From Spirochaetae bacterium HGW-Spirochaetae-1 (GTDB lineage Bacteria; Spirochaetota; UBA4802; UBA5550): DNA of 64,000 nt. The translations under genes were made by a program, and so were the position numbers. Every line of letters starts with the position of its first letter. Position 1 is the first letter of the stretch. Below are positions 1 through 64,000 of this stretch, piece after piece. The stretch lies in assembly GCA_002839375.1 (NCBI GenBank), contig PGXY01000005.1:124001-188000 (forward strand). Reading direction: 5' to 3'. The notes under the pieces were generated by a model. That model had not been told where the DNA came from. It saw only the letters and a program-made list of their open reading frames with translations, and made no database searches.

Positions 1-1
1 T

Positions 2-322
2 CTGGTGAAACTGGGATATACCCTCGGCCAAAACCCGGATTTCCAATCTTCGATAGAACCGGTGCAGATCATGCGTATAGAGTATATGATCAAGGACGAT
101 AAAAAATTCAAAAAAACGGGAGGATGGGGATACGCGCGCTTTCCGTACAATCAAGCCGGGAATACATTTTCGGTTTACGGCGCGGATGCCGATTTTGCCC
201 GGGAGTGTTTCAACTGTCACATGCGCGTAAAAGAGAGGGATTTCGTGTTTACCCGGCACCTGAGTTATCTGAGCGGGAAAGCCGTCGACAAGGTATCGCT
301 TGTAGTTAAAGAACAAAAATGA
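2..322 (+). CDS. Cytochrome P460 family protein, 3' part
   Basis: The gene enters from outside the window and only its last ~106 codons are seen; the frame stays open to the left edge, so the GTG at 5 is probably not the start. The C-terminal CFNCH haem-binding motif followed by a DFVFT segment is the signature of cytochrome P460, a periplasmic c-type haem protein whose studied members oxidise hydroxylamine or bind NO. The WGYARF segment upstream also fits the family. The true start, signal peptide and cross-linking lysine cannot be checked here. Function in this organism (nitrosative detoxification or general redox) is inferred from the family only. Confidence 0.8.
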   Translation: MVKLGYTLGQNPDFQSSIEPVQIMRIEYMIKDDKKFKKTGGWGYARFPYNQAGNTFSVYGADADFARECFNCHMRVKERDFVFTRHLSYLSGKAVDKVSLVVKEQK

Positions 323-345
323 GGGAGGACTAATTCATCCCTCAT
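319..345 (+). terminator. Hairpin spanning the P460 stop codon
   Basis: An 8-bp perfect stem (ATGAGGGA at 319-326 with TCCCTCAT at 338-345) contains the TGA stop codon (320-322) in its left arm. It sits between two convergent genes. No U-run follows on the plus strand, so it is a weak intrinsic terminator at best and may instead protect the mRNA 3' end. Confidence 0.35.
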
Positions 346-364
346 CTCCTGCAGAGCATATCTT

Positions 365-1495
365 TTATTGAATCTCTTTCCCGTCTAATTTAAAGAATCC
401 GATTATCGTACTTAAATTTTGCGCTTCTTTATTTAACAATTCAGATGTAGAGGCGAGTTCTTCCGATGCCGATGAATTGGATGTAGCCACGAATCCAAGT
501 TGCTCTACAGTCTCGTTGAATTGTTTAATAGCCGTATCCTGTTCTTCTGAAGAAGCAGCAATATCCTGAATGAACTGTGAGGTTTTATCAATATTAGGCA
601 ATATTTCTTTAAACCGGGTACTTGCCTTATCGGCAACAGAGACACCGTTTACTGCAAGCTTGCCGATATCCTGCGCGGCAATCTGACTTTTTTCCGCCAG
701 TTTTCTCACTTCGCCGGCTACGACAGCGAATCCTTTGCCATGCTCTCCCGCTCGTGCCGCTTCAATAGCTGCGTTAAGCGCAAGCAGATTCGTCTGATAC
801 GCTATGTCTTCGATAAGAGTGATTTTTTCCGCGATCTGCTTGATTGCCGCGACAGCTTCCAGCACTGCTTTGCCGCCTTCGCTGCTCTGTTCGGCCGTTT
901 TTTTAGCAAGCATGCCGGTTTCTTTTGTGTTTGACGTGTTTATTAAAATACTTGCTGCAATCTCTTCAAGGGAACTTGACATCTCTTCAATGCCCGCTGC
1001 CTGTTCATTTGCTCCCTGGCTTAAATTCTGAGCTGTTGCATTTAATTCATCAGACGCGTTTGCAATCGTCGCCGTACTTTGGGAAAATGATGAAATTGTT
1101 TCCTGTAATTTTTGTGTTGTGCTGAAAAAAGCTTTTGTTAGCACTCCAAGCTCATCATTTTGTTTTGCAATAGCTTCATCAAAATCAAAATTAATAATTC
1201 CTGAAGACATTTCATTGACGCTGTGTATCACTTTATCCAGAGGATTTTTCATTGTTTTCTTGATATAAATGTTGATCACTATAAAATGAGCACAGGCAAT
1301 CGGAGCAGTCCATGAAATATGCACTAAACCCATGAGTAAGATTATATAGGCGTAATACAGAAGTGTTACTCCCCAGATTAAAAATAAAATAGATATTTTT
1401 GCTATAAAAGAACCGCGGAATATTTTCCATATACCATATATGGCTATAATACTTGATATGCCAACACCAAGGCTGTATATAAGTAAAATCGACAT
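365..1495 (-). CDS. Methyl-accepting chemotaxis protein without periplasmic domain
   Basis: A 376-residue chemotaxis transducer. Residues 1-80 form about three hydrophobic helices with almost no periplasmic loop, so any signal is sensed in the membrane or cytoplasm. A short HAMP-like linker follows (about 85-135), then a coiled-coil signalling domain. The conserved hairpin tip ([20 protein letters not shown], about 231-250, then [16 protein letters not shown]) is the site that contacts CheA and CheW. No C-terminal CheR-binding pentapeptide is seen. The start is supported by AAGAAGG upstream of the ATG and by a promoter just before it. No chemotaxis partner genes lie nearby. Confidence 0.95.
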
Positions 1496-1513
1496 ATGTT
1501 TACCTTCTTTCTG

Positions 1514-1542
1514 AATTTATTTTGATAAATAACTATTGTAAA
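1514..1542 (-). promoter_or_regulatory. Probable sigma-70 promoter of the chemotaxis receptor
   Basis: On the minus strand TTTACA (1542-1537), a 17-bp spacer and TAAATT (1519-1514) lie about 20 bp before the ATG at 1495, giving a short leader that contains the ribosome binding site. Confidence 0.5.
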
Positions 1543-1737
1543 CAAAGATAATTTACATCCTGGATATTGAATATATTGAAAATTATAAATATATGATATC
1601 TCGGTTTAACTTCATTGTCAATAAATAGAATAACAATATTTTTAAACATTGTGCATATATAGTTTTCCCGTAAATCATGTATCTTTGTCACACAGGAATT
1701 TCCGCCGCAAAACACGATCCGTGAAACCGAATGCGTC

Positions 1738-1881
1738 TTATCTGAAACCGTTCCTGGCTACTGAAGAGAAGGGACCAGGTCCCCCAGGACCGGGAGGCAT
1801 ATCAGAATAGGTATCCACGCTAAGAAGAAACGTACTTACAAGCAAAGCAAGAGTGACCTTTATCATTCGCCATAAAAACAT
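1738..1881 (-). CDS. Small exported peptide, 47 aa
   Basis: The start at 1881 is chosen because TATGGAGG lies 7 nt before the ATG; longer in-frame starts have no ribosome site. The product has a short positive N-terminus, a hydrophobic helix (about residues 7-22) typical of a secretion signal, then a Pro/Gly-rich segment (PPGPGGPGP) and a short tail, so the mature part would be only ~20 residues. It follows the TPR gene in the same direction but beyond that gene's terminator. No family is recognised. The ribosome site and signal make a real gene likely, but the length leaves room for doubt. Confidence 0.5.
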   Translation of the reverse strand: MFLWRMIKVTLALLVSTFLLSVDTYSDMPPGPGGPGPFSSVARNGFR

Positions 1882-1911
1882 TTCTTTGCCTCCATAGTGT
1901 TTGATCAAAGT

Positions 1912-1938
1912 AAAAACACGGCCCCCTTTAAGGGGCCG
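1912..1938 (-). terminator. Intrinsic terminator with the TPR stop codon in its loop
   Basis: On the minus strand CGGCCCC and GGGGCCG (1938-1932 and 1925-1919) form a 7-bp GC stem, followed by TG and five T residues (1916-1912). The TAA stop of the TPR gene (1930-1928) is in the loop. A terminating ribosome would cover the hairpin, so termination may depend on ribosome release. Confidence 0.7.
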
Positions 1939-3628
1939 GTTTTCCCTGCAGCCGCTCTGCATTGTTCAGGGCCTTGCCCCTTAATTCTCCCGTATAACCG
2001 GCTTCCGTATATGAGTTATACGCCTTTCTGTAATAATCGCCGGCTTGTTTTCTTTTTTCCCGCTTTTCATATGCTTCGGCAATCCTGAACAGTATGTGAG
2101 CATACTGCGCGGTATTCTGAAAATGGTGAATTTCATATAGTTTTGCCGATCGCAGGTAATATGCCAGGGACGTGTCATACCGGCCCTGTGCATACAGGGC
2201 GGCCCCCATATATTCCATAACACTTGCATAGCCCATGGTCTTCTGCAGCTTAAGCCGGTCTTTTGTCTCTTTCGATTTCAGGAAATACTCCAGGGCCGTG
2301 TCGGGCTTTTTTTTCAACATGAATATGATACCCATGTTGCTCATAAGAACAGCATAGTTGTCAGTATTTCCTATTCGGAGGGTTTCCTGAATTTTCTTTG
2401 AACGCGAGTAATACATCAGCGCCCTGTCAGGCATTTTTTTTATGGAGTACGCGTTTCCCATGTTCGTCATAAGACTCGCATATCCCGAGGTGTTCTGCAG
2501 GCCCAGATTATCCTGTATTTTACTGGATTTTAAAAAGTATTCCAGTGATTTGTCCGGCTGAGATATATAATAAATATTGCCCATGCTCATCAGGAGGATT
2601 GCATAGGCTCCGGTATTCTGCCGACCAAGGGAGTCCAGTATATTCCCTGACCTGGTAAAATATTCCAGGGCTTTATGGGGCTGCTTTTTATCCAGATACA
2701 CGTTTGCCATATTGGCCATGATCACCGCGTAATGACCGCTCTTTTCCAGCCCGAGGCCATACAATATTTTCATGGAACGGGAATAACTGTCCAGCGCCCT
2801 GTCCGTCTCTCCCCGGCTGTGGTACATCATGCCCATGAGCTGCATTAAAACGGCGTATTCCCTTGTATTGGTTTCTCCTTTTTCCCGGTAAAGGATATCT
2901 AGTTTTGCCAAGTAACCGAATCCCTCATCATAAAGATTGAGAACATAGCCGGCGGTGAGCCCGGCCTTTGCAAGGGCTTCAGCATAATCGGATTGAATTT
3001 TAATCGCCTCTTTGAAATAGCGTAAGGCCCCGCGGGGGTTTGTGTGCAGTATTTCAAGCCCCTTTGAGTAGCGCTCATAGGCGCGCAGATCCGGTTTTGT
3101 TGAGGATAGAATTTTATTTTTATCGTTATCACTAACATGTATCCGTTTTATATCGGCGATTTCGATTTTTTCCGTCTCTGCCACAAGGGCCAATACTATC
3201 CTGTCCTGGAGGTCAAAAATCTTTTCAATAGTGCCGTCTATTTTTACCGACCTCTCCATGCTTCCCTTCGTCACATCCACCAGATGGGCATTGACGCGTA
3301 TCCTTTTCCCCAAAACCAGATAGCTCCCGGTGAAAATAATATCGGCTCCCAGGATCTTTCCCGTTTTCCTTGCCTTTTCCTCATCGACAAGACCTGTCAT
3401 GCTCAATTCCAGTTCTTGTATAGCTTTTAAGCGGTCGGTTTCGGAAATGACCGTGATGTTCCTGATCTTCCAGAGGTCCGATATCACCGTATCGGTCATT
3501 CCCGGGGAAATCCATGAATATTTCTGTTCCCCCGTGTTTTTAAAGGGATGCACCAGTATGGTCATGTTCTCCGCGAAAAGCGGGCATGTGATTAAGAGAA
3601 GAATGACAGACAAAAGTGTTCCTGTCAT
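1928..3628 (-). CDS. Exported TolB-like and TPR repeat protein
   Basis: The start at 3628 forms an ATGA overlap with the upstream gene and begins a clean signal peptide ending near FAEN; a longer reading frame exists but is less likely. Residues ~20-150 resemble the FlgO/CsgG/TolB-type domain (IRNITVISETDR, then a GKILGADIIFTGSY segment) seen in many exported spirochaete proteins. From about residue 190 the protein is a run of ~40-residue tetratricopeptide repeats of kinesin-light-chain type, each with a YA.(L/I)M..MGN(I/A)Y core, seven or more copies. TPR arrays mediate protein contacts, so a periplasmic scaffold is plausible; no partner is evident. Confidence 0.85.
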   Translation of the reverse strand: MTGTLLSVILLLITCPLFAENMTILVHPFKNTGEQKYSWISPGMTDTVISDLWKIRNITVISETDRLKAIQELELSMTGLVDEEKARKTGKILGADIIFTGSYLVLGKRIRVNAHLVDVTKGSMERSVKIDGTIEKIFDLQDRIVLALVAETEKIEIADIKRIHVSDNDKNKILSSTKPDLRAYERYSKGLEILHTNPRGALRYFKEAIKIQSDYAEALAKAGLTAGYVLNLYDEGFGYLAKLDILYREKGETNTREYAVLMQLMGMMYHSRGETDRALDSYSRSMKILYGLGLEKSGHYAVIMANMANVYLDKKQPHKALEYFTRSGNILDSLGRQNTGAYAILLMSMGNIYYISQPDKSLEYFLKSSKIQDNLGLQNTSGYASLMTNMGNAYSIKKMPDRALMYYSRSKKIQETLRIGNTDNYAVLMSNMGIIFMLKKKPDTALEYFLKSKETKDRLKLQKTMGYASVMEYMGAALYAQGRYDTSLAYYLRSAKLYEIHHFQNTAQYAHILFRIAEAYEKREKRKQAGDYYRKAYNSYTEAGYTGELRGKALNNAERLQGKPAP

Positions 3629-3963
3629 TGCAGATATTTCAGGTTGAGATGATGTTCCCAATCGCCTGTCCCCTCTGGAAGAATTTCGAAGGACTCCCCG
3701 TTATATGCGAGCCTCACGGGTTGTCCCTTGATCAGCGGGTCCCATCCATGCCCGATGCTGAAACGTATCGCTGACGCCACCATTTCCGGTGTGGGCAGTA
3801 TATCATGATGGTAGGGATCGATAAAAAGCATTTGGCCATTCTCATGGTCTTTCCTTGCAACAACTATCCAGGAGTTCCTGGTTTCCCAATCGTCGTTCAG
3901 ATGCCACAGGTATAGCAGGTCATCTACATGGATTTCACGTGTGTTTTTTTGTGGAAATGTCAT
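3625..3963 (-). CDS. Hypothetical protein, 112 aa
   Basis: A soluble-looking protein with no signal peptide or membrane segment, rich in Trp and His (YLWHLNDDWETRNSW, then FIDPYHHDILP). No family is recognised. It ends in an ATGA overlap with the TPR gene, so the two are translationally coupled and form an operon. The TPR partner is exported while this one appears cytoplasmic, so a direct complex is not implied. Confidence that it is real rests on its length, the coupling and an otherwise empty opposite strand. Confidence 0.7.
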   Translation of the reverse strand: MTFPQKNTREIHVDDLLYLWHLNDDWETRNSWIVVARKDHENGQMLFIDPYHHDILPTPEMVASAIRFSIGHGWDPLIKGQPVRLAYNGESFEILPEGTGDWEHHLNLKYLQ

Positions 3964-4133
3964 TGTTCCTGTTTCACAGCGGATTCATTCGTTTTATTTA
4001 AAAATACTTATCCACTGGGGACGATCAAGTTTATTTTGGAATAAATGATAAAATTCCGGACAGGCGGAAATTCTTATAATTTTCATGCGCCGAAAAACAG
4101 AAATCATGCCGATTTTTTGCGTACTCTCCCGCC

Positions 4134-4172
4134 CATAAATATATTGACAGACCTCCCTCCCCGTGATACCGG
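4134..4172 (+). promoter_or_regulatory. 39-bp promoter-like element, copy A
   Basis: This segment matches 32 of 39 bases, without gaps, with 7907-7945. Both contain CATAAATA, then a perfect TTGACA (here 4144-4149), and end in CCCGTGATACCGG. It lies 51 bp before the methyltransferase ATG at 4223. No good -10 hexamer stands 16-18 bp after TTGACA (TACCGG at N17, preceded by TGA), so a special sigma factor or a bound regulator is possible. The rest of the 3964-4222 gap shows nothing clear. Confidence 0.55.
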
Positions 4173-4222
4173 GATATATCAAACTCACACACCGGCAGCA
4201 AACCACAACTAAAGGAGACCCC

Positions 4223-4948
4223 ATGAAAGAATGGTTCTACGACGAGATGCGTCAGATCGGCACCGATTACGAAAGCGAAGAGGAAGTACAGAAATACGAT
4301 GAACGCATGTCACGCTTTCGCAATATTGATGCTGAAATCGTCGAGATCATGGAAGCCACGGGATTGAAGGACGAAGATACCCTGGTGGAATTCGGCTGCG
4401 GCACCGGCACCTTCGCCATTGCCTCTGCCAGGATATGTTCCCGAGTGACAGCCGTGGACATCTCTCCGGTAATGCTGGGCCATGTGAAGAACAAGGCCGC
4501 GACTGCGGGCCTCTCCAATATCAGTTTCATCAATGCCGGATTCCTGAATTACGAGCATAGCGGTGATCCCGCCGATGTTGTGGTCTCACAGCTGGCCCTC
4601 CATCACCTCCCGGACTTCTGGAAAATGGTGGCCCTGAAAAAGATCGGTTCCATGCTGAAGACCGGCGGCAGGTTTTTTCTCAGGGACATTGTCTTTTCCA
4701 TCAACATGGAAAAGTACGAAAAGAGCATTGATTACGCCGTGGGCCATATGCACGAGACCGCCGGGGAGGACACGGGAAAGAATTTTATCAACCACATTAA
4801 AAGTGAATATTCAACCTTTGACTGGATCATGGAGGAGATGCTCTACCGCGCCGGTTTCGAAATCCTTATGGCAGACTATCGTGATAATTTCGTTACCGTG
4901 TATTCCTGCGTGAAGGTCCAATCCGGAAAAGAGAAAGCGGCAGTATAA
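4223..4948 (+). CDS. Class I SAM-dependent methyltransferase
   Basis: The ATG at 4223 is preceded by AAAGGAGA, which rules out the longer frame. The 241-residue protein has the Rossmann-type SAM site: motif I LVEFGCGTGTFAI near residue 55, an acidic loop TAVDISPVML, and a LALHHLPDFWK motif like UbiE and Methyltransf_25 enzymes. There is no signal or membrane segment. The acceptor is unknown. It is the first gene of an apparent operon with a molybdopterin oxidoreductase 20 bp downstream and an FmdE-like protein, so a substrate linked to that redox enzyme or its cofactor is plausible, but this is inference. Confidence 0.85.
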   Translation: MKEWFYDEMRQIGTDYESEEEVQKYDERMSRFRNIDAEIVEIMEATGLKDEDTLVEFGCGTGTFAIASARICSRVTAVDISPVMLGHVKNKAATAGLSNISFINAGFLNYEHSGDPADVVVSQLALHHLPDFWKMVALKKIGSMLKTGGRFFLRDIVFSINMEKYEKSIDYAVGHMHETAGEDTGKNFINHIKSEYSTFDWIMEEMLYRAGFEILMADYRDNFVTVYSCVKVQSGKEKAAV

Positions 4949-4968
4949 TTACAGGTAGGGGGACGGCC

Positions 4969-7311
4969 ATGGGAGAATGGAAACAGACCAGTTGCGTGCT
5001 CTGCGCGCAAAACTGCGGCCTTGAGGTTTTCGTCGAGAACAACACGATAGAAAAGGTCCGGGGCGACAAGAAGAATCCCAGGAGCAAAGGCTATGTGTGC
5101 AACAAGGGGACAAACATCGCCTTTCATCATCATCACAGCGACCGTCTCACCACTCCCCTGAAAAAAACCGAACAGGGCTTCGTCCCAATTTCATGGGACC
5201 AGGCGATCTCTGAAATATCTGAAAAACTGAAAAATATTATCGGCCGGCACGGGCCGCGATCCTTTGCATACATGGGAGGAGGAGGCCAGGGAACCCATTT
5301 CGAGGCCGGCTTCGGCATGAGCTTTTTGCGCGGCCTTGGCTCCCGGTATAACTATAACGCCCTCGCCCAGGAGCTCACGGGTTATTTCTGGGTCTGCGGA
5401 CGCATGATGGGCCGGCAGAACCGTTTCGCCATACCACACGAAGACGGGGCGGATATGATGCTGGCCATCGGCTGGAACGGCATGCAGAGCCACCAGGTTC
5501 CCCGTGCTCCCCTGGTGCTCCGTGAATTTGCCCAGAACCCCGACAAACTCCTGGTGGTCATCGACCCGCGCAAATCGGAAACGGCGCGGATAGCCAATAT
5601 CCACCTTCCGGTGAGGCCCGGCGCCGACGCCCTGCTCTTCCGGGCCATGATCGCCCTTATCCTTGAAAAGGGCTGGGAGGACAGGGAATTTCTGAAAACA
5701 AAGGTATCCGGCTTTGACCAGGTCGAGCTCTGGTTCAGGAATTTCGACATCAGGGCAGCCCTGGAAGTCTGCCAGCTCGAATACGACGCGGTGGAGAACC
5801 TGTGCGGGCAGCTTGCAACGCGAAAATGGTGCATGCACCCCGACCTGGGCGTGTGGATGAACCGGCACAGCACAGTGACGGCCTACCTCATGATGCTCCT
5901 CTCAACTATCTGCGGCAGGTCAGGAGTCCGGGGAGGGAACGTGATCCCGGGAACGGTAGTACCCCTTGGTTCGCACAGTGATGAGCGCGACCCCAAGACC
6001 TGGCGCACCGTTCACACGGATTTTCCCGCCATCCTGGGTGCTTTTCCGCCAAACGTTATGCCCGAGGAGATAATGAACGATAATCCCGAGCGGCTCCGCG
6101 CGGTGATCACCTGCGCCAGCAATCCCCTTCGCTCCTTTGCCGATACTACGGAATATGAAAAGGCCTTTGCCAGGCTCGACCTCCTGGTTACCATTGAACT
6201 GGCCATGACGGAAACGGCGAGAATGGCTCATTACGTGCTTCCCGCCCGAAGCGGCCTGGAGTCCTGGGACTCCACCTTCTTCCAGTGGAACTATCCCGAA
6301 ATCTATTTTCACCTCCGCAGGCCCGTTGTGGAGCCGGAAGGAGAAAGACAGGAGTGCGGTGAGATATTTACACGCCTGGCCGAGGGCGCGGGCCTGGTAC
6401 CGGAGATCCCCGAATACCTGAAAAAAGCCGCACAGAAGGACCGCTTCGCCTTTGCCGCAGCCTTCATCTCTTACCTGAAGGCGAACCCAAAAGCCATGAA
6501 AAGCCTTCCATTTATCCTGGCGCGGACCCTGGGCGCGAAGTTCGGATCCGCCCACCTTGCCGCGGCATGGGGCATCATCTTCGCCATGCCGGGCCCTTCA
6601 TGGAAAAATGCCGTGCGCGCCGGGTATCCGATCCGTCCGGCCTTTACCGTACTGTTCCGCCCTCATCATATAGCCAGGGCTATTTTTTACTGCATCAGGT
6701 ACAGAAGCATCGTGCCCCTTTTCGCCCTGAGCCCGAAAATCGAACAAAGCGAAAGAATATTCCAGGAGCTTCTGGACAAACCCGAGGGGATATGGATCGG
6801 CCGGCTCGATCCCGACAGAAACCAAGACGAACTCCGCACGGAAGACGGCAGGATCAATATGTTTATTCCCGAACTCAGTGATTGGGTCATCGGGATCACT
6901 CCCGCATCAGAAGCGGCGGAACTGGCCCCGGACCCTGAATATCCCTTCATACTCAACGCGGGGCGTCATACAAACAGGGTGGCCAACACCCTCATGCGCG
7001 ACCCGGAATGGGTAAGGGGCAAGCGTGCCTGTACCCTGGCAATGAACCCGGAAGACGCCGCCTCTCTCAGCCTTGCCGACGGAGACATGGCCCGTATATC
7101 AACGCATGCCGGAAGCGCCGATATAGAAGTTGAATTAACCGATGACACAAGAAAGGGACAGGTTCTTATTCCCCATGGTTTCGGTCTGATCCACGGCGGA
7201 AACACCTACGGCGTCAACGTCAACACCCTCACAAAAAACATATGGCGCGACAAACTGGCGGCGACTCCCCTGCATCGGTATGTGCCATGCCGCATCGAGA
7301 GAATATCATGA
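4969..7311 (+). CDS. Cytoplasmic molybdopterin oxidoreductase, 780 aa
   Basis: A DMSO-reductase superfamily catalytic subunit. The N-terminus carries a [4Fe-4S] motif at C9, C12, C16 and C44; the molybdopterin domain follows to about residue 430, and the C-terminal molydop-binding domain is about 650-775 (FILNAGRHTNRVANT). C143 in FWVCGRMMG is a plausible Mo ligand, though the alignment was done by eye. There is no Tat or Sec signal, and no FeS or membrane subunit is encoded nearby, so it is probably a soluble single-subunit enzyme or uses unlinked partners. The substrate is not predictable; formate dehydrogenase-like and polysulfide/thiosulfate reductase-like enzymes are relatives. GTAGGGGGA precedes the ATG. 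Confidence 0.9.
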   Translation: MGEWKQTSCVLCAQNCGLEVFVENNTIEKVRGDKKNPRSKGYVCNKGTNIAFHHHHSDRLTTPLKKTEQGFVPISWDQAISEISEKLKNIIGRHGPRSFAYMGGGGQGTHFEAGFGMSFLRGLGSRYNYNALAQELTGYFWVCGRMMGRQNRFAIPHEDGADMMLAIGWNGMQSHQVPRAPLVLREFAQNPDKLLVVIDPRKSETARIANIHLPVRPGADALLFRAMIALILEKGWEDREFLKTKVSGFDQVELWFRNFDIRAALEVCQLEYDAVENLCGQLATRKWCMHPDLGVWMNRHSTVTAYLMMLLSTICGRSGVRGGNVIPGTVVPLGSHSDERDPKTWRTVHTDFPAILGAFPPNVMPEEIMNDNPERLRAVITCASNPLRSFADTTEYEKAFARLDLLVTIELAMTETARMAHYVLPARSGLESWDSTFFQWNYPEIYFHLRRPVVEPEGERQECGEIFTRLAEGAGLVPEIPEYLKKAAQKDRFAFAAAFISYLKANPKAMKSLPFILARTLGAKFGSAHLAAAWGIIFAMPGPSWKNAVRAGYPIRPAFTVLFRPHHIARAIFYCIRYRSIVPLFALSPKIEQSERIFQELLDKPEGIWIGRLDPDRNQDELRTEDGRINMFIPELSDWVIGITPASEAAELAPDPEYPFILNAGRHTNRVANTLMRDPEWVRGKRACTLAMNPEDAASLSLADGDMARISTHAGSADIEVELTDDTRKGQVLIPHGFGLIHGGNTYGVNVNTLTKNIWRDKLAATPLHRYVPCRIERIS

Positions 7312-7952
7312 ACATGATTGCCGATTATACCTACGAAGAATACCTTGACAGGATACGATCCTTTCACGGCCACCTGGCGCCGGGCATGATAATAGGCGGG
7401 TTCATGGTGGACCTTGCCATGAAAAATCTTCCCCCGGGCGAGTTATTTGACGTCATCTGTGAAACGGAAAACTGCCTTCCCGACGCGGTACAGCTTCTTA
7501 CTCCCTGCACCGTGGGAAACGGGTGGCTCAAAATCATCAATGTGGGAAGATTCGCCCTTTCCTTCTATGACAAGTACACCGGAAAGGGAGTGCGGGTATA
7601 CATCGACCGGGAACGCCTTGCCGCCCGGCCGGTAATTTACGAGTGGTTCATGAAGCTGAAGACGAAGAAAGAACAGGACAGCGAAGCCCTCTTCAGCCAG
7701 ATAAAAGAGGCCGGGGCCTCGATCCTCGGCACGTCTCCCCTTCTCATAAGGCGGGACTTCCTGGGAAAAAAATCCTCCGGTCCTGTGGGGGCCTGTCCCT
7801 CCTGCGGCGAGCCCTATCCCCTAAACCAGGGCGGAATATGCGGCGGGATGGTGTCGCTTCTGCTCCTGGAAAAACAGACCGCGTTATACTGGTCGGATTT
7901 TATAAACATAAATACATTGACACACTTTCTGTCCCGTGATACCGGTCAATAA
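7308..7952 (+). CDS. FmdE-like zinc protein
   Basis: The start at 7308 overlaps the oxidoreductase stop as ATGA, which indicates coupled translation; the longer frame from 7242 is rejected. The 214-residue product carries the FmdE fold signature FHGHLAPGM at about 17-25, a C..NC(L)PDAVQLLTPCTVGNG segment, and a C-terminal CPSC...GGIC zinc-finger-like cluster. FmdE proteins accompany molybdenum or tungsten formylmethanofuran dehydrogenases in archaea, and in bacteria they occur near molybdoenzymes without a settled role. The coupling suggests it serves the upstream enzyme, perhaps in cofactor or metal delivery. Confidence 0.88.
   Translation: MNMIADYTYEEYLDRIRSFHGHLAPGMIIGGFMVDLAMKNLPPGELFDVICETENCLPDAVQLLTPCTVGNGWLKIINVGRFALSFYDKYTGKGVRVYIDRERLAARPVIYEWFMKLKTKKEQDSEALFSQIKEAGASILGTSPLLIRRDFLGKKSSGPVGACPSCGEPYPLNQGGICGGMVSLLLLEKQTALYWSDFININTLTHFLSRDTGQ
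7907..7945 (+). promoter_or_regulatory. 39-bp promoter-like element, copy B
   Basis: This copy is 32/39 identical to 4134-4172, with TTGACA at 7917-7922 and the same CCCGTGATACCGG end. It lies inside the last codons of the FmdE-like gene, 46 bp before the rRNA methyltransferase start. The distance to the downstream methyltransferase is nearly the same in both copies. Confidence 0.5.
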
Positions 7953-7990
7953 CGGACGCGCAAATCAACAGAAACCGTTGAAAAATCACC

Positions 7991-9196
7991 ATGAAAGAGC
8001 AATCTATGACAGTCACCCGCGGCCTCCAGCGGCGGATAAAGCAGCACATAGCGGCCCGCGACCACTCCTTCTTCGCCATTGTACAGCCCGGCTTCGAGGC
8101 CGCAGCAGCCCGCGAGCTGGCCGAGCTGGGCATCGGCCCCATGAACGAAACCGTGGAAGGCGGCCTGGAGTTCACCGGGAAACTGGAAGCGTGCTATCGG
8201 GTCAACCTCTGTTCCCGAACCATCACGCGTCTTCTCATGAGGATAGCGACATTCCGGGCGGAATACTTCGACAGGTTCCACGACAGGCTGAGGGAAATCC
8301 CCTGGGAGCTTTATCTCCGGGACAGAGCCCCTATCTCATTTCACATTACTGCCCATAAATCACGGCTGTACCACACGGGCCGCCTGGCTGAAGAAGCTAA
8401 AAAGGCAATAACTTCCCGGTTCAGCGAGTACGGCATGACGCCCTCATGGGAAACCGTTAATGATGAAGCATGGCAGACCGTACACCTGCGCCTGGACCAT
8501 GACCGGTGCCAGGTAAGCCTGGACACGTCAGGCGATGAATTATACAAACGCGGACAGAAACATCACGTTACCGGGGCGCCCCTGCGGGAGACCCTGGCGG
8601 CCCTTATCCTCACCGAGGCCCGCGTGAAGGAATACAACCTGGTCATGGACCCCCTGTGCGGCTCCGGAACCTTCAGCCTGGAAGCGGCGGGCATCCTTTC
8701 AGGACAGCTCCCGGCGCCCCGCCGGCATTTCCCCTTCATGGATTGGCCGGCCTTCCGGCCCGCGGCCTACAATCACCTGAAAAAGAGCCTGCAGGCGAAA
8801 CAGGTCGTGAACCCGGAAGCTCCCTTTATCTTCGCCTCGGACATCAACGACCGGGCCATGGAGGCGGCACGGAAAAATATTTCCGGTGCGGGGCTGGATG
8901 GGATAATTTCCCTGGAGAAGCGGGACTTCTTCCGTGAAATACATACGATACCGGCGGAGAAAAAGTGCCTCATCGTATTGAATCCGCCCTACGGGGAACG
9001 GCTGCGCAACGATGACGTAAGGGACTTCTATCACCGCCTGGGAAAAACGCTCCGCGAGGATTACGGCCGGTGCGGTGTGGCCGTCATAGTTCCCGGTCTC
9101 GAGCAGGAAAAGGCCCTGTCCCTTCACCAGGACAGGAAGATTCTCTTCATGAACGGCGGCATCAGAGTAGCCCTGCTGATCAGGGACGGGTTGTGA
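7991..9196 (+). CDS. rlmL: THUMP-domain rRNA/tRNA guanine-N2 methyltransferase (RlmL type)
   Basis: A 401-residue enzyme of COG0116. A THUMP RNA-binding domain occupies about residues 25-165, followed by a Rossmann methyltransferase domain with DPLCGSGTFSLEAA (SAM motif I), FASDIN (acidic loop) and the catalytic NPPY motif. NPPY is used for N2-methylation of guanine in 23S rRNA (RlmL, G2445) or in tRNA by close relatives. Unlike E. coli RlmKL it lacks the fused RlmK half, which is the usual state outside gammaproteobacteria. A second Met at codon 6 (8006) is an alternative start. The TGA lies in the loop of a strong hairpin. Confidence 0.88.
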   Translation: MKEQSMTVTRGLQRRIKQHIAARDHSFFAIVQPGFEAAAARELAELGIGPMNETVEGGLEFTGKLEACYRVNLCSRTITRLLMRIATFRAEYFDRFHDRLREIPWELYLRDRAPISFHITAHKSRLYHTGRLAEEAKKAITSRFSEYGMTPSWETVNDEAWQTVHLRLDHDRCQVSLDTSGDELYKRGQKHHVTGAPLRETLAALILTEARVKEYNLVMDPLCGSGTFSLEAAGILSGQLPAPRRHFPFMDWPAFRPAAYNHLKKSLQAKQVVNPEAPFIFASDINDRAMEAARKNISGAGLDGIISLEKRDFFREIHTIPAEKKCLIVLNPPYGERLRNDDVRDFYHRLGKTLREDYGRCGVAVIVPGLEQEKALSLHQDRKILFMNGGIRVALLIRDGL

Positions 9197-9209
9197 ATTC
9201 CCGTCCCTG
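9181..9209 (+). terminator. Hairpin with the methyltransferase stop codon in its loop
   Basis: A perfect 10-bp stem (CAGGGACGGG, 9181-9190, with CCCGTCCCTG, 9200-9209) encloses a 9-nt loop holding TGA (9194-9196). No U-run follows. It sits between convergent genes and also lies 15 bp after the minus-strand lipoprotein stop, so it may end or protect both transcripts. Confidence 0.5.
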
Positions 9210-9223
9210 GGACTGAATCTTAC

Positions 9224-10501
9224 TTAATCAATACTGTGTTTTTCAATGATCCAGTTGAATGTCACGAAATCGCCATTAATAATGTATTCGTTGCCTGCAA
9301 GATACACATGTCCCGCGTTATCAAAAGCGAAGGAGACATAGTCTTTATAAGTGCCGGTCTTCACAAGGGTCAGTTCTCTGGTGAATGCCAGGATGCCATC
9401 AGCAGCATATTTTTTTATCACATAGGATGTTCCATCGACCGTCTCAAAATATCCCAGAACATAGACATTATCATCGCCATCGATATACAGGTCCAGGGCA
9501 ATATCCGAACCTCCGTCAACGCTCTCCGAAGTAGTATTACCAATAAGCATCGAGGCTGGATCATCATCATTCAGGTCGCTATCATATTTTCTTACAGCCC
9601 ATTCCTGATAAATCGAAGTATTTTGGGAATAATAAGAACCGACCGCATATACTGCATCCGAACCATTTAGGGAAAGTGCCTTTACCTCATCGGGAAGACT
9701 GAGAATTCCGGGATAATCCAGGGCTTGTGTGCCCAGGGTCCCGTCATCTCCATTTATCCTGATGATCCACCAGTCACTGTTACTGTTCACATAGGCCGTT
9801 CCGGCAGCATAGATATCATCGTTCGCGTTTACATCCAGCGCATAGAGATAATCATGCGTGGATTTATCAAAAGTTGACAGGTACCCGGTAGCCCAAACAT
9901 ATGAATGCGTTTCACCGGCAAATTTCATAATTCCATAATCAACCTCATGATCCGCCGCAGTATTGTAAAAATATCCCCCAACAACAATATTACCATCATG
10001 ATCAATGACAATACTTGTAGAAATATCATCTCCTGACTGGAAATTATTTTTATAGTCCCACAGCTCGGTGCCCGAAGGATCGAACTCCTTTATCCACCAG
10101 TCCATATGGGTCACCGTGGAGCCGCCCGGTTCAACATTCGTTCCATATCCCACAACATAGACATTATCTTCGGCATCAAAAGCCAGGTCACGGATCTCAT
10201 CGTTGCCGCCGTTGCCGTCGAGTTTCTTTTCCCACTTGAGACTGCCCTTTGGGCTGAACTTTCGCAGCCACCAGTCCATCTTCGTGTCGTCCCCGGCCAG
10301 GTTGAATCCCGAACCGGCCAGATACACATTTCCCTCCACATCAACGGCAACTTTTTTCAGGAGGGGGAAATAAACACCGAAATCAGCTACCGGCACCGCA
10401 CCTGCCGTTACCGTGGTATCCCAGGACGGGCTGTCACCGCACGCCCCCACCGTTGCGGAAACGCAAAACAAGAAAGAAAACCATACAAAAAAACGTTTCA
10501 T
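9224..10501 (-). CDS. SBBP/beta-propeller repeat lipoprotein
   Basis: A 425-residue exported protein. The N-terminus (MKRFF, hydrophobic stretch, then TVGAC) is a lipoprotein signal with the modified Cys near residue 21. The rest is a series of blade repeats of the form VDxxGNVYLAG / DAEDNVYVVGYG / DHDGNIVVGGY, recurring every ~45-60 residues, as in SBBP and related propellers. Repeats carry DWW(I/L)(R/K)(K/E)F strands. Such proteins are surface or periplasmic and probably bind ligands; no catalytic residues are apparent. GGAG precedes the ATG at 10501. A Fur-like inverted repeat lies upstream. Confidence 0.8.
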   Translation of the reverse strand: MKRFFVWFSFLFCVSATVGACGDSPSWDTTVTAGAVPVADFGVYFPLLKKVAVDVEGNVYLAGSGFNLAGDDTKMDWWLRKFSPKGSLKWEKKLDGNGGNDEIRDLAFDAEDNVYVVGYGTNVEPGGSTVTHMDWWIKEFDPSGTELWDYKNNFQSGDDISTSIVIDHDGNIVVGGYFYNTAADHEVDYGIMKFAGETHSYVWATGYLSTFDKSTHDYLYALDVNANDDIYAAGTAYVNSNSDWWIIRINGDDGTLGTQALDYPGILSLPDEVKALSLNGSDAVYAVGSYYSQNTSIYQEWAVRKYDSDLNDDDPASMLIGNTTSESVDGGSDIALDLYIDGDDNVYVLGYFETVDGTSYVIKKYAADGILAFTRELTLVKTGTYKDYVSFAFDNAGHVYLAGNEYIINGDFVTFNWIIEKHSID

Positions 10502-10538
10502 AAAGACTCCATGTATTTATTTTATTAAACTAAACACA

Positions 10539-10582
10539 ATAATGATAATGAACACTATCAATTTTTAACCCATTATCATTAT
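10539..10582. promoter_or_regulatory. Fur-box-like inverted repeat
   Basis: ATAATGATAATG (10539-10550) and its exact complement CATTATCATTAT (10571-10582) form 12-bp arms 20 bp apart. Each arm contains the AATGATAAT core of the Fur consensus. It lies 38 bp before the lipoprotein ATG and in the divergent region with the cupin gene, fitting an operator for a Fur-family regulator (Fur, Zur or PerR). Confidence 0.45.
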
Positions 10583-10649
10583 ACTATTACCTGCTAAAAG
10601 CGACATAAGGACAAGATTTTTTTTATTTTTCCACCATCCCTGTGTCCCT

Positions 10650-10693
10650 CTTGACCTGCGTCAAGGACAGACTCATCCCTTTCATATTATATT
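10650..10693 (+). promoter_or_regulatory. FNR/DNR-type operator and cupin promoter
   Basis: CTTGACCTGCGTCAAG (10650-10665) is a perfect palindrome of the TTGA-N6-TCAA form bound by FNR/DNR/NNR regulators. An AT-rich -10 candidate (TATTAT 10685-10690 or TATATT 10688-10693) puts the operator centre about 40-42 bp upstream of transcription start, the class II activator position. No regulator gene of this family is in the window. Confidence 0.6.
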
Positions 10694-10715
10694 TCAAAGA
10701 AATGAGGAGAATAGT

Positions 10716-11060
10716 ATGGTAACCAGAAAACTGAAGGACGCACCGGTAATGGAAAACGCCCACAACGTGGATGCCCGGAACCTCTACAACGAAGAAAGCG
10801 CCATGGTGACGATAATCACCCTGAGGCCCGGCCAGTCCCTGAAGCGTCACATAACACCCGTTGACGTGGCCTTTTATGTTCTGAGCGGTACAGGGATCGT
10901 GGAAGTCGGCGATGAGAGGGAAGCGGTGAGTGCCAACACCCTGATAGAAAGCCCGAAGGACATCATGCACTGCTGGTACAATGAAAGCGGCGAGGACCTC
11001 CGCTTCATGGTCATCAAGGCGCCGAGACCGGCGAAGAAAACCGTTTTTGTGGCGGGATAA
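10716..11060 (+). CDS. Cupin-domain protein
   Basis: A 114-residue single-domain cupin with no signal peptide. The two cupin motifs are visible: ITLRPGQSLKRHITPVDVAFYVLSGTGIVEVG (about 28-59) and SPKDIMHCWYNESGE (about 74-88), giving His and Glu/Asp positions for a metal, although the first motif is atypical (HIT-PVD rather than HxH). GAGGAG precedes the ATG. The FNR/DNR-like operator suggests expression at low oxygen or under nitrosative stress. The exact reaction or ligand is unknown. Confidence 0.82.
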   Translation: MVTRKLKDAPVMENAHNVDARNLYNEESAMVTIITLRPGQSLKRHITPVDVAFYVLSGTGIVEVGDEREAVSANTLIESPKDIMHCWYNESGEDLRFMVIKAPRPAKKTVFVAG

Positions 11061-11066
11061 AATTTG

Positions 11067-11270
11067 TTAAATTTTTCCCTGGCTAACCAGCCGGGCGAAG
11101 TTTTCAAAAGAACGGTCATAGGTTCTCTCGGCGTCGGCCGGGAAGAAGCAGGCTGGGAGCTGCCTGGACCGGAGATGGTATGCCACACAGTCACAGCATA
11201 TCCCCTTGCGGGAGCAGGGTTCATAGGAACAATTACAGTTCTTCAGGTTTGTTTCTTTTTTACATTCCAT
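11067..11270 (-). CDS. DUF6485 cysteine-rich small protein
   Basis: A 67-residue protein with the family pattern [18 protein letters not shown] near the N-terminus, then YH...LPACFFP and [12 protein letters not shown]. The many cysteines suggest a metal or Fe-S site; the function is unknown. GAGG precedes the ATG by about 9 nt. It starts 19 bp after the M28 peptidase stop and is probably cotranscribed with it. Its end converges on the cupin gene with 6 bp between them. Confidence 0.85.
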
Positions 11271-11289
11271 TCATCATACCTCAGGCGCG

Positions 11290-12318
11290 TTATCGCGGTC
11301 CCACAAGCTTATCCATGTTCAGTATATCGCGCAGGGCTAAATGGGAGTTGTGTACGTTTTCGGCGAGAAAATTATAGTTGAGCGTATCAGGCGTATCACC
11401 CGGTGTATGGTAATTCTTGTTCCGGTAGTATCCCGAGTCGGAAAGCATAATGGCGGGATATCCCCGGGCAACAAAGGATCGGTGGTCCGAGAGGTCCATG
11501 CCCGGAATTGAGGCAGGTCCCACTATATCATATATCTTTCGTTTGGCGGCGGCATTATAGACATCCTTCCAGAGACTGACATAGGGTGAGCTCGAGGGAA
11601 GAGAAAAGACTCCCAGGTAATCCCCGAAAGGGGGTTTGTTCCTCTTCATTTCCTCCAGGGGAAATTCCTGGGGACATTTTTTACTGCCGAAGCCGATCAT
11701 CTCCAGGCATATCATGAGCTCGATATTCTCATTTCTCTTTTTACATCCCGCCGAATACTGCATGCTCCCCATGAGTTCCGAGCTGAAAAAAGGCGGCTCT
11801 TCAAGGGTAAAAGCCACGAAGCGCACGGTTTTCTTGTAACGGTACGGCGAAAGCAGCCGGTAGAGTTCCAGAAGACCGGCGATGGCCGAGGCATTGTCAT
11901 CGGCACCGGGAGAATCTTCTATCGTATCGTAATGGGCACCAACAACGATAATATCATCGGGCCTGTCATAACCCGTGATCTCCACGGCCACATTGGCCAC
12001 TTCCATGCCGTTGGCCGTGTATTTTTCGTCCCAGGGCTCATGACCGAATTCCCTGAAATAATCTTTAATGTAATACCTGGCATGGTTGAGATGGTCATAT
12101 TGCCGCAGCGTCCGCTCGCCCAGTTCGCCGGCGAGAAAATATACATGATCCATAACATTGGCCACGAGCTCACGGCGGACCTTCTTGTTTTCCGTTAATA
12201 AAACTGATGCAAACATAGGATTACCCTGATTAAATTCTGTATGTACGTACCTGTAACCGGTGTGCACATTATCATAAAGTAAAGTATTATTAATCAAGAA
12301 ATTAATTCCGACGGGCAT
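11290..12318 (-). CDS. M28-family zinc aminopeptidase
   Basis: A 342-residue metallopeptidase. The two-zinc site is visible: VGAHYDT (H129), SPGADDNASA (D140), LEE (E173/E174), CLEMIGF (about E205) and the late YHTPGDTP (about H309). There is no signal peptide, so it may be cytoplasmic, although many M28 enzymes are exported. The first ~34 residues are poorly conserved-looking; an internal Met at 12216 with AGGGT upstream is an alternative start. It probably removes N-terminal residues from peptides. The downstream DUF6485 gene appears cotranscribed. Confidence 0.88.
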   Translation of the reverse strand: MPVGINFLINNTLLYDNVHTGYRYVHTEFNQGNPMFASVLLTENKKVRRELVANVMDHVYFLAGELGERTLRQYDHLNHARYYIKDYFREFGHEPWDEKYTANGMEVANVAVEITGYDRPDDIIVVGAHYDTIEDSPGADDNASAIAGLLELYRLLSPYRYKKTVRFVAFTLEEPPFFSSELMGSMQYSAGCKKRNENIELMICLEMIGFGSKKCPQEFPLEEMKRNKPPFGDYLGVFSLPSSSPYVSLWKDVYNAAAKRKIYDIVGPASIPGMDLSDHRSFVARGYPAIMLSDSGYYRNKNYHTPGDTPDTLNYNFLAENVHNSHLALRDILNMDKLVGPR

Positions 12319-12369
12319 ATTTATTGCCTAAATACGAAATTCCTCGACTCCACAAACCACCCTTTTTGC

Positions 12370-12399
12370 TTGACAGTATCCCGCACGTATAAATATATC
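12370..12399 (+). promoter_or_regulatory. Candidate promoter before the YbjN-like gene
   Basis: TTGACA (12370-12375) is followed 18 bp later by TATATC (12394-12399). This leaves a leader of ~115 nt before the ATG at 12521. Confidence 0.4.
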
Positions 12400-12520
12400 A
12401 TTTCCGGATTTAATTTTCCTGAATAGGGTACGGACCGGTTAAATCCTTGACTAAAATGATGTTTCATGATAGAAAATCACTATACATGATATAGAAAACT
12501 GACAGAGCTGAGGCACTACA

Positions 12521-12925
12521 ATGGAAATTTTTGATGGTTTCATATCGGCCGTGGCAAGCGAATTCAAAATACGCTTTCACAAGGACAACCAGGGCAACTA
12601 TACTACGAACATCGAATTCGATAATAACCGCTCACAGGAAATTCTTATCACCCTCACCAGGGATGAGTCGGGCGACCGTATTATCAATTACTACTCAATA
12701 ATCGGAAAACTTAAAAATGACCTGTGCGAACTTTATAAATACTGTCTTCAGCAGAACACCACGTTTGATTACGGCGGGATAGCGCTGCTTAACGATACGC
12801 TCATTCTCAGGAACACCGTCCTGCTTCAGGACTGCGATCCTCACCGCTTCATGAAGTCCCTCACCTACATAGCGGCAAAAGCCGATGAACTGGAGGAGCT
12901 TTTCATCAAGGACAATATTTATTGA
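12521..12925 (+). CDS. YbjN/type III chaperone-like small protein
   Basis: A 134-residue soluble protein. Its layout (N-terminal helix, EILITLTRDESGDRIINYYSIIG strand region, then YGGIALLNDTLILRNTVLLQDCDPHRFMKSLTYIAAKADELEEL) resembles the alpha/beta fold shared by YbjN and CesT-type secretion chaperones. This is fold resemblance by eye, not a family assignment. No secretion genes are near. Its stop codon overlaps the end of the convergent Pit gene by 7 bp. Otherwise hypothetical. Confidence 0.75.
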   Translation: MEIFDGFISAVASEFKIRFHKDNQGNYTTNIEFDNNRSQEILITLTRDESGDRIINYYSIIGKLKNDLCELYKYCLQQNTTFDYGGIALLNDTLILRNTVLLQDCDPHRFMKSLTYIAAKADELEELFIKDNIY

Positions 12926-14397
12926 ACGGCGAATGTCCTGTATAAATAGGACAGCTTTTCCGTGATCATCCTGTTGTAAGACCTGTTCCTCGGCTCAACG
13001 GGCTTCATTCTCCATGCGGGGCTCACCGCTAAGAGCGCGTCGTAGAGCTGCCACTTGTACTGAAACTCCATCCCTTCAAGAGTCTTAAGGGTCTTCATAC
13101 GTTCCGACCTGAGCCAGTTGTTTTCCAGTTCCCTGTCCAGGAGCGCGAGGTTCACCCGCATGGGATGGACCTCGGAAAAACCGATGATCCGATCGATTAC
13201 CCCCTGTTCCAGGCCCATGTCACTTTCCTTAAGCCTTTCGCTGAACGATACGGCGTCATCAAACTCGACATTGACTAAAAGATCAATGGCAGGCACGTAT
13301 ACGTTCTCTTCATGCAGTTTTACCGCCACCTCTGGTGTTATGCGGTAGCTAACGGGATTATACACCACCATATTGAACACATTCTGTATAAAAAAAAGCG
13401 AGATAAAACTCAGGAGACAGGCTATTATCGGTGTGGTAACCCATCCCGACGCTATTTTCCCCACGAGTCGGAAGTTGATACCCCTCCCGCCCTGGACTAT
13501 GCCAATTCCCAGCACGGCACCCACCACGGCCTGAGAGCTCGATACAGGCACCAGGGGAAAGCTGGGGAGATTATAGGCGATAAGCCAGGACTCAAGGGCT
13601 TCCGACGCGAAGATGAAGAGCACCAGGCTCGTGGACAGCACCACCACCAGGGCGGCAATGGGGCTCAGTCTTACGATACCACTCCCCACGGTTTTCATCA
13701 CCCTGTATGAATACGAGGCCACGCCGGCAGCAATGGCTATTCCTCCCAGGATGAAGAGCTGATCTCCCGGAGAAAGACGGACCAGTAATAAATTCAGCGG
13801 CCTGAAGGGAGACACGGAGAGAAAGACGCCCATGACATTGGCGATATTATTGGCCCCCAGTGAATAGGAGCCGAAGGCACCGGCGACGATAAAAGCAATC
13901 CTGGTATATATGTCCAGTTTCAGCATGTGCATCTTTGACCGGTTCAGCATCCATTTTACGGCTAGATATATCACAATGGAGAAAAGGGCCGCCAGGACCG
14001 GAGAGGCTATCCAGGTTATGACAATGCCGCGCAGCGATCCCATGTCCGTCAGGGAACGGGAAAAAAAGTTCCAGCCTATGATGGACCCCACTATGGCCTG
14101 CGAGGTCGATACGGGAAGCTGAAGCCTGGTCATCCAGAACACCGTGACTGCGGCGGCCAGGGCAACCATGAAGGCCCCGGCAATCTCATTCACGCTGCCC
14201 AGGCGGTCCAGTGTGCCGGCGGCGCCGGCTCCCGATATTCCCGCCCCCAGGATGATGAATATGCTGCCGATTATAGCGGCCGTTCGGAACTTCAGCATCT
14301 TGGAACCCACAGCTGACCCGAATACATTGGCCGCGTCATTGGCGCCAAGGGACCAGCCAAGGAAAATACCACTGGATAAATAAAGAAGGAAAGCCAC
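12919..14397 (-). CDS. pit: PiT-family inorganic phosphate transporter
   Basis: A 492-residue permease with ~10 or more membrane helices. The duplicated family signature is present: LGWSLGANDAANVFGSAVG near residue 15 and SYSLGANNIANVMGVF in the second half, each followed by a QAxVG motif (STSQAIVG, SSSQAVVG). It moves phosphate with a cation across the inner membrane. The start is GTG at 14397, sharing its G with the TAG stop of the DUF47 gene (TAGTG), with AAGGG upstream, so the pair is translationally coupled. A C-terminal ~130-residue soluble extension follows the last helices. Confidence 0.93.
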   Translation of the reverse strand: MAFLLYLSSGIFLGWSLGANDAANVFGSAVGSKMLKFRTAAIIGSIFIILGAGISGAGAAGTLDRLGSVNEIAGAFMVALAAAVTVFWMTRLQLPVSTSQAIVGSIIGWNFFSRSLTDMGSLRGIVITWIASPVLAALFSIVIYLAVKWMLNRSKMHMLKLDIYTRIAFIVAGAFGSYSLGANNIANVMGVFLSVSPFRPLNLLLVRLSPGDQLFILGGIAIAAGVASYSYRVMKTVGSGIVRLSPIAALVVVLSTSLVLFIFASEALESWLIAYNLPSFPLVPVSSSQAVVGAVLGIGIVQGGRGINFRLVGKIASGWVTTPIIACLLSFISLFFIQNVFNMVVYNPVSYRITPEVAVKLHEENVYVPAIDLLVNVEFDDAVSFSERLKESDMGLEQGVIDRIIGFSEVHPMRVNLALLDRELENNWLRSERMKTLKTLEGMEFQYKWQLYDALLAVSPAWRMKPVEPRNRSYNRMITEKLSYLYRTFAVQ

Positions 14398-15041
14398 TAT
14401 ACTACCCTTTTAATCGTCGCTATGTTAAGCCGGTCCGCCACCTGCAGCGCCTCATCGGCCAGGTTGTCGATGCGCCTTATGAAACCGCCGAGCTGAGTCT
14501 TGCAGGCCAGTTCAATATCCATGGCAAAAAGATCGCGCTTGATTTTTTCCGTCTGCGTATCGGCCTCACGCTCATAAAACTTCACCAGGTGCAGATGGTC
14601 CTTCACGGCATTGATGTCATAAAAATAGGCGCGCACCGCGTAGACCAGGGATTCCACGGCCTTGTTCACGGGCTCCGCCAGCTCCAACATTCCTTTCCCG
14701 ATATTTTCCGGCACCCAGGGTCTTTCGATGGAAAATTCCAGCATGGTGGACTTGGCACTGTCGGCAATATAATCCATGTTCTCCAGGAGGCCCAGAACAT
14801 CACCGCGCGATTCCGGAATGAGGGTCTGTTCATAGAGCTGGCTCTCAATGTCCTTGCGCACGGCATCGGCCTGATTTTCTATCTGCTTCAAGGATATGAA
14901 ACGGTTTTCGAACTCATCGTACCGTTTCTCCAGGTAGAGTTTCAGGGCCAGTTTAAAGAGCAGGCTCGATTGGGCCGTCAGATCTATGAACTGGTCTATT
15001 TTTCGAATGAGTTCGTTGGTCCGGTTAAAAAGCGTATGCAT
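14397..15041 (-). CDS. DUF47/PhoU-like Pit accessory protein
   Basis: A 214-residue, nearly all-helical protein of the DUF47 (TIGR00153) family, related to PhoU. Helical bundle signatures include LKQIENQADAVRKDIE and KFYEREADTQTEKIKRDL, which in PhoU-type proteins bear the acidic metal-binding positions. Members are usually encoded next to Pit and are thought to regulate or stabilise it. Here the stop overlaps the Pit start, which supports a joint role in phosphate uptake control. Confidence 0.92.
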   Translation of the reverse strand: MHTLFNRTNELIRKIDQFIDLTAQSSLLFKLALKLYLEKRYDEFENRFISLKQIENQADAVRKDIESQLYEQTLIPESRGDVLGLLENMDYIADSAKSTMLEFSIERPWVPENIGKGMLELAEPVNKAVESLVYAVRAYFYDINAVKDHLHLVKFYEREADTQTEKIKRDLFAMDIELACKTQLGGFIRRIDNLADEALQVADRLNIATIKRVV

Positions 15042-15098
15042 GGTGTCGCCCTTACCTTTTTGATGACTGTTAAAAACAGATTGTATATAGATGTTGAG

Positions 15099-15157
15099 GG
15101 GCGGTATATATACGTAGGGGCGGGTTTCAAACCCGCCCCTACGTATATATACCGCCC
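15099..15157. repeat. Perfect 59-bp palindrome (REP-like)
   Basis: Two 29-bp arms are exact reverse complements around a single C at 15128. The centre reads GGGCGGGTTTCAAACCCGCCC, flanked by GTAGGG/CCCTAC and an alternating TATATATA outer stem. It lies between the SPOR and DUF47 genes. With no U-run it is not a normal terminator; it resembles a REP/MITE-type element able to form a cruciform or a long RNA hairpin. Confidence 0.85.
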
Positions 15158-15166
15158 TTTATCATA

Positions 15167-16006
15167 TTATTCTTTTGTCATATAGCTTTCAGCGTACCGG
15201 TCATGACCCTGTACCTCGTTGAGAAGTTTCAGGGCCTTGTCCTTCGATGACAGGGGCCCGATCCTGACACGAAAATACTGCCTTCCGTTAACCTTTGTTC
15301 CGTCCATGAAGGCGTCATACTGCAGCTTCTTCAGACTGCTTACCTCTCCCTGGGCTTTACTTTTTTTATCATAGGACGCCACCTGAATGACATATCCATG
15401 CCCTCCCCTTTCGGACTGGATTTCATCATTGGCCACGGGGACAATGGTGCTCTTCTTTTTCTTCGAGGCGGTGGTTTTATTCCTGTCGGTCTTATTCATT
15501 TTTTTCACCACTGCCTTATGCTTATCCGATTTTTTCGCTTTCTCCTTCGGTGGATCAATGACGGCATGGTCCGAACGGCCCACCTGCTTATCATCCCTGG
15601 CGGGTTGAATAATCTCATTTATATTATCCGTAGTGAGAATATCGCCATTGCCACGGTTCTCCGTGGCCACGAGGCTGTTATCCCCTTTTTTGTCCTTGCC
15701 ATCGGTCTTTTCCAGCTCGGCAATGGCGCTGTCTATGGGACCGGGATTCATCTCACTGTGCGGTGGGTTGGGGATATTCTGGTCCGTCAGCCCGGGCACC
15801 CTCTGGTCATTAAAAAGCATATCGCTCTGGGAGAGTTTCTCCCCCTCATTTCCGCCATCCTTGATGAAATTCATGCCAAGGAGAAAGGAGATGACGATTA
15901 ATCCCGTTATCACCGAAGCGAGAATCACGATGCGGGGCGTATCAAGGTGGAGCAGATACATGCTTTTTTCCCTTACTCTCTCGTTATTTGATTCAAAATG
16001 TTCCAT
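15167..16006 (-). CDS. SPOR-domain membrane protein
   Basis: A 279-residue type II membrane protein. One helix (about residues 29-48, VILASVITGLIVISFLLGMN) follows a short cytoplasmic tail. A long Lys-rich disordered linker comes next, and a C-terminal SPOR domain (about 205-275; YVIQVASY, then RVRIGPLSSKDKA) binds denuded peptidoglycan, typically at division sites. The start overlaps the coaE end by 34 bp; an internal Met at 15961 with AAGGGA upstream is an alternative. A cell-envelope or division role is inferred from the domain. Confidence 0.88.
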   Translation of the reverse strand: MEHFESNNERVREKSMYLLHLDTPRIVILASVITGLIVISFLLGMNFIKDGGNEGEKLSQSDMLFNDQRVPGLTDQNIPNPPHSEMNPGPIDSAIAELEKTDGKDKKGDNSLVATENRGNGDILTTDNINEIIQPARDDKQVGRSDHAVIDPPKEKAKKSDKHKAVVKKMNKTDRNKTTASKKKKSTIVPVANDEIQSERGGHGYVIQVASYDKKSKAQGEVSSLKKLQYDAFMDGTKVNGRQYFRVRIGPLSSKDKALKLLNEVQGHDRYAESYMTKE

Positions 16007-16560
16007 ATTTCCACAACCTGCCTTTTGGTATTTTCCATAGAGCCCGAATTATCTATTATATAATCGGCCATTTTCATTTTTTCTTTTAGCGGAATTTGAT
16101 GACTCAGGCGGTCCCGTATCTCGCTTTCGGTGATTGCATCCCGTTTCATACCCCTGTCTATGACCTGAATCGGGTCGGCAAAAACAACGATATTCTTGTC
16201 CATTTTTTCATTAAAACCGGTCTCAAAGAGAAGCGGCGTATTTATCATATAAATATGGTTCGATTCGGATTCCTCAAGTACGGTTTTGAGAATAAGGGGA
16301 TGGGTGATGCTATTGAGGCGCCGCACCTTCTCCTCATACTTAAATATCTCCATGGCAAACTCCCTTCTTTTCAGCGTACCGTTCTCATGAAGCCAGGAGT
16401 CGCCGAATTCACTGACGATGGCCGCAAGCCCGTCGGTTCCCGGCTCTACAATATTTCGGGCGATGATATCAGTATCAATGACCCGGGCACCCAGTTCCTG
16501 GAACATACTGCAGACCGTTCCCTTACCCGATGCGAAAATTCCTGTTACACCGATTCGCAT
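15973..16560 (-). CDS. coaE: Dephospho-CoA kinase
   Basis: A 195-residue enzyme of normal family length that phosphorylates dephospho-CoA at the ribose 3' position in the last step of CoA synthesis. The P-loop is GIFASGKGT (7-15), slightly unlike the common GGIGSGKS form. The DTDIIAR segment and the NTPLLFETG motif match CoaE. It starts 24 bp after the DUF115 gene and overlaps the SPOR gene, so the three are probably one operon. Confidence 0.93.
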   Translation of the reverse strand: MRIGVTGIFASGKGTVCSMFQELGARVIDTDIIARNIVEPGTDGLAAIVSEFGDSWLHENGTLKRREFAMEIFKYEEKVRRLNSITHPLILKTVLEESESNHIYMINTPLLFETGFNEKMDKNIVVFADPIQVIDRGMKRDAITESEIRDRLSHQIPLKEKMKMADYIIDNSGSMENTKRQVVEIWNILNQITRE

Positions 16561-16584
16561 ATATCCTTGCCTCCTTTCGGCATG

Positions 16585-18135
16585 TCATTTCAACAGATCC
16601 CGGAGTTTTGTGATAGCCCTTTCGCGCCGGGTATCACGCCCTTCCCCGAGGGAATGCCTCATCACCTCGTCAAAGACATCCCTGTCCCCGAGCAGTGACA
16701 AGATGCGCTCACGGGACAGGAGGGAATCCAGTCCCGGCAATCGGCCCGCGGCCCTTTCCGCCAGGGCGGATTTATCCACGGCTGGAGGACATTCCCCGAG
16801 AAAATCCTCCATATCAGCATCAGCGGCTCCCCGCAGTCCGATGCGGGAGCCATGGAGCCTGTATATCCTGCCTTTACCGGCCCGGACAATATAATCCTCA
16901 AGCCTATCCCTATAATGAATGAAGGCCTTGCGGCTGAATATCCCGTCATGCCGGAATCCCCGGCTCGATTTCATGACATAGTTGAAGTTGGCCGTTTCCA
17001 CGGGAGACAACCTGTTCTGAAAATAACGGGTGTAGCGGCGCTGATAGGCTGTGCCACGGGCATATATATCATAATTGATAAAGGAAAAATCAAATCCTGC
17101 CAGCGCTATGGTGGAAAATCCCATGGAAACGGCAAGACACAACGCGTCACCGGCCACGGACCCCGTTCCCGAATCAACGGACCCCACAACGCCGGGATGC
17201 AGTTCCTCCAGGACCTGGCTCAGGGGATGACTGTTCAGGGAAAGCCAGGTCCGGCGGCATTTAATGCGCGTCAGCACCAGGGGATTGGACGACACTGAAA
17301 CGACAAAAAGGACATCAGGAACCGAAACATCCTGAAAATGCTCGGCGATATAGGGCTGCGGATCGATGCTGATGCATATGTCGGGAACAATACGGGCCTG
17401 CTGGAGCACCGGCAGGGCCGAGTCCACGGCGATAATAAAAAAACGACCGGCATGCTCTCTTATTCGATCCAGGCTCTTCTCCAGGGAAGGGCCGGGCGTT
17501 ACAATGAGAACGGGCATTCCTGCGCAAAGCCCGAAGAGGGACCTGACGGGAAAGAATCCCTCCATGTGTCCCAGCATCTTTATTATATTCCGCATGAAAA
17601 GAGGACCGAAGGCCCGTACCGTGGCGCCGCTGCCGGCCTTCCTGTTTATCATGGACTGTATAGCCGATCGGACCCCCGTATAGTATTCGGGGAATATCCT
17701 CATGGATGCGGGATGTTCCACGACCCTGATCCCCCGTATCTCGCTAAAATCAATGAGGCTGTCCAGGATAGCCTGCAATTCATGGATGTCCTTTCCCAGG
17801 ATGAAATGGACATTCCGTGATCCGGTCAGAAAAACGGTAAGGTTATCCCGGGCCACATGCTCCTCCAGGCCCGTAAGAAAATCGATGCACAGGATAAGCC
17901 TGTACCGGGAAAGATGTTTTTTCAGCGGCACCAGGTGATATCCCAGTCCTGTTCCCAGGACAATGAGAATATCATGGACACCGGGCTCCAGTTCCTTTTC
18001 AAGGGACGCGGCCTCCCGCGACGGATACATTTTACTGTGCAGAGGCCAGGTGCCTTTTTCATCGATTACGATAAGAGTCTGGTGGTCTTCCCTGCTCTCT
18101 ATCAGCTGATATGTAATATTTTCCCCCATCATCAA
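16585..18135 (-). CDS. DUF115 motility-associated glycosyltransferase-like protein
   Basis: A 516-residue protein of the DUF115/MptE-like family. Key segments are VLIVTPGPSLEKSL (nucleotide-binding turn), FFIIAVDSALPVL, PDICISIDPQ and a GSVAGDALCLAVSMGFSTIALAGFDFSF block. Family members are found near flagellar genes in spirochaetes, clostridia and epsilonproteobacteria, where some are required for flagellin glycosylation. No flagellar gene is in this window. Three consecutive Met codons begin the frame. Confidence 0.88.
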   Translation of the reverse strand: MMMGENITYQLIESREDHQTLIVIDEKGTWPLHSKMYPSREAASLEKELEPGVHDILIVLGTGLGYHLVPLKKHLSRYRLILCIDFLTGLEEHVARDNLTVFLTGSRNVHFILGKDIHELQAILDSLIDFSEIRGIRVVEHPASMRIFPEYYTGVRSAIQSMINRKAGSGATVRAFGPLFMRNIIKMLGHMEGFFPVRSLFGLCAGMPVLIVTPGPSLEKSLDRIREHAGRFFIIAVDSALPVLQQARIVPDICISIDPQPYIAEHFQDVSVPDVLFVVSVSSNPLVLTRIKCRRTWLSLNSHPLSQVLEELHPGVVGSVDSGTGSVAGDALCLAVSMGFSTIALAGFDFSFINYDIYARGTAYQRRYTRYFQNRLSPVETANFNYVMKSSRGFRHDGIFSRKAFIHYRDRLEDYIVRAGKGRIYRLHGSRIGLRGAADADMEDFLGECPPAVDKSALAERAAGRLPGLDSLLSRERILSLLGDRDVFDEVMRHSLGEGRDTRRERAITKLRDLLK

Positions 18136-18263
18136 TCACATTATCGACGAAAGAGGTAAATCACGGAAGAATACGCCCATGATCCGGATAAAAAATCCAC
18201 TCCTGCGAAAAAAATACCCTGTAGAATGAACTGGTATCGAGAAAATTAAGAATTCATTATTTT

Positions 18264-18298
18264 TTTAGAAACTTCTAAATAAATTAGTTGACTCTAAT
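18264..18298 (+). promoter_or_regulatory. Twin palindromic operators upstream of feoAB
   Basis: Two copies of TTAG-N6-CTAA stand 19 bp apart: TTAGAAACTTCTAA at 18265-18278 and TTAGTTGACTCTAA at 18284-18297, each extended by one more pair. The second contains TTGACT, a possible -35. Position and form suggest binding of an iron-responsive dimer, perhaps of the DtxR family, in tandem on one DNA face. Confidence 0.5.
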
Positions 18299-18367
18299 AT
18301 TATTGCTGATTTCACATTTCCCTGATACGCAGTATATTATTAGATAACAAGGATAACAGGCTTTACC

Positions 18368-21106
18368 ATGACACTGGCTGATCTGAAAAATGGTGAAAAG
18401 GGAACAATAACGAAAGTCCTGGGACGCGGCGCCTTCAGGAAACGAATCATTGAAATGGGCTTTGTCAGGGGAAAAGAAGTAGAAGTCATTAAAAACGCCC
18501 CACTGAAAGACCCCATTGAGTACCGCATCATGGGCTACAATGTATCCCTGAGAAGAAACGAGGCCCGTCTCATCGAAGTATACAGCCAAAAAAAACAGGA
18601 ACCCCTTCCAAGCAGTCACACCGTGGAAGAAAATTCCAAAATACCGACAGAGCCCAATCCCCATGAGCGTCCGCGATGGGGAAGGCTCATCAACATGATA
18701 CGGAACGGCGGAGGCAGGCATTATACCGACGAAGCTCCCGACGGCCCGCACACCTTCCGGGGAATTGAAAGGCACCGCAGGTGGAGGGGCCGCCGCTTTA
18801 ACAGGCTCCACCCTGGCGAGGCTCCGGACCGGGATCTGAATAAAAATGCGCTGCAGAAAATCCGGACGATAAACATTGCCCTCGTGGGAAATCCCAACTG
18901 CGGCAAGACAACTCTTTTCAATTATCTCTCGGGGTCCCGTGAAAAGGTGGGTAATTACGGCGGGGTGACCGTGGAGGCCAAGAAGGCGCAGTTCAGGGTG
19001 CACTCATATCACTTCAACGTTATCGATCTTCCCGGCACCTATTCCATCACGGAATACACGCCCGAGGAGCTCTTTGTCCGCAATTATATATTCGATGAAA
19101 AACCCGATGTGGTAATCAATGTCATCGACTCGTCAAATCTCGAACGGAACCTGTATCTCACCACGCAGCTCATAGACATGGATATTAAAGTCGTCGTGGC
19201 CCTTAACATGTTTGACGAGCTGGAGGGGAAAGGTGACACCTTCGATTATGAAACCCTGGGAAGGATGATAGGCATTCCCTTTGTCCGGACCGTAAGTACA
19301 CGGGGCGACGGTGTCGATGATCTCATTAAAAAGGCCATAGACGTATATGAAGACCGAGACAAAACCGTACGGCACATCCACATCAATTACGGAACCGAAA
19401 TAGAGAGATCCATCACAGCCATCCAGGACAGAATAAAAATCGAGGAAAACTTTCCTCTGACCGATATCATATCCTCGCGTTTCCTCGCCATCAAACTCCT
19501 GGAAAAGGACAAACCCTCGGAAGAGAAAATTTTCCGGCACTGCGCAAACCGCACGGAGATATTCCACGAGACCGCGGCGGAGATCATGCGCCTCGAACAG
19601 CTCATAAAAGAGGACAGTGAATCCATCATATCCGACGCAAAATACGCCTTCATCGCCGGCGCGCTGAAGGAGACCTTCAGGCCGGCCCGGCGTCCGCGCA
19701 TGACCGGCAGTGAAAAAATAGATTATATCGTTACACACAGTCTCTTCGGCATTCCTCTTTTCATATTCTTCATGTGGCTCACATTCCAGATGACCTTCAC
19801 CCTGGGTGATTACCCCATGGCATGGATAGATACAGCCATGGGACTGCTCTCGGCCTTCGTGTCCCATACCATGCCGGCCGGCCCGCTGAAGTCACTCATC
19901 GTGGACGGTATCCTTGCCGGCATCGGTGGTGTTATCATCTTTCTCCCCAATATTCTGATTCTCTTCTTCATGATCTCCTTCATGGAGGACACGGGCTACA
20001 TGGCCAGGGCCGCCTTCATTATGGACAAGGTGATGCACCGGATCGGGCTGCACGGCAAATCCTTCATTCCCATGCTCATGGGATTCGGATGTAACGTACC
20101 GGCCATCATGGCCACTCGCACCATCGAAAGCAGGAACGACCGGCTCCTGACCATGATCATCATACCCTTCATGTCATGCAGCGCCCGGCTGCCCGTATAC
20201 GTCCTTTTCATCAGCGCCTTTTTTTCCGAAAACAAGGGAAGCATGCTCTTCCTCATATACGCCATAGGCATCCTCACCGCGGCGCTGTCGGGCATACTGC
20301 TGAAGAAATCCCTTTTTAAAAGCAGTGATATCCCCTTTGTCATGGAACTTCCTCCTTACCGGATGCCGAAACTACGGACCATCACCAGGCACATGTGGGA
20401 GAAGGGAGCGGAATACCTGAAAAAAATCGGGGGCATCATCCTTGTGGCCTCCATTATCATATGGGCCCTGGGCAACTATCCCCTTGATCCAAAGCTGTCC
20501 CGCGATTACGAAAAAGAAATTTTTCAGACCGGCGAACGCTACGATGTCATGATCACGGCAGCGCAAAAAAAGGCTGTGAATAACAACAGAACCTTCACCG
20601 CGCAGAATCTCCTGCGGGAAAAGGGCGAGAGGATAAATTTGCTAAAATACGATCGTGAGAGCGAGCGGCTTTCCCTGTCATACATAGGCCGCATAGGGCA
20701 CCTGGTGGAACCCGTCATGCGCCCCCTGGGATTCGACTGGAAAATGAGCGTCAGCATCATGACGGGCCTGGCGGCCAAGGAGGTCGTCGTGGGCACCATG
20801 GGCGTGCTCTACCATGCCGGGGGCAGCGACAGCAAGGAGACCAGCACGCTGATAAACAACCTGCGCAATGCCGACAACCACCGTGAAGGCCGGGATCGCG
20901 AGGCGGCCCTTACCCCTCTCTCGGCATTCACGTTCGTGCTCTTCATCCTGCTCTATTTCCCCTGCGTGGCCGTACTCGCCACAATCCGCCGTGAATCGGG
21001 GACCTGGCGCTGGGCCCTCTTCTCAGCCCTCTATTCCACAACCGTGGCCTGGCTCATTTCATTCATGGTTTACCAGGCGGGAAAATACCTCATAGGGATT
21101 TTATGA
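18368..21106 (+). CDS. feoB: FeoA-FeoB fusion, ferrous iron transporter
   Basis: A 912-residue inner-membrane protein that takes up Fe2+. Residues 1-75 are a complete FeoA (SH3-like) domain. A ~90-residue linker follows, rich in Arg, His and Gly. The G domain begins at GNPNCGKT (174-181) with DLPG (220-223) and NMFD as the NKxD equivalent. The FeoB membrane domain (two Gate motifs, many helices) runs from about 460. FeoA is normally a separate small protein, so the fusion fixes their ratio. The Cys-rich partner follows with an ATGA overlap. Confidence 0.95.
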   Translation: MTLADLKNGEKGTITKVLGRGAFRKRIIEMGFVRGKEVEVIKNAPLKDPIEYRIMGYNVSLRRNEARLIEVYSQKKQEPLPSSHTVEENSKIPTEPNPHERPRWGRLINMIRNGGGRHYTDEAPDGPHTFRGIERHRRWRGRRFNRLHPGEAPDRDLNKNALQKIRTINIALVGNPNCGKTTLFNYLSGSREKVGNYGGVTVEAKKAQFRVHSYHFNVIDLPGTYSITEYTPEELFVRNYIFDEKPDVVINVIDSSNLERNLYLTTQLIDMDIKVVVALNMFDELEGKGDTFDYETLGRMIGIPFVRTVSTRGDGVDDLIKKAIDVYEDRDKTVRHIHINYGTEIERSITAIQDRIKIEENFPLTDIISSRFLAIKLLEKDKPSEEKIFRHCANRTEIFHETAAEIMRLEQLIKEDSESIISDAKYAFIAGALKETFRPARRPRMTGSEKIDYIVTHSLFGIPLFIFFMWLTFQMTFTLGDYPMAWIDTAMGLLSAFVSHTMPAGPLKSLIVDGILAGIGGVIIFLPNILILFFMISFMEDTGYMARAAFIMDKVMHRIGLHGKSFIPMLMGFGCNVPAIMATRTIESRNDRLLTMIIIPFMSCSARLPVYVLFISAFFSENKGSMLFLIYAIGILTAALSGILLKKSLFKSSDIPFVMELPPYRMPKLRTITRHMWEKGAEYLKKIGGIILVASIIIWALGNYPLDPKLSRDYEKEIFQTGERYDVMITAAQKKAVNNNRTFTAQNLLREKGERINLLKYDRESERLSLSYIGRIGHLVEPVMRPLGFDWKMSVSIMTGLAAKEVVVGTMGVLYHAGGSDSKETSTLINNLRNADNHREGRDREAALTPLSAFTFVLFILLYFPCVAVLATIRRESGTWRWALFSALYSTTVAWLISFMVYQAGKYLIGIL

Positions 21107-21288
21107 TGATTCAGAACATAACAACAATTATAATTATTGCTCTTGCGGCGCTCTATGCCCTGTGGAAATTGATACGCTTTGTAAGGAGGCCCGATGAAAG
21201 CGCCTGCACGCCGGAGAAATGCTCCACGTGCACCATGAAGGGGCCCGGCTGTGAGGAAAAAATAACAGCTACCAAAGATAGAGGATAA
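21103..21288 (+). CDS. FeoB-associated Cys-rich membrane protein
   Basis: A 61-residue protein with one N-terminal helix (about 5-22) and a short cytoplasmic tail holding CTPEKCSTCTMKGPGC, four cysteines in a typical C-x4-C-x2-C-x6-C array. Its ATG overlaps the feoB stop as ATGA. The family replaces FeoC in many bacteria and probably binds iron or an Fe-S cluster at the transporter. Confidence 0.9.
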   Translation: MMIQNITTIIIIALAALYALWKLIRFVRRPDESACTPEKCSTCTMKGPGCEEKITATKDRG

Positions 21289-21301
21289 TACTGCCGCTGA
21301 C

Positions 21302-21325
21302 AGGGTAAACATTTTACTCTTTTTT
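21302..21325 (+). terminator. Intrinsic terminator of the feo operon
   Basis: AGGGTAAA (21302-21309) pairs with TTTACTCT (21313-21320), with one G-U pair and a 3-nt loop, followed by five more T residues. It lies 14 bp after the feo stop codon. Confidence 0.65.
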
Positions 21326-21397
21326 GTACAAAAACATGGGGGGTTTCCCCATAAAAATAATATGCCTTTCCCCAATAAATTATTATATTTTCATCTA

Positions 21398-21426
21398 TTG
21401 CTATTCACTACCTGACACAGTACATT
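21398..21426 (+). promoter_or_regulatory. Candidate promoter of a small RNA
   Basis: TTGCTA (21398-21403), 17-bp spacer and TACATT (21421-21426) stand alone in the 513-bp gap between the feo operon and the radical SAM gene. Predicted start is about 21433. Confidence 0.35.
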
Positions 21427-21432
21427 AATATT

Positions 21433-21522
21433 GTAAATTTCTTAAGTTTAGTTTTACCCTGATTTTTTATTTTGTTGTGTGATACTTTTCACAGGGCTGA
21501 AGCAATTCAGCCCTTTTTTTTT
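21433..21522 (+). ncRNA. Candidate ~90-nt small RNA
   Basis: A very strong intrinsic terminator (GGGCTGAA 21494-21501, GCAA loop, TTCAGCCC 21506-21513, nine T residues) lies 205 bp past the feo stop, although feo already has its own terminator at 21302-21325. With the promoter-like element just upstream, a separate ~90-nt transcript is likely. It has a U-rich stretch (about 21462-21474) and a small TGTGA/TCACA hairpin before the terminator. No convincing reading frame lies inside. The rest of the 21289-21801 gap shows no gene. Confidence 0.4.
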
Positions 21523-21732
21523 CCCCGTGTACAACTGCAATCTCCCCAACAGCGCGACGTATAAAAACCAGGATTTTCCCTGTAATCCATAATGATAGAT
21601 AAAAGGACTTACCGGCCCGGAAGAACACAGAGAATCATGAACAAGAAATCGCAGTTTAAAAACTAGAATTAAGGGGAATAAGCGTCTTTGCAAAAAGGTG
21701 ACGAGGAATAGAGAAAGTATTCTGAAACAAAG

Positions 21733-21772
21733 GCGGCCGGCAGCGGGGGTCTGCTGTTTTACCGCCGGCCGC
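21733..21772 (-). terminator. Terminator of the radical SAM gene
   Basis: On the minus strand GCGGCCGGC (21772-21764) and GCCGGCCGC (21741-21733) form a 9-bp GC stem with an inner CAGC/GCTG hairpin, then CTTTGTTT. It lies 29 bp after the stop at 21802. Confidence 0.6.
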
Positions 21773-21801
21773 AATATATATTTTTAGAATTTCAGGGGCA
21801 A

Positions 21802-23502
21802 CTACGCATTTCCTCTCCGGGTAATAATATTTCCGTCCTCCCCGCTTCGTTTCATCAAGGGAACCGGATCTAATCCGGGGAGGCCTTGTATGGATGATAA
21901 TATATCCTCATGTCCGTTTTTACCCACTGCCGGCTCTGCTTTAGCACGGGTAATTTTAGCGGCAACATTTGCATAATGGCGTCCCCGGAAAACAAGCTCA
22001 ATCGCAACAGGCAGCGTGAATATTCCGAACCTGAATGACTTGAGGATAAACCATAACGCCTGGACGCCGAATGATGAGAAGAAAAGTTTTACCAGCTCGA
22101 TAATGAGCCTCGTCCTGTTGGGATTATTAGTAATCCTTGCCATTGCCAGGTCCCATTTCCACGGCACCGACCGGTCAAAGCCGGTAATTTTCATATCCGG
22201 CAGCCTGCTGATGAGCGTCAGTGCGCGGGCGAAATAGTTCCGGGGCTCATAGGTTTCAGATATGACACGACGGTAACCCTCAATCAGTTTGTCCGCCTGC
22301 ATCCTGGGTATGAAATTAAGGACGGTATCAACGTTGTCGCCGCTGTGCGGGTTTTCCATCACCAGAAGCCTGTCTTCCCGCTCCAGCCGTTTGTACAGAT
22401 CTGTATTCGGCATCGCCGCCAGCAATCCCGTCATGCTCTGTGCGATTCCATTCTCCCGGACAAACTCCAGCTGCCGGTCGAAGACGTCATCCGTATCGGT
22501 ATCGAACCCCAGTATAAATCCAGCCATCACCTCTATCCCCGACCGCTGTATTTTTTCGATGGCGGCCTTCATGTCGCAGGAGGCGTTCTGTTTCTTGTTG
22601 GTCGCCAGCAGTGTGGCGGAATCGGGCGACTCAATGCCGACAAAAACTGAGGTGAAACCCGATCTCGCCATCAGGTCCAGGAGATCATTGTCAGCTGCCA
22701 GGTCAATGCTCGCTTCCGTGAATAAAAGATAGGGATATTTCCGTTCCTGCTGCCAGTCTGCAAGGAGACGGAGCATCTCCTTGACGGTCTTTCTATTGGC
22801 TATAAAGTTGTCATCTACGATGAACAGGCGACCGCGATACCCTGTTGCGTAAAGTGCTTCAACCTCTCTCATGAATTGGGCCGGTGACTTGGTTCGCGGA
22901 ACGCGGCCGAACATCTGGATTATATCACAGAATTCGCAGTTGAACGGGCACCCCCGGGAGAACTGGAGAGCCATCGAGGCGTAATCGTAGGGACGTATCA
23001 GGTCAAAACGCGGCGGCGGGGTAAGGGCAAGTGCCGGTTTATCCTTATTATCATAAACCTTTTTTGCCTTTCCCTGTTCATAGTCACGCAGGAATTGGGG
23101 AAGATTATTTTCGGCTTCATACAGGATCAGGTGATTGATCTTATCCGATTCGAGATAGTCGCGGCCCGGTTTCCCATAGGCTGATTGAACAAAAGGCCCG
23201 CCGGCGACAATGGTTTTACCGAGTTCATGACAGGTGCCGACAATTTTCACAAAGGATTCCCGGTGAATCCACATGCCGGTGAGAAATACCATATCACTCC
23301 ATTTCACTGCCTCTATGTCCAGATCACATACATTCAGGTCGATTATTTTGACGTCATAATTTTCGGAAAGCATGGCAGCCACGGTCATCAATCCCAGCGG
23401 AGGCATGACTGTCCTGAATCCGGCTGACTTAAGAGAACTGTCATGGCTCCAGAAGGATTGCGGTGTTTTCGGCTGGATCATTAACGTGTTTATTTTTTTC
23501 AT
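21802..23502 (-). CDS. B12-binding radical SAM protein with DUF4070
   Basis: A 566-residue enzyme. Residues 1-150 form a cobalamin-binding Rossmann domain (MPPLGLMTVAAML, VAGGPFVQ). The radical SAM core has the cluster motif C185-x3-C189-x2-C192 (RGCPFNCEFC). The C-terminal third matches DUF4070 (NFIPRMQADKLIEGYRRV, YEPRNYFAR), with hydrophobic helices near 460-510. Relatives include methylases and hopanoid-modifying enzymes such as HpnJ and HpnR, so lipid modification is possible; an HpnA-like gene lies at 37.7 kb. The substrate cannot be assigned. Confidence 0.88.
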   Translation of the reverse strand: MKKINTLMIQPKTPQSFWSHDSSLKSAGFRTVMPPLGLMTVAAMLSENYDVKIIDLNVCDLDIEAVKWSDMVFLTGMWIHRESFVKIVGTCHELGKTIVAGGPFVQSAYGKPGRDYLESDKINHLILYEAENNLPQFLRDYEQGKAKKVYDNKDKPALALTPPPRFDLIRPYDYASMALQFSRGCPFNCEFCDIIQMFGRVPRTKSPAQFMREVEALYATGYRGRLFIVDDNFIANRKTVKEMLRLLADWQQERKYPYLLFTEASIDLAADNDLLDLMARSGFTSVFVGIESPDSATLLATNKKQNASCDMKAAIEKIQRSGIEVMAGFILGFDTDTDDVFDRQLEFVRENGIAQSMTGLLAAMPNTDLYKRLEREDRLLVMENPHSGDNVDTVLNFIPRMQADKLIEGYRRVISETYEPRNYFARALTLISRLPDMKITGFDRSVPWKWDLAMARITNNPNRTRLIIELVKLFFSSFGVQALWFILKSFRFGIFTLPVAIELVFRGRHYANVAAKITRAKAEPAVGKNGHEDILSSIQGLPGLDPVPLMKRSGEDGNIITRRGNA

Positions 23503-23621
23503 TATGTTTTCCTTTCCATTGATTTCAGGCCCGACGGGTCATTTAATCCATTTTGCTTCATAAAACCTCCTTTTGATTAATCACGTTTATTAAAAGCATT
23601 CTCATATAGCTATCAAAACAT

Positions 23622-23650
23622 AATATACTTATTGCTTGTTATTGCGTCAA
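23622..23650 (-). promoter_or_regulatory. Promoter of the radical SAM gene
   Basis: On the minus strand TTGACG (23650-23645), a 17-bp spacer and TATATT (23627-23622) form a strong sigma-70 promoter, ~120 bp before the ATG. The spacer holds two GCAATAA repeats 10 bp apart, and a CATAATATA/TATATTATG inverted repeat (23619-23627, 23651-23659) flanks the promoter. Confidence 0.6.
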
Positions 23651-23715
23651 TATATTATGCTTTTTTTTTAGCATTTTATTTTGCTTTTACTTTAGCCAAT
23701 TTTATAATTTTATTA

Positions 23716-23743
23716 TTGACATCATCACTGCTTATATTATCAA
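23716..23743 (+). promoter_or_regulatory. Candidate promoter of the 73-aa gene
   Basis: TTGACA (23716-23721), a 16-bp spacer and TATCAA (23738-23743) precede the ATG at 23784 by ~40 bp. Confidence 0.45.
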
Positions 23744-23783
23744 AATAAAATTGCTGCAACACCATGTTACTTACGGAGGCATT

Positions 23784-24005
23784 ATGGCTGTCATCAGGAA
23801 AGACCAGAAAGAACAACTGAAGAATGTTCTATTGAGGGTGAGCATACCGGCGGCATTGATGAGTGAATTGAAAAAAACTCAAAAGCTTTGCAAGGATAAC
23901 AAGTTGTATTTTGATATCAAACCGGATATAATCGCTGCTCTTGAAAAGGCAATAGAAGAAGCCATTAATATAGTAAATTCTGAAAAGAAAAGCAAAAATA
24001 AGTAA
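23784..24005 (+). CDS. Small basic protein, 73 aa, function unknown
   Basis: The start at 23784 has GGAGG 6 nt upstream; the longer frame from 23751 has none. The product is soluble, with LLRVSIPAALMSELKK followed by an amphipathic helix (IIAALEKAIEEAINIVN) and a Lys-rich tail. The beta-strand then helix pattern recalls ribbon-helix-helix antitoxins, but no toxin gene adjoins and the resemblance is weak. It has its own promoter. Confidence 0.65.
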   Translation: MAVIRKDQKEQLKNVLLRVSIPAALMSELKKTQKLCKDNKLYFDIKPDIIAALEKAIEEAINIVNSEKKSKNK

Positions 24006-24171
24006 ATTCACTGCATACGTCATTTTCCCGATGAAGGGTCAAATAACGTATAAACAAATGGAAATTCAAATGTTCTGAGATCAATTATATTCATTGACAG
24101 TTTTTCCTTCAATGACAAAGATTGCGGCATTCCTTTGAGCTCCCGGCAATGTCCGGAGAAAAACATTAACC

Positions 24172-24576
24172 ATGCTGAATACAATAAAATCAATTTTCGC
24201 AAAAATATTTGCGCCGGATCTCCTGGTAAAATTCGCCGATTTTCTCGACAACCGGTTCAAATTCCCCTGCATTCCCATGCGGTTCGGCTGGGACTTTATC
24301 ATCGGGCTCGTGCCCGTGGCAGGGGATGTGGTTTCAGCGGTGATTTCGGGATATATCGTCCTGGCCGCCTTCCATCACCGCGTCAGGCCGCTGATCATCG
24401 GACGCATGATTTTCAATATCCTGCTGGACCTGATCATCGGGCTTGTTCCTGTAATTGGCGACTTCTTCGACGCGGGCTGGAAGGCCAATATCCGGAACGT
24501 GCGGCTGCTCATAAATGAGATTGAAAAACGCCAGGTTATAGTCGCACAGCCATCCAAAAGAATATCCCCATCATAA
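24172..24576 (+). CDS. DUF4112 membrane protein
   Basis: A 134-residue protein. The family core is seen: MRFGWDFIIGLVPVAGDVVSAVISGYIVL (about 37-65) and NILLDLIIGLVPVIGDFFDAGWKANIRN (about 82-110). Each half carries a GL(V)PV.GD turn between hydrophobic helices, so it is probably an inner-membrane protein. The function of the family is unknown. A weak GGAG lies ~15 nt before the ATG. Confidence 0.88.
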   Translation: MLNTIKSIFAKIFAPDLLVKFADFLDNRFKFPCIPMRFGWDFIIGLVPVAGDVVSAVISGYIVLAAFHHRVRPLIIGRMIFNILLDLIIGLVPVIGDFFDAGWKANIRNVRLLINEIEKRQVIVAQPSKRISPS

Positions 24577-24594
24577 GCAAGGGTGATAAAATTT

Positions 24595-24642
24595 CCGGCT
24601 TTTTTAAAAATACGATCTGGTAGTCTGATTAAAAAAAGCCGG
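24595..24642. terminator. Bidirectional-type terminator after DUF4112
   Basis: CCGGCTTTTTT (24595-24605) and AAAAAAGCCGG (24632-24642) are 11-bp complementary arms 26 nt apart. The T-run in the left arm and the A-run in the right arm make this less like a canonical intrinsic terminator, but it separates two transcription units. Confidence 0.4.
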
Positions 24643-24675
24643 TCGCATATTATAAATTCAATTGCAAAAAACATC

Positions 24676-24710
24676 ATTACAATTCTAAAGTAGTACTTTA
24701 GAATTGTAAT
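24676..24710. repeat. Perfect 35-bp palindrome
   Basis: ATTACAATTCTAAAGTA (24676-24692) and TACTTTAGAATTGTAAT (24694-24710) are exact complements around one G. It is AT-rich and lies 28 bp upstream of the toxin-antitoxin-like promoter, so it may be an operator for the pair or an unrelated cruciform. Confidence 0.8.
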
Positions 24711-24730
24711 ACGAAATCAGTCTGCATTAT

Positions 24731-24766
24731 TTATTGCTTGACGGCAATAAATTTCATGCATATTAT
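24731..24766 (+). promoter_or_regulatory. Promoter with operator for the DUF4258-DUF2283 pair
   Basis: TTGACG (24738-24743), 17-bp spacer and TATTAT (24761-24766) form a strong promoter. The -35 hexamer is exactly framed by TTATTGC (24731-24737) and GCAATAA (24744-24750), a perfect 7-bp inverted repeat. Binding there would block RNA polymerase, as in autoregulated toxin-antitoxin operons. Confidence 0.6.
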
Positions 24767-24786
24767 TTATGCAGTTAAAAACAGTT

Positions 24787-25071
24787 ATGTTGAAAATTCA
24801 AATCGATATACATGCATCGGAGAGAGCGGCTGAACGGGGCGTATCAATTGAGGAAATCGAAGATGTAATCCATACCGGCCATCCCGTTCCGGCGAAACAG
24901 GGAAGATCTGCGAAAAGCAAGGTCTTCGATTTTAACAGGGAAAGAAACGGTAAATTCTATAAACATAAATGTGTTGAAGTATATTACCTGATTGAAAACA
25001 ATATAATAATTACCGTAACCGTTTACGCATTCTATGGAACATGGGAGCACCAAAATGAACATAGTATATAA
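24787..25071 (+). CDS. DUF4258 toxin-like protein
   Basis: The promoter -10 ends at 24766, so transcription should begin near 24773 and the upstream ATG at 24769 would be cut off; the ATG at 24787 (94 residues) is therefore chosen. The family pattern is clear: HASERAAERGVSIEEIEDVIHTG, then KVFDFN and CVEVYYLIENNIIITVTVYAFYG. DUF4258 proteins are RelE/HigB-like predicted toxins. The end overlaps the DUF2283 gene by 17 bp. Confidence 0.8.
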   Translation: MLKIQIDIHASERAAERGVSIEEIEDVIHTGHPVPAKQGRSAKSKVFDFNRERNGKFYKHKCVEVYYLIENNIIITVTVYAFYGTWEHQNEHSI

Positions 25072-25261
25072 CAACAAAACCGACCTTCTCTATATGCGGA
25101 TCGACGATTCAAAGCATGAAATTACAAATAGAAGGGTTTCCGAAGATGTAGTTCTTGACATAGGCGAAGATGGGAAAATTGTCGGCATCGAGATAATGGA
25201 TGCCTCAAAAAATATCAATCTGAAAAATATTCTGCCCGTCAGCTACAGCGTTTCCGTGTGA
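25055..25261 (+). CDS. DUF2283 antitoxin-like protein
   Basis: The start at 25055 is chosen for GGGAG 9 nt upstream. The 68-residue product shows MNIVYNNKTDLLYMRID and VLDIGEDGKIVGIEIMDASKNI, the DUF2283 signature. Genes of this family are commonly paired with DUF4258, and the pair is considered a candidate type II toxin-antitoxin module. The 17-bp overlap with the first gene supports coupled synthesis. Toxicity has not been inferred from sequence alone. Confidence 0.82.
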   Translation: MNIVYNNKTDLLYMRIDDSKHEITNRRVSEDVVLDIGEDGKIVGIEIMDASKNINLKNILPVSYSVSV

Positions 25262-25330
25262 TGGATTTACCGGCCTGATTCTTTTTCATCCCATAATACA
25301 AATATTTCAGACTGACAGCGCAGGCATATC

Positions 25331-27142
25331 ATGGCACTGATGAATCTCCAGAACATAACACTCGCCTTCGGCGGCCCGGTTCTTTTTGACGGCATCGGCA
25401 TACAGATCCAAGCCGGGGAAAAAATCTGCCTCCTGGGACGCAACGGTTCGGGGAAATCAACGCTTATGAAAATCATCAGTGGAACCCTGGAACCGGACTC
25501 GGGACGGGTTATCCGCGATGACCATGTAACCACGGCATTTCTTTCGCAGGAAGTCCCCGATGACATCAGGGGAAGCGTTTATGACTGTATCGCCTCGGGA
25601 TACCTTCCTCACCATGACGGTGATGATCATCTTGACACCCACCAGGAAAAACACAAACACACTCAGACCGACCGGATACTGTCCCTTCTTTCCCTTGATC
25701 CCGAACCGCGCTTTGAGACCCTCTCGGCGGGAATGAAACGAAGGGTACTCCTGGGACGGACCCTGGTGAACGATCCCCATATCCTGCTGCTCGATGAGCC
25801 AACGAACCACCTGGACATGGATTCCATTGAGTGGCTCGAGACCTTTCTCTCCCGCTATGAAAAGACCGTCTTCTTTGTGACCCATGACAGGATGTTTCTC
25901 CAGAAAATCGCCAACCGCATCATCGAACTCGACCGGGGGAAACTCTATGACTGGAAGTGCGATTACAAAACCTTCCTGCAGCGGAAGGAAGCATGGCTCG
26001 AATCGGAAGAAACACAGAATGCCCTTTTCGATAAAAAACTTGCCGCCGAAGAAATATGGATCAGGAAGGGAATCAAGGCGCGGCGCACACGCAACGAGGG
26101 AAGGGTCCGGGAACTGGAAAAAATGCGCCGCGACAGATCTCTGCGCAGGGAACAGCAGGGTTCCGTGAAAATGGAAATCCAGCAAACGGAAAGATCGGGC
26201 AAACTGGTCATTGAAGCGGAAAATATTTCCTTTGGTTACGGCGAGCAGGATATTATAACGTCCTTCTCGACAACAATACTCCGCGGGGACCGCATCGGCA
26301 TTATCGGGCCAAACGGCTGCGGCAAAAGCACACTCATCAGGATACTACTGCAGGACCTGGCGCAGCGGACAGGAACCGTGAAGCATGGAGCCCGTCTTGA
26401 AACCGCCTATTTCGACCAGCTCAGGAACAGGCTCGATGAAAATAAGACCGTCAGAGAAAACGTTACGGACGGGAATGAGATTATTGATTTCAACGGCGGG
26501 AAAAAGCACATCATAGGCTACCTGCAGGATTTTCTCTTTACTCCGGACCGCATCAACATGCCGGTCAAGGCTCTTTCCGGCGGAGAAAAGAACCGACTGC
26601 TCCTGGCCAAACTTTTTACCCGTCCGGCTAACCTCCTGATTCTCGATGAGCCCACCAATGATCTTGACCTTGAAACGGTTGAACTGCTCGAAGAACTGCT
26701 CCTTGATTTCAACGGCACCCTCATCCTGGTAAGTCATGACAGGGCCTTTTTAAACAATGTAGTAACAAGCACCCTGGCCTTTGAAGAAAATGGCGCAATA
26801 CGGGAATGCGTCGGCGGCTATGATGACTATAAATCCCGGAACACCTCTCCTGAAATTAAAAAACCAGGGAAGAATACCCGGGAGAAAAAAAATTCATCAA
26901 AGACAAAGCTCACTTTTAAAGAGAAAGAGGAGCTGGAATCCCTGCCCCGCATTTTAGAAGAAAAAGAAAGCCGCCGCGAAGAACTCTTCCGCATCATGTC
27001 AGATCCGTCATTTTATCAGAAAAGCGGGGACATGGTGACCGTGATCAAAGAAGAGCTCAGGGAACTGGAAGATGAACTGGAAAGCCTCTTTGTCCGCTGG
27101 GAAGAACTTGACCGCATGGAACAGCAGTTTTCTAAAAAATAA
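25331..27142 (+). CDS. uup: ABC-F ATPase, Uup type
   Basis: A 603-residue cytosolic protein with two ABC domains and no membrane segment. Walker A motifs are GRNGSGKST (about 36-44) and GPNGCGKST in the second half. Signatures are LSAGMKRR (an unusual A for G) and LSGGEKNR; both Walker B strands end in LLDEPTN/LILDEPTN. A charged linker lies between the domains. The C-terminal ~80 residues form the helical hairpin typical of Uup (KLTFKEKEELESLPRILEEKE). ABC-F proteins act on ribosomes; Uup also affects transposon excision in E. coli. Confidence 0.93.
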   Translation: MALMNLQNITLAFGGPVLFDGIGIQIQAGEKICLLGRNGSGKSTLMKIISGTLEPDSGRVIRDDHVTTAFLSQEVPDDIRGSVYDCIASGYLPHHDGDDHLDTHQEKHKHTQTDRILSLLSLDPEPRFETLSAGMKRRVLLGRTLVNDPHILLLDEPTNHLDMDSIEWLETFLSRYEKTVFFVTHDRMFLQKIANRIIELDRGKLYDWKCDYKTFLQRKEAWLESEETQNALFDKKLAAEEIWIRKGIKARRTRNEGRVRELEKMRRDRSLRREQQGSVKMEIQQTERSGKLVIEAENISFGYGEQDIITSFSTTILRGDRIGIIGPNGCGKSTLIRILLQDLAQRTGTVKHGARLETAYFDQLRNRLDENKTVRENVTDGNEIIDFNGGKKHIIGYLQDFLFTPDRINMPVKALSGGEKNRLLLAKLFTRPANLLILDEPTNDLDLETVELLEELLLDFNGTLILVSHDRAFLNNVVTSTLAFEENGAIRECVGGYDDYKSRNTSPEIKKPGKNTREKKNSSKTKLTFKEKEELESLPRILEEKESRREELFRIMSDPSFYQKSGDMVTVIKEELRELEDELESLFVRWEELDRMEQQFSKK

Positions 27143-27234
27143 TATCAGGAAACCGTCATTAAAATCCCGCCTCACCATGGCCGGTTTGTTCAGTATCACC
27201 GGAAAAACTAATATGTTTCTGTTTTTCACTGCTA

Positions 27235-27263
27235 TTGACAAAAATCAGTATTTATACTACACT
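27235..27263 (+). promoter_or_regulatory. Promoter of the HAMP protein
   Basis: TTGACA (27235-27240), 17-bp spacer and TACACT (27258-27263). The transcript would carry a ~120-nt leader before the ATG at 27390. Confidence 0.55.
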
Positions 27264-27300
27264 ATATCCTCTAAAAGCTTCAGTCCAGGCTTCTTTTCCA

Positions 27301-27346
27301 TGTCCCGTGAATTACCGAATCCATCTCCGTGACGGGACACATTTTT
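27301..27346 (+). terminator. Hairpin in the leader of the HAMP gene
   Basis: TGTCCCGT (27301-27308) pairs with ACGGGACA (27332-27339), followed by CATTTTT. It lies between the promoter and the gene, so it could be a weak attenuator or an mRNA-stabilising leader structure. Confidence 0.35.
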
Positions 27347-27389
27347 ATGCTGGAACAATAAAATTAACACTACGATAGAGGAGGACCCA

Positions 27390-27953
27390 ATGCAGCAATC
27401 AGCATCACGAAGAAAAACTCTTCTCGTCAATAAAACATTTCAAAAGAACATGATCTTCCAGTATGTCGCCATGAATATTCAAACGGCAGTTATTTTCGCT
27501 ATACTCCTGTTTATCATCATGCAAAAATCCATAAGCTCCATGCTTCCTGCCGAAACCGCGCGAGACGTCGCGGCCGCCATGATTCTCCCCATGATCGGTT
27601 TCATAGCCCTGTACGTTCTCATTACATCGGCCCTCATAGCGTTTTACGTGGTTCATTCATCGAACAGGATCGCCGGTCCTATATACCGCTTCAACGCGGT
27701 GATAAAGGAAATGTCCCAGGGGAACCTCGTACCGGCCGTGTCCATCAGAGATGGCGACCACCTGATGGAAACATCGGAACTGTTCAAGATACTTTCCAGC
27801 AATCTTGCCGGTGACTTTTCAATAATGAAAAGGACTATACACGAATTGAACCAGCACGCCCTGTCGAAAGGCGACAACAGCCTTATAGATAAGGTGGGAA
27901 GGCTCCGGGACCTTACGGAAAAATACCGTGTTGAACATACCGTCCATGAATAG
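27390..27953 (+). CDS. Stand-alone HAMP-domain membrane protein
   Basis: A 187-residue inner-membrane protein with two helices (about 26-45 and 62-88) and a very short periplasmic loop. The second helix runs into a HAMP-like segment (HSSNRIAGPIYRFNAVIKEMSQGNL). About 80 residues of probable coiled coil remain, with no kinase, cyclase or chemotaxis output domain. It may act on another protein. GAGGAGG precedes the ATG. The next genes are unrelated. Confidence 0.8.
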   Translation: MQQSASRRKTLLVNKTFQKNMIFQYVAMNIQTAVIFAILLFIIMQKSISSMLPAETARDVAAAMILPMIGFIALYVLITSALIAFYVVHSSNRIAGPIYRFNAVIKEMSQGNLVPAVSIRDGDHLMETSELFKILSSNLAGDFSIMKRTIHELNQHALSKGDNSLIDKVGRLRDLTEKYRVEHTVHE

Positions 27954-27989
27954 GCAGCCCGCTGCTCACCGTGACATTGATGTAATAGC

Positions 27990-28172
27990 ATGATATGCCC
28001 ATACCCCCCATGTGACGAATTTATCAACAATCATGAGGGGCGACCCGAAATCGACGATACTATTGTCCTTGACATATTCAGATATACAATTCGCCATGGT
28101 ATGATACCATATAATATGGATAAAATTAGACAGGGATTAAATGATTACCTTATCCCTGAAAAAGAGGAATAA
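27990..28172 (+). CDS. Hypothetical small protein, 60 aa
   Basis: An acidic, soluble-looking product ending three bases before the hemolysin III homologue, which suggests cotranscription. No ribosome site is evident at the ATG, and no family is recognised. A reading frame of this length could be chance, so it is listed with moderate confidence only. Confidence 0.45.
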   Translation: MICPYPPCDEFINNHEGRPEIDDTIVLDIFRYTIRHGMIPYNMDKIRQGLNDYLIPEKEE

Positions 28173-28175
28173 CGC

Positions 28176-28826
28176 ATGAGCATAAAAACCCAGGAAAAAT
28201 TCAATTTTTATTCACATCTTACAGGCGCGGTTCTCTCCTTCGCAGGTTTGATATTTCTGGTGCTTGCAGCGAGAGGCTCCATGACGGCTTTAATTACCGC
28301 CCTCATTTACGGTCTTTCCATCGTTTTTCTTTTTACAGCGAGTTCCCTTTATCATGCTTTTAAAAAGAAAGAAAATGAGCTCTCCTTCTGGCGGAAGATG
28401 GATCGCATGGCTATCTTTTTCATGATAGCCGGAACCTATACGCCCGTTTCTTATTTTTACCTGGAAGGCAACTGGAGGTGGATCATGATAGCCCTGCAGT
28501 GGGGCCTTGTCGGTTTCGGCGTTTTTTCCCAGGTTTTCTTCCCCAGGGCCCCGCGGGGGCTTTACGCCTTTATCTATCTATTCATGGGATGGCTGGCTAT
28601 TTTCCCCATAAAGCAGATAGTATCCAGGATGTCAACATATGAAATTTTTATGCTCTTCGGCGGTGGAATAGCCTTCACACTTGGCGGACTGGTCTACGCC
28701 ATCAAACGTCCTCGGATGCTGCCGGGTGTATTCAGTTTTCATGAACTGTTTCACATAACGGTTCTCGTAGGCGGAAGTTTTCACTACGCCATGATATGCA
28801 ATGCGTATTTCCGGGTTGCTGCATGA
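28176..28826 (+). CDS. Hemolysin III family (TrhA-like) membrane protein
   Basis: A 216-residue protein with seven predicted helices of the PAQR/hemolysin III superfamily. Key features are SSLYHAF near residue 55, the GTYTPV motif (about 86-91) and FHELFH near 190. These carry the conserved His and Ser/Asp positions proposed to bind zinc. Despite the name, relatives act in membrane-lipid homeostasis rather than as toxins. AAGAGG precedes the ATG. Its stop overlaps the next gene by ATGA. Confidence 0.92.
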   Translation: MSIKTQEKFNFYSHLTGAVLSFAGLIFLVLAARGSMTALITALIYGLSIVFLFTASSLYHAFKKKENELSFWRKMDRMAIFFMIAGTYTPVSYFYLEGNWRWIMIALQWGLVGFGVFSQVFFPRAPRGLYAFIYLFMGWLAIFPIKQIVSRMSTYEIFMLFGGGIAFTLGGLVYAIKRPRMLPGVFSFHELFHITVLVGGSFHYAMICNAYFRVAA

Positions 28827-29707
28827 CAGGCCCTGTTCTCCCTTCTCAATGCCGCAAACTGCTGCATGATGAAGAATCCCTATTCGAGCGTGAATATAAA
28901 AAATATTTTCTTGAAGGAGAAACAAAGCCGGGCCATATCGGGGCGCCCTACCTCCTTCACCGCCCTGAATCAAATTACGGCGTTCTTCTCATTCACGGCT
29001 TTATGGCCGCCCCTCATGAAGTGAGGGAATGGGCCGATCATCTTTTCTCGAAAGGATTTACCGTTTATGCGCCCAGGCTCGCAGGGCACGGAACCTCGGC
29101 TGATGATCTGGCACAGCACAAGTATCCTGACTGGATTGAGTCGGTGGAGCGTGGATACGGGGTACTTAACCTGCTCTGCAAGGATGTGATTGTCGCCGGT
29201 TTTTCAACGGGCGCCGGTCTTGCCCTGAGCCAGGCGATTCTTCACCCCGACAGGTATCGCGCCGTGGTATCCGTAAGCGCGCCTCTGCAATTTAAAGGGT
29301 TATCAACCCGTTTCTCCCGGGTGATGGAATTCTGGAACAGGAAAATGGAAGCCCTGGGCATTACCTCTTTCCGAAAATACTTTTCACCCAATCATCCCGA
29401 TAATCCTGAAATCAATTATCATCGCTGCCCCGTTCACGGGCTCAACCAGGTTAAGGCACTGATGCAGAACGTTTATCGCGATCTTCCCGGGCTTTCCGTT
29501 CCAGCCCTCATTGTTCAGGGAAACCATGATCCCAAAGTGGATCCCCGGTCGGGCCCGATGATTTATGAAAGAATAGCCGGCAGTCAAAAGCTCTACCGGG
29601 AAATTAATTTTCACTGCCACGGCATTGTCAGGGGAGAAATCGCCTTTTCCGTTTTTTCATTCGTGGACGAGTTTCTTTCGAAGATCATAAAAAACCGGGA
29701 CATCTGA
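28823..29707 (+). CDS. Alpha/beta hydrolase (carboxylesterase type)
   Basis: The start at 28823 gives an ATGA overlap with the hemolysin III gene; a longer frame is less likely. The 294-residue protein has an oxyanion loop HGFMAAP, the nucleophile elbow GFSTGAG (Ser), a likely acid in GNHDPKVDP, and a candidate His in FHCHGIV. It resembles thermostable monoglyceride/carboxylesterases. There is no signal peptide. Coupling with a membrane-lipid-linked TrhA homologue suggests a lipid ester substrate, which is inference. Confidence 0.85.
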   Translation: MTGPVLPSQCRKLLHDEESLFEREYKKYFLEGETKPGHIGAPYLLHRPESNYGVLLIHGFMAAPHEVREWADHLFSKGFTVYAPRLAGHGTSADDLAQHKYPDWIESVERGYGVLNLLCKDVIVAGFSTGAGLALSQAILHPDRYRAVVSVSAPLQFKGLSTRFSRVMEFWNRKMEALGITSFRKYFSPNHPDNPEINYHRCPVHGLNQVKALMQNVYRDLPGLSVPALIVQGNHDPKVDPRSGPMIYERIAGSQKLYREINFHCHGIVRGEIAFSVFSFVDEFLSKIIKNRDI

Positions 29708-29779
29708 ACAGTTTATATCTGTCATTTCGCTTTTTCACAGGCCGGCGGGCTATTCTATTGCGGGTCTTAATGCTTATTT

Positions 29780-32689
29780 TTAACCGATGATTTTTTTTAC
29801 CATAACCGACAGTTCTATCATTGAATAGGGCTTCTGGATATAACCATTAATTCCCATCTTCAGGCTCTCTTCAATCCTGCTGTCCTGCCTGAATCCCGAT
29901 GCGAGCAAAACTCTGACATTCGGGTCAATCTTCCTCATCTCGGCATAAACCTCCTGTCCCGAGAGCCCGGGCATGGCCATATCAAGAAGAACGGCACATA
30001 TTTCCTTAAAACGATCCCTGAATATTGACAGACCGGAAGATCCATTCTCCGCTGTTACAACATCATAGCCGCACTCCTTCAATATATTGGCGGCAGTTTT
30101 CCGTATAATCTCCTCATCATCCACAACCAGGATGAGGCCTTCACCCCGGACAACCGTTTCTCTCCTGTCATCCTCCCTGGCATCAGGCTCATTGTTTTCC
30201 GGGAGATACACGTTAAAGGTGGAACCGACGCCGGGTTCGGAATAGACATCGATAAAACCGTTATGCCGGCGGACAATAGTATATACCATGGCAAGTCCAA
30301 GACCGGTCCCGCTCTCTTTATCCTTGGTCGAGAAAAAGGGGTCGAATATTTTCCCCCTGATTTCCGGATCTATACCAATACCGCTGTCACCGTGGCTGAT
30401 AACCCAGTAGACATCCGCCTTTGCCTGGGGATGTGTTTTTTTGAAATGCTGGTCAACTGTAATTTTTTTTACAATAACTGACAGTACCCCGCCCTGCCGT
30501 TCACCGGGTGATCGCATGATAGTCATTGCATGAGAAGCGTTGAGGCACAGGTTCAGGATGACCTGTTCAATCTGCGCCGGATCGCCCTTAACAGAGGCAC
30601 TTTCCTTGCTATACTCGGGCTTGAGGAATATGGATTTATCAAAAGTATTGGAACAGATATCCATGACATTTTTTACGACAGCATTGAGATCAACGGTAAC
30701 AGATGAAAACTCGTGCCTCCGGGACAGAGCCATGAGCTGCTGAACCATTTGCGCCGCCCGGTTCCCGGATCTTTCAATCAGATCGAGACCCTCCCTGATC
30801 TCCTCATCGATAGTCATATCGCTTCCGATGATATATTTCAGGAGAGTGACGGTGCCTATGATTCCGCTTAGAACATTGTTAAAGTCATGGGCCAGGCCCC
30901 CGGCCAGAGTGCCCACTGTTTCCATCTTCTGGGCCTGCCTGAGCTGCTCCTCTTTCATCTCAAGCTCGGTCACATCATCGATCCGGATAACGGCTCCATG
31001 GATGTGATCAAAAACAAGAGGGCTTACTGTCATGTTGAGATAATGCTGTCCATTAATATCAACGGCCAGACGTACAAGCTCAACAGGCTGGCTGGTTCCA
31101 ATGACCTTCTCGATATCATCCCTGAATGCACTGATAAAGGGAATGACATCCCAGATACTCTTCGCTTTTGCCTGAGCGGCAGACACACCGGTATATTTCT
31201 CCGCAGCAATATTCCACTGAGTTATCTTTCCTTCAGCATCTATCGATATAAGCAAAGAAGATAAAGAATTGAATACATTGTTCAGAAAATTTCTCGTATT
31301 CTCCAGTTCTTTCTCTGTTTTAATCCGTTCCTCAATATCCCTGTCAAGAGCAACGTTCTTTACCATAAGTTCCTCGGATTTACTGCCCAGTTCACGGGCA
31401 AGACGCTTCTCTGCATGGAACGCAAGTGCATACCTTCCCGAAAGCAGATAGGCCTGGGAACAAATGAAAATAAAAAGCCCCAGGGCATTACTCATAGTAT
31501 AGAATGGCATGATATTGTTATAACTCAGCGTATCGATAATTGCGGTTACAAGAAAAAAGATAAACCCGATGAGCATGATCAACGCACCCTGTCGTTTCTT
31601 CAGCCAGGCCCTTACGAGACAGTAAAAACTGTAGGTTAGTGAACCCAGAAGATACAGCAGAAAGAAGGCGAATGTCCAGGCATATATATATGTGGGAGTG
31701 ACAAGGGCGACGACGGCAAACAGAACCGCCGCAAACCAGGTCACGCGTATAAATCGTTTGTTCATCTCCCCGGGAAACAGGGTTGCGATAAACATGAGCA
31801 TGCTCGGGACAAATAAATACAGTGAGAGGTTTACGATTAAAAAGCGGAACGCCCATCCCATGTCTTTCAGGAACAATTTATAGAAAAAGAGCTCTCCGGA
31901 AAACTGGTTGAAAACGGCTATGGCTATGGATAACATGAAGAAGTACAGGGGGGATTTATCCTCCCTCATCAGGAGAAAAACGCCCAGATGATAGAGGGCT
32001 ATGATTACAATACAGCCGAAGAGGAATACTTCGATGAAAACAAGTTTCCCCCATTCCGACAGGAGATCATCCTTATTCCCCAGTATAACCGCTTCCCCGA
32101 CTCCCCCATGGTAATTGTCGAAATTTGAAACCTGGATTATGATGGTCATTTCCTTCCCTTTCAAAGAAAGGGGAGACACGCCGGGCTCATAATCAGGATC
32201 AGATGATTCCCTGTCACGGCCCACCACACCGCCATGTCTGACCAGGTTGCCGTTGACAAAGAGACGGAAGGATGTCGCAATGGCGGTGTTTCTTACGGCC
32301 AGGCTGCCATATTTTTCCGGAAGGAGTATTTTCAACCGATGTGTTGCATATCCCATAACAGGGAACTTTTCACCATTGACGTGAAAGTCGCTCCAGTATT
32401 CCGGGAGGGATATGTATGCGGTACGAACAGGCATGCCGGGCCCGTTAAAGTCCTCGGGATTGAGAAGCTGTCTCCAGTAAAACTCCCATTCTCCGGACAG
32501 TCTGACCGGGCCGTCAGAATTGAAATCCCAGTCCCTGAGATCCATAATTCCCGACGATGCGACGGGAGATTTTTTACCTGAGTATGACCTGCCGCAGCCC
32601 GCAGTGGAAAACAGCAGCATTATGAGAATTGCGAGAACCCAAGCCCATGGCCTCTTTCGCACACACCCCCCTTCACGATGCGGAATCAT
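29780..32689 (-). CDS. 7TMR-DISM hybrid histidine kinase
   Basis: A 969-residue sensor. An N-terminal helix ends in FSTAGC, a lipoprotein-type site. An extracytoplasmic beta domain follows ([29 protein letters not shown]), then seven membrane helices (about 210-430), a PAS domain (about 470-580), HisKA (GLAHDFNN, phospho-His), HATPase ([24 protein letters not shown]) and a C-terminal receiver with LLDMAMPG (phospho-Asp). A GTG at 32662 preceded by AAGGGGGG is a credible alternative start giving a shorter signal. There is no adjacent response regulator, so the fused receiver may pass the phosphate on. Confidence 0.9.
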
Positions 32690-32779
32690 TTATTTAATTG
32701 TATTCATTTCTCCAGGTGCTTCAATTCTTTTTTTGACCTGAGCAGCAAATAATAAAAATGAACAGCCCTTCCCTGCACT

Positions 32780-33340
32780 TTAGTAACGTAATGACCGGCG
32801 CAGCAGCAGCGCCATGAAATAAAACAGCACCGGCGCCGCGAGCCATATGAGCTGGGGAATGAGTGTAATGTTGTGGCCATTGAACAGAAACATCACAGGG
32901 TTCCACCACAATGCATTATACTCCCATCCGTTATTGCCCGTACTCAGGAGTTCCACGGCAAGCTCCTGCACCTGCCCCCAGACAAGAAGAACAAGGAGTT
33001 CCTTCCACTTGAAGACATCGAAACGCGGTTCTTCGCAGAACAGGTTAACCAGCCACACGCCGAGAAGGAACAGACCGCCATCCCAGAGCGTATGGCTGAT
33101 AATTATAACTGTGAAATGCACCGGCGGCGGCGAAGTGAAATTAAAGATGTCAACAACGCCCAGTCCATCAAGCGTGGACAGGGGGATTTCCCAAAGCAGC
33201 CCAATGAGACACCCAATCCAAAACATGTGCCAGGTAAACCGCGTAATTTTATTTACTCGGTAAAGCACTGTGACTGTCACGGGAACAGCAGCACCGATGA
33301 AAAAATCAATCATGAAAAAATTCTTTCCTATAAATTCCAT
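32780..33340 (-). CDS. Hypothetical multi-pass membrane protein, 186 aa
   Basis: About six hydrophobic helices with short loops; conserved-looking polar residues inside helices include WEIP, SHTLWDGG and WGQVQELAVE. No family is recognised. AGAGGG precedes the ATG by ~6 nt. It lies upstream of the hybrid kinase in the same direction with a 90-bp gap, so cotranscription is possible. Confidence 0.75.
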   Translation of the reverse strand: MEFIGKNFFMIDFFIGAAVPVTVTVLYRVNKITRFTWHMFWIGCLIGLLWEIPLSTLDGLGVVDIFNFTSPPPVHFTVIIISHTLWDGGLFLLGVWLVNLFCEEPRFDVFKWKELLVLLVWGQVQELAVELLSTGNNGWEYNALWWNPVMFLFNGHNITLIPQLIWLAAPVLFYFMALLLRRSLRY

Positions 33341-33513
33341 ATGATACCCTCTCGTGGTCCATCACCGGTTCATGCCCGGGTCCGGTAACTGTAGTACTGG
33401 TGTTTAATTTTTAATTATTGATAGAAATATCCGTATGGGCAAGGCTTTTTTCTACAATTGAATCTCTACAAAACTATCCAATCTAAGATCGCTTCGGCTA
33501 TAACTTATAAGTC

Positions 33514-33542
33514 TTGACAAAATGGATTTTCACTGCAATTAT
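33514..33542 (+). promoter_or_regulatory. Candidate promoter of the DUF1003-DedA operon
   Basis: TTGACA (33514-33519), 17-bp spacer and AATTAT (33537-33542), ~70 bp before the ATG at 33610. The rest of the upstream gap shows nothing clear. Confidence 0.4.
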
Positions 33543-33609
33543 TACTTGTCATCGCCAGCCGGAGAGACAATAACAGAAAGACATTAACGAGCATAGGACG
33601 ATTCAGGAT

Positions 33610-34350
33610 ATGAAAGTACATAAGAAAACAACCAGTGCTTTGTGTCAGGTCACCGGGAAGGAACTTTCCGAGGACATGCTGGTTCCGGCCAATTCCATCC
33701 GTCTTCCCATTCTCGAGCTCATCAGAACGGACCACCCCGACTTTGATGAAAACGGCTTTATTTGCATCGATGAGCTGAACCGGTACAGGCAAAAATATCT
33801 CAACGAACTGGTCATCAGTGAACGGGGCGAAGTCACGGAACTGGAAAGGGAAGTCCTGGAAACCATGAAACAGGCCGATTTCCTTTCCCGCAACATCAAT
33901 ATAGAGGAAGAGGAAAAGTTTACCACGGGCCAGCACGTGGCCGACATAGTGGCCCGTTTCGGCGGGAGCTGGACCTTCATTATCTCCTTTTTCGTCATCC
34001 TGGCGGCCTGGATCATTACCAACGTTTTTCTTCTGGGTGCCAGACCCTTCGATCCCTACCCCTTCATCCTGTTGAACCTTATCCTGTCATGCATGGCATC
34101 CATACAGGCGCCGATCATTATGATGAGCCAGAACCGACAGGAGGCAAAAGACCGGCTCAGGTCGGAGCACGATTACCAGATCAACCTGAAGTCAGAACTG
34201 GAAATACGCCAGCTCCATGAAAAGATCGACCACCTCGTCTCGCGGCAGATGCACAAACTCTTCGAGATACAGGAGCTTCAGGTTGATTACCTGCAGGAAC
34301 TGTTGAGTATTGCTGAAAATAAAAAGAACGACCGGGGTGATGCGGGATGA
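33610..34350 (+). CDS. DUF1003 membrane protein
   Basis: A 246-residue protein. The N-terminal ~110 residues are soluble and include CQVTGKEL. Two membrane helices follow (about 117-137 and 148-168) with the family motif FGGSWTFIISFFVILAAW and a DPYPFILLNL loop, then a coiled-coil C-terminus beginning NRQEAKDRLRSEHDYQINL. The family's function is unknown. Its stop overlaps the DedA gene start as ATGA. Confidence 0.9.
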   Translation: MKVHKKTTSALCQVTGKELSEDMLVPANSIRLPILELIRTDHPDFDENGFICIDELNRYRQKYLNELVISERGEVTELEREVLETMKQADFLSRNINIEEEEKFTTGQHVADIVARFGGSWTFIISFFVILAAWIITNVFLLGARPFDPYPFILLNLILSCMASIQAPIIMMSQNRQEAKDRLRSEHDYQINLKSELEIRQLHEKIDHLVSRQMHKLFEIQELQVDYLQELLSIAENKKNDRGDAG

Positions 34351-34922
34351 GTTTCGAAACGATCGTTCAGCACTTCGGATATCCCGCTATCATTCTGGGA
34401 AGCTTTCTGGAAGGTGAAACCATTCTTGTCGTGGGAGGTTTTGCCGCGCACCGCGGCTATCTCTCGCTGCCCCTGGTCATGGCCTGCGCCTTCGCAGGAA
34501 GCTTCATCGGGGACCAGATCTATTTTTTCATCGGCAGGAAAAAGGGCCTCGTCTACCTGGAAAAGAAACCCGCAGCCCGGGAGAAAATAGAGCGGTTTCA
34601 GGCCCTCCTGGAGCGCTATAACACGATCATCATCCTCGCTTTCAGGTTTCTCTACGGACTGCGGACCGTGGCGCCCTTCACCATCGGTCTTTCATCGGTT
34701 TCGGCGAAACGATTTTTCATCCTCAACATGATCAGCGCCCTTGTTTGGGCTGTTACCGTGGGCGGCCTGGGTTATTTTTTCGGTCATGCCTTCGAGATTC
34801 TCCTCGATGACCTGAAAAAATACGAGATATGGGTCATGGGTGCCGGCCTGATGATACTCGCAATACATCTTGTTCTACGTTACTGGAAAAACCGCAAAAA
34901 AAGCATAACCCGGGAGGAATAA
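34347..34922 (+). CDS. DedA family (VTT domain) membrane protein
   Basis: A 191-residue inner-membrane protein. Recognisable segments are LGSFLEGETILVVGGF (re-entrant region with an acidic residue), GDQIYFFIGR, and the FRFLYGLRTVAPFTIGLS block with the conserved Arg. DedA proteins are thought to flip undecaprenyl phosphate or phospholipids. Coupled to the DUF1003 gene by ATGA. Confidence 0.92.
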   Translation: MSFETIVQHFGYPAIILGSFLEGETILVVGGFAAHRGYLSLPLVMACAFAGSFIGDQIYFFIGRKKGLVYLEKKPAAREKIERFQALLERYNTIIILAFRFLYGLRTVAPFTIGLSSVSAKRFFILNMISALVWAVTVGGLGYFFGHAFEILLDDLKKYEIWVMGAGLMILAIHLVLRYWKNRKKSITREE

Positions 34923-35177
34923 GAATAAAATAACTGCATCCTTGATCTTAACCCCATCGCTGTCCGAAATTTTATTATTTTTTTTCCTGCCCTGAAACAT
35001 TCCCATAAATTATGTGTCTCTTACATCGTGTTTTCAATTATGGATATTCCCCTGTTAACGCACGTTCCGTGCCTGATAACAAGGCGTATCCCTTTTGCAT
35101 ATCAACTATGGCATTGAAATTTCTAATTTTCATCTACAGGAATTTATTTTTATAAAAATATTCCGGAGGTACCATCC

Positions 35178-36335
35178 ATGTTTCAAAAAATAAAATCACA
35201 GTATAAAATTTCACTGCCAATCCTGGGCATCTTTCTCGCGGTTTTTCTCGTCTACCATATGTCATGCCGGAGCGGTACCAGTTCCCTTTTCAGCGCCGGC
35301 AATAAATCACCCCTGGTGGGAACCGGTGAAGTCGCCGATGCCGTTAAAGTACAGGATGCGTTCCGTAAGATTTACAATCTTTACCAGAACAGCGTTGTAT
35401 TTATCAGCACCGAGCAGACCGTAAAGCTTCAATCATCGCCTTTTTTTAATGATCCATTTTTCCGCAATTTTTTTGGACAAAATGCGGTCCCTCAGGGTAA
35501 AACGGAAAAACGTCAGGGCCTTGGTACCGGTTTTATCCTTTCCGAAGATGGTTACATCTGCACCAACTATCACGTGATAGCCGATGTTGATAAAATCAAC
35601 ATCAAAGTTAACAATGAAAACTATGTTGCCACGGTGGTTGGCTATGATGAAAGAACCGACATCGCCCTGTTAAAAATTTCAGCAAAAGGAAAGTTTCTGC
35701 CCGTGTTCCTCGGTGACTCAGACAAGGTAAATGTTGGCGACTGGGCTATCGCCATCGGCAACCCCTTCGGTCTCGATAAAACTTTCACAACGGGCGTTAT
35801 AAGCGCCATCGCCCGCAAGGACCTGGACCTCATGGGCGATTCACAGACGCATATCCAGACCGACGCTTCCATCAACCCCGGCAATTCGGGAGGTCCTCTT
35901 ATAAACATCTATGGCGAGGTCATCGGCATCAACCGGATGATCTACTCCCAGAGCGGCGGGAACATGGGAATAGGTTTCGCCATTCCCATTAACAAGGCAA
36001 AGGATGTCCTGGAACAGCTCAAGACCCATAAAAAGGTAAAACGGGGATATATCGGCGTGCAGATAGTGCCCATCACCGATGATTACGCCGGGCAGCTGGG
36101 ACTTGCAAAAACAAAAGGCGCGCTTATCGGCGGAGTGATGGATAACAGCCCGGCCGAAAAAGGCGGCATACGGGTAGGAGATGTAATCCTGAAAATAAAC
36201 AACAAGGAAATAGCGAGTTATACCGATGTCGTACAGGAAGTTGAAAAAACAGAAATCGGGAAAACCCTGAAAGTAACCGTATGGCGGAACAAGCAGGAAG
36301 TAAACCTGTTTATTACGGTCAAGGAACGACCATAA
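35178..36335 (+). CDS. HtrA/DegP-type serine protease with one PDZ domain
   Basis: A 385-residue envelope protease. The N-terminus has one helix (about 11-29) ending near a Cys at 30, so it is membrane-anchored or a lipoprotein. The trypsin-like domain has the triad H132 (NYHVIAD), D161 (RTDIALL) and S237 (GNSGGP). A single PDZ domain is at about 285-385 (GYIGVQIVP ... IRVGDVILKIN). This layout matches DegS or HhoA rather than two-PDZ DegP. GGAGG precedes the ATG. It probably handles envelope misfolding stress. Confidence 0.93.
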   Translation: MFQKIKSQYKISLPILGIFLAVFLVYHMSCRSGTSSLFSAGNKSPLVGTGEVADAVKVQDAFRKIYNLYQNSVVFISTEQTVKLQSSPFFNDPFFRNFFGQNAVPQGKTEKRQGLGTGFILSEDGYICTNYHVIADVDKINIKVNNENYVATVVGYDERTDIALLKISAKGKFLPVFLGDSDKVNVGDWAIAIGNPFGLDKTFTTGVISAIARKDLDLMGDSQTHIQTDASINPGNSGGPLINIYGEVIGINRMIYSQSGGNMGIGFAIPINKAKDVLEQLKTHKKVKRGYIGVQIVPITDDYAGQLGLAKTKGALIGGVMDNSPAEKGGIRVGDVILKINNKEIASYTDVVQEVEKTEIGKTLKVTVWRNKQEVNLFITVKERP

Positions 36336-36386
36336 TCCCGTTTATTAGGACTTTAATTTTTATGTGTATTGGCGCTAGTCATAATA

Positions 36387-36419
36387 ATGCCGGCGACCTC
36401 AGGGGAGTTCCGCCGGCAT
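36387..36419. terminator. Hairpin between convergent genes
   Basis: ATGCCGGCG (36387-36395) and CGCCGGCAT (36411-36419) form a 9-bp stem with a 15-nt loop, between htrA-type and cytochrome genes. U-runs are weak on both sides. Confidence 0.5.
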
Positions 36420-36451
36420 ATTGTTGAAGAGGATACACTTTACAGAGCGAT

Positions 36452-36742
36452 TTATTTCCAGTCTAGAATCAATGATTTTTGCGTTGGCGAGAGGCTCCCG
36501 AACTTCGGCATTGCTCCTGATTTTACCGATTCCTGGATCAATGCTTTCCGGCTACAAATCTCTTCCTTTGAGGGGAAATCCTTTGCATGACAAAGATTGC
36601 ATTTGTCCTTGATAACGGCCACCAGCGCATCGTTCGGCGGTGTTACGCAGGCTTCTTTAGTGAATGTGGAAAGCTTTGCGGAACAGGCAAGCATCACCGC
36701 TCCCAGAAATAAAATCGAAATGAATACTACATGTCTTTTCAT
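36452..36742 (-). CDS. Small monohaem cytochrome c lipoprotein
   Basis: The start at 36742 is chosen because AAGGAG lies ~10 nt upstream and the product then begins with a perfect lipoprotein signal (MKRH, hydrophobic run, AVMLAC). The 96-residue protein has one CNLCH haem site and a later GAMPKFGSLS segment, whose Met is a plausible axial ligand as in class I cytochromes c. It is probably anchored in the periplasm and carries single electrons. No oxidase or reductase gene adjoins. Confidence 0.85.
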   Translation of the reverse strand: MKRHVVFISILFLGAVMLACSAKLSTFTKEACVTPPNDALVAVIKDKCNLCHAKDFPSKEEICSRKALIQESVKSGAMPKFGSLSPTQKSLILDWK

Positions 36743-36820
36743 AATTTTTGTACTCCTTATAAATACATAGCAGGGAAGGATTGGGAAAATAATTTTCAAG
36801 ATTATTTATCTTTTGTTTAG

Positions 36821-36849
36821 ATTAGAAAGTATAAATTGGAAAGTGTCAA
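36821..36849 (-). promoter_or_regulatory. Promoter of the cytochrome c lipoprotein
   Basis: On the minus strand TTGACA (36849-36844), 17-bp spacer and TCTAAT (36826-36821), ~80 bp before the ATG. Confidence 0.55.
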
Positions 36850-36958
36850 TACAATAAAAATGGCCTCTATTTTTTATTGACAGAAAATTCCCGGCAAACA
36901 AAGATTTTTAAATTCTCATTTATTCAGCAAAAACAGTACGGTTTACCGGAGGATTATA

Positions 36959-37606
36959 ATGATGAGGACATGGCAATACAGAAAAATCAATGGATATTCA
37001 ATTTTCATGATAATGATTACAATATTCATTTTTTTCAATTCAGCCGCAAACGATGCATTGGCAGAAACAAAAGGTTGGGCCGCAAAAGTTGGGAAAGAGG
37101 TAATAACGATCGATGATCTCAACCGGTTCTACTATGCCCAGAATAAAATAACCATGGACGTGGAAAAAAATGAAGATGTCGACAGGCTGGCCGGTGATCC
37201 CGCTTATTCAGATTCGCACCCCTTCCTGAACAAGGAATATTTTCTTGATATCCTTATCAATGGAAAACTTGCCTACAATGCCGCACAGGAAGACAAGAAA
37301 ATCGACAGGGATGAACTGAACACAATAATTGAACTTTCCCGCTACCAGGTTGTCATGCAGTATTTCTTCATGCAGAAACTCAGGAATACAATTGTTGTAA
37401 CTGATAAGGAAATTGATGAATTCTACAAGACACATGAAGAGAGTTTAAAAAATTACCCTGCTGATGAGGGTAAAGACCTGTGCAGAAAATATATCCGGGA
37501 CACAAAACTCAAGGAAGCGATACAAAAATATATCGATAACCTGAGAATGAAAACAAGCATAGACAAAGACGGTTTCAGGGAATACCTGTCCAGCCAGAAA
37601 AAATAA
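36959..37606 (+). CDS. Exported SurA N-terminal-like chaperone
   Basis: A 215-residue protein with a long signal peptide (hydrophobic about 14-30, ending near ALAE). The rest resembles the helical SurA N-domain: AKVGKEVITIDDLNRFYYA at the start of the mature part and VVTDKEIDEFYKTHEE later, where the chaperone helices normally meet the parvulin domain. No parvulin domain is present. It probably binds outer-membrane protein precursors. GGAGG lies 5 nt before the first of two ATG codons. Confidence 0.75.
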   Translation: MMRTWQYRKINGYSIFMIMITIFIFFNSAANDALAETKGWAAKVGKEVITIDDLNRFYYAQNKITMDVEKNEDVDRLAGDPAYSDSHPFLNKEYFLDILINGKLAYNAAQEDKKIDRDELNTIIELSRYQVVMQYFFMQKLRNTIVVTDKEIDEFYKTHEESLKNYPADEGKDLCRKYIRDTKLKEAIQKYIDNLRMKTSIDKDGFREYLSSQKK

Positions 37607-37630
37607 AACTGATTCAATCATGAAACTCTG

Positions 37631-37672
37631 AAAGAATTCCCGGCAGAGAAAACCTGTCAGGAATTCTTTTCA
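37631..37672. terminator. Bidirectional terminator
   Basis: AAAGAATTCC (37631-37640) and GGAATTCTTT (37660-37669) form a 10-bp stem, followed on the plus strand by TC and preceded by A residues, between the convergent SurA-like and epimerase genes. Confidence 0.6.
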
Positions 37673-37684
37673 ATCTCACCGATA

Positions 37685-38674
37685 CTACAACTTATTGATA
37701 TACCCCTTTTCTTTGAACCAATTGAGCGCCTTCTCTATTGATTGTCGAATGGGTGTCTGCGGCAAACCCAGTTCCTTCACAGCCTTTGAGCAGTCATACC
37801 ATTCCTGAGACTTGCCTATCCTCACCTCCGATGCCGTGACCACGGGAGGTTTCTTTGTAAAAAAAGAGCCCAGCTCGAAAACATATCCAAGAGCCACGGC
37901 CAGGTGATACGGTATTTTTATCCGCGGCGCTTGCACGCCCGCAACATCGGCTATCAGCCTGAAATAGTCCGAAACGGTTAAATTTTCATTTCCAAAAAGA
38001 TATCTCTCTCCCACTCTGCCTTTTTCCGCTGCAAGAATATGTCCCCGCGCCACGTCTTCGACATCGATGATATTGGTCCCCCCCTCGATGTAGCCCGGCA
38101 TTTGACCCGTGGCAATGTCGATGATCATCTGACCTGACGGCGTCGGCTTGATATCGCGTACACCGATGACCAGGGTGGGATTAACAATGACAATCGGCAG
38201 TCCCAGGGAGACAAATTTTCTCGCCTCGATCTCGGCAAGATATTTGGATATGGAATAATGGTCCCCCGATTTCCAGTGATTAAATTCGGCATTTTCATCT
38301 ACAGGGATGGGTCCATGGGCCCCCATCGTATTGTTGGTACTTGTATAAACAACTTTCTGTACACCGGCATCGAGCGCCGCCTTCATCGATACTTTTGTGC
38401 CTTCAACGTTAACTTCGTAAGGCAATTTTTTATCAGGTACCCAGTGGGCAAAAAAAGCCGCTGTATAATAAAGCGTATCGCAGCCCTTGAGGGCCTTTTT
38501 CATGGAATCACCGTCGCGTATGTCCCCAAAGGCCCTTTCTACGTCAAGCCCGTCAATGTTCCGCGTATCACTGGTTTCCCTTACAAGAACTTTAACCTCC
38601 TCGCCGTCCCTGAGCAGTTCCCTCACGATAGACGAACCCATGAACCCCGTTGCGCCGGTGACAAGTTTTTTCAT
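37685..38674 (-). CDS. NAD-dependent sugar epimerase, HpnA-like
   Basis: A 329-residue extended SDR enzyme. The Rossmann motif GATGFMG is at 7-13, the catalytic Y140-x3-K144 (YSISK) is present, and the active-site Ser/Thr lies in YTSTNN. The closest family by appearance is the hopanoid-associated sugar epimerase/dihydroflavonol reductase-like group (HpnA), but no hopanoid synthesis gene is in the window, so the substrate is open. The divergent neighbour is an alpha/beta hydrolase. Confidence 0.88.
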   Translation of the reverse strand: MKKLVTGATGFMGSSIVRELLRDGEEVKVLVRETSDTRNIDGLDVERAFGDIRDGDSMKKALKGCDTLYYTAAFFAHWVPDKKLPYEVNVEGTKVSMKAALDAGVQKVVYTSTNNTMGAHGPIPVDENAEFNHWKSGDHYSISKYLAEIEARKFVSLGLPIVIVNPTLVIGVRDIKPTPSGQMIIDIATGQMPGYIEGGTNIIDVEDVARGHILAAEKGRVGERYLFGNENLTVSDYFRLIADVAGVQAPRIKIPYHLAVALGYVFELGSFFTKKPPVVTASEVRIGKSQEWYDCSKAVKELGLPQTPIRQSIEKALNWFKEKGYINKL

Positions 38675-38781
38675 TACTGGTTTATCCTCCGAAAAAAAAG
38701 TAGTAGCGAATTATTTCCCTGACGAGCCTCACGTTTTGCATAAATCATCTATAATACAAGTTGATATACGAGGCTTTATGA

Positions 38782-39810
38782 ATGGTCAAGATAATTATAT
38801 ATTTTTTACCTATGAGAAGTTCCAGTTTTCAGAATCCGGTCTTAACAGGCCTTTCCTCTTTTACTGCCTGCCCAATAATGTCCTGTGTTCCGCATAAAAT
38901 TAAAAAATCCTTGCCTTCCCGGGACTCTCTGGAATTATCTGACCGTCTCCGAACATATAAAATTTCCCACGTTAAAATAATAGCCATGAACAAAGAACAC
39001 TCGGAAAGATACAGGGCCCGCGACGGTATTGTGCTCGAAATAGCCCACCACCGCGCGCCCCGTGAAAAGAAGGTACTGATCGTGTGGCCCTGCACAGGAG
39101 GAGCCTTTCAGATGTACCGGGCCCCCGTTTCCTCTTTCACCGAAAGGGGTATATCGGTAGTTCTCTTCAACCCACCGGGCCACGGTTCCTCCGGTGGCGA
39201 GAGAAACTATAAGGCTGCCATACACTATTTGACCGAATACCTGCATGAACATGTCGATTCCTCCCTTGAACACATCTTCGCGGGACACAGCGGCGGCGCC
39301 GGGGCCGTGCTTGTCGCTGCCCCCGATTCGGCAGTGATGAAAAAATTTTTCCTGGTCTCACCGGTCCTTGATTCACGCGAATCCCTGTTTTTCATGTACA
39401 GAAAAAACACCATTCATGAATTCAATATGCTTATAGCATCCCTGGCTGTTGACAAAAAGAAAGTTCTGGAAATACTCTCGGTGAGTAAATGGATGGACCC
39501 TGTCATTTGGCAGAAGCGGGGCTACCGGGAACTGCTCGATGGCATCTCGGGCGCAAATCTCATCGGAAATTTCCTTGAGAATCTCTTTATACAGGGCTTC
39601 AACACCTTTGAAGAACTGAAAAAACACCGGGAACACTGTCGTATCCTTCTTGCCTCAAACGACAACTGGTACTGTCATGAATCAATCGAAGTCCTGGCAG
39701 GAGAAAATAATATCCCCATCACTGTCATGAAAAGTGCCCGCGACCACTACTTCACCGGTGCCTGGCCGGAAGTATGGAAATATATCCTTCATGAATCATC
39801 ACCGCTCTGA
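38782..39810 (+). CDS. Alpha/beta hydrolase
   Basis: The hydrolase core begins at about codon 69 (Met at 38986) with ERYRARDGIVLEIAHHRAP. It contains WPCTGGAF (oxyanion region), FNPPGHGSSGG, the nucleophile elbow GHSGGAG (Ser), an acid candidate in ASNDNW, and RDHYF near the end with the likely catalytic His. The start is uncertain: GAGG lies 8 nt before 38782, but the first ~68 residues look unlike the family, and a 39-codon frame starting at 38778 in another phase uses the same ribosome site. No signal peptide is seen from 38986. Confidence 0.78.
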   Translation: MVKIIIYFLPMRSSSFQNPVLTGLSSFTACPIMSCVPHKIKKSLPSRDSLELSDRLRTYKISHVKIIAMNKEHSERYRARDGIVLEIAHHRAPREKKVLIVWPCTGGAFQMYRAPVSSFTERGISVVLFNPPGHGSSGGERNYKAAIHYLTEYLHEHVDSSLEHIFAGHSGGAGAVLVAAPDSAVMKKFFLVSPVLDSRESLFFMYRKNTIHEFNMLIASLAVDKKKVLEILSVSKWMDPVIWQKRGYRELLDGISGANLIGNFLENLFIQGFNTFEELKKHREHCRILLASNDNWYCHESIEVLAGENNIPITVMKSARDHYFTGAWPEVWKYILHESSPL

Positions 39811-39883
39811 AACGAATTAAAAGCCTATTAATTATCTTCGCATTTATACTGCCTCATATCCCTCCTTTTAATGCATTATTAAC

Positions 39884-39930
39884 TTGACAAAATCTCATTT
39901 ATTTAATTGATTAGTTAATTTATTTGATTA
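39884..39930 (+). promoter_or_regulatory. AT-rich promoter region with direct repeats
   Basis: TTGACA (39884-39889) is followed by two TTGATTA repeats (39907-39913 and 39924-39930), 17 bp apart. No good -10 is at 17 bp. The region precedes the glycosyltransferase-acyltransferase operon and may bind a regulator. Confidence 0.35.
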
Positions 39931-39973
39931 ATTACATAAATAGCCTGAATAAATAACCAGAGAGGATGGAACT

Positions 39974-41203
39974 ATGAAAATCGTGTTTGTCATTGACAGT
40001 TGGAATGACGGGAATGGCGGTGTTGTTGCCACCAAGAGACTCGCCAGGGAATTACTCAACCGCGGACACAAAATATCCATAGTCGCGACCGGTAATCATA
40101 CGGGAAACGGGGAGTTTGATTTTTTTGAAATCCCCGGATTTTATCTGCCCGGGATGAAGGAATCCCTTGATAGCATGGGCTTTCTTTTTGGAAAAGCGAA
40201 AAAAAAGATTCTCCGCAAAGCCTTTGAAGGGGCCGACCTGATACAGCTTCAGTTTCCCTTTTTCATGTCCCGGAGAACCGTGAAGATTGCCAAAAAAATG
40301 GGGATACCGGTCTTCGGTGCGGCTCATGTTCAGCCCCAGAATGTCATCGCTGCACTGGGGAAAGAGAGCGCCATGATGGAATGGATGTTTCATCGACTTT
40401 TCAACGCCTGTCTTTTTAAGCAGGTCAAGGTGCTTCATTGCCCCTCGGCATTCGCCGCCGATCTGGTCACCAGTCACGGCAGCCGGGCGCATTGCCGTGT
40501 TATCTCCAATGGAATCCCCCGGGAATACACACCCCGGCAGATGGAACGGCCGAAGGGTTTCGGCGACCGTTTTGTCATTGCAAATATCGGTCGCCACGCC
40601 CTGGAAAAGCGCCAGGAACTCCTCATCGATGGAGTGCTCAGGTCAAAATATAAAGACAATATCCAACTCCTCCTGTGCGGGAAAGGTGAAGATTCAGAAA
40701 AACTCCGGAAGAGAGGGGAAGAACTTCCGGTAAAGCCCTTAATTGAGTACGTATCCCCCGAGGACAAGCTGCTCTACCTGAACACTTCTGACCTGTACCT
40801 CCATTCTTCAGTGGTGGAACTGGAAAGCCTGTCATGCCTCGAGGCAATAGGCTGCGGCCTCCCCTGCCTGATCGGCAACTCGCCCTACAGCGCCGCGCCC
40901 CAGTTTGCCCTGGATGAACGGTTTATCTTCACCGTGGATGATGCGGAGTCCCTTGCACGCAAAATCGATTACTGGTATGAAAACCGTGCGGAATTGAAAA
41001 AACTGAAACAGGCAACTCTCGCCATGGCTGAAAACTACCGCATGGATGCATGCATCGATGAAATGGAGGCACTGTATCACGATGTCGTGACAGGCCGGCT
41101 GGAGCATGATAAAACCGCCGGGGTCATATCAGGAAAAATTCTTCATGGCGTACCCAATCCTGATTATAAAGAAAACAAGATTCCCGTAAGCCGCGTATCA
41201 TGA
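39974..41203 (+). CDS. GT4 family glycosyltransferase
   Basis: A 409-residue enzyme with the GT-B fold. The N-terminal acceptor domain begins MKIVFVIDSWNDGNGGVV with the Gly-rich loop. The C-terminal donor domain contains NIGRHALEKRQELLIDG, the SDLYLHSSVVELESLSCLEAIGCGLP segment (GT4 E-x7-E motif region) and SPYSAAPQF. It resembles glycolipid-forming 1,2-diacylglycerol glucosyltransferases, and an acyltransferase gene follows after 9 bp, so a membrane glycolipid is the likely product. There are no membrane helices. Confidence 0.87.
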   Translation: MKIVFVIDSWNDGNGGVVATKRLARELLNRGHKISIVATGNHTGNGEFDFFEIPGFYLPGMKESLDSMGFLFGKAKKKILRKAFEGADLIQLQFPFFMSRRTVKIAKKMGIPVFGAAHVQPQNVIAALGKESAMMEWMFHRLFNACLFKQVKVLHCPSAFAADLVTSHGSRAHCRVISNGIPREYTPRQMERPKGFGDRFVIANIGRHALEKRQELLIDGVLRSKYKDNIQLLLCGKGEDSEKLRKRGEELPVKPLIEYVSPEDKLLYLNTSDLYLHSSVVELESLSCLEAIGCGLPCLIGNSPYSAAPQFALDERFIFTVDDAESLARKIDYWYENRAELKKLKQATLAMAENYRMDACIDEMEALYHDVVTGRLEHDKTAGVISGKILHGVPNPDYKENKIPVSRVS

Positions 41204-41212
41204 GGTGAAACC

Positions 41213-41977
41213 ATGAACAAAAGAATACGACCGGAAATCGCCAGAGAACAGATAATACAGGTCAACAACTCAAAAAAAATTGATTTCGACAAACCCTTCA
41301 AGTTCATCTACATGGACTGGTGGTATGATATTGTGGTTATTTTCCCCTTTCTCATAAGCTACATGATAACCATCGGCGCGGCTGTTTTTTTCAGCTTCCG
41401 TTCATACGGCAGAAAAAACCTGAGGATTCTTCGCAGACAGGGCTGCATTACCATTTCCAATCACTGCCACTATTTTGATACGGTTTTCGCGAACTTTGTT
41501 GTGCTGCCCCGGGCCCTGCACACGGCCGTGGCGCAGCGTAACTTCGAGGTCCCCTATGCCCGGCGCCTCCTCCGGTGGCACCGGGCATTCCCCATTCCCG
41601 CCAACGGCAGGGGTCTGGCGATGATAAGTGATCCCGTGGGTGAGGCCTTGAAGAGAAAACATCACATTCATTTTCTGCCCGAGGGAGAGCTGGTCATGTA
41701 CAGCCAGACAATCCACCGCTTCAAGCCCGGCGCCTTCATCCTTTCGTGGCGGCACCAGGCACCCATTATACCCATGGTATACATAATCAAAAGACGTAAA
41801 TGGCGCGGCAGGGAAATGGGGCCGGCCTGGGTAACAATTAAACAGGTCATCGGTGAGCCGCTGTTCCCGCCTCCACTGACGCCCGACGGTACCGTTCCCA
41901 CGGCGGAACTGGATGCAATGTCCGACAGGGCAGCGGGATGGATGGAACAGACTATTGCCCTGCATCACCGGGGATAA
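41213..41977 (+). CDS. PlsC-type acyltransferase
   Basis: A 254-residue protein with one membrane helix (about 42-62). The HX4D catalytic motif is NHCHYFD (H84-D89), and the FLPEGEL segment (about 155) is the acceptor-phosphate motif. It probably transfers an acyl chain to a lysophospholipid or glycolipid. It lies 9 bp after the glycosyltransferase gene in one operon. AGGTG precedes the ATG. Confidence 0.88.
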   Translation: MNKRIRPEIAREQIIQVNNSKKIDFDKPFKFIYMDWWYDIVVIFPFLISYMITIGAAVFFSFRSYGRKNLRILRRQGCITISNHCHYFDTVFANFVVLPRALHTAVAQRNFEVPYARRLLRWHRAFPIPANGRGLAMISDPVGEALKRKHHIHFLPEGELVMYSQTIHRFKPGAFILSWRHQAPIIPMVYIIKRRKWRGREMGPAWVTIKQVIGEPLFPPPLTPDGTVPTAELDAMSDRAAGWMEQTIALHHRG

Positions 41978-42030
41978 ATGCCCGGCATGCATCAGGTATG
42001 CCATATGAGAATAATCGCCAGGTATCAGAC

Positions 42031-43038
42031 ATGTTTCGGAAATTTTTATCAGCGTTTTTCGCCTTTCTTCTTTTCAGTTATTGCGTAAGCGGAACCGCAC
42101 CGGCCTTCGGAGCGGATAATGATTATTTAGAAAGAAAGCACGTTATCCCCGGCACGGCCGATTCAGACCGGCCTTCCGGGTATGACGGGGAAAGATTTTC
42201 TCCGGGATATATCACCATCTCGGTTCCGGGAGTGAATATTCCGGCAGTTTACCGGAGCATGCTCATACATGAAGGTAATGCCGCTAACGGAAATGCCGTG
42301 AGCACGGCCCCTGTTGAATCAACGGGCATCTTCAAACAGAATATCAGTTTTGAAACACTCGATGAGGAATACGGGGAAAATACTGAAAAGCTGGCAAGGG
42401 CCACGCGAAATTATATTGTGGCCGGAAGCATGCTGCTTATCACCGCGCTCTGCTTTGCCCCGCCCGAGTCCACCAAGTGGGACGACAAGGCCGTGCTCAG
42501 GGACCCCGGGGGGTTTTATAACAGCAATATCACACGCCCCCCCGTGATGGATATAGACCCCTGGCCCATGAACTACATTGTCCATCCCTACGTCGGTTCG
42601 GGATACTACCTGGCAGCCCGTGATACGGGATACACTGTTTTTGAATCATTTATATATTCCACACTCATGTCGACCGTGTACTGGGAATACGGCCTCGAAG
42701 CCATTCCGGAAAGGCCATCCATCCAGGATCTCTGGGCCACTCCCGTTATAGGCTCTCTTCTCGGTGAATTATTCAGAATCATGGAAACAGGAATAAAAAA
42801 CAATGACGGAAGGGTATTGAACTCACAAAATCTGGGTTCACTGTGCCGTGTTTTATTGAATCCCGCCCGTTATATCGGAGAAAAGATGAACGTCTTTTTT
42901 GATGACGAAATATTCTCCCAGATACAGGGAAATATGATCTACATTGTCAGGCCGGCACCCGTAACACGGGGGCCTCTGGAGTATTTTATCGGGCTTGAAC
43001 TATTTCTATCGGCTGAGTTCGGCACGGCAGTGAGATAA
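42031..43038 (+). CDS. DUF3943 exported protein
   Basis: The start at 42031 (AGGT ~9 nt upstream) begins a signal peptide (MFRKFLSAFFAFLLF ... FGA). The longer frame overlaps the acyltransferase gene. The 335-residue product matches DUF3943: a WPMNYIVHPYVGSGYYLAARD segment, YSTLMSTVYWEYGLEAIPERPS, and TPVIGSLLGELF. It is predicted to be an outer-membrane or periplasmic protein of unknown function. Following a glycolipid operon, it might act on envelope lipids; this is speculation. Confidence 0.85.
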   Translation: MFRKFLSAFFAFLLFSYCVSGTAPAFGADNDYLERKHVIPGTADSDRPSGYDGERFSPGYITISVPGVNIPAVYRSMLIHEGNAANGNAVSTAPVESTGIFKQNISFETLDEEYGENTEKLARATRNYIVAGSMLLITALCFAPPESTKWDDKAVLRDPGGFYNSNITRPPVMDIDPWPMNYIVHPYVGSGYYLAARDTGYTVFESFIYSTLMSTVYWEYGLEAIPERPSIQDLWATPVIGSLLGELFRIMETGIKNNDGRVLNSQNLGSLCRVLLNPARYIGEKMNVFFDDEIFSQIQGNMIYIVRPAPVTRGPLEYFIGLELFLSAEFGTAVR

Positions 43039-43057
43039 AACTTCCCGGGAACAGTCC

Positions 43058-46000
43058 TCAGTTCAGAATACCACCGCTTCCTTTCTGCATTCCTTCAATG
43101 AGTTTTTCAGCCGACATGGTCTCGCGTCGTTTCGGGTCGATAATAACAAGTCCGTGGCTGTAGGAGCGCTCCGTGTAATAGATCGCCGTTCCATGGGCGT
43201 CATTCACCTCCTGCGCATTGAAGCGGTGTTCGAAAGAGATGATGAGGTCCGCAAAGGATGAATCATTCGATACAATCCCCCAGGTGCTGATTCCTGCCAG
43301 GACAACGGGGATTCCTTCACCGAGAGATGCTTCCTCGAAGACGCGCCGGTACTGGAGATACAGGAGGAGCTGGTGTTTTCGGCTCATCCTTCGCAGAACG
43401 GAAGGAAGAGGATTTATGGCAAAACAGTGGAAAAAAGGCCCGGGAGCGCCGCCGTATGAGGCTATGCCTCTCAATGATTTTTTCAGCAAAGCCATGCCGA
43501 TGATCTGCCTGTCATCATGAGAGACAAGCCGTATGTTGCATATCCCCGGTTCACGCATGACCTCGGGAAACATGGACAGACATATCCCGCCCATGTCACC
43601 GTAATAAATATCCACGGGCGATTTGGATGTGTATAAAGAACAGGGGATTCCCGAAGCGCCGCTATCCGCCGGGGTCTCGATGAGTTCACGCCACTTCGCC
43701 AGTATGGACGTCATTTTCCCGAAGGACATCATCCTGCTGAAAGCGGCATTGACAGACTCGGCATCGATCTCCTTGACACGGGTAATGATGAAGGGCGCCA
43801 TGAGGCTCTGCAGGTCCTCACGGAGTGCGCTGCTTTTCTCAAGAATGACTCCAGCCTCGACTGTGAGTTTTGCCGTAAGAACCTCGATGGTGTTAATGAT
43901 TCTTTCGGCCTGTTCTATGGTAAGCAGCTCGATGGCGACATCTTCACGGAGATACCCAATCCGTTCCTCGACAGCGGGATCGTCACCATATCGCTTCACT
44001 ATATGCGCAAAGAGTTCCAGGCAAAAATCATCACCCGTTTCCGCCCTCGCCCCGGCCATCATGACGAATATCAGAAACTGTATATCCTCAGAATAATCGG
44101 CCATGGCGTCCAGAACGATTTTATACTCATCTCTCTGCCGCGAAAGCGCTGTCATCGACCTTAAGGTTTTGTCGGCCTCTTTCCTTTTTTTATCCCGGGT
44201 TCCGGGATCGGTTTCCCCGGCGAGTTCGTCCCGCAGTACGAGTTCACGGTTCTGCAGCTTCTCCAGGGGCTCACGAAGTTTCATGAAGAGCGCATTGATA
44301 AAACGAATCATGGAGCCGGGCTGTGCTCCCGGTGCCGCATTGAGGCAGCTCCACGCGGCGGCAAATACTGTGAGGTCCAGACCCTTTCGTATCTCCTGGT
44401 TCCTCTTACGGTCCCGCGGGCCTTTTCTCTCCTCCGGCGCCGGCAGGAAAAAATCCCTGCGGACCGGCTGGTAGTCCTTTCCCTCTCCGGACCTGAATCC
44501 ATCGACCAGGGACAGGAACGATGATGATTTATCCGCGCCATATCTTGCCGATATCCCGGGTATGACTGTTTTCAGCAGGGGCTGGTGGAGTTCCGGCCCC
44601 AGACTGTCGAACTGCACGGCTTCGCTTCCGTCCCAGACCCTGTCCAGTCCCCCCGTGACATCATTTTTAAAGCGGTCAATTATGCCGGCCCTGGCTGGGT
44701 CCTTCGCGGCGATGGTATTGATGATATGGCCCCATGAAATCATTTTCCGGTCCAGTTTCTCAGACGAGATGTGAGCCTCAGCGGCGATATCTTCAATCGT
44801 TATATCATTACGTTTCAGTACAATATCAAGCTGACCCGGATGAATGGTGTATTCCTGGTCCTGCCCGCGGAAGAGTTCCGTGTAGCGGGGATACAACGGG
44901 TCTATGCCGCCATGGGCGACAACATAATCGATATATCCCCGCTGCTGGTCCGTGCCTCGCCGGAGCATTTCCCTCGCGTGCCAGACATAGACATGTTTGC
45001 CGCCCGTATCCTGAAGGCCCTCGATGAGGAGCGAAATATTTTCGGCAATTCCCGGGTCCCTGGCTGCGGCGAGCCGTCGGGCGAAATAGCCGCAGAGGTA
45101 AATGCCGGCCCCGGTATTGAGCAGTGCTATGATGACCTTGATATAGGCCTTCAGCTCGGCGATGAAATCAGCCTTTTGAAAACCCTTGTCCCTGCGCGAT
45201 CGCACGGATTTCGCAATATCATAGTCATAGAGATTGATATCAACACCGCGCAGGTTGAGATTATACAGCTCCGCCGGAAAGTTCTCCCTGAAGGCCTCCT
45301 CGATCTCCGGCAGATGTGTAAGGATGGTGATAATCTGCCGCAGGCTGATGCGTCCCGACATATGATAAAGAAAATTCAGAATATTGGTCTTCATGAACAG
45401 AATGGTAAAGGCATTGTCCAGGTTCAGCTTTCTCCACGACTCCCGGTACTCCCGGGAAATTTCACTGTCGCTGAGCTCATGAAGCGGGGCATTGGCCAGG
45501 GGCCTCCCGCCGTATTTGACCAGGACAATGTCCCGGCTGAGACGGTTCAGACCGCTGCCCAGGACCGCCCTGTCAAAAGGAGGCCCTTCGCGAAGATGGA
45601 CCAGTGTCTGGGCGATTATACGCAGGGATTCCAGATGCCGCTCTCTCCATTTTCTCCAGTCCTGATCCCTCATGAGGCGCGGAAGTATGACATACTGCAG
45701 GAATGCCGTGGGATTTACTCCCTTACGGGCGATGTCGATGAGCAGTCCTATGATAGGCGTCATGGTCTCCCCCCGGTCCCTGCCGCGGCAGGCAAACCTG
45801 AAGAGGACCGCATCAAGTTCTTTTATCCAGGGCATCGGGTTAAGCCAGTAGCGGCTTCCGGAGCGGCAGTAAACGATAAAAAGTCCTTCAATGCCGAGAC
45901 GGTCCTCGGGCTTTCGCAAAAGGTCCAGCTCTGTTTCGGCAAGAAAGGCGTCGCGCTGTCGGGGAGAGAGCCGCGAGTCCCGCGCCAGGTCCCTGAGGCG

Positions 46001-46141
46001 CTTCACCTCCCTTGCGGGGGGACCTGTGTCAACGGCAGGTGCTTCATCGGGATAATCTTCTGAATCAGCCGCATCGAGGGTATCGAGGAATTCCAAATCG
46101 TCCTCTTCACCGGTATGAGTATTTTTAGAGTTTTCCGCCAT
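43058..46141 (-). CDS. Orphan 1027-residue cytoplasmic protein
   Basis: No signal peptide or membrane helix is seen. Residues 1-45 are acidic and disordered-looking. The middle is almost all helical, including a coiled-coil stretch (about 620-680, KLREPLEKLQNRELVLRDEL). The C-terminal ~200 residues look like a compact alpha/beta domain (SPVDIYYGDMGGICLS, RQIIGMALLKKSLRG, then LLYLQYRRVFEEAS), with a beta pattern that loosely recalls GNAT acyltransferases. No family is recognised. It is a lone gene with its own ribosome site. Confidence 0.8.
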   Translation of the reverse strand: MAENSKNTHTGEEDDLEFLDTLDAADSEDYPDEAPAVDTGPPAREVKRLRDLARDSRLSPRQRDAFLAETELDLLRKPEDRLGIEGLFIVYCRSGSRYWLNPMPWIKELDAVLFRFACRGRDRGETMTPIIGLLIDIARKGVNPTAFLQYVILPRLMRDQDWRKWRERHLESLRIIAQTLVHLREGPPFDRAVLGSGLNRLSRDIVLVKYGGRPLANAPLHELSDSEISREYRESWRKLNLDNAFTILFMKTNILNFLYHMSGRISLRQIITILTHLPEIEEAFRENFPAELYNLNLRGVDINLYDYDIAKSVRSRRDKGFQKADFIAELKAYIKVIIALLNTGAGIYLCGYFARRLAAARDPGIAENISLLIEGLQDTGGKHVYVWHAREMLRRGTDQQRGYIDYVVAHGGIDPLYPRYTELFRGQDQEYTIHPGQLDIVLKRNDITIEDIAAEAHISSEKLDRKMISWGHIINTIAAKDPARAGIIDRFKNDVTGGLDRVWDGSEAVQFDSLGPELHQPLLKTVIPGISARYGADKSSSFLSLVDGFRSGEGKDYQPVRRDFFLPAPEERKGPRDRKRNQEIRKGLDLTVFAAAWSCLNAAPGAQPGSMIRFINALFMKLREPLEKLQNRELVLRDELAGETDPGTRDKKRKEADKTLRSMTALSRQRDEYKIVLDAMADYSEDIQFLIFVMMAGARAETGDDFCLELFAHIVKRYGDDPAVEERIGYLREDVAIELLTIEQAERIINTIEVLTAKLTVEAGVILEKSSALREDLQSLMAPFIITRVKEIDAESVNAAFSRMMSFGKMTSILAKWRELIETPADSGASGIPCSLYTSKSPVDIYYGDMGGICLSMFPEVMREPGICNIRLVSHDDRQIIGMALLKKSLRGIASYGGAPGPFFHCFAINPLPSVLRRMSRKHQLLLYLQYRRVFEEASLGEGIPVVLAGISTWGIVSNDSSFADLIISFEHRFNAQEVNDAHGTAIYYTERSYSHGLVIIDPKRRETMSAEKLIEGMQKGSGGILN

Positions 46142-46260
46142 AATCTCTTTTATCCCGGAAAAAACGCAGCATTACCGGGACTCCCTGAAGAACATGAAAT
46201 CGGTTTACTCTAATAGTCAAGGCAAATTATGAGGGAGGTTCACAGTCACCGTTGCATAAT

Positions 46261-46995
46261 TTAACTTGACTGTTCCGGTTTCCTGAAGGCGTCGAGCCCC
46301 GAACTGAACATCCCCCCGGCGACAAGCAGGACACCGAGTGTTGCGATAAGAATGAACACTACGAATGACGACTGGCTGTAATCATGTTCGTCGTGGATAT
46401 ACCAGGAATTCATCGTGGGCAGGACCCTGTCGGCGCTGCCTTTCAGCTCCCCGTACCGGGCGAGAATGTAGTCCCAGTCCGGGGTTCCGTCTTTTTTCAA
46501 CCGGTAGGTGACGGGATGTTTCGCATTGAAGTCCGACATGTCCTTTGCGTGAAGCAGGGTCATCTGCATTGACTCTCTTTCACCGAAATCCTTCACGATT
46601 CCCCTCATAGTGATTTTCGTATACGCCGGCGGCTCCCATGAAAGATCGTCCGTTCCGTAATAGATGCAGGCGCTCCGATCGTTGTCGCAGAGCGGAAAAA
46701 AATGACGTGTGTCCTTTTCCGGTGTGATGCTGCCCACCCGATCACCCGTCTCCACGATTCTTCGTGCCTGACGGGGCATAAAAGTCCCGGTGAGCGATAT
46801 GTATCGTTGTGAAGGTTTGTTAGCCGAGACCTCGTCAATTGCAAGCTCTGCGGGTTCCGTCCAGCGGACCAGGTAAAAGGCCCGCACCTGCGGGACCACG
46901 ACAAAATAGAACCAGAATGCTGCCAGCATTATGCTGCCCGTGATTTTTAATAATGCCACAGCGCTCACTGCTATCCTATCTATTTTTTCTGACAT
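46261..46995 (-). CDS. Two-pass membrane protein, function unknown
   Basis: The start at 46995 is set by GGAG 7 nt upstream; a longer frame begins at 47040. The 244-residue product has helices at about 20-38 and 210-232 enclosing a ~170-residue extracytoplasmic domain (YISLTGTFMPRQAR, DLSWEPPAYTKITMRGIVKDFGERE). The arrangement resembles DUF3592-like or OB-fold envelope proteins, but no assignment is made. Confidence 0.75.
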   Translation of the reverse strand: MSEKIDRIAVSAVALLKITGSIMLAAFWFYFVVVPQVRAFYLVRWTEPAELAIDEVSANKPSQRYISLTGTFMPRQARRIVETGDRVGSITPEKDTRHFFPLCDNDRSACIYYGTDDLSWEPPAYTKITMRGIVKDFGERESMQMTLLHAKDMSDFNAKHPVTYRLKKDGTPDWDYILARYGELKGSADRVLPTMNSWYIHDEHDYSQSSFVVFILIATLGVLLVAGGMFSSGLDAFRKPEQSS

Positions 46996-47153
46996 TGATT
47001 CTCCGGCGATGCATATGGTGAGTGATATGACAAAAAACAAATCTAAGGGATCACCCTGTAATTGAAAAGGATAAACTGTTTGACATTCAAAAATTTTCTC
47101 TGATATCCTTACGCTGATTCACAAGTTCATCTTCACTTGAACAGGTATTATCT

Positions 47154-47699
47154 ATGCGACTGAAAAGAATACTATCCGCCATAATACTCTTGTCCATTAT
47201 CGTTTTGCCTCTTTATACCGATAAAATTATAGTTTATTACAACAGTTTCACAGCAATAGATCATCAAAAAGCAATAAATAACTATTATCATGACTCCAAT
47301 ATTTCATTAAACGACAAATTTCACATTGCCGTTTCCGAAGACGATATCGTGAAAATGCGAATATTCATAGATCAGGGAGCCGATATCTCCGTCCCCGACA
47401 ACATGGGAGGCAATGCCCTTCACGTTGCCTCCATGAAAGGTCATCTTGATATTGTGGAATATCTTACAGAAAAAGGCGCGGGAGTAAATATCAGGGATTC
47501 CTTTAACCGTACACCTCTCATGCTTGCCGCCCAGTACGGGAAATTCAAGGTGGTAAGACATCTCATCGATAAAGGGGCTGCCATTAATGCGAAAGATGTG
47601 TACGGCCACACTGCCCTTTCATCCGCACTGGAGACGGGCGAAAGGGAGATTGCCGCATACCTGGCTAAAAGAGGCGCATTAGGAATAAACAATAAATAG
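47154..47699 (+). CDS. Exported or membrane-anchored ankyrin repeat protein
   Basis: A 181-residue protein with an N-terminal helix (about 5-22) that may be a signal or an anchor. Four ankyrin repeats follow from about residue 52 (FHIAVSEDDIVKMRIFIDQGADIS; GGNALHVASMKGHLDIVEYL; RTPLMLAAQYGKFKVVRHLI; HTALSSALETGEREIAAYL). These mediate protein contacts. A TTGACA with a weak -10 lies at 47080. Confidence 0.88.
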   Translation: MRLKRILSAIILLSIIVLPLYTDKIIVYYNSFTAIDHQKAINNYYHDSNISLNDKFHIAVSEDDIVKMRIFIDQGADISVPDNMGGNALHVASMKGHLDIVEYLTEKGAGVNIRDSFNRTPLMLAAQYGKFKVVRHLIDKGAAINAKDVYGHTALSSALETGEREIAAYLAKRGALGINNK

Positions 47700-47759
47700 A
47701 TTGCGGTACTTCCAGGAATTTTCAGTCACCGGAACATTTTTCAATGAAAAAACTGTGTC

Positions 47760-47879
47760 TCAAAAATCATCTTTCTTTGATTTTTTGTTCTTCTTATCCT
47801 GCCTTTTTTCTTTCAGTGACTTGGTCGCAACCTTTTTAACGTCTTTTTTCTCAGATTTTTCTTTTTTTCCCTTCATCAT
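47760..47879 (-). CDS. Lysine-rich small protein, 39 aa
   Basis: A short minus-strand frame starting with two ATG codons behind GAGGTAAGGAA, a very strong ribosome site. The product is about 45% Lys with many Asp/Glu/Ser (KGKKEKSEKKD ... KKSKKDDF). The plus-strand frame across the same DNA encodes a Phe/Ser run that is an artefact of these Lys codons. Short Lys-rich proteins can bind nucleic acid, but no family is known to me. Confidence 0.55.
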   Translation of the reverse strand: MMKGKKEKSEKKDVKKVATKSLKEKRQDKKNKKSKKDDF

Positions 47880-48013
47880 TTCCTTACCTCGCAATGTAAA
47901 TTTTAAATCCGGCCCGACATTTGAATACAGCTGTTTTATATACCATGCATTTTGAAAATGATACTATAAAATACTCTAAATTTCATGAAAATCAATAAAT
48001 AGTGAATTATCTG

Positions 48014-49498
48014 TTAAAAGCGTGCCGTGAGGGATGCGCGGTAGATCATCTCATCGCCCTCGCCGGGAAGAGCATTCAGCGAGAGGACCGGCAATAGCGT
48101 CCCGCCCCGCAGTTCATAGCGGCGGAACTCATAGGCCGGATCGGTGAACCAGGCGTGAACCATCTCCAGGATTTTCACCGTACCCAACGCGGAAAGGGCA
48201 ATGGCAAGCTTTTTGCCGTCGCGGTAATTGTAAGCCGCAAATCCCGCCAGGGGCATCTCAACGGCATAATAGGCCCATCCCATAACGCGATATCCCTTGT
48301 ACATGAGACCGCCGCCGGGAAAAAGGAGCGAAAAGGCCAGGGCCGTTTCGTCAGGGTACTGGAAGAAGGCCGGCAGGTGCTCCGTGGTGCTGAACTGGTA
48401 CGCCAGCTGGTCAAAATAGGACACCGTGACAGTCACGGGGAGAGAACACCAGAGGAACATATGCAGGGACTTCATGCTGTCGCTCTTATCGCCGTCCTGC
48501 TTCCAGGGGAAAAAATTGCTTTTAAAGCCCGTCATGTATTCCGTGAGCAGCAGGTGATTCAGGAAAAGGGCCGATGAAAGTACGACCCCGGGCAGGTGCG
48601 GTTTGGCGTTTTTAAAGCCCAGGTACTCCGTGGCCAGGAATGAGCCGTAACCAGGAACACACACATTGGCACCGGGATTGATGACACAGATACTCTCGAT
48701 GAATCTCCGCTCCGGGTCACTGCCCTTAAGCAGGGTGTTACCCAGGCCGTACCGGTACAGGGTATTGGCCTCAATGCGTTCATCAAGCCGTTGTATGACC
48801 TCGTCAACCCGGGGATACAGGACCAGGGTTACATATTCTCTTTTTTCGTCCATACCCGGGGCCTCGGCCATGGAAATATACCGACCCGCCTGTTTTACCG
48901 TCACAGCCCTTCCATCTGCCGTGGAATAACCGCCCGCCGTAAGCCCATGCCACTGGCCCGCGGCCAGGACCAGACTATCTCCTTTTTTTCCCATGATGCG
49001 GGCGTGGAGGGGCAGGTTCCGGTGCAGCAGGGCAATCTCCCGGGCAAGCTTCAGGGGAATATTGGCAAGAACCCGGCTTTTCACGACTATATTTCTGCGC
49101 AGTCCCTCATACAGGGGATTCAGGGGAACAACCTTCATCTCTGCCACAATTTCATTGCCGCCGTGATATATTGAAAGGACAATATAGAGGGACACCTCCA
49201 GGTCTTCCGCGACGTTGTGAAATTCATCAAGGCTGTAATCATCCTTGTGCGGAAGCGCCTGCCTGAGGCTGTTATTTTCCACGGGAAGAAAGCGTCCCAG
49301 GGAGTTCAGGACACCCGCTATGGCCGCTTCCGACTCACCCACAAGGGCCTTGAGCTGCACCGCCCCCTGGGGAACAACGAATATGGCAATTTCACCCCTC
49401 ACTTCACTCAGATCATTACTCCATGCCCCGGGGGAGAAGGAAAGCAGAAGAATCGCAGTGAGGACTATGCCCCCGAATGTTGATAGTAGGGATCTCAT
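48014..49498 (-). CDS. Exported TolB-like protein with DUF5683-like C-terminus
   Basis: The start at 49498 gives a typical signal peptide (MRSLLSTFGG ... FSPGAWS). A longer frame begins at 49528. Residues ~35-140 resemble the TolB/CsgG-type envelope domain (LVGESEAAIAGVLNSLGRFLPV). The C-terminal part has hydrophobic segments and an FPGGGLMYKGYRVMGWAYY motif like DUF5683 proteins. It is 494 residues long. An outer-membrane or lipoprotein-associated role is inferred; there is no partner gene. Confidence 0.78.
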   Translation of the reverse strand: MRSLLSTFGGIVLTAILLLSFSPGAWSNDLSEVRGEIAIFVVPQGAVQLKALVGESEAAIAGVLNSLGRFLPVENNSLRQALPHKDDYSLDEFHNVAEDLEVSLYIVLSIYHGGNEIVAEMKVVPLNPLYEGLRRNIVVKSRVLANIPLKLAREIALLHRNLPLHARIMGKKGDSLVLAAGQWHGLTAGGYSTADGRAVTVKQAGRYISMAEAPGMDEKREYVTLVLYPRVDEVIQRLDERIEANTLYRYGLGNTLLKGSDPERRFIESICVINPGANVCVPGYGSFLATEYLGFKNAKPHLPGVVLSSALFLNHLLLTEYMTGFKSNFFPWKQDGDKSDSMKSLHMFLWCSLPVTVTVSYFDQLAYQFSTTEHLPAFFQYPDETALAFSLLFPGGGLMYKGYRVMGWAYYAVEMPLAGFAAYNYRDGKKLAIALSALGTVKILEMVHAWFTDPAYEFRRYELRGGTLLPVLSLNALPGEGDEMIYRASLTARF

Positions 49499-49779
49499 AC
49501 CTGTATAATTGAATGGGAAAATATGCATAAGGATAGAAAGTGCAGGATCAGGGTCTTGCCGTCAACACATTAACAATGCTACACAGTGTAAACATTCAAT
49601 TATGAATACCCGCTGTAGGGGCAGATTGTGATTGCCTGCTGCCTCGGGCAGAATCGAGAAGGTATTTTATATATATAGTATTTTATTTATTTATTTATAT
49701 CTTAAATGTTGAATTTTTCATATAAACAGGTATATTTGTATGTGTACGGGAATATGACAAATTCAGGGCAGGTGAATCC

Positions 49780-50766
49780 ATGAAGAATACTATTGTGATA
49801 ATATTATCCATATGGTTTTTTGCAGCCTGTGGTGTGGATGTAAGAACAAGCAAGGTAATAACCCTGGCTGATGTGGGAGGCAATCCTGACGGGGTAACTG
49901 TGGCCGAATCGGGGAATATCTACATCACTGATATTGTGAATGGCGATGTTAAAAAAATTGATGAAAACGGAACTGTCACATTAATTGATAACCTGGCAGG
50001 AACCAATCCCGACGGCATTACAGCAGTAACTGACGGCACTAACGAAATTCTTTATGTAACGGATACGGGCGGCTTCACAGCGGACGGGACCATTATTAAA
50101 ATTACTGTCCAGTCCAATGGGACCGTGACAACAACAACTGATTTTGTAGACAGCACCGAGCTTGATAACCCCACGGGTATAGCCGTTGACGGTTCAGGAA
50201 ACATATATGTGGCGGACCAGGGCACCGGTGATGTTTTCAGGATTACTGATCCGGGAGAATTCACCCAGACCATTGAAAGCCTGACCGACCCCCATGTCGC
50301 TTCAGCCGATCTGGGCGAGCCCCACGGCCTCACCCTGGTGACCAACGAGGATGATTCCATAACGCTTTACACGACTGACCAGGATACCAGCAGCAATAAT
50401 ATAGTCCAGATCGAGATTCCTGCTTCGGGAATCATAGCCGATATTGTGGTGCTGGAGTTGACGGCGGAAAACACGGGCGGGACCGATACAGGAACACTGG
50501 ACAGCGCAAAATTCGACAAGCCGCACGGAATTTCCACGGACGGGAACGGCGCGATATTTGTGTGCGATGAAAACAATAACCGGGTCCAGGTAATTACACC
50601 GTCGGGGAACGTCATCACCTTCGCCGGAGACGGCACTGCCGGCGATATCGATGGAAAGGCCGGCACAGCTCAATTCAACCTGCCGCGAGGCCTTTGTGTC
50701 GATGCCGACGGCGATCTGCTGGTCTGTGATTACGGCAACGGCAAGGTTAAAAAGATTATTCGCTAA
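49780..50766 (+). CDS. NHL-repeat beta-propeller lipoprotein
   Basis: A 328-residue lipoprotein (MKNTIVIILSIWFFAAC). About six blades follow with the NHL pattern NPDGVTVAESGNIYITD, NPTGIAVDGSGNIYVAD, KPHGISTDGNGAIFVCDENNNRVQ and LPRGLCVDADGDLLVCD. It is exported and surface or periplasmic. NHL propellers bind ligands or peptides; no catalytic residues are evident. AGGTG precedes the ATG. Confidence 0.87.
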   Translation: MKNTIVIILSIWFFAACGVDVRTSKVITLADVGGNPDGVTVAESGNIYITDIVNGDVKKIDENGTVTLIDNLAGTNPDGITAVTDGTNEILYVTDTGGFTADGTIIKITVQSNGTVTTTTDFVDSTELDNPTGIAVDGSGNIYVADQGTGDVFRITDPGEFTQTIESLTDPHVASADLGEPHGLTLVTNEDDSITLYTTDQDTSSNNIVQIEIPASGIIADIVVLELTAENTGGTDTGTLDSAKFDKPHGISTDGNGAIFVCDENNNRVQVITPSGNVITFAGDGTAGDIDGKAGTAQFNLPRGLCVDADGDLLVCDYGNGKVKKIIR

Positions 50767-50807
50767 TCATGCAGCAACCAGCCTGTGACCGTTCACACCG
50801 CCTGCCA

Positions 50808-51233
50808 TCACCCGAGAAAAATATTCACATCCACGGAATCCCTGGTTTGCCACAGGAAGGCGAGGAAGATCAGGGACCAGATCAGGTCGCCCGCCACGGT
50901 GAGAAAGGCGAATATGGTGGCCATTCCCAGGATAAAATACCAGGTAAACATGAAAAAGAGAATCATTTTGCTGAGCAGGCCGAGCCATACAAGACCCCTG
51001 TTGAGATAGAGGGACCGGGAAACCATGAAATATCCGATACCGAAAATGATAACGGCCAGCATGACGATTCTGAACATAAGCAGGGCAAAATAGTTATCCG
51101 TGACTGCCACTGCCCCGAAAAAGAGCCCGATGGCGAAATCGGTAAAAACAAGGCCGATGAGACCGACACCCCAGTTCCAGAGGGCGCCCAGGGTGAAGAT
51201 ATTTTTAAACAAAGGGCTGTTTAGATTTTTCAT
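50808..51233 (-). CDS. Four-helix membrane protein, 141 aa
   Basis: Four hydrophobic helices separated by short loops; GAGGAAAAC lies before the ATG. The sequence begins NSPLFKNIFTLGALWNWGVGLIGL. No family is recognised, although small membrane proteins of this type are common in spirochaetes and Bacteroidetes. It converges on the NHL gene with 41 bp between the ends. Confidence 0.78.
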   Translation of the reverse strand: MKNLNSPLFKNIFTLGALWNWGVGLIGLVFTDFAIGLFFGAVAVTDNYFALLMFRIVMLAVIIFGIGYFMVSRSLYLNRGLVWLGLLSKMILFFMFTWYFILGMATIFAFLTVAGDLIWSLIFLAFLWQTRDSVDVNIFLG

Positions 51234-51441
51234 AATGTTTTCCTCGCCGTTTTTAGATACAGTATAGTAGCATATAGAATCTTTCCTGTCTTACAGTAGA
51301 TAAAGTCGGGTATTGACAAAATTGACTCAGTGTATGTATCATTACTGTATTGTCATTGCCATTTCTTCACATGTAATACATGTATGTACCATAGTATTTC
51401 ACGGGCAAGAAAATTTTCAATTCATTAATAGTGTGCGACAA

Positions 51442-53067
51442 ATGATAGAAAAGAAGATCATACTGCGGCTTTCGTATATCCTACTCGCATTCCTGCTTTT
51501 CTCCTGTGGCGGTACGGGCGGGCAAGCCGTCGTTGATATTTCCGGAGAATGGAAACTTCTCAGCGAAGACAACGCGGCGCAGGCCGTTATTGCTTATAAC
51601 GATGAAGGAGCAGGTACCATTGCACTGCCTGGGAGCTGGGAACACCTCATCAGGAAAAGCCCCAATCTCGATGCCACGGTATGGCTCCGGAAAAAAATAC
51701 TCATTGATGACCGGCACCGCGGGAAAACACTGTACCTCTCCCTGGGCCGCATCGCCGTTGCCGATGAAACCTATTTCAACGGGGTAAAAATAGGCTGCAG
51801 GGGCACCATACCGCCCCGCGGTTCCCTGAATTATCATTTCTCCTGGCAGAGTCCCCGCCTCTACTTTATTCCGGAAAACCTGATCCATTACGGCGGCGAC
51901 AATTATATAGCCATCAGGGTTTACTCTCATATTCTCAGCGGCATCACGGGACGCCTGGCCGTCATCGACTATGACCGGTCCTATGCCGGCTACCATTACG
52001 CCGGTTATGTTCCCCTCATCATCAACATCTCTTCCATTGCACTCAACATGTTTTTTTTCCTGGGACTTATCATCCTATTTACCACACGCAGAAAAAAACG
52101 GGAATATCTTTACTTTTCCGTGCTGGTCCTCCTAACCATCGTGGGAAATTTCACCACACTGGACCTGCCCTTTCCGCTGAACGGGCTTCTGCGATTCAAG
52201 ATATTCCTTTTGACCCTGGTCACGGTCAATTTTATGGCCCTGCACACTGTTAAACTCATATTTTCAAAAAACAGCCCCTCCATTTCCTGGATATCGGTCA
52301 TACTGGCCATACCCCTCTCTCTTCTTATTATACTGTCGCCCGATTCGGGAACTCTGGTCTTCCGCGCCGGCCTTGTATCACTGGGCTTTGTCAACTTCTG
52401 CATCATAACATCGGCGGCAATCTTCTTCATCACCCTGCGCAACGACCCGCGCCGGTACTGGTACTTTCTCTTCGTGGCCATACCGGTGCCCCTGTCGGTG
52501 ATCCGGAACACCTGGTACCTCATGAGCTTCAACTTCAGCCAATTCCCCATGATTATCTTTTTCCATGTGCCCCTGGTATGCCTCATATTCACCCTGTACT
52601 ACATCTACGATTTTGAGAGAACCCGGGGCGAGATGAACTCCCTGTACACGGCGCTCATGAAAAAATCAAAAAACTACGAGCGGCTGCTGAAGTCCCTGCA
52701 GAAAACAAACACCAGGCCCGAACCCCGCGATATCATTCACGAGGTCATCGATTACCTCGACAACAACTACGGCGAACGCTATGACAGAAAGGAGCTGTCC
52801 CGGAAATTCAGCCTCAACGAGGATTACATGGGACAGATATTTAAAAAGGTCACGGGTATGAGCGTATCCAATTACATCAACGTGCGGCGGATCGACGCGG
52901 CCAAGGAGCTTCTCATCGAGACAGACGCGAAGATCATTGATATCGCCTATCACATCGGCTTCGACAACCTGACCCATTTCCACCGGCAGTTCAAAAAGCA
53001 GACTAATCTCACTCCCAACGAATACCGGACACTCATGACCAAGGATATGGGGAAGACGACTTTTTAA
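51442..53067 (+). CDS. Membrane-bound AraC regulator with 7TMR-DISM-like sensor
   Basis: The start at 51442 gives a lipoprotein-type N-terminus (LLAFLLFSC); an upstream in-frame ATG at 51313 is not supported. Residues ~25-190 form an extracytoplasmic beta domain (SGEWKLL, GSWEHL, YLSLGRIAVADETYFNG). Seven helices follow (about 195-400). The C-terminal ~100 residues are an AraC-type double HTH (RKELSRKFSLNEDYMGQIFKK; IIDIAYHIGFDNLTHFHRQFKK). A DNA-binding domain fixed to a membrane sensor implies one-component signalling with DNA contact at the membrane, as in ToxR or CadC. The 541-residue layout is unusual. Confidence 0.85.
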   Translation: MIEKKIILRLSYILLAFLLFSCGGTGGQAVVDISGEWKLLSEDNAAQAVIAYNDEGAGTIALPGSWEHLIRKSPNLDATVWLRKKILIDDRHRGKTLYLSLGRIAVADETYFNGVKIGCRGTIPPRGSLNYHFSWQSPRLYFIPENLIHYGGDNYIAIRVYSHILSGITGRLAVIDYDRSYAGYHYAGYVPLIINISSIALNMFFFLGLIILFTTRRKKREYLYFSVLVLLTIVGNFTTLDLPFPLNGLLRFKIFLLTLVTVNFMALHTVKLIFSKNSPSISWISVILAIPLSLLIILSPDSGTLVFRAGLVSLGFVNFCIITSAAIFFITLRNDPRRYWYFLFVAIPVPLSVIRNTWYLMSFNFSQFPMIIFFHVPLVCLIFTLYYIYDFERTRGEMNSLYTALMKKSKNYERLLKSLQKTNTRPEPRDIIHEVIDYLDNNYGERYDRKELSRKFSLNEDYMGQIFKKVTGMSVSNYINVRRIDAAKELLIETDAKIIDIAYHIGFDNLTHFHRQFKKQTNLTPNEYRTLMTKDMGKTTF

Positions 53068-53146
53068 CGATTGACATTATACCGGAAGCGACTTTTCATG
53101 GGGATGTAATCATGGCAATCAAGACCATAGAAAAGAGGGTACATCA

Positions 53147-53404
53147 ATGAGCAAAGAGGAACTTGAAGGCGCGATTTATGAGACCATTGAATATCTGACC
53201 AAATACGAACTTTCCCCCACGGCGCAAAAGCTCATTCGATTTTATTTCAATGAATCCACGGGCGATTCTTCGTACCTCCGGGCCCTGGACGCCATTGAAA
53301 GATACTTTCCCGAAAGCCTGCCTCCCGTGGAGGAACAGTCGCCGCGCCTGCAGAAACTTCTGGAAACCCTGAAGCTCGAAGCGGACCGCTGGGACCTGGA
53401 ATAG
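53147..53404 (+). CDS. Hypothetical protein, 85 aa
   Basis: A small acidic helical protein (ELEGAIYETIEYLTKYELSPTAQKLIRFYF, then PRLQKLLETLKLEADRWD). GAGGG lies 7 nt before the ATG. It follows the AraC gene by 79 bp in the same direction and might be cotranscribed. No family is recognised. Confidence 0.65.
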   Translation: MSKEELEGAIYETIEYLTKYELSPTAQKLIRFYFNESTGDSSYLRALDAIERYFPESLPPVEEQSPRLQKLLETLKLEADRWDLE

Positions 53405-53411
53405 TGAGGCA

Positions 53412-54209
53412 TTAGAGGGGTCTTTTCATGGGCGCCGTAACGGGAGCCATGGCGGTCCTGTTATATTTATCCAGCACAGTGCACAGATGCGGCCTCACCA
53501 CTTCGTTTGCTATCCAGAACTCTTCTTCCTTTGATGGATTCATATCATAATAATCATTGAGATACACGGGCTTTCCGAATTCCACGATGCACTTGAAAGG
53601 GAGCGTAAAAGGAAGGCAAATGAGATCATCGGGCCTGTTTTCATGGGGAATTACTTTCATGATAGGGTTTGCCTTGTCGAATCCCACCATGGCTGCGGGA
53701 ACAATGGGCACCCGATACCGTAAGGCCATGCGGACAACGCCGGGATAGAACATGCCCAGGACATGGCGGTCCCGGTAGTGCGGAACATTTCCCTCGGGAA
53801 AAATAGCCACAATACCCGGATACTTTCCCCCGCCCGGCGCCAGGAAAGGATCAAGGTATTCATAGTTCAGGCCCGTACCGGTCCATACCGGCATGCCCCA
53901 ACCCACGTACCAGCGGCCCCAACCACTGTTGATGAAATGCCAGCTGTCGATGATCATGGGTGTTATCTCCCGTACGGGATGGCTGAAATGACTTACGGCC
54001 AGGAGATCCAGGTCGTAGCCTCCGGAATGATTGGGAGCGATGATGACAGGTCCTGCCGGAATATTCTCCGCCCCCCTCACTTCAAGGCGGTGATATATCC
54101 TGAAATACCATTCAAAAAATTTTTTCTTCCGCCGGTTATAGGTCCTGAATTTTTCATGATATTCCTGCGAGACCTTTTCATACTCCGCGTAGGGCATCAT
54201 CTCACGCAT
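53412..54209 (-). CDS. PlsC-type lysophospholipid acyltransferase
   Basis: A 265-residue enzyme with HX4D as NHSGGYD (H61-D66) and an FPEGNVPHYR phosphate-binding motif (about 143). It lacks strong membrane helices. Its ATG is 6 bp after the thioesterase stop and GTGAGG precedes it, so the two form an operon. It may act with the thioesterase in acyl-lipid turnover; the acyl donor is unknown. Confidence 0.88.
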   Translation of the reverse strand: MREMMPYAEYEKVSQEYHEKFRTYNRRKKKFFEWYFRIYHRLEVRGAENIPAGPVIIAPNHSGGYDLDLLAVSHFSHPVREITPMIIDSWHFINSGWGRWYVGWGMPVWTGTGLNYEYLDPFLAPGGGKYPGIVAIFPEGNVPHYRDRHVLGMFYPGVVRMALRYRVPIVPAAMVGFDKANPIMKVIPHENRPDDLICLPFTLPFKCIVEFGKPVYLNDYYDMNPSKEEEFWIANEVVRPHLCTVLDKYNRTAMAPVTAPMKRPL

Positions 54210-54215
54210 AGGTCC

Positions 54216-54686
54216 TCACTTCCTGATCATGGTATCGGGTATTTTGACCGCCACGACCTCGCCACGGACGCATTCCTGCCCGTCAACGGACAGGCTTGTG
54301 GCAATAACCACCTTCCGTCCCTTTATTTCCGTTATAGCTGAACGCAGCACCAGGGGTTTATCCAGGGGCGTGGGCAGGATATAATCAACTTTAAGTGAAG
54401 CCGTCACAAAGCGCAGGGGCGGATCGGTGTCCATGGCCCGCCCTTCATTTCTGTATGCGGCGGCAGCGGCTGTGGCCGTACTGTGGCAGTCGATCACCGA
54501 CGCGATGAGGCCGCCGTAGACAAAACCGGGAAATGATGTGTGGTACGGCTTCGGCTGGAACGTACACAGGCTTTCATCGCCGTCCCAGTAGCTTTTTATG
54601 CGCAAACCATGCTCATTCAGGACACCGCAGCCGTAGCAGTGGCTGAAGTGTTCCGGGTAATATTCCTGAAAAGCCTTTTCCGTCAT
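54216..54686 (-). CDS. PaaI-like hotdog thioesterase
   Basis: A 156-residue single hotdog domain. The HGG-type region is VYGGLIASVIDCHSTATAAAAAY (about 57-79), with an Asp that can act as the general base. The strands PPLRFVTASLKVDYILPTPL and GRKVVIATSLSVDGQECVRGE match the PaaI/YbgC-like fold. It likely hydrolyses an acyl-CoA. The first ~25 residues carry an HCYGCG motif often found in this family. GGGAG precedes the ATG. Confidence 0.87.
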   Translation of the reverse strand: MTEKAFQEYYPEHFSHCYGCGVLNEHGLRIKSYWDGDESLCTFQPKPYHTSFPGFVYGGLIASVIDCHSTATAAAAAYRNEGRAMDTDPPLRFVTASLKVDYILPTPLDKPLVLRSAITEIKGRKVVIATSLSVDGQECVRGEVVAVKIPDTMIRK

Positions 54687-54732
54687 GTCTTTCTCCCTGC
54701 ATGCAGAGTTACAATAACCTCCGCGACTCCCG

Positions 54733-55362
54733 TCAATTATAGGTGGCTGTCACGGACAATCCGCCGTAGAGGCCCGACATCTCATTGTCATTGCTCTTGC
54801 GTTTCATTGTGGTAAAGCGCCCGACGATGGCTACACCGACTCCCCAGTTATCACTGGCCCACCATTCCTTGCCGAAGGACATGCTCAGGCCCAGGCCGTA
54901 TTTGCCGCTGCTGGTGTTGTTATCAATTTCCATGGTTGATTTAACGATCCCCATCGATGCCGAGGCATATATATTCACGGGCATGAAGTAATAGGTAGCG
55001 CCGGCCCCGATCCCGATGGTGTTAACCCACGCCTTGTCAGTCGCATAAGATCCCCCACCGAGCTTTACACCGGCATCGGGCATGAAACAGGCGCTTATTT
55101 CGCCGAAGAGAATCAGGTTGCTCCACACGGTATTCCCGAGCTGGAGAACAATGTCGCCGCTGAAACCGGTAAACACCATGTCCTTCCCGGAGAGATAATC
55201 CTCGCAGGTAAATTTCTGATAACCGGCCCCCAACATGAACCGTGCCATGTAGCCGTCATGCACGCGGGGCTGGCTCGATTCCTCGTCCTGGGCGAAACAT
55301 TCTGCGGAAAGCAAAAGGACCAGAATTATAAGCGCCCCCTTGAATACAGGTTTTACTCTCAT
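54733..55362 (-). CDS. Outer-membrane beta-barrel protein, paralogue 1
   Basis: The ATG at 55362 follows AAAAGGTG; a GTG at 55374 is the only upstream alternative. The 209-residue product has a signal peptide and a series of short amphipathic strands (GYMARFMLGAGYQKF, NLILFGEISACF, IGAGATYYFMPVNIYASASMGI, GLSMSFGKEWWASDNWGVGVAIVG) ending TATYN. The pattern and terminal aromatic-containing strand suit an 8- or 10-strand barrel. It is paralogous to the next gene. Confidence 0.85.
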   Translation of the reverse strand: MRVKPVFKGALIILVLLLSAECFAQDEESSQPRVHDGYMARFMLGAGYQKFTCEDYLSGKDMVFTGFSGDIVLQLGNTVWSNLILFGEISACFMPDAGVKLGGGSYATDKAWVNTIGIGAGATYYFMPVNIYASASMGIVKSTMEIDNNTSSGKYGLGLSMSFGKEWWASDNWGVGVAIVGRFTTMKRKSNDNEMSGLYGGLSVTATYN

Positions 55363-55589
55363 ATGATTTTGCACCTTTTATATATTTATTATTATGAATA
55401 TTTTTCAGTCTGTCAGATAACTTTGATAACCGACGCGACAAGATCGCTGTAGAAAAAAACCGTGGTAGTCCGTATAGAAAATAAAGTCTTATTAGACCTG
55501 ACCTATTTCATAGACCAGCCTTACAGGATGCCGCTGAAAAGATCAATACAATTTTAGTCATTCTTTCTTTGTATCCGCTCTGCTCACTA

Positions 55590-55624
55590 TAAAAGAAAAG
55601 GAATAATGCGCCCATTATCCCTTT
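55590..55624 (-). terminator. Terminator of the upstream barrel gene
   Basis: On the minus strand AAAGGGATAATG (55624-55613) and CATTATTCCTTT (55608-55597) form a 12-bp stem with one G-U pair and a 4-nt loop, followed by TCTTTT. It ends the transcript of the gene at 55648. Confidence 0.7.
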
Positions 55625-55647
55625 CATAAAATGCAATGTATATGTGA

Positions 55648-56274
55648 TCAGTTATAGGTCGCGGAAAATGCCAACCCGATATATATATTCGACATCTTGT
55701 TGTCGACACCCTTGTCTTTCATTCTTGAATAATTGCCCACGAGTGCGAGTCCAAGACCCCAGTTTTCCGAGACCCACCATTCTTTGCCGATTGCTACATT
55801 AGTCCCGAACCCTAATTCGCTGCTGCCGCTGCTTCCACTCACCTCGAGTGTTGCCCGTGTTGCCCCAAGCGAAAGGGAAAGGAAAAAATTAGAGGCAAAA
55901 TAATAGGAAAGACCTCCACCAAATCCCACTACTGAAACTTGCGTATCATTCGTGTCGTAGGAACTGCCACCCAGCTTCAGAGTGGGATCTGTCATGACAC
56001 AGCTGCTCAGTTCCCCGAATAGAATCAGGTCGTTGATAACGGCATAGCCGATCTGCATGGTAAAATTTCCCGCAGCCCCGGTAAATTTCATATCAGAACC
56101 GGGCACAAAGTCTTCATAGGTCAGGCTCTGATAGCCGACGCCAAGTTGAAACCTGAGATAAAAACCGTCATGCATATTGGTTCCATCGGATTCCATATCC
56201 TGGGCAAAAACAGCGCTGAAGCTGCAAACAATGATAGCTACTAGAAAGAATTTAAGCAAAGAGCTCCTTTTCAT
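55648..56274 (-). CDS. Outer-membrane beta-barrel protein, paralogue 2
   Basis: A 208-residue exported protein with a cleaved-looking signal (ending AVFAQD). It aligns along its whole length with the 54733-55362 gene: HDGFYLRFQLGVGYQ, NDLILFGELSSCVM, KLGGSSY, GKEWWVSENWGLGLALVG and a shared FSATYN end. Separate terminator and promoter suggest each copy has its own control. GGAGG lies 8 nt before the ATG. The barrel's cargo, if any, is unknown. Confidence 0.88.
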   Translation of the reverse strand: MKRSSLLKFFLVAIIVCSFSAVFAQDMESDGTNMHDGFYLRFQLGVGYQSLTYEDFVPGSDMKFTGAAGNFTMQIGYAVINDLILFGELSSCVMTDPTLKLGGSSYDTNDTQVSVVGFGGGLSYYFASNFFLSLSLGATRATLEVSGSSGSSELGFGTNVAIGKEWWVSENWGLGLALVGNYSRMKDKGVDNKMSNIYIGLAFSATYN

Positions 56275-56290
56275 AAAGATAAATCCTCCA

Positions 56291-56363
56291 TAAAGTGTTT
56301 TTATTTTTTCATATCTATTATTTTAGAGCTTTTTGTCAACACTTTAATCAATTGTCTAAAGTG
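56291..56363 (-). promoter_or_regulatory. Promoter and CACTTTA operator of paralogue 2
   Basis: On the minus strand TTGACA (56339-56334), 16-bp spacer and TAGATA (56317-56312) form a good promoter. Just upstream CACTTTA (56340-56346) and TAAAGTG (56357-56363) form an inverted repeat, and a third half-site lies at 56291-56297, 17 bp before the ATG. Confidence 0.5.
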
Positions 56364-56408
56364 CTGATTCTGATAAACCAGCAAACAGTTTTAATTTGAT
56401 CCATACCG

Positions 56409-59400
56409 TCAGAACACCCAGAAAAAGCGCCGCTTCACCTCACCCTTGTATTCGGTCTGCTTGTACAGTCCCTTCAGGATGGAAAACTTTTTAAATCCCG
56501 TTTCCTCCTCAGTCTCATAATCCCAGAGGATGCCCCAGAGCATACCCCGGGCATGGTATTTCCTCTCGGGTTTTTTCACCTCGTTCCACAGGGTTCCCAG
56601 GAGCCACATGCGCCGGTCGCTCCAGTACCGGGCCTCGTTGTTCCGGTAATAGAGAAGTCCCAGCAGGCCCATATCAAAGTCGCCATCCGTGCCTTTGCTG
56701 AGGTAGGATAGACCCGCTATGCTGATAAATTTCCATTGGTCCTCCTCTCCCCGGTAATACCAGAGGGGAAACACACTGTTGCTCTTAATGACTCCATTGC
56801 GCTTTGCCGTCACGAGAAACGTGCCGAGATCGAATTCATAGTCGGGCCTGTTCTTGTAATTGGTGTAGTCCATGAGAAGTCCCAGGAGCAGTTCCGAGTG
56901 GGTCACTTCGGGCCTGGTACGATACTGACCCATGCCGAAAAGGAAATCATAGGTGTTCTCCTCGTTTCTTTTCACGTACTCATGGTCGAAGAGGTACAGC
57001 AGGTTCTGGCGGGACCCGTACTCGGACCTGCGCCAGTAGGTACCCAGGAGAAATGTTTCTTTCTCCCGGGGACTGCGGATGAACCAGCCCAGGAGGGGCG
57101 GAATCACGAGATGGTTCTTGTAACCGGGAACCCATACATAGAGGGGCAGAACCATGGAATAGTCAAGAACGCCTGTTCCGGAGCGCTGCCAGTCCGCCAG
57201 GCCGAGTATGTTCACGTGCCGCGCTCCGTTATCATTCCGATGATAGAACAGGGGAAAGAGGAGCGTTCGCCGGTAGTTTTCATTTTTGGAATAGGTATGG
57301 TCCAGGAGAAACAGGGTATTCCAGTGCACCTTTTCATTGTCGCTGTAGCGATAATACAGGGGAAGGACGGGAAACCAGAAACGGGAGTAATACTTTTCAA
57401 CATCTCCGATCTTCTGCTTCTCCCGGTCGATATACCAGAGGGGATTCCAGTGAACGCTCCGGGCATAAGACATGTCCTTCTCCTCACCCGTGATGGTGCG
57501 CTGGAAATACAGGGGCATTAACCAGTGTCGGCGGTTTGCCACAGGCACATATCCCGCTTCACCCTTCACAGACATATACTGGTCTTCATGAAAGGTCCCC
57601 AGGGAGCCCAGGCCCCAGCCCAGGTAGAGCGATGAATCTTTTTTTTCATTATAGCGGTTATGAATGAACGTCCCTGCCAGGGCCGTGATCCGCCGCATTT
57701 CATGGTCGCGCCTATACGAATAAACCGGCAGCAGCCAGGTATTCGCTTCTTCAGGCGACTGGTAGCCCCGCATGAGCCCATATAACAGCCTGTATGACGA
57801 CTCCCCGCTCTTTTTGTCCTTTTCCGTTTCGTAGAGTCCGAAAAGAATGCTGTTCTTTATCCTCTCGTCTTCCCGCTTGCGGTAATAGCCCATGAGGAAA
57901 AAGCGGCTCATACTGGACGTAATGTTTTTAGTATTTTTTTCATTACTTCCTTCGGAGCGCTGGTACGAATCACGATAGAGAAAGGGAAGGCCCACAAGCA
58001 TGGATTCCCTTTCTTCCAGGCCCGATTTGACCGTGGTAGCGGTGTTCCGTGAATAATAGTAGAAGGGGAAAAACCAGTTATATCCATGTTCCCTGGTTCC
58101 GGAAAGAACCGGTGATCCCGGAACGGTCTTTTGGGAAGAACCTTTAACCGCGACACGCGGCCTGTCATAGGAATAATACTTCTCCGTCGTAAAGGACATG
58201 AGGGGAAGGAGCGGAATCTTCAGCGTTGAGTATTCGCTCCCCGTACCGGCTGTTTTTTTATGATAGAACAGGGGATTCAGGCTGCGCCGGTACTTCAGCT
58301 TACCCGTGTCCTCTCCATAGATCGACCGGTGATAAAAGAGCGGGCTGATATAGCGGCGCGTTCTATCGCCATCCTTCAACGTCTCGCGGTACCACACAAG
58401 GGGCATGACGCGCCACCCGCTTCGCACCGGCGAGTCATACCAGTTCACCAGGGGCCAGAGTATGCTTTTTTCGCTTCGTTTCTCCGTATCATCATATTCA
58501 TCCCAGAAAAGATTCAGGAGATATGCCCGGGCATAGGACTGCCCCTGTCTCTGGCTGCCGTAAAAGGGAAAGACCACAAGATAGCGGAGATTGTCAATGC
58601 TGTTGTTGTAATACATAAAAAGGGGCGGCACGACATAAATACGGTCATCACTCGCCTGGTCCCAGGTCAGCCAGGAAAGCGGTATGAGACGGACATGCCT
58701 CTTCGTGTCGCCCTTTTCAATGGCGAACCAGCCGAAGAGCAATTTCATGCCCCAGAAGGACTCGCTGTTCTCCCGGTCAAAAGTCTTTTTCTTATGCAGG
58801 GCCGCTTTATTGTCATTCGTGTCGACATTGGTCTCCCCTGTCACGACATCATCATAAGCGGCGGCAGGGGCGTCCTTCGTTTTAAAGGGATTGTCAATGG
58901 CCACCCGTGTGGAAATGCTGAATACATTGTATAGCCAGGAAAAATCCATATCCAGGTACCACTTGCCATGGTACTTTGCCGGGAAGATCGAGGGATTGAA
59001 AGGCCCCATGGTCATGCTGCGCGAGAATCCCGTGGCATTGAGATGAATCGAGTGGAACTTGGTTTCGTAGTTAATGGACAGGGGAAGAATAAAAGAACCG
59101 CTGCTCTCCTTCAGCTTCCAGCTGTAATATACAGGCAGGAAGTGACGGTAATACCGGTCCTTTTCTTTATCCTTCCATGAATAAAAGGGCCAGGACCAGA
59201 TGGTTCGCGATTCCTTTGACCAGCCGTGATAATGGAAAAGACCTGCGCTCCAGCCGTCATCTTCAGTGTTTTCGCCGGACCTGAAATAAAAAGGGACAAA
59301 GGCACGATAGCCGTCGCTGCCCCCGTAAAAGAATAAGGGTATCAGCCAGAAACGCTCCAGTTGCCCCTCATCGTCGCGCTTCCAGTCGGCGAGCCAGAGA

Positions 59401-60872
59401 AGGTTCCGGTGCGTTTCATCATCGTCATTACGTCCGCTGAAGTACAGGGGGATGATGGGAACCCAGAGGTATTTCCAGAGCAGTGTATCTTCAGATCCTG
59501 TCATTTCCGACTGTTTCCGGGCATAGCCGCCCAGGGGCGAAAGGATAATCAACCTGTCGGTGTGAAGGTCGTCCTTTTTGGATTTATAGGTGCTGGAATA
59601 CCATTCCTTTTTTCGCCAGGACATGAAGAGAGGCGGCAGCACGTGATGATAGGCCCGGTCTTCCACTTTTGATTCGGTTCGACCGCTGAAATAAAGAGGC
59701 GCAAGCACATGACGATATGAGCTTTCCGCATAATCTGATTTTTTCCGGCCGCTGAAAAAAAGCGGCGGCAGAACATAACGGTAGGAACTGCTCCCATAAG
59801 AATCTTTCTCCCAGCCGCTGAGATAGAGCGGCGGAATTATATGACGGTATCCATCGTCGCCCCCCTTTCCGAAATACAGCGGCGCGGCCCAGAAACGTTT
59901 ATTGACATTCCCCAAGTCACTGCCCCAGTCAAGGAGCCACAGTACATTGTAGTGAGAGCTCTTATCTTCGTCTCTGCTGCAGTAAAAGAGGGGAAGCAGG
60001 GGGAACCAGAAAGACGAAGCGGTGATGTCGCTCTTACCGTCCTTATGATACTGCCTGTCCCGCACTGATCCCCATAGGAGGGAATAGGAGTGTTCCCGCA
60101 TTTTCAGATCATTGCGTATCAGCTGCCCGTCGCTTCCTCTTTCACCGTGGTAGGATACGACACCTTCCCAGGTCATGTACAGAGGTGGCAGGATATGCCG
60201 GAATGACCCGCCATGGTTCTGTTTGCCGCTCATGTATAGCGGCGGCACGATATGGAGATAGGAATCCTGATCCAGACCCCGGTCGCGGGACCAGAACAAC
60301 AGCGGCATGAGCCAGAAGCGATCCAGGGTCTCATCACCGTTTTTCTTCCGCCACGAATAATCGAGCAGGCCGAGATAATTGCGGTGCCCGCCTTCCGGTC
60401 CCACATAGTGCCAGGTGAGCGGGACCAGGGGTGCCCACCAGGTGACCCTGCGGCGGACTTCTCCGCCTTCCCGCCATTCATGTATCACCGTTCCGTTCAG
60501 GGGTGTGATCCATTTTGTTTCAGGACCGTTTGTATGCTGATAAAGAAGGGGGGTGATATATCTTCTGCGGTTGTCAATTTTGCTGTGGATAGAATAATAA
60601 AAGGGGAAGAACCGGAACGACCGGTATCGCGGATAATCGGTCTTTCTGAAAAACCACAGGATCATGAGAGAATCATGGCCCTCCCATTCTTCCTTTTCAA
60701 CAAAGAAGGCGTTGATTGCGAACTTCTCCTCTTTTTCGCTGCCATAAATGCGGTGATCTTCTTCAAAGAGATCATCCCAGTCCTTTTTTTGCTCCTGGGC
60801 GGCCAGTCTCTGTACCGAGACGAGTGTGAAGAGTGAGCAGACAAGCAGACTCAGGCATAATATCCGTTTCAT
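56409..60872 (-). CDS. Giant exported aromatic repeat protein, 1487 aa
   Basis: A signal peptide (MKRILCLSLLVCSLFTLVS) is followed by ~1450 residues without conserved domains. About twenty copies of a proline-aromatic core (PPLYMSG, PLFFSG, PLYFSG, PLFYHR and similar) recur every 20-40 residues, often preceded by RH(I/V)LP or RFW and followed by charged, Asp/Lys/Ser-rich loops. Trp and Tyr are abundant. Alternating hydrophobic strands with polar loops suggest stacked beta-hairpins or a large outer-membrane or surface structure. The C-terminus ends in RRFFWVF, an aromatic-rich tail possibly related to barrel insertion. No family is recognised. Confidence 0.85.
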   Translation of the reverse strand: MKRILCLSLLVCSLFTLVSVQRLAAQEQKKDWDDLFEEDHRIYGSEKEEKFAINAFFVEKEEWEGHDSLMILWFFRKTDYPRYRSFRFFPFYYSIHSKIDNRRRYITPLLYQHTNGPETKWITPLNGTVIHEWREGGEVRRRVTWWAPLVPLTWHYVGPEGGHRNYLGLLDYSWRKKNGDETLDRFWLMPLLFWSRDRGLDQDSYLHIVPPLYMSGKQNHGGSFRHILPPLYMTWEGVVSYHGERGSDGQLIRNDLKMREHSYSLLWGSVRDRQYHKDGKSDITASSFWFPLLPLFYCSRDEDKSSHYNVLWLLDWGSDLGNVNKRFWAAPLYFGKGGDDGYRHIIPPLYLSGWEKDSYGSSSYRYVLPPLFFSGRKKSDYAESSYRHVLAPLYFSGRTESKVEDRAYHHVLPPLFMSWRKKEWYSSTYKSKKDDLHTDRLIILSPLGGYARKQSEMTGSEDTLLWKYLWVPIIPLYFSGRNDDDETHRNLLWLADWKRDDEGQLERFWLIPLFFYGGSDGYRAFVPFYFRSGENTEDDGWSAGLFHYHGWSKESRTIWSWPFYSWKDKEKDRYYRHFLPVYYSWKLKESSGSFILPLSINYETKFHSIHLNATGFSRSMTMGPFNPSIFPAKYHGKWYLDMDFSWLYNVFSISTRVAIDNPFKTKDAPAAAYDDVVTGETNVDTNDNKAALHKKKTFDRENSESFWGMKLLFGWFAIEKGDTKRHVRLIPLSWLTWDQASDDRIYVVPPLFMYYNNSIDNLRYLVVFPFYGSQRQGQSYARAYLLNLFWDEYDDTEKRSEKSILWPLVNWYDSPVRSGWRVMPLVWYRETLKDGDRTRRYISPLFYHRSIYGEDTGKLKYRRSLNPLFYHKKTAGTGSEYSTLKIPLLPLMSFTTEKYYSYDRPRVAVKGSSQKTVPGSPVLSGTREHGYNWFFPFYYYSRNTATTVKSGLEERESMLVGLPFLYRDSYQRSEGSNEKNTKNITSSMSRFFLMGYYRKREDERIKNSILFGLYETEKDKKSGESSYRLLYGLMRGYQSPEEANTWLLPVYSYRRDHEMRRITALAGTFIHNRYNEKKDSSLYLGWGLGSLGTFHEDQYMSVKGEAGYVPVANRRHWLMPLYFQRTITGEEKDMSYARSVHWNPLWYIDREKQKIGDVEKYYSRFWFPVLPLYYRYSDNEKVHWNTLFLLDHTYSKNENYRRTLLFPLFYHRNDNGARHVNILGLADWQRSGTGVLDYSMVLPLYVWVPGYKNHLVIPPLLGWFIRSPREKETFLLGTYWRRSEYGSRQNLLYLFDHEYVKRNEENTYDFLFGMGQYRTRPEVTHSELLLGLLMDYTNYKNRPDYEFDLGTFLVTAKRNGVIKSNSVFPLWYYRGEEDQWKFISIAGLSYLSKGTDGDFDMGLLGLLYYRNNEARYWSDRRMWLLGTLWNEVKKPERKYHARGMLWGILWDYETEEETGFKKFSILKGLYKQTEYKGEVKRRFFWVF

Positions 60873-60899
60873 GGTGACAGTATTCTTCCTTTTTTTATT

Positions 60900-60955
60900 T
60901 TGACAATCAGTGATGACCTGGATATACTATATCAGTCCTTTGCCGGATATATCAA
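60900..60955. promoter_or_regulatory. Overlapping divergent promoters
   Basis: Plus strand: TTGACA (60900-60905), 17 bp, TATACT (60923-60928). Minus strand: TTGATA (60955-60950), 18 bp, TATAGT (60931-60926). The two -10 hexamers overlap in the palindrome TATACTATA. The plus promoter drives the sensor pair; the minus promoter drives the giant repeat protein with a ~47-nt leader. Confidence 0.6.
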
Positions 60956-60993
60956 GCATTAGAGACTGGTTAGCCGAACTGAATATAATCACC

Positions 60994-63159
60994 GTGAAGA
61001 TACAGGGAAAAGTAAAGAAAAAAATATTTACATACCGGGGTATACGTATATTCATACCAAAATCCGGTTTTCATTCATATCTATTTATTAATATAAACAA
61101 ATTTATTTTATCTGTTAAAAAAATTAATCGTATTCCCATATCCATCCATATCATCCGATATGCGCTCCTTTGCCTCACAGTGCTTCCTGTCCTGATCGTT
61201 CCGGCATGCTCACCCGAAAACAACGGGGAGTCAAAACCCACAGCAGTAAGGGGCGTATTGGATATCTCCCCATGGAATTTCACTAAAAAAGGAACCATTA
61301 AGCTCGACGGGGAATGGGAGTTTTACAGAAACCGTTTCATCGACCCCCTGATGAAACCGGTGCCGGGGTCCCTGGAGGTACCCTCATATATAACCGTTCC
61401 TTCACGGTGGCCGGAACACACCGTCGACGGCCGCCCCATTACATCCACGGGGTATGGCACCTACCGGCTTAAAATACTGATCCCCCGGGACGCGCCGCCC
61501 CTTTCACTGAAATTCAGAAGCATCCATACGGCATACCGGGCCTACATTAACGGCCGGCTCATTTCTGCCAGGGGGATCGCCGCCGAAACCGCCGCCGCAT
61601 CACGGGCTGAAAATGTCTACTGCATCGCAGACCTCATAAACAATGAACCGGTCCTGGACCTGGTAATCCATGTATCAAATTACAGCCATAAGAATGGCGG
61701 CATTTTCATTTCCCAGTTGCTGGGAACGGAAGAGGAAATACACCGCGACAACGATATTCTCCTGGCGATCAACTTTTTTCTTTTCGGCAGCATAATCATC
61801 ATAGGCTTTTACTATCTTCTTCTTTTCCTTCTCCACCGGGAAGACGTGGCATTTCTTTTTTTCTGCCTGTTCTGTATTCTCATCGCCATACGGATTCTGG
61901 TTATGGGGAACGTGGATTATACCAACAGGTTTATAACTTTTTCCTGGGACGTTATCTATCACATCGCCATCATAACCTTTTACCTTGCCCTTCCCGTCTT
62001 CAGCATATACCTGTCCCTGCTGTATCCACGGGAATTCCACCGGCCGGTATTGTATGTCATTATAGCCGTGGGCTCCCTCTTCAGCCTCATGGCTCCTTTC
62101 TGCAACAGTCTAATCCTGTCCTGGCTGGTTCCCGTCTATGATTTCTTTGTCATTGCCTGTTCTTTTTACATGACATCCGTCATAATACTCGCTCTTAAGC
62201 GGAAAAGACAGGGATCTCTTATATTCTTTTCCGGATACCTGATCATCCTGCTCACTATCATCAACGACATTCTCTATGACAATGCGTTCATCAAAACGGG
62301 CTTCCTGTCACCTTTCGGCCTTTTTATCTTCATTCTATTCCAGACCATACTGCTGTCGCAGCGTTTCAAATGGTCTTTCCTGTCCCTCGAGGCCATGACA
62401 AAAGAATTAAAAAATAATAATGATCATCTTCTCAAGGTGCTCATCAATCTCAGGGGAACCCAGGAACTGCTTATCAGGCAGGAGAAGAAGGCCGTTGTGG
62501 GCAACCTGGCTTCTGGCCTGGCCCATGAGATCAAAAATCAGCTCCATTCGCTGTCTGTCCTGGAATTCATGGATGATAAACTCAATCACGAGGACCGCGA
62601 ATATATACGCTATATTCTTGAAAGCCGTGACCGTATCAGCAGCATGGTGGATGAGGTCAGGGCCCTGGGAAAAGAGGAGGAAACCTCGTATACTTTTACG
62701 CCGGTGCCCCTGTCCCGCATTCTTAAAGAGACCCTGGTGCTCATTAAAATTGATCCCGATGTTAAAAACCGGCATATCATGATAGCAGAGCACTTTTCCG
62801 GTGAGGTCATGGCCGATAAAAACAAGATCATCCAGGTCCTCTTGAATCTTGTGAGAAACGCCGCCCACGCCTTAGAAAACAGAGAAAAGGGAATGATCAC
62901 CATCCGCACGGACAAGCTTGAGGCAATGGCCGTTATCCATATAACGGATAACGGAAGGGGAATTAGCCCGGAGATACTGGATACGATCTGGGAGCCCTTC
63001 TTTACCACAAAGGGCGAGGAAGGGACCGGCCTGGGACTGCATATATGCCGGAGGATCGTGGAAGGACATGGCGGCACAATCGGCTGTGAATCGGTCAGGG
63101 GAGAAGGCACCACCTTCACTTTCTCGCTCCCCCTCGCCGATGGGAAAGAAAAGAGATGA
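60994..63159 (+). CDS. 7TMR-DISM sensor histidine kinase
   Basis: Domain order: a signal helix ending in IVPACSPE (lipoprotein-type), an extracytoplasmic beta domain (DGEWEFYRNRF, GYGTYRLKI, YRAYINGR, HVSNYSHKNGG), seven helices, then HisKA (GLAHEIKNQ, phospho-His) and HATPase (NLVRNAAHAL, DNGRGIS, GTGLGLH). No receiver is fused. The start is unsure: the GTG at 60910 and ATG at 60913 lie between the promoter hexamers, upstream of the expected transcript start near 60935, so they are rejected. GTG 60994 is a tentative choice without a clear ribosome site. Its end overlaps the next sensor gene by ATGA. Confidence 0.8.
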   Translation: MKIQGKVKKKIFTYRGIRIFIPKSGFHSYLFININKFILSVKKINRIPISIHIIRYALLCLTVLPVLIVPACSPENNGESKPTAVRGVLDISPWNFTKKGTIKLDGEWEFYRNRFIDPLMKPVPGSLEVPSYITVPSRWPEHTVDGRPITSTGYGTYRLKILIPRDAPPLSLKFRSIHTAYRAYINGRLISARGIAAETAAASRAENVYCIADLINNEPVLDLVIHVSNYSHKNGGIFISQLLGTEEEIHRDNDILLAINFFLFGSIIIIGFYYLLLFLLHREDVAFLFFCLFCILIAIRILVMGNVDYTNRFITFSWDVIYHIAIITFYLALPVFSIYLSLLYPREFHRPVLYVIIAVGSLFSLMAPFCNSLILSWLVPVYDFFVIACSFYMTSVIILALKRKRQGSLIFFSGYLIILLTIINDILYDNAFIKTGFLSPFGLFIFILFQTILLSQRFKWSFLSLEAMTKELKNNNDHLLKVLINLRGTQELLIRQEKKAVVGNLASGLAHEIKNQLHSLSVLEFMDDKLNHEDREYIRYILESRDRISSMVDEVRALGKEEETSYTFTPVPLSRILKETLVLIKIDPDVKNRHIMIAEHFSGEVMADKNKIIQVLLNLVRNAAHALENREKGMITIRTDKLEAMAVIHITDNGRGISPEILDTIWEPFFTTKGEEGTGLGLHICRRIVEGHGGTIGCESVRGEGTTFTFSLPLADGKEKR

Positions 63160-64000
63160 CGGACAGCATAAAAATATCATTCCTTCGCAGAAGTCTCCTT
63201 ATCCTGGCCGCATCCATCACGGCGGCACTGGTGGCGATGTCCTGCACCGATACGGGCGCCGGGCCCGGGGCCGTCCGGGGAGTCATGGACCTGAGATCAT
63301 GGGACCCGTCAGTCGATGAGCCCCAGTCCCTCGCGGGGGAATGGGAGTTCTACTGGGGGCATTTCCTTTCTGAAGCTGAAATGACGCAGAAAACAATACC
63401 TGTTGCCATGGAGTATGTGAAGGTACCCCACATCTGGACGGGAACATCCTTCCGGGGCACGAGCCTTCCCGGAACGGGTTACGGCAGCTACCGGCTCAAG
63501 GTGCTCCTGAAAGACACGGGCGGCAAAGACATATCATCCTCCTGTCCGGATCGGAAACAGCTTGCACTTAAAATTTTCGATTCGGCATCGGCCTACACTC
63601 TTTACCTGGACAGGAAAAAAATCGCATCAAACGGCGTCGCGGCGACCTCTGAAGAGAATGCCGTTCCCCAGGAAAAACCCGTTATTGCCCGCTTTCTTCC
63701 ATCATCGCCATTCTTTTATATTACCGTTCATGTCTCAAATTATCATCACCGCAACGGAGGCCTGTGGAAAGAAATACAGATAGGGTCAAATAACAATATA
63801 AGCTCACTGCGCAGGCATAAACTGGCCTTTCAGTTATTTCTCGCGGGAAGCCTGATCATTATCGCCTCTAATTATCTGATCATGTATCTCCTGGGGAAAA
63901 AGGAAAGAGGCTATCTCTATTTCAGCATTTTTACCCTGCTCATCGCCTTCCGGAACCTGGTCATAGACGAAAAATTTCTCATGACCCTGTTTCCTTCTCT
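63156..64000 (+). CDS. 7TMR-DISM sensor protein, 5' part
   Basis: The gene runs off the right edge. It begins with an ATGA overlap at 63156. The N-terminus has a signal and lipoprotein site (ALVAMSC). The extracytoplasmic domain resembles those of the kinases at 29.8 and 61 kb (RGVMDLRSWD, AGEWEFYWGHFL, GYGSYRLKVLL, HVSNYHHRNGGLW), and the first membrane helix (LFLAGSLIIIASNYLIMYLL) begins at about residue 227. The output domain is not visible. Coupling with the preceding kinase suggests a two-sensor unit. Confidence 0.85.
   Translation, partial: MTDSIKISFLRRSLLILAASITAALVAMSCTDTGAGPGAVRGVMDLRSWDPSVDEPQSLAGEWEFYWGHFLSEAEMTQKTIPVAMEYVKVPHIWTGTSFRGTSLPGTGYGSYRLKVLLKDTGGKDISSSCPDRKQLALKIFDSASAYTLYLDRKKIASNGVAATSEENAVPQEKPVIARFLPSSPFFYITVHVSNYHHRNGGLWKEIQIGSNNNISSLRRHKLAFQLFLAGSLIIIASNYLIMYLLGKKERGYLYFSIFTLLIAFRNLVIDEKFLMTLFPS

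Follow-up and report, generated by a model that had tools for sequence, protein, structure and literature searches.

A putative bidirectional promoter with a shared -10 region between a giant LA_1737 family gene and two sensor kinase genes of an uncultured spirochaete

Results

The 287-bp intergenic region between a giant gene on the minus strand and a divergent kinase open reading frame on the plus strand contains what is probably an ordinary sigma-70-type bidirectional promoter. Both directions would be read from one shared sequence, TATACTATA, with graded competition at high promoter strength; judging from the sequence, we give this reading a probability of roughly 0.65. The region lies in a 64,000-nt stretch (hereafter the window) of PGXY01000005.1, positions 124,001-188,000, a 375-kb contig of a 5.2-Mb genome, and coordinates below are those of the window. 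The promoter that would face the kinase pair consists of a perfect -35 element on the plus strand, TTGACA (6/6; 60900-60905), preceded immediately by a T-rich stretch, and, after a 17-nt spacer, the -10 element TATACT (5/6; 60923-60928), with a predicted transcription start site (TSS) at about 60935. The promoter that would face the giant gene, on the minus strand, has the -35 element TTGATA (5/6; 60955-60950) and the -10 element TATAGT (5/6; 60931-60926), with a predicted TSS at about 60919; its 18-nt spacer ends in TGA, placing an extended -10 TG one base ahead of the -10. The two opposed promoters sharing a palindromic -10 that the first-pass annotation had proposed were both found at their exact positions, matching the consensus in 11/12 (plus) and 10/12 (minus) bases over both hexamers. 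The nine bases of TATACTATA at 60923-60931 are common to both -10 elements, and the two hexamers overlap at 60926-60928. Both lie inside a 13-bp odd palindrome, GATATACTATATC (60921-60933), made up of GATATA and TATATC around an unpaired central C. The minus-strand leader of the giant gene, from the inferred TSS, would be 47 nt long (60873-60919) and carries a Shine-Dalgarno-like stretch, AAAGGAAG. Two alternative candidates are present, TAGAGA-N18-TATAAT on the plus strand (60960-60989; 10/12, with a perfect -10 at 60984-60989) and TTAACA-N17-TATATT on the minus strand (61118-61090; 10/12), and the -10 boxes of both are separate from the shared TATACTATA. Polymerases bound at 60926 could be hindered by others at these candidates, either through their footprint or through read-through.

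We compared the site with shuffled and reversed sequence. An overlapping pair with a summed match of at least 21/24 appeared in 5 of 4000 dinucleotide shuffles of the intergenic region, which is promoter-rich, having four candidates of at least 10/12 against 0.37 expected. Over the 375-kb contig, two overlapping pairs reached at least 21/24 (0.225 expected), and 33 pairs reached at least 9/12 on each side (about 16 expected). Promoter-like sites of at least 10/12 on the contig numbered 95 in 89 kb of noncoding and 74 in 286 kb of coding DNA, an enrichment that is partly one of composition because intergenic DNA is AT-rich; 5' of open reading frames, 41 such sites lay on the sense side versus 25. 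The strict two-way pattern has a single occurrence in the 5.2-Mb genome. Among 43 other genomes of relatives it was found in two (G003 and G019), once in each and adjoining other genes than here, and the reversed controls of all 44 genomes gave no match. The half pattern TTGAYA-N16-18-TATANTATA occurred eight times in the genome, the present site accounting for two of them, one per strand, and was absent from the reversed control of the genome. A search of the intergenic region for structured RNA returned nothing above the family cut-off, the matches being two sub-threshold eukaryotic families.

The primary sigma factor of the host has the standard recognition regions that a sigma-70 promoter depends on. 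RpoD (G000:C2:526929-527639) scored 404.7 bits against a family cut-off of 354 and, when aligned with SigA/RpoD of solved structures, retains the region 2.4 and 4.2 stretches, including FSTYATWWIRQAITRAI. Since RpoD keeps the standard helices that read the -10 and -35, the promoter elements should be readable. In Leptospira interrogans, a distant spirochaete relative, mapped start sites gave no clear sigma-70 motif (PMC5243855).

The giant gene (56409-60872, minus strand) encodes a 1487-aa LA_1737 family protein, with a C-terminal domain matching NCBIfam NF047486 (residues 1339-1483; 83.6 bits, cut-off 60), a signal-peptide-like N terminus and no Pfam match. The protein has repeats of aromatic/Pro-rich strands and was predicted to be mostly beta at low confidence, the mean pLDDT of the N-terminal 600 residues being 45. 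A first scan of a set of genome contigs with the single giant protein as query gave no match; of 59 spirochaete genomes searched, 20 have a homologue, the source genome among them. The literature on LA_1737 yielded nothing relevant. On the same strand, 3' of the giant gene, are two paralogous outer-membrane beta-barrel-like proteins that are 44% identical (54733-56274).

On the other side, the first 7TMR-DISM histidine kinase (about 61108 to 63159, plus strand) contains 7TMR-DISM_7TM (PF07695), HisKA (PF00512) and HATPase_c (PF02518) domains, and a lipobox-like ...LIVPAC with its Cys codon at 61207. The second 7TMR-DISM kinase (63156-64000, plus strand, continuing to L052:11220; 687 aa in total) starts within an ATGA that also contains the stop codon of the first, and the same domains were recovered in it, HisKA slightly below its cut-off. 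The literature on 7TMR-DISM proteins in spirochaetes likewise held nothing relevant. We agree with the first-pass annotation that the kinase does not start at the GTG/ATG at 60910/60913, where its open reading frame opens. As far as about 61120 the overall codon score of this frame is negative, the homology begins around 61108-61165, and all homologue alignments but one start at residue 67 or later; the exception (L034) aligns from residue 32 and reads through stops in the homologue. The homologues begin roughly 20-30 residues ahead of a lipobox-type Cys, yet no in-frame ATG, GTG or TTG occurs between GTG 60994 and GTG 61180 (60997-61179), where the homologues start. We rejected ATG 61160, which is out of frame and meets a stop after 11 codons. 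GTG 60994 and TTG 60940 were also rejected; they are in frame but have no Shine-Dalgarno sequence and a negative coding score, and would put a leader peptide of at least 71 residues ahead of the lipobox Cys. The gene may begin with a rare ATT, ATA or ATC codon or may have lost its start codon, or the assembly or sequence may be in error.

We analyzed the conservation of the arrangement in genomes outside the source genus. The kinase pair adjoined the giant gene in none of 17 loci fetched around giant-gene homologues. At 25 loci from a set of genome contigs, partly from the same genomes as the 17, the upstream neighbours differed in kind and orientation, and an overlapping promoter pair lay 5' of the homologue at one of them (L077; 10/12 and 9/12). 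In the source genome itself, sensor kinases of the 7TMR-DISM type are greatly expanded, with 104 candidates at first look and 21 matches among the 20 of these that were scored; because these kinases are so numerous, adjacency to one pair of them is weak evidence of a link with the giant gene.

Discussion

By its predicted elements, the arrangement belongs to a known and widespread class, the bacterial bidirectional promoters, which are described as common in prokaryotes. In E. coli they give rise to 19% of detected RNAs, and divergent genes flank 24% of them (PMC12825309, PMC10268837). What marks the class is that opposite-strand -10 elements overlap or are shared, and the putative -10 elements here do so. 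As in the promoters described by Warman, Grainger and colleagues (PMC12825309, PMC10268837), the opposing -10 elements sit on a shared pseudo-symmetrical sequence, the predicted TSSs would fall 10-23 bp apart, divergent protein genes lie on either side, and polymerase could engage in either orientation. The published TSS spacings range from 10 to 23 bp, with 18 bp the commonest, followed by 10 and 23 bp (PMC12825309, PMC10268837). The distance of 16 bp between our two predicted TSSs (60935 and 60919) is within that range and off its preferred values; weaker 4/6 hexamers in the same palindrome, TAGTAT or TACTAT, would give an 18-bp spacing. With 16 bp instead of 18 bp, -7 and -11 are without the reciprocal pairing that marks the 18-bp subclass, not the class as a whole, and the best hexamers pair -7 of the plus strand with -9 of the minus strand. 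The site further differs from the published promoters (PMC12825309, PMC10268837) in its near-consensus -35 on both sides, in that neither side has a thymine at -18, and in its host, an uncultured spirochaete. It also resembles known overlapping divergent promoter pairs in that two protein genes flank the overlap; in some of those pairs (acrR, soxR) one gene encodes a regulator of the pair, whereas here one side is a pair of sensor kinases that is not known to be linked with the gene opposite.

What the analysis shows is a pair of overlapping elements of non-random quality, together with a standard RpoD; transcription, its start sites and competition we infer as follows. Housekeeping RNA polymerase would bind the shared TATACTATA either way round, steered by the near-consensus -35 on each side. 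In the minus orientation it would start at about 60919 and enter the leader of the LA_1737 family gene, and in the plus orientation it would start at about 60935 and enter the leader of the two-kinase operon. There would be room for one polymerase at a time, so that the two directions might compete in a graded manner at high promoter strength, while both would be expressed at ordinary strength. Counting against this reading are the lack of a recognisable start codon for the kinase gene 3' of the plus TSS, the predicted TSS distance of 16 bp, and the mapped Leptospira start sites with their lack of a clear sigma-70 motif. In an unlikely, though not negligible, alternative, only one overlapping promoter is used and the plus gene is transcribed mainly from the TATAAT at 60984-60989 (TSS about 60996), the overlap then being of little consequence for the kinases. 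That candidate, at 60960-60989, has 10/12 matches with a perfect -10 and would give a shorter leader up to the start of kinase homology, but its -35 is weak (TAGAGA, 4/6) compared with the perfect TTGACA at 60900.

The first-pass annotation had also reasoned that polymerase could occupy one direction at a time and that expression of the surface-type protein and the two sensors may be mutually exclusive. The part on occupancy should hold, because the geometry of one shared -10 implies that two polymerases would exclude each other, as has been stated for the class (PMC12825309). The part on expression is not supported. All five E. coli bidirectional promoters tested made both RNAs, with basal activity too low for competition, and loss of one direction gave no rise in the other; competition was seen once the -35 was improved or an activator was bound, so that one direction was strong (PMC12825309). 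Since both -35 boxes are near consensus here, graded competition between the two directions is a fair prediction and plausible. An on/off switch between the surface-type protein and the sensors is not supported. A selected switch of this kind would draw on the shared -10, the two near-consensus -35 boxes and the competition of strong bidirectional promoters (PMC12825309), but the wild-type published cases express both RNAs without competing (PMC12825309) and each gene has a second promoter candidate. In addition, neither the pairing of giant gene and kinases nor the overlapping promoters are kept in the relatives compared, which argues against selection, and we consider a selected switch distinctly improbable. 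More speculative still, and highly improbable in our estimate, is a promoter strong in both directions whose competition makes the cell-surface protein and the two kinases anticorrelated in single cells, yielding two states without a dedicated regulator. We also regard it as improbable that a regulator uses the palindrome as its operator, to block or activate one direction, with the promoter likeness secondary. The 13-bp GATATACTATATC would suit such a regulator, as would an imperfect direct repeat of 21 nt in the intergenic region, spaced at 25 bp. However, an equally long palindrome arose in 17% of intergenic shuffles and is by itself non-significant, GATATACTATATC occurs at only one other place in the genome, where the reversed control likewise gave one, and such a repeat arose in 22% of the shuffles (1.4% when 60880-60980 only was shuffled). 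Both were rejected as operators, being within chance across the intergenic region.

If the site is, as we favour, an ordinary bidirectional promoter with graded competition at high strength, it would provide a clean sequence-level example with two near-consensus -35 boxes in an uncultured spirochaete, and a useful natural test of polymerase competition coupling two genes. On its own, it leaves the general picture of bidirectional promoters unchanged. Another genome of the family has a two-way promoter that is cleaner still (L126; G003:C22:44964-45018), with a perfect TTGACA in both directions, just 5' of an open reading frame with Ig-like repeat character.
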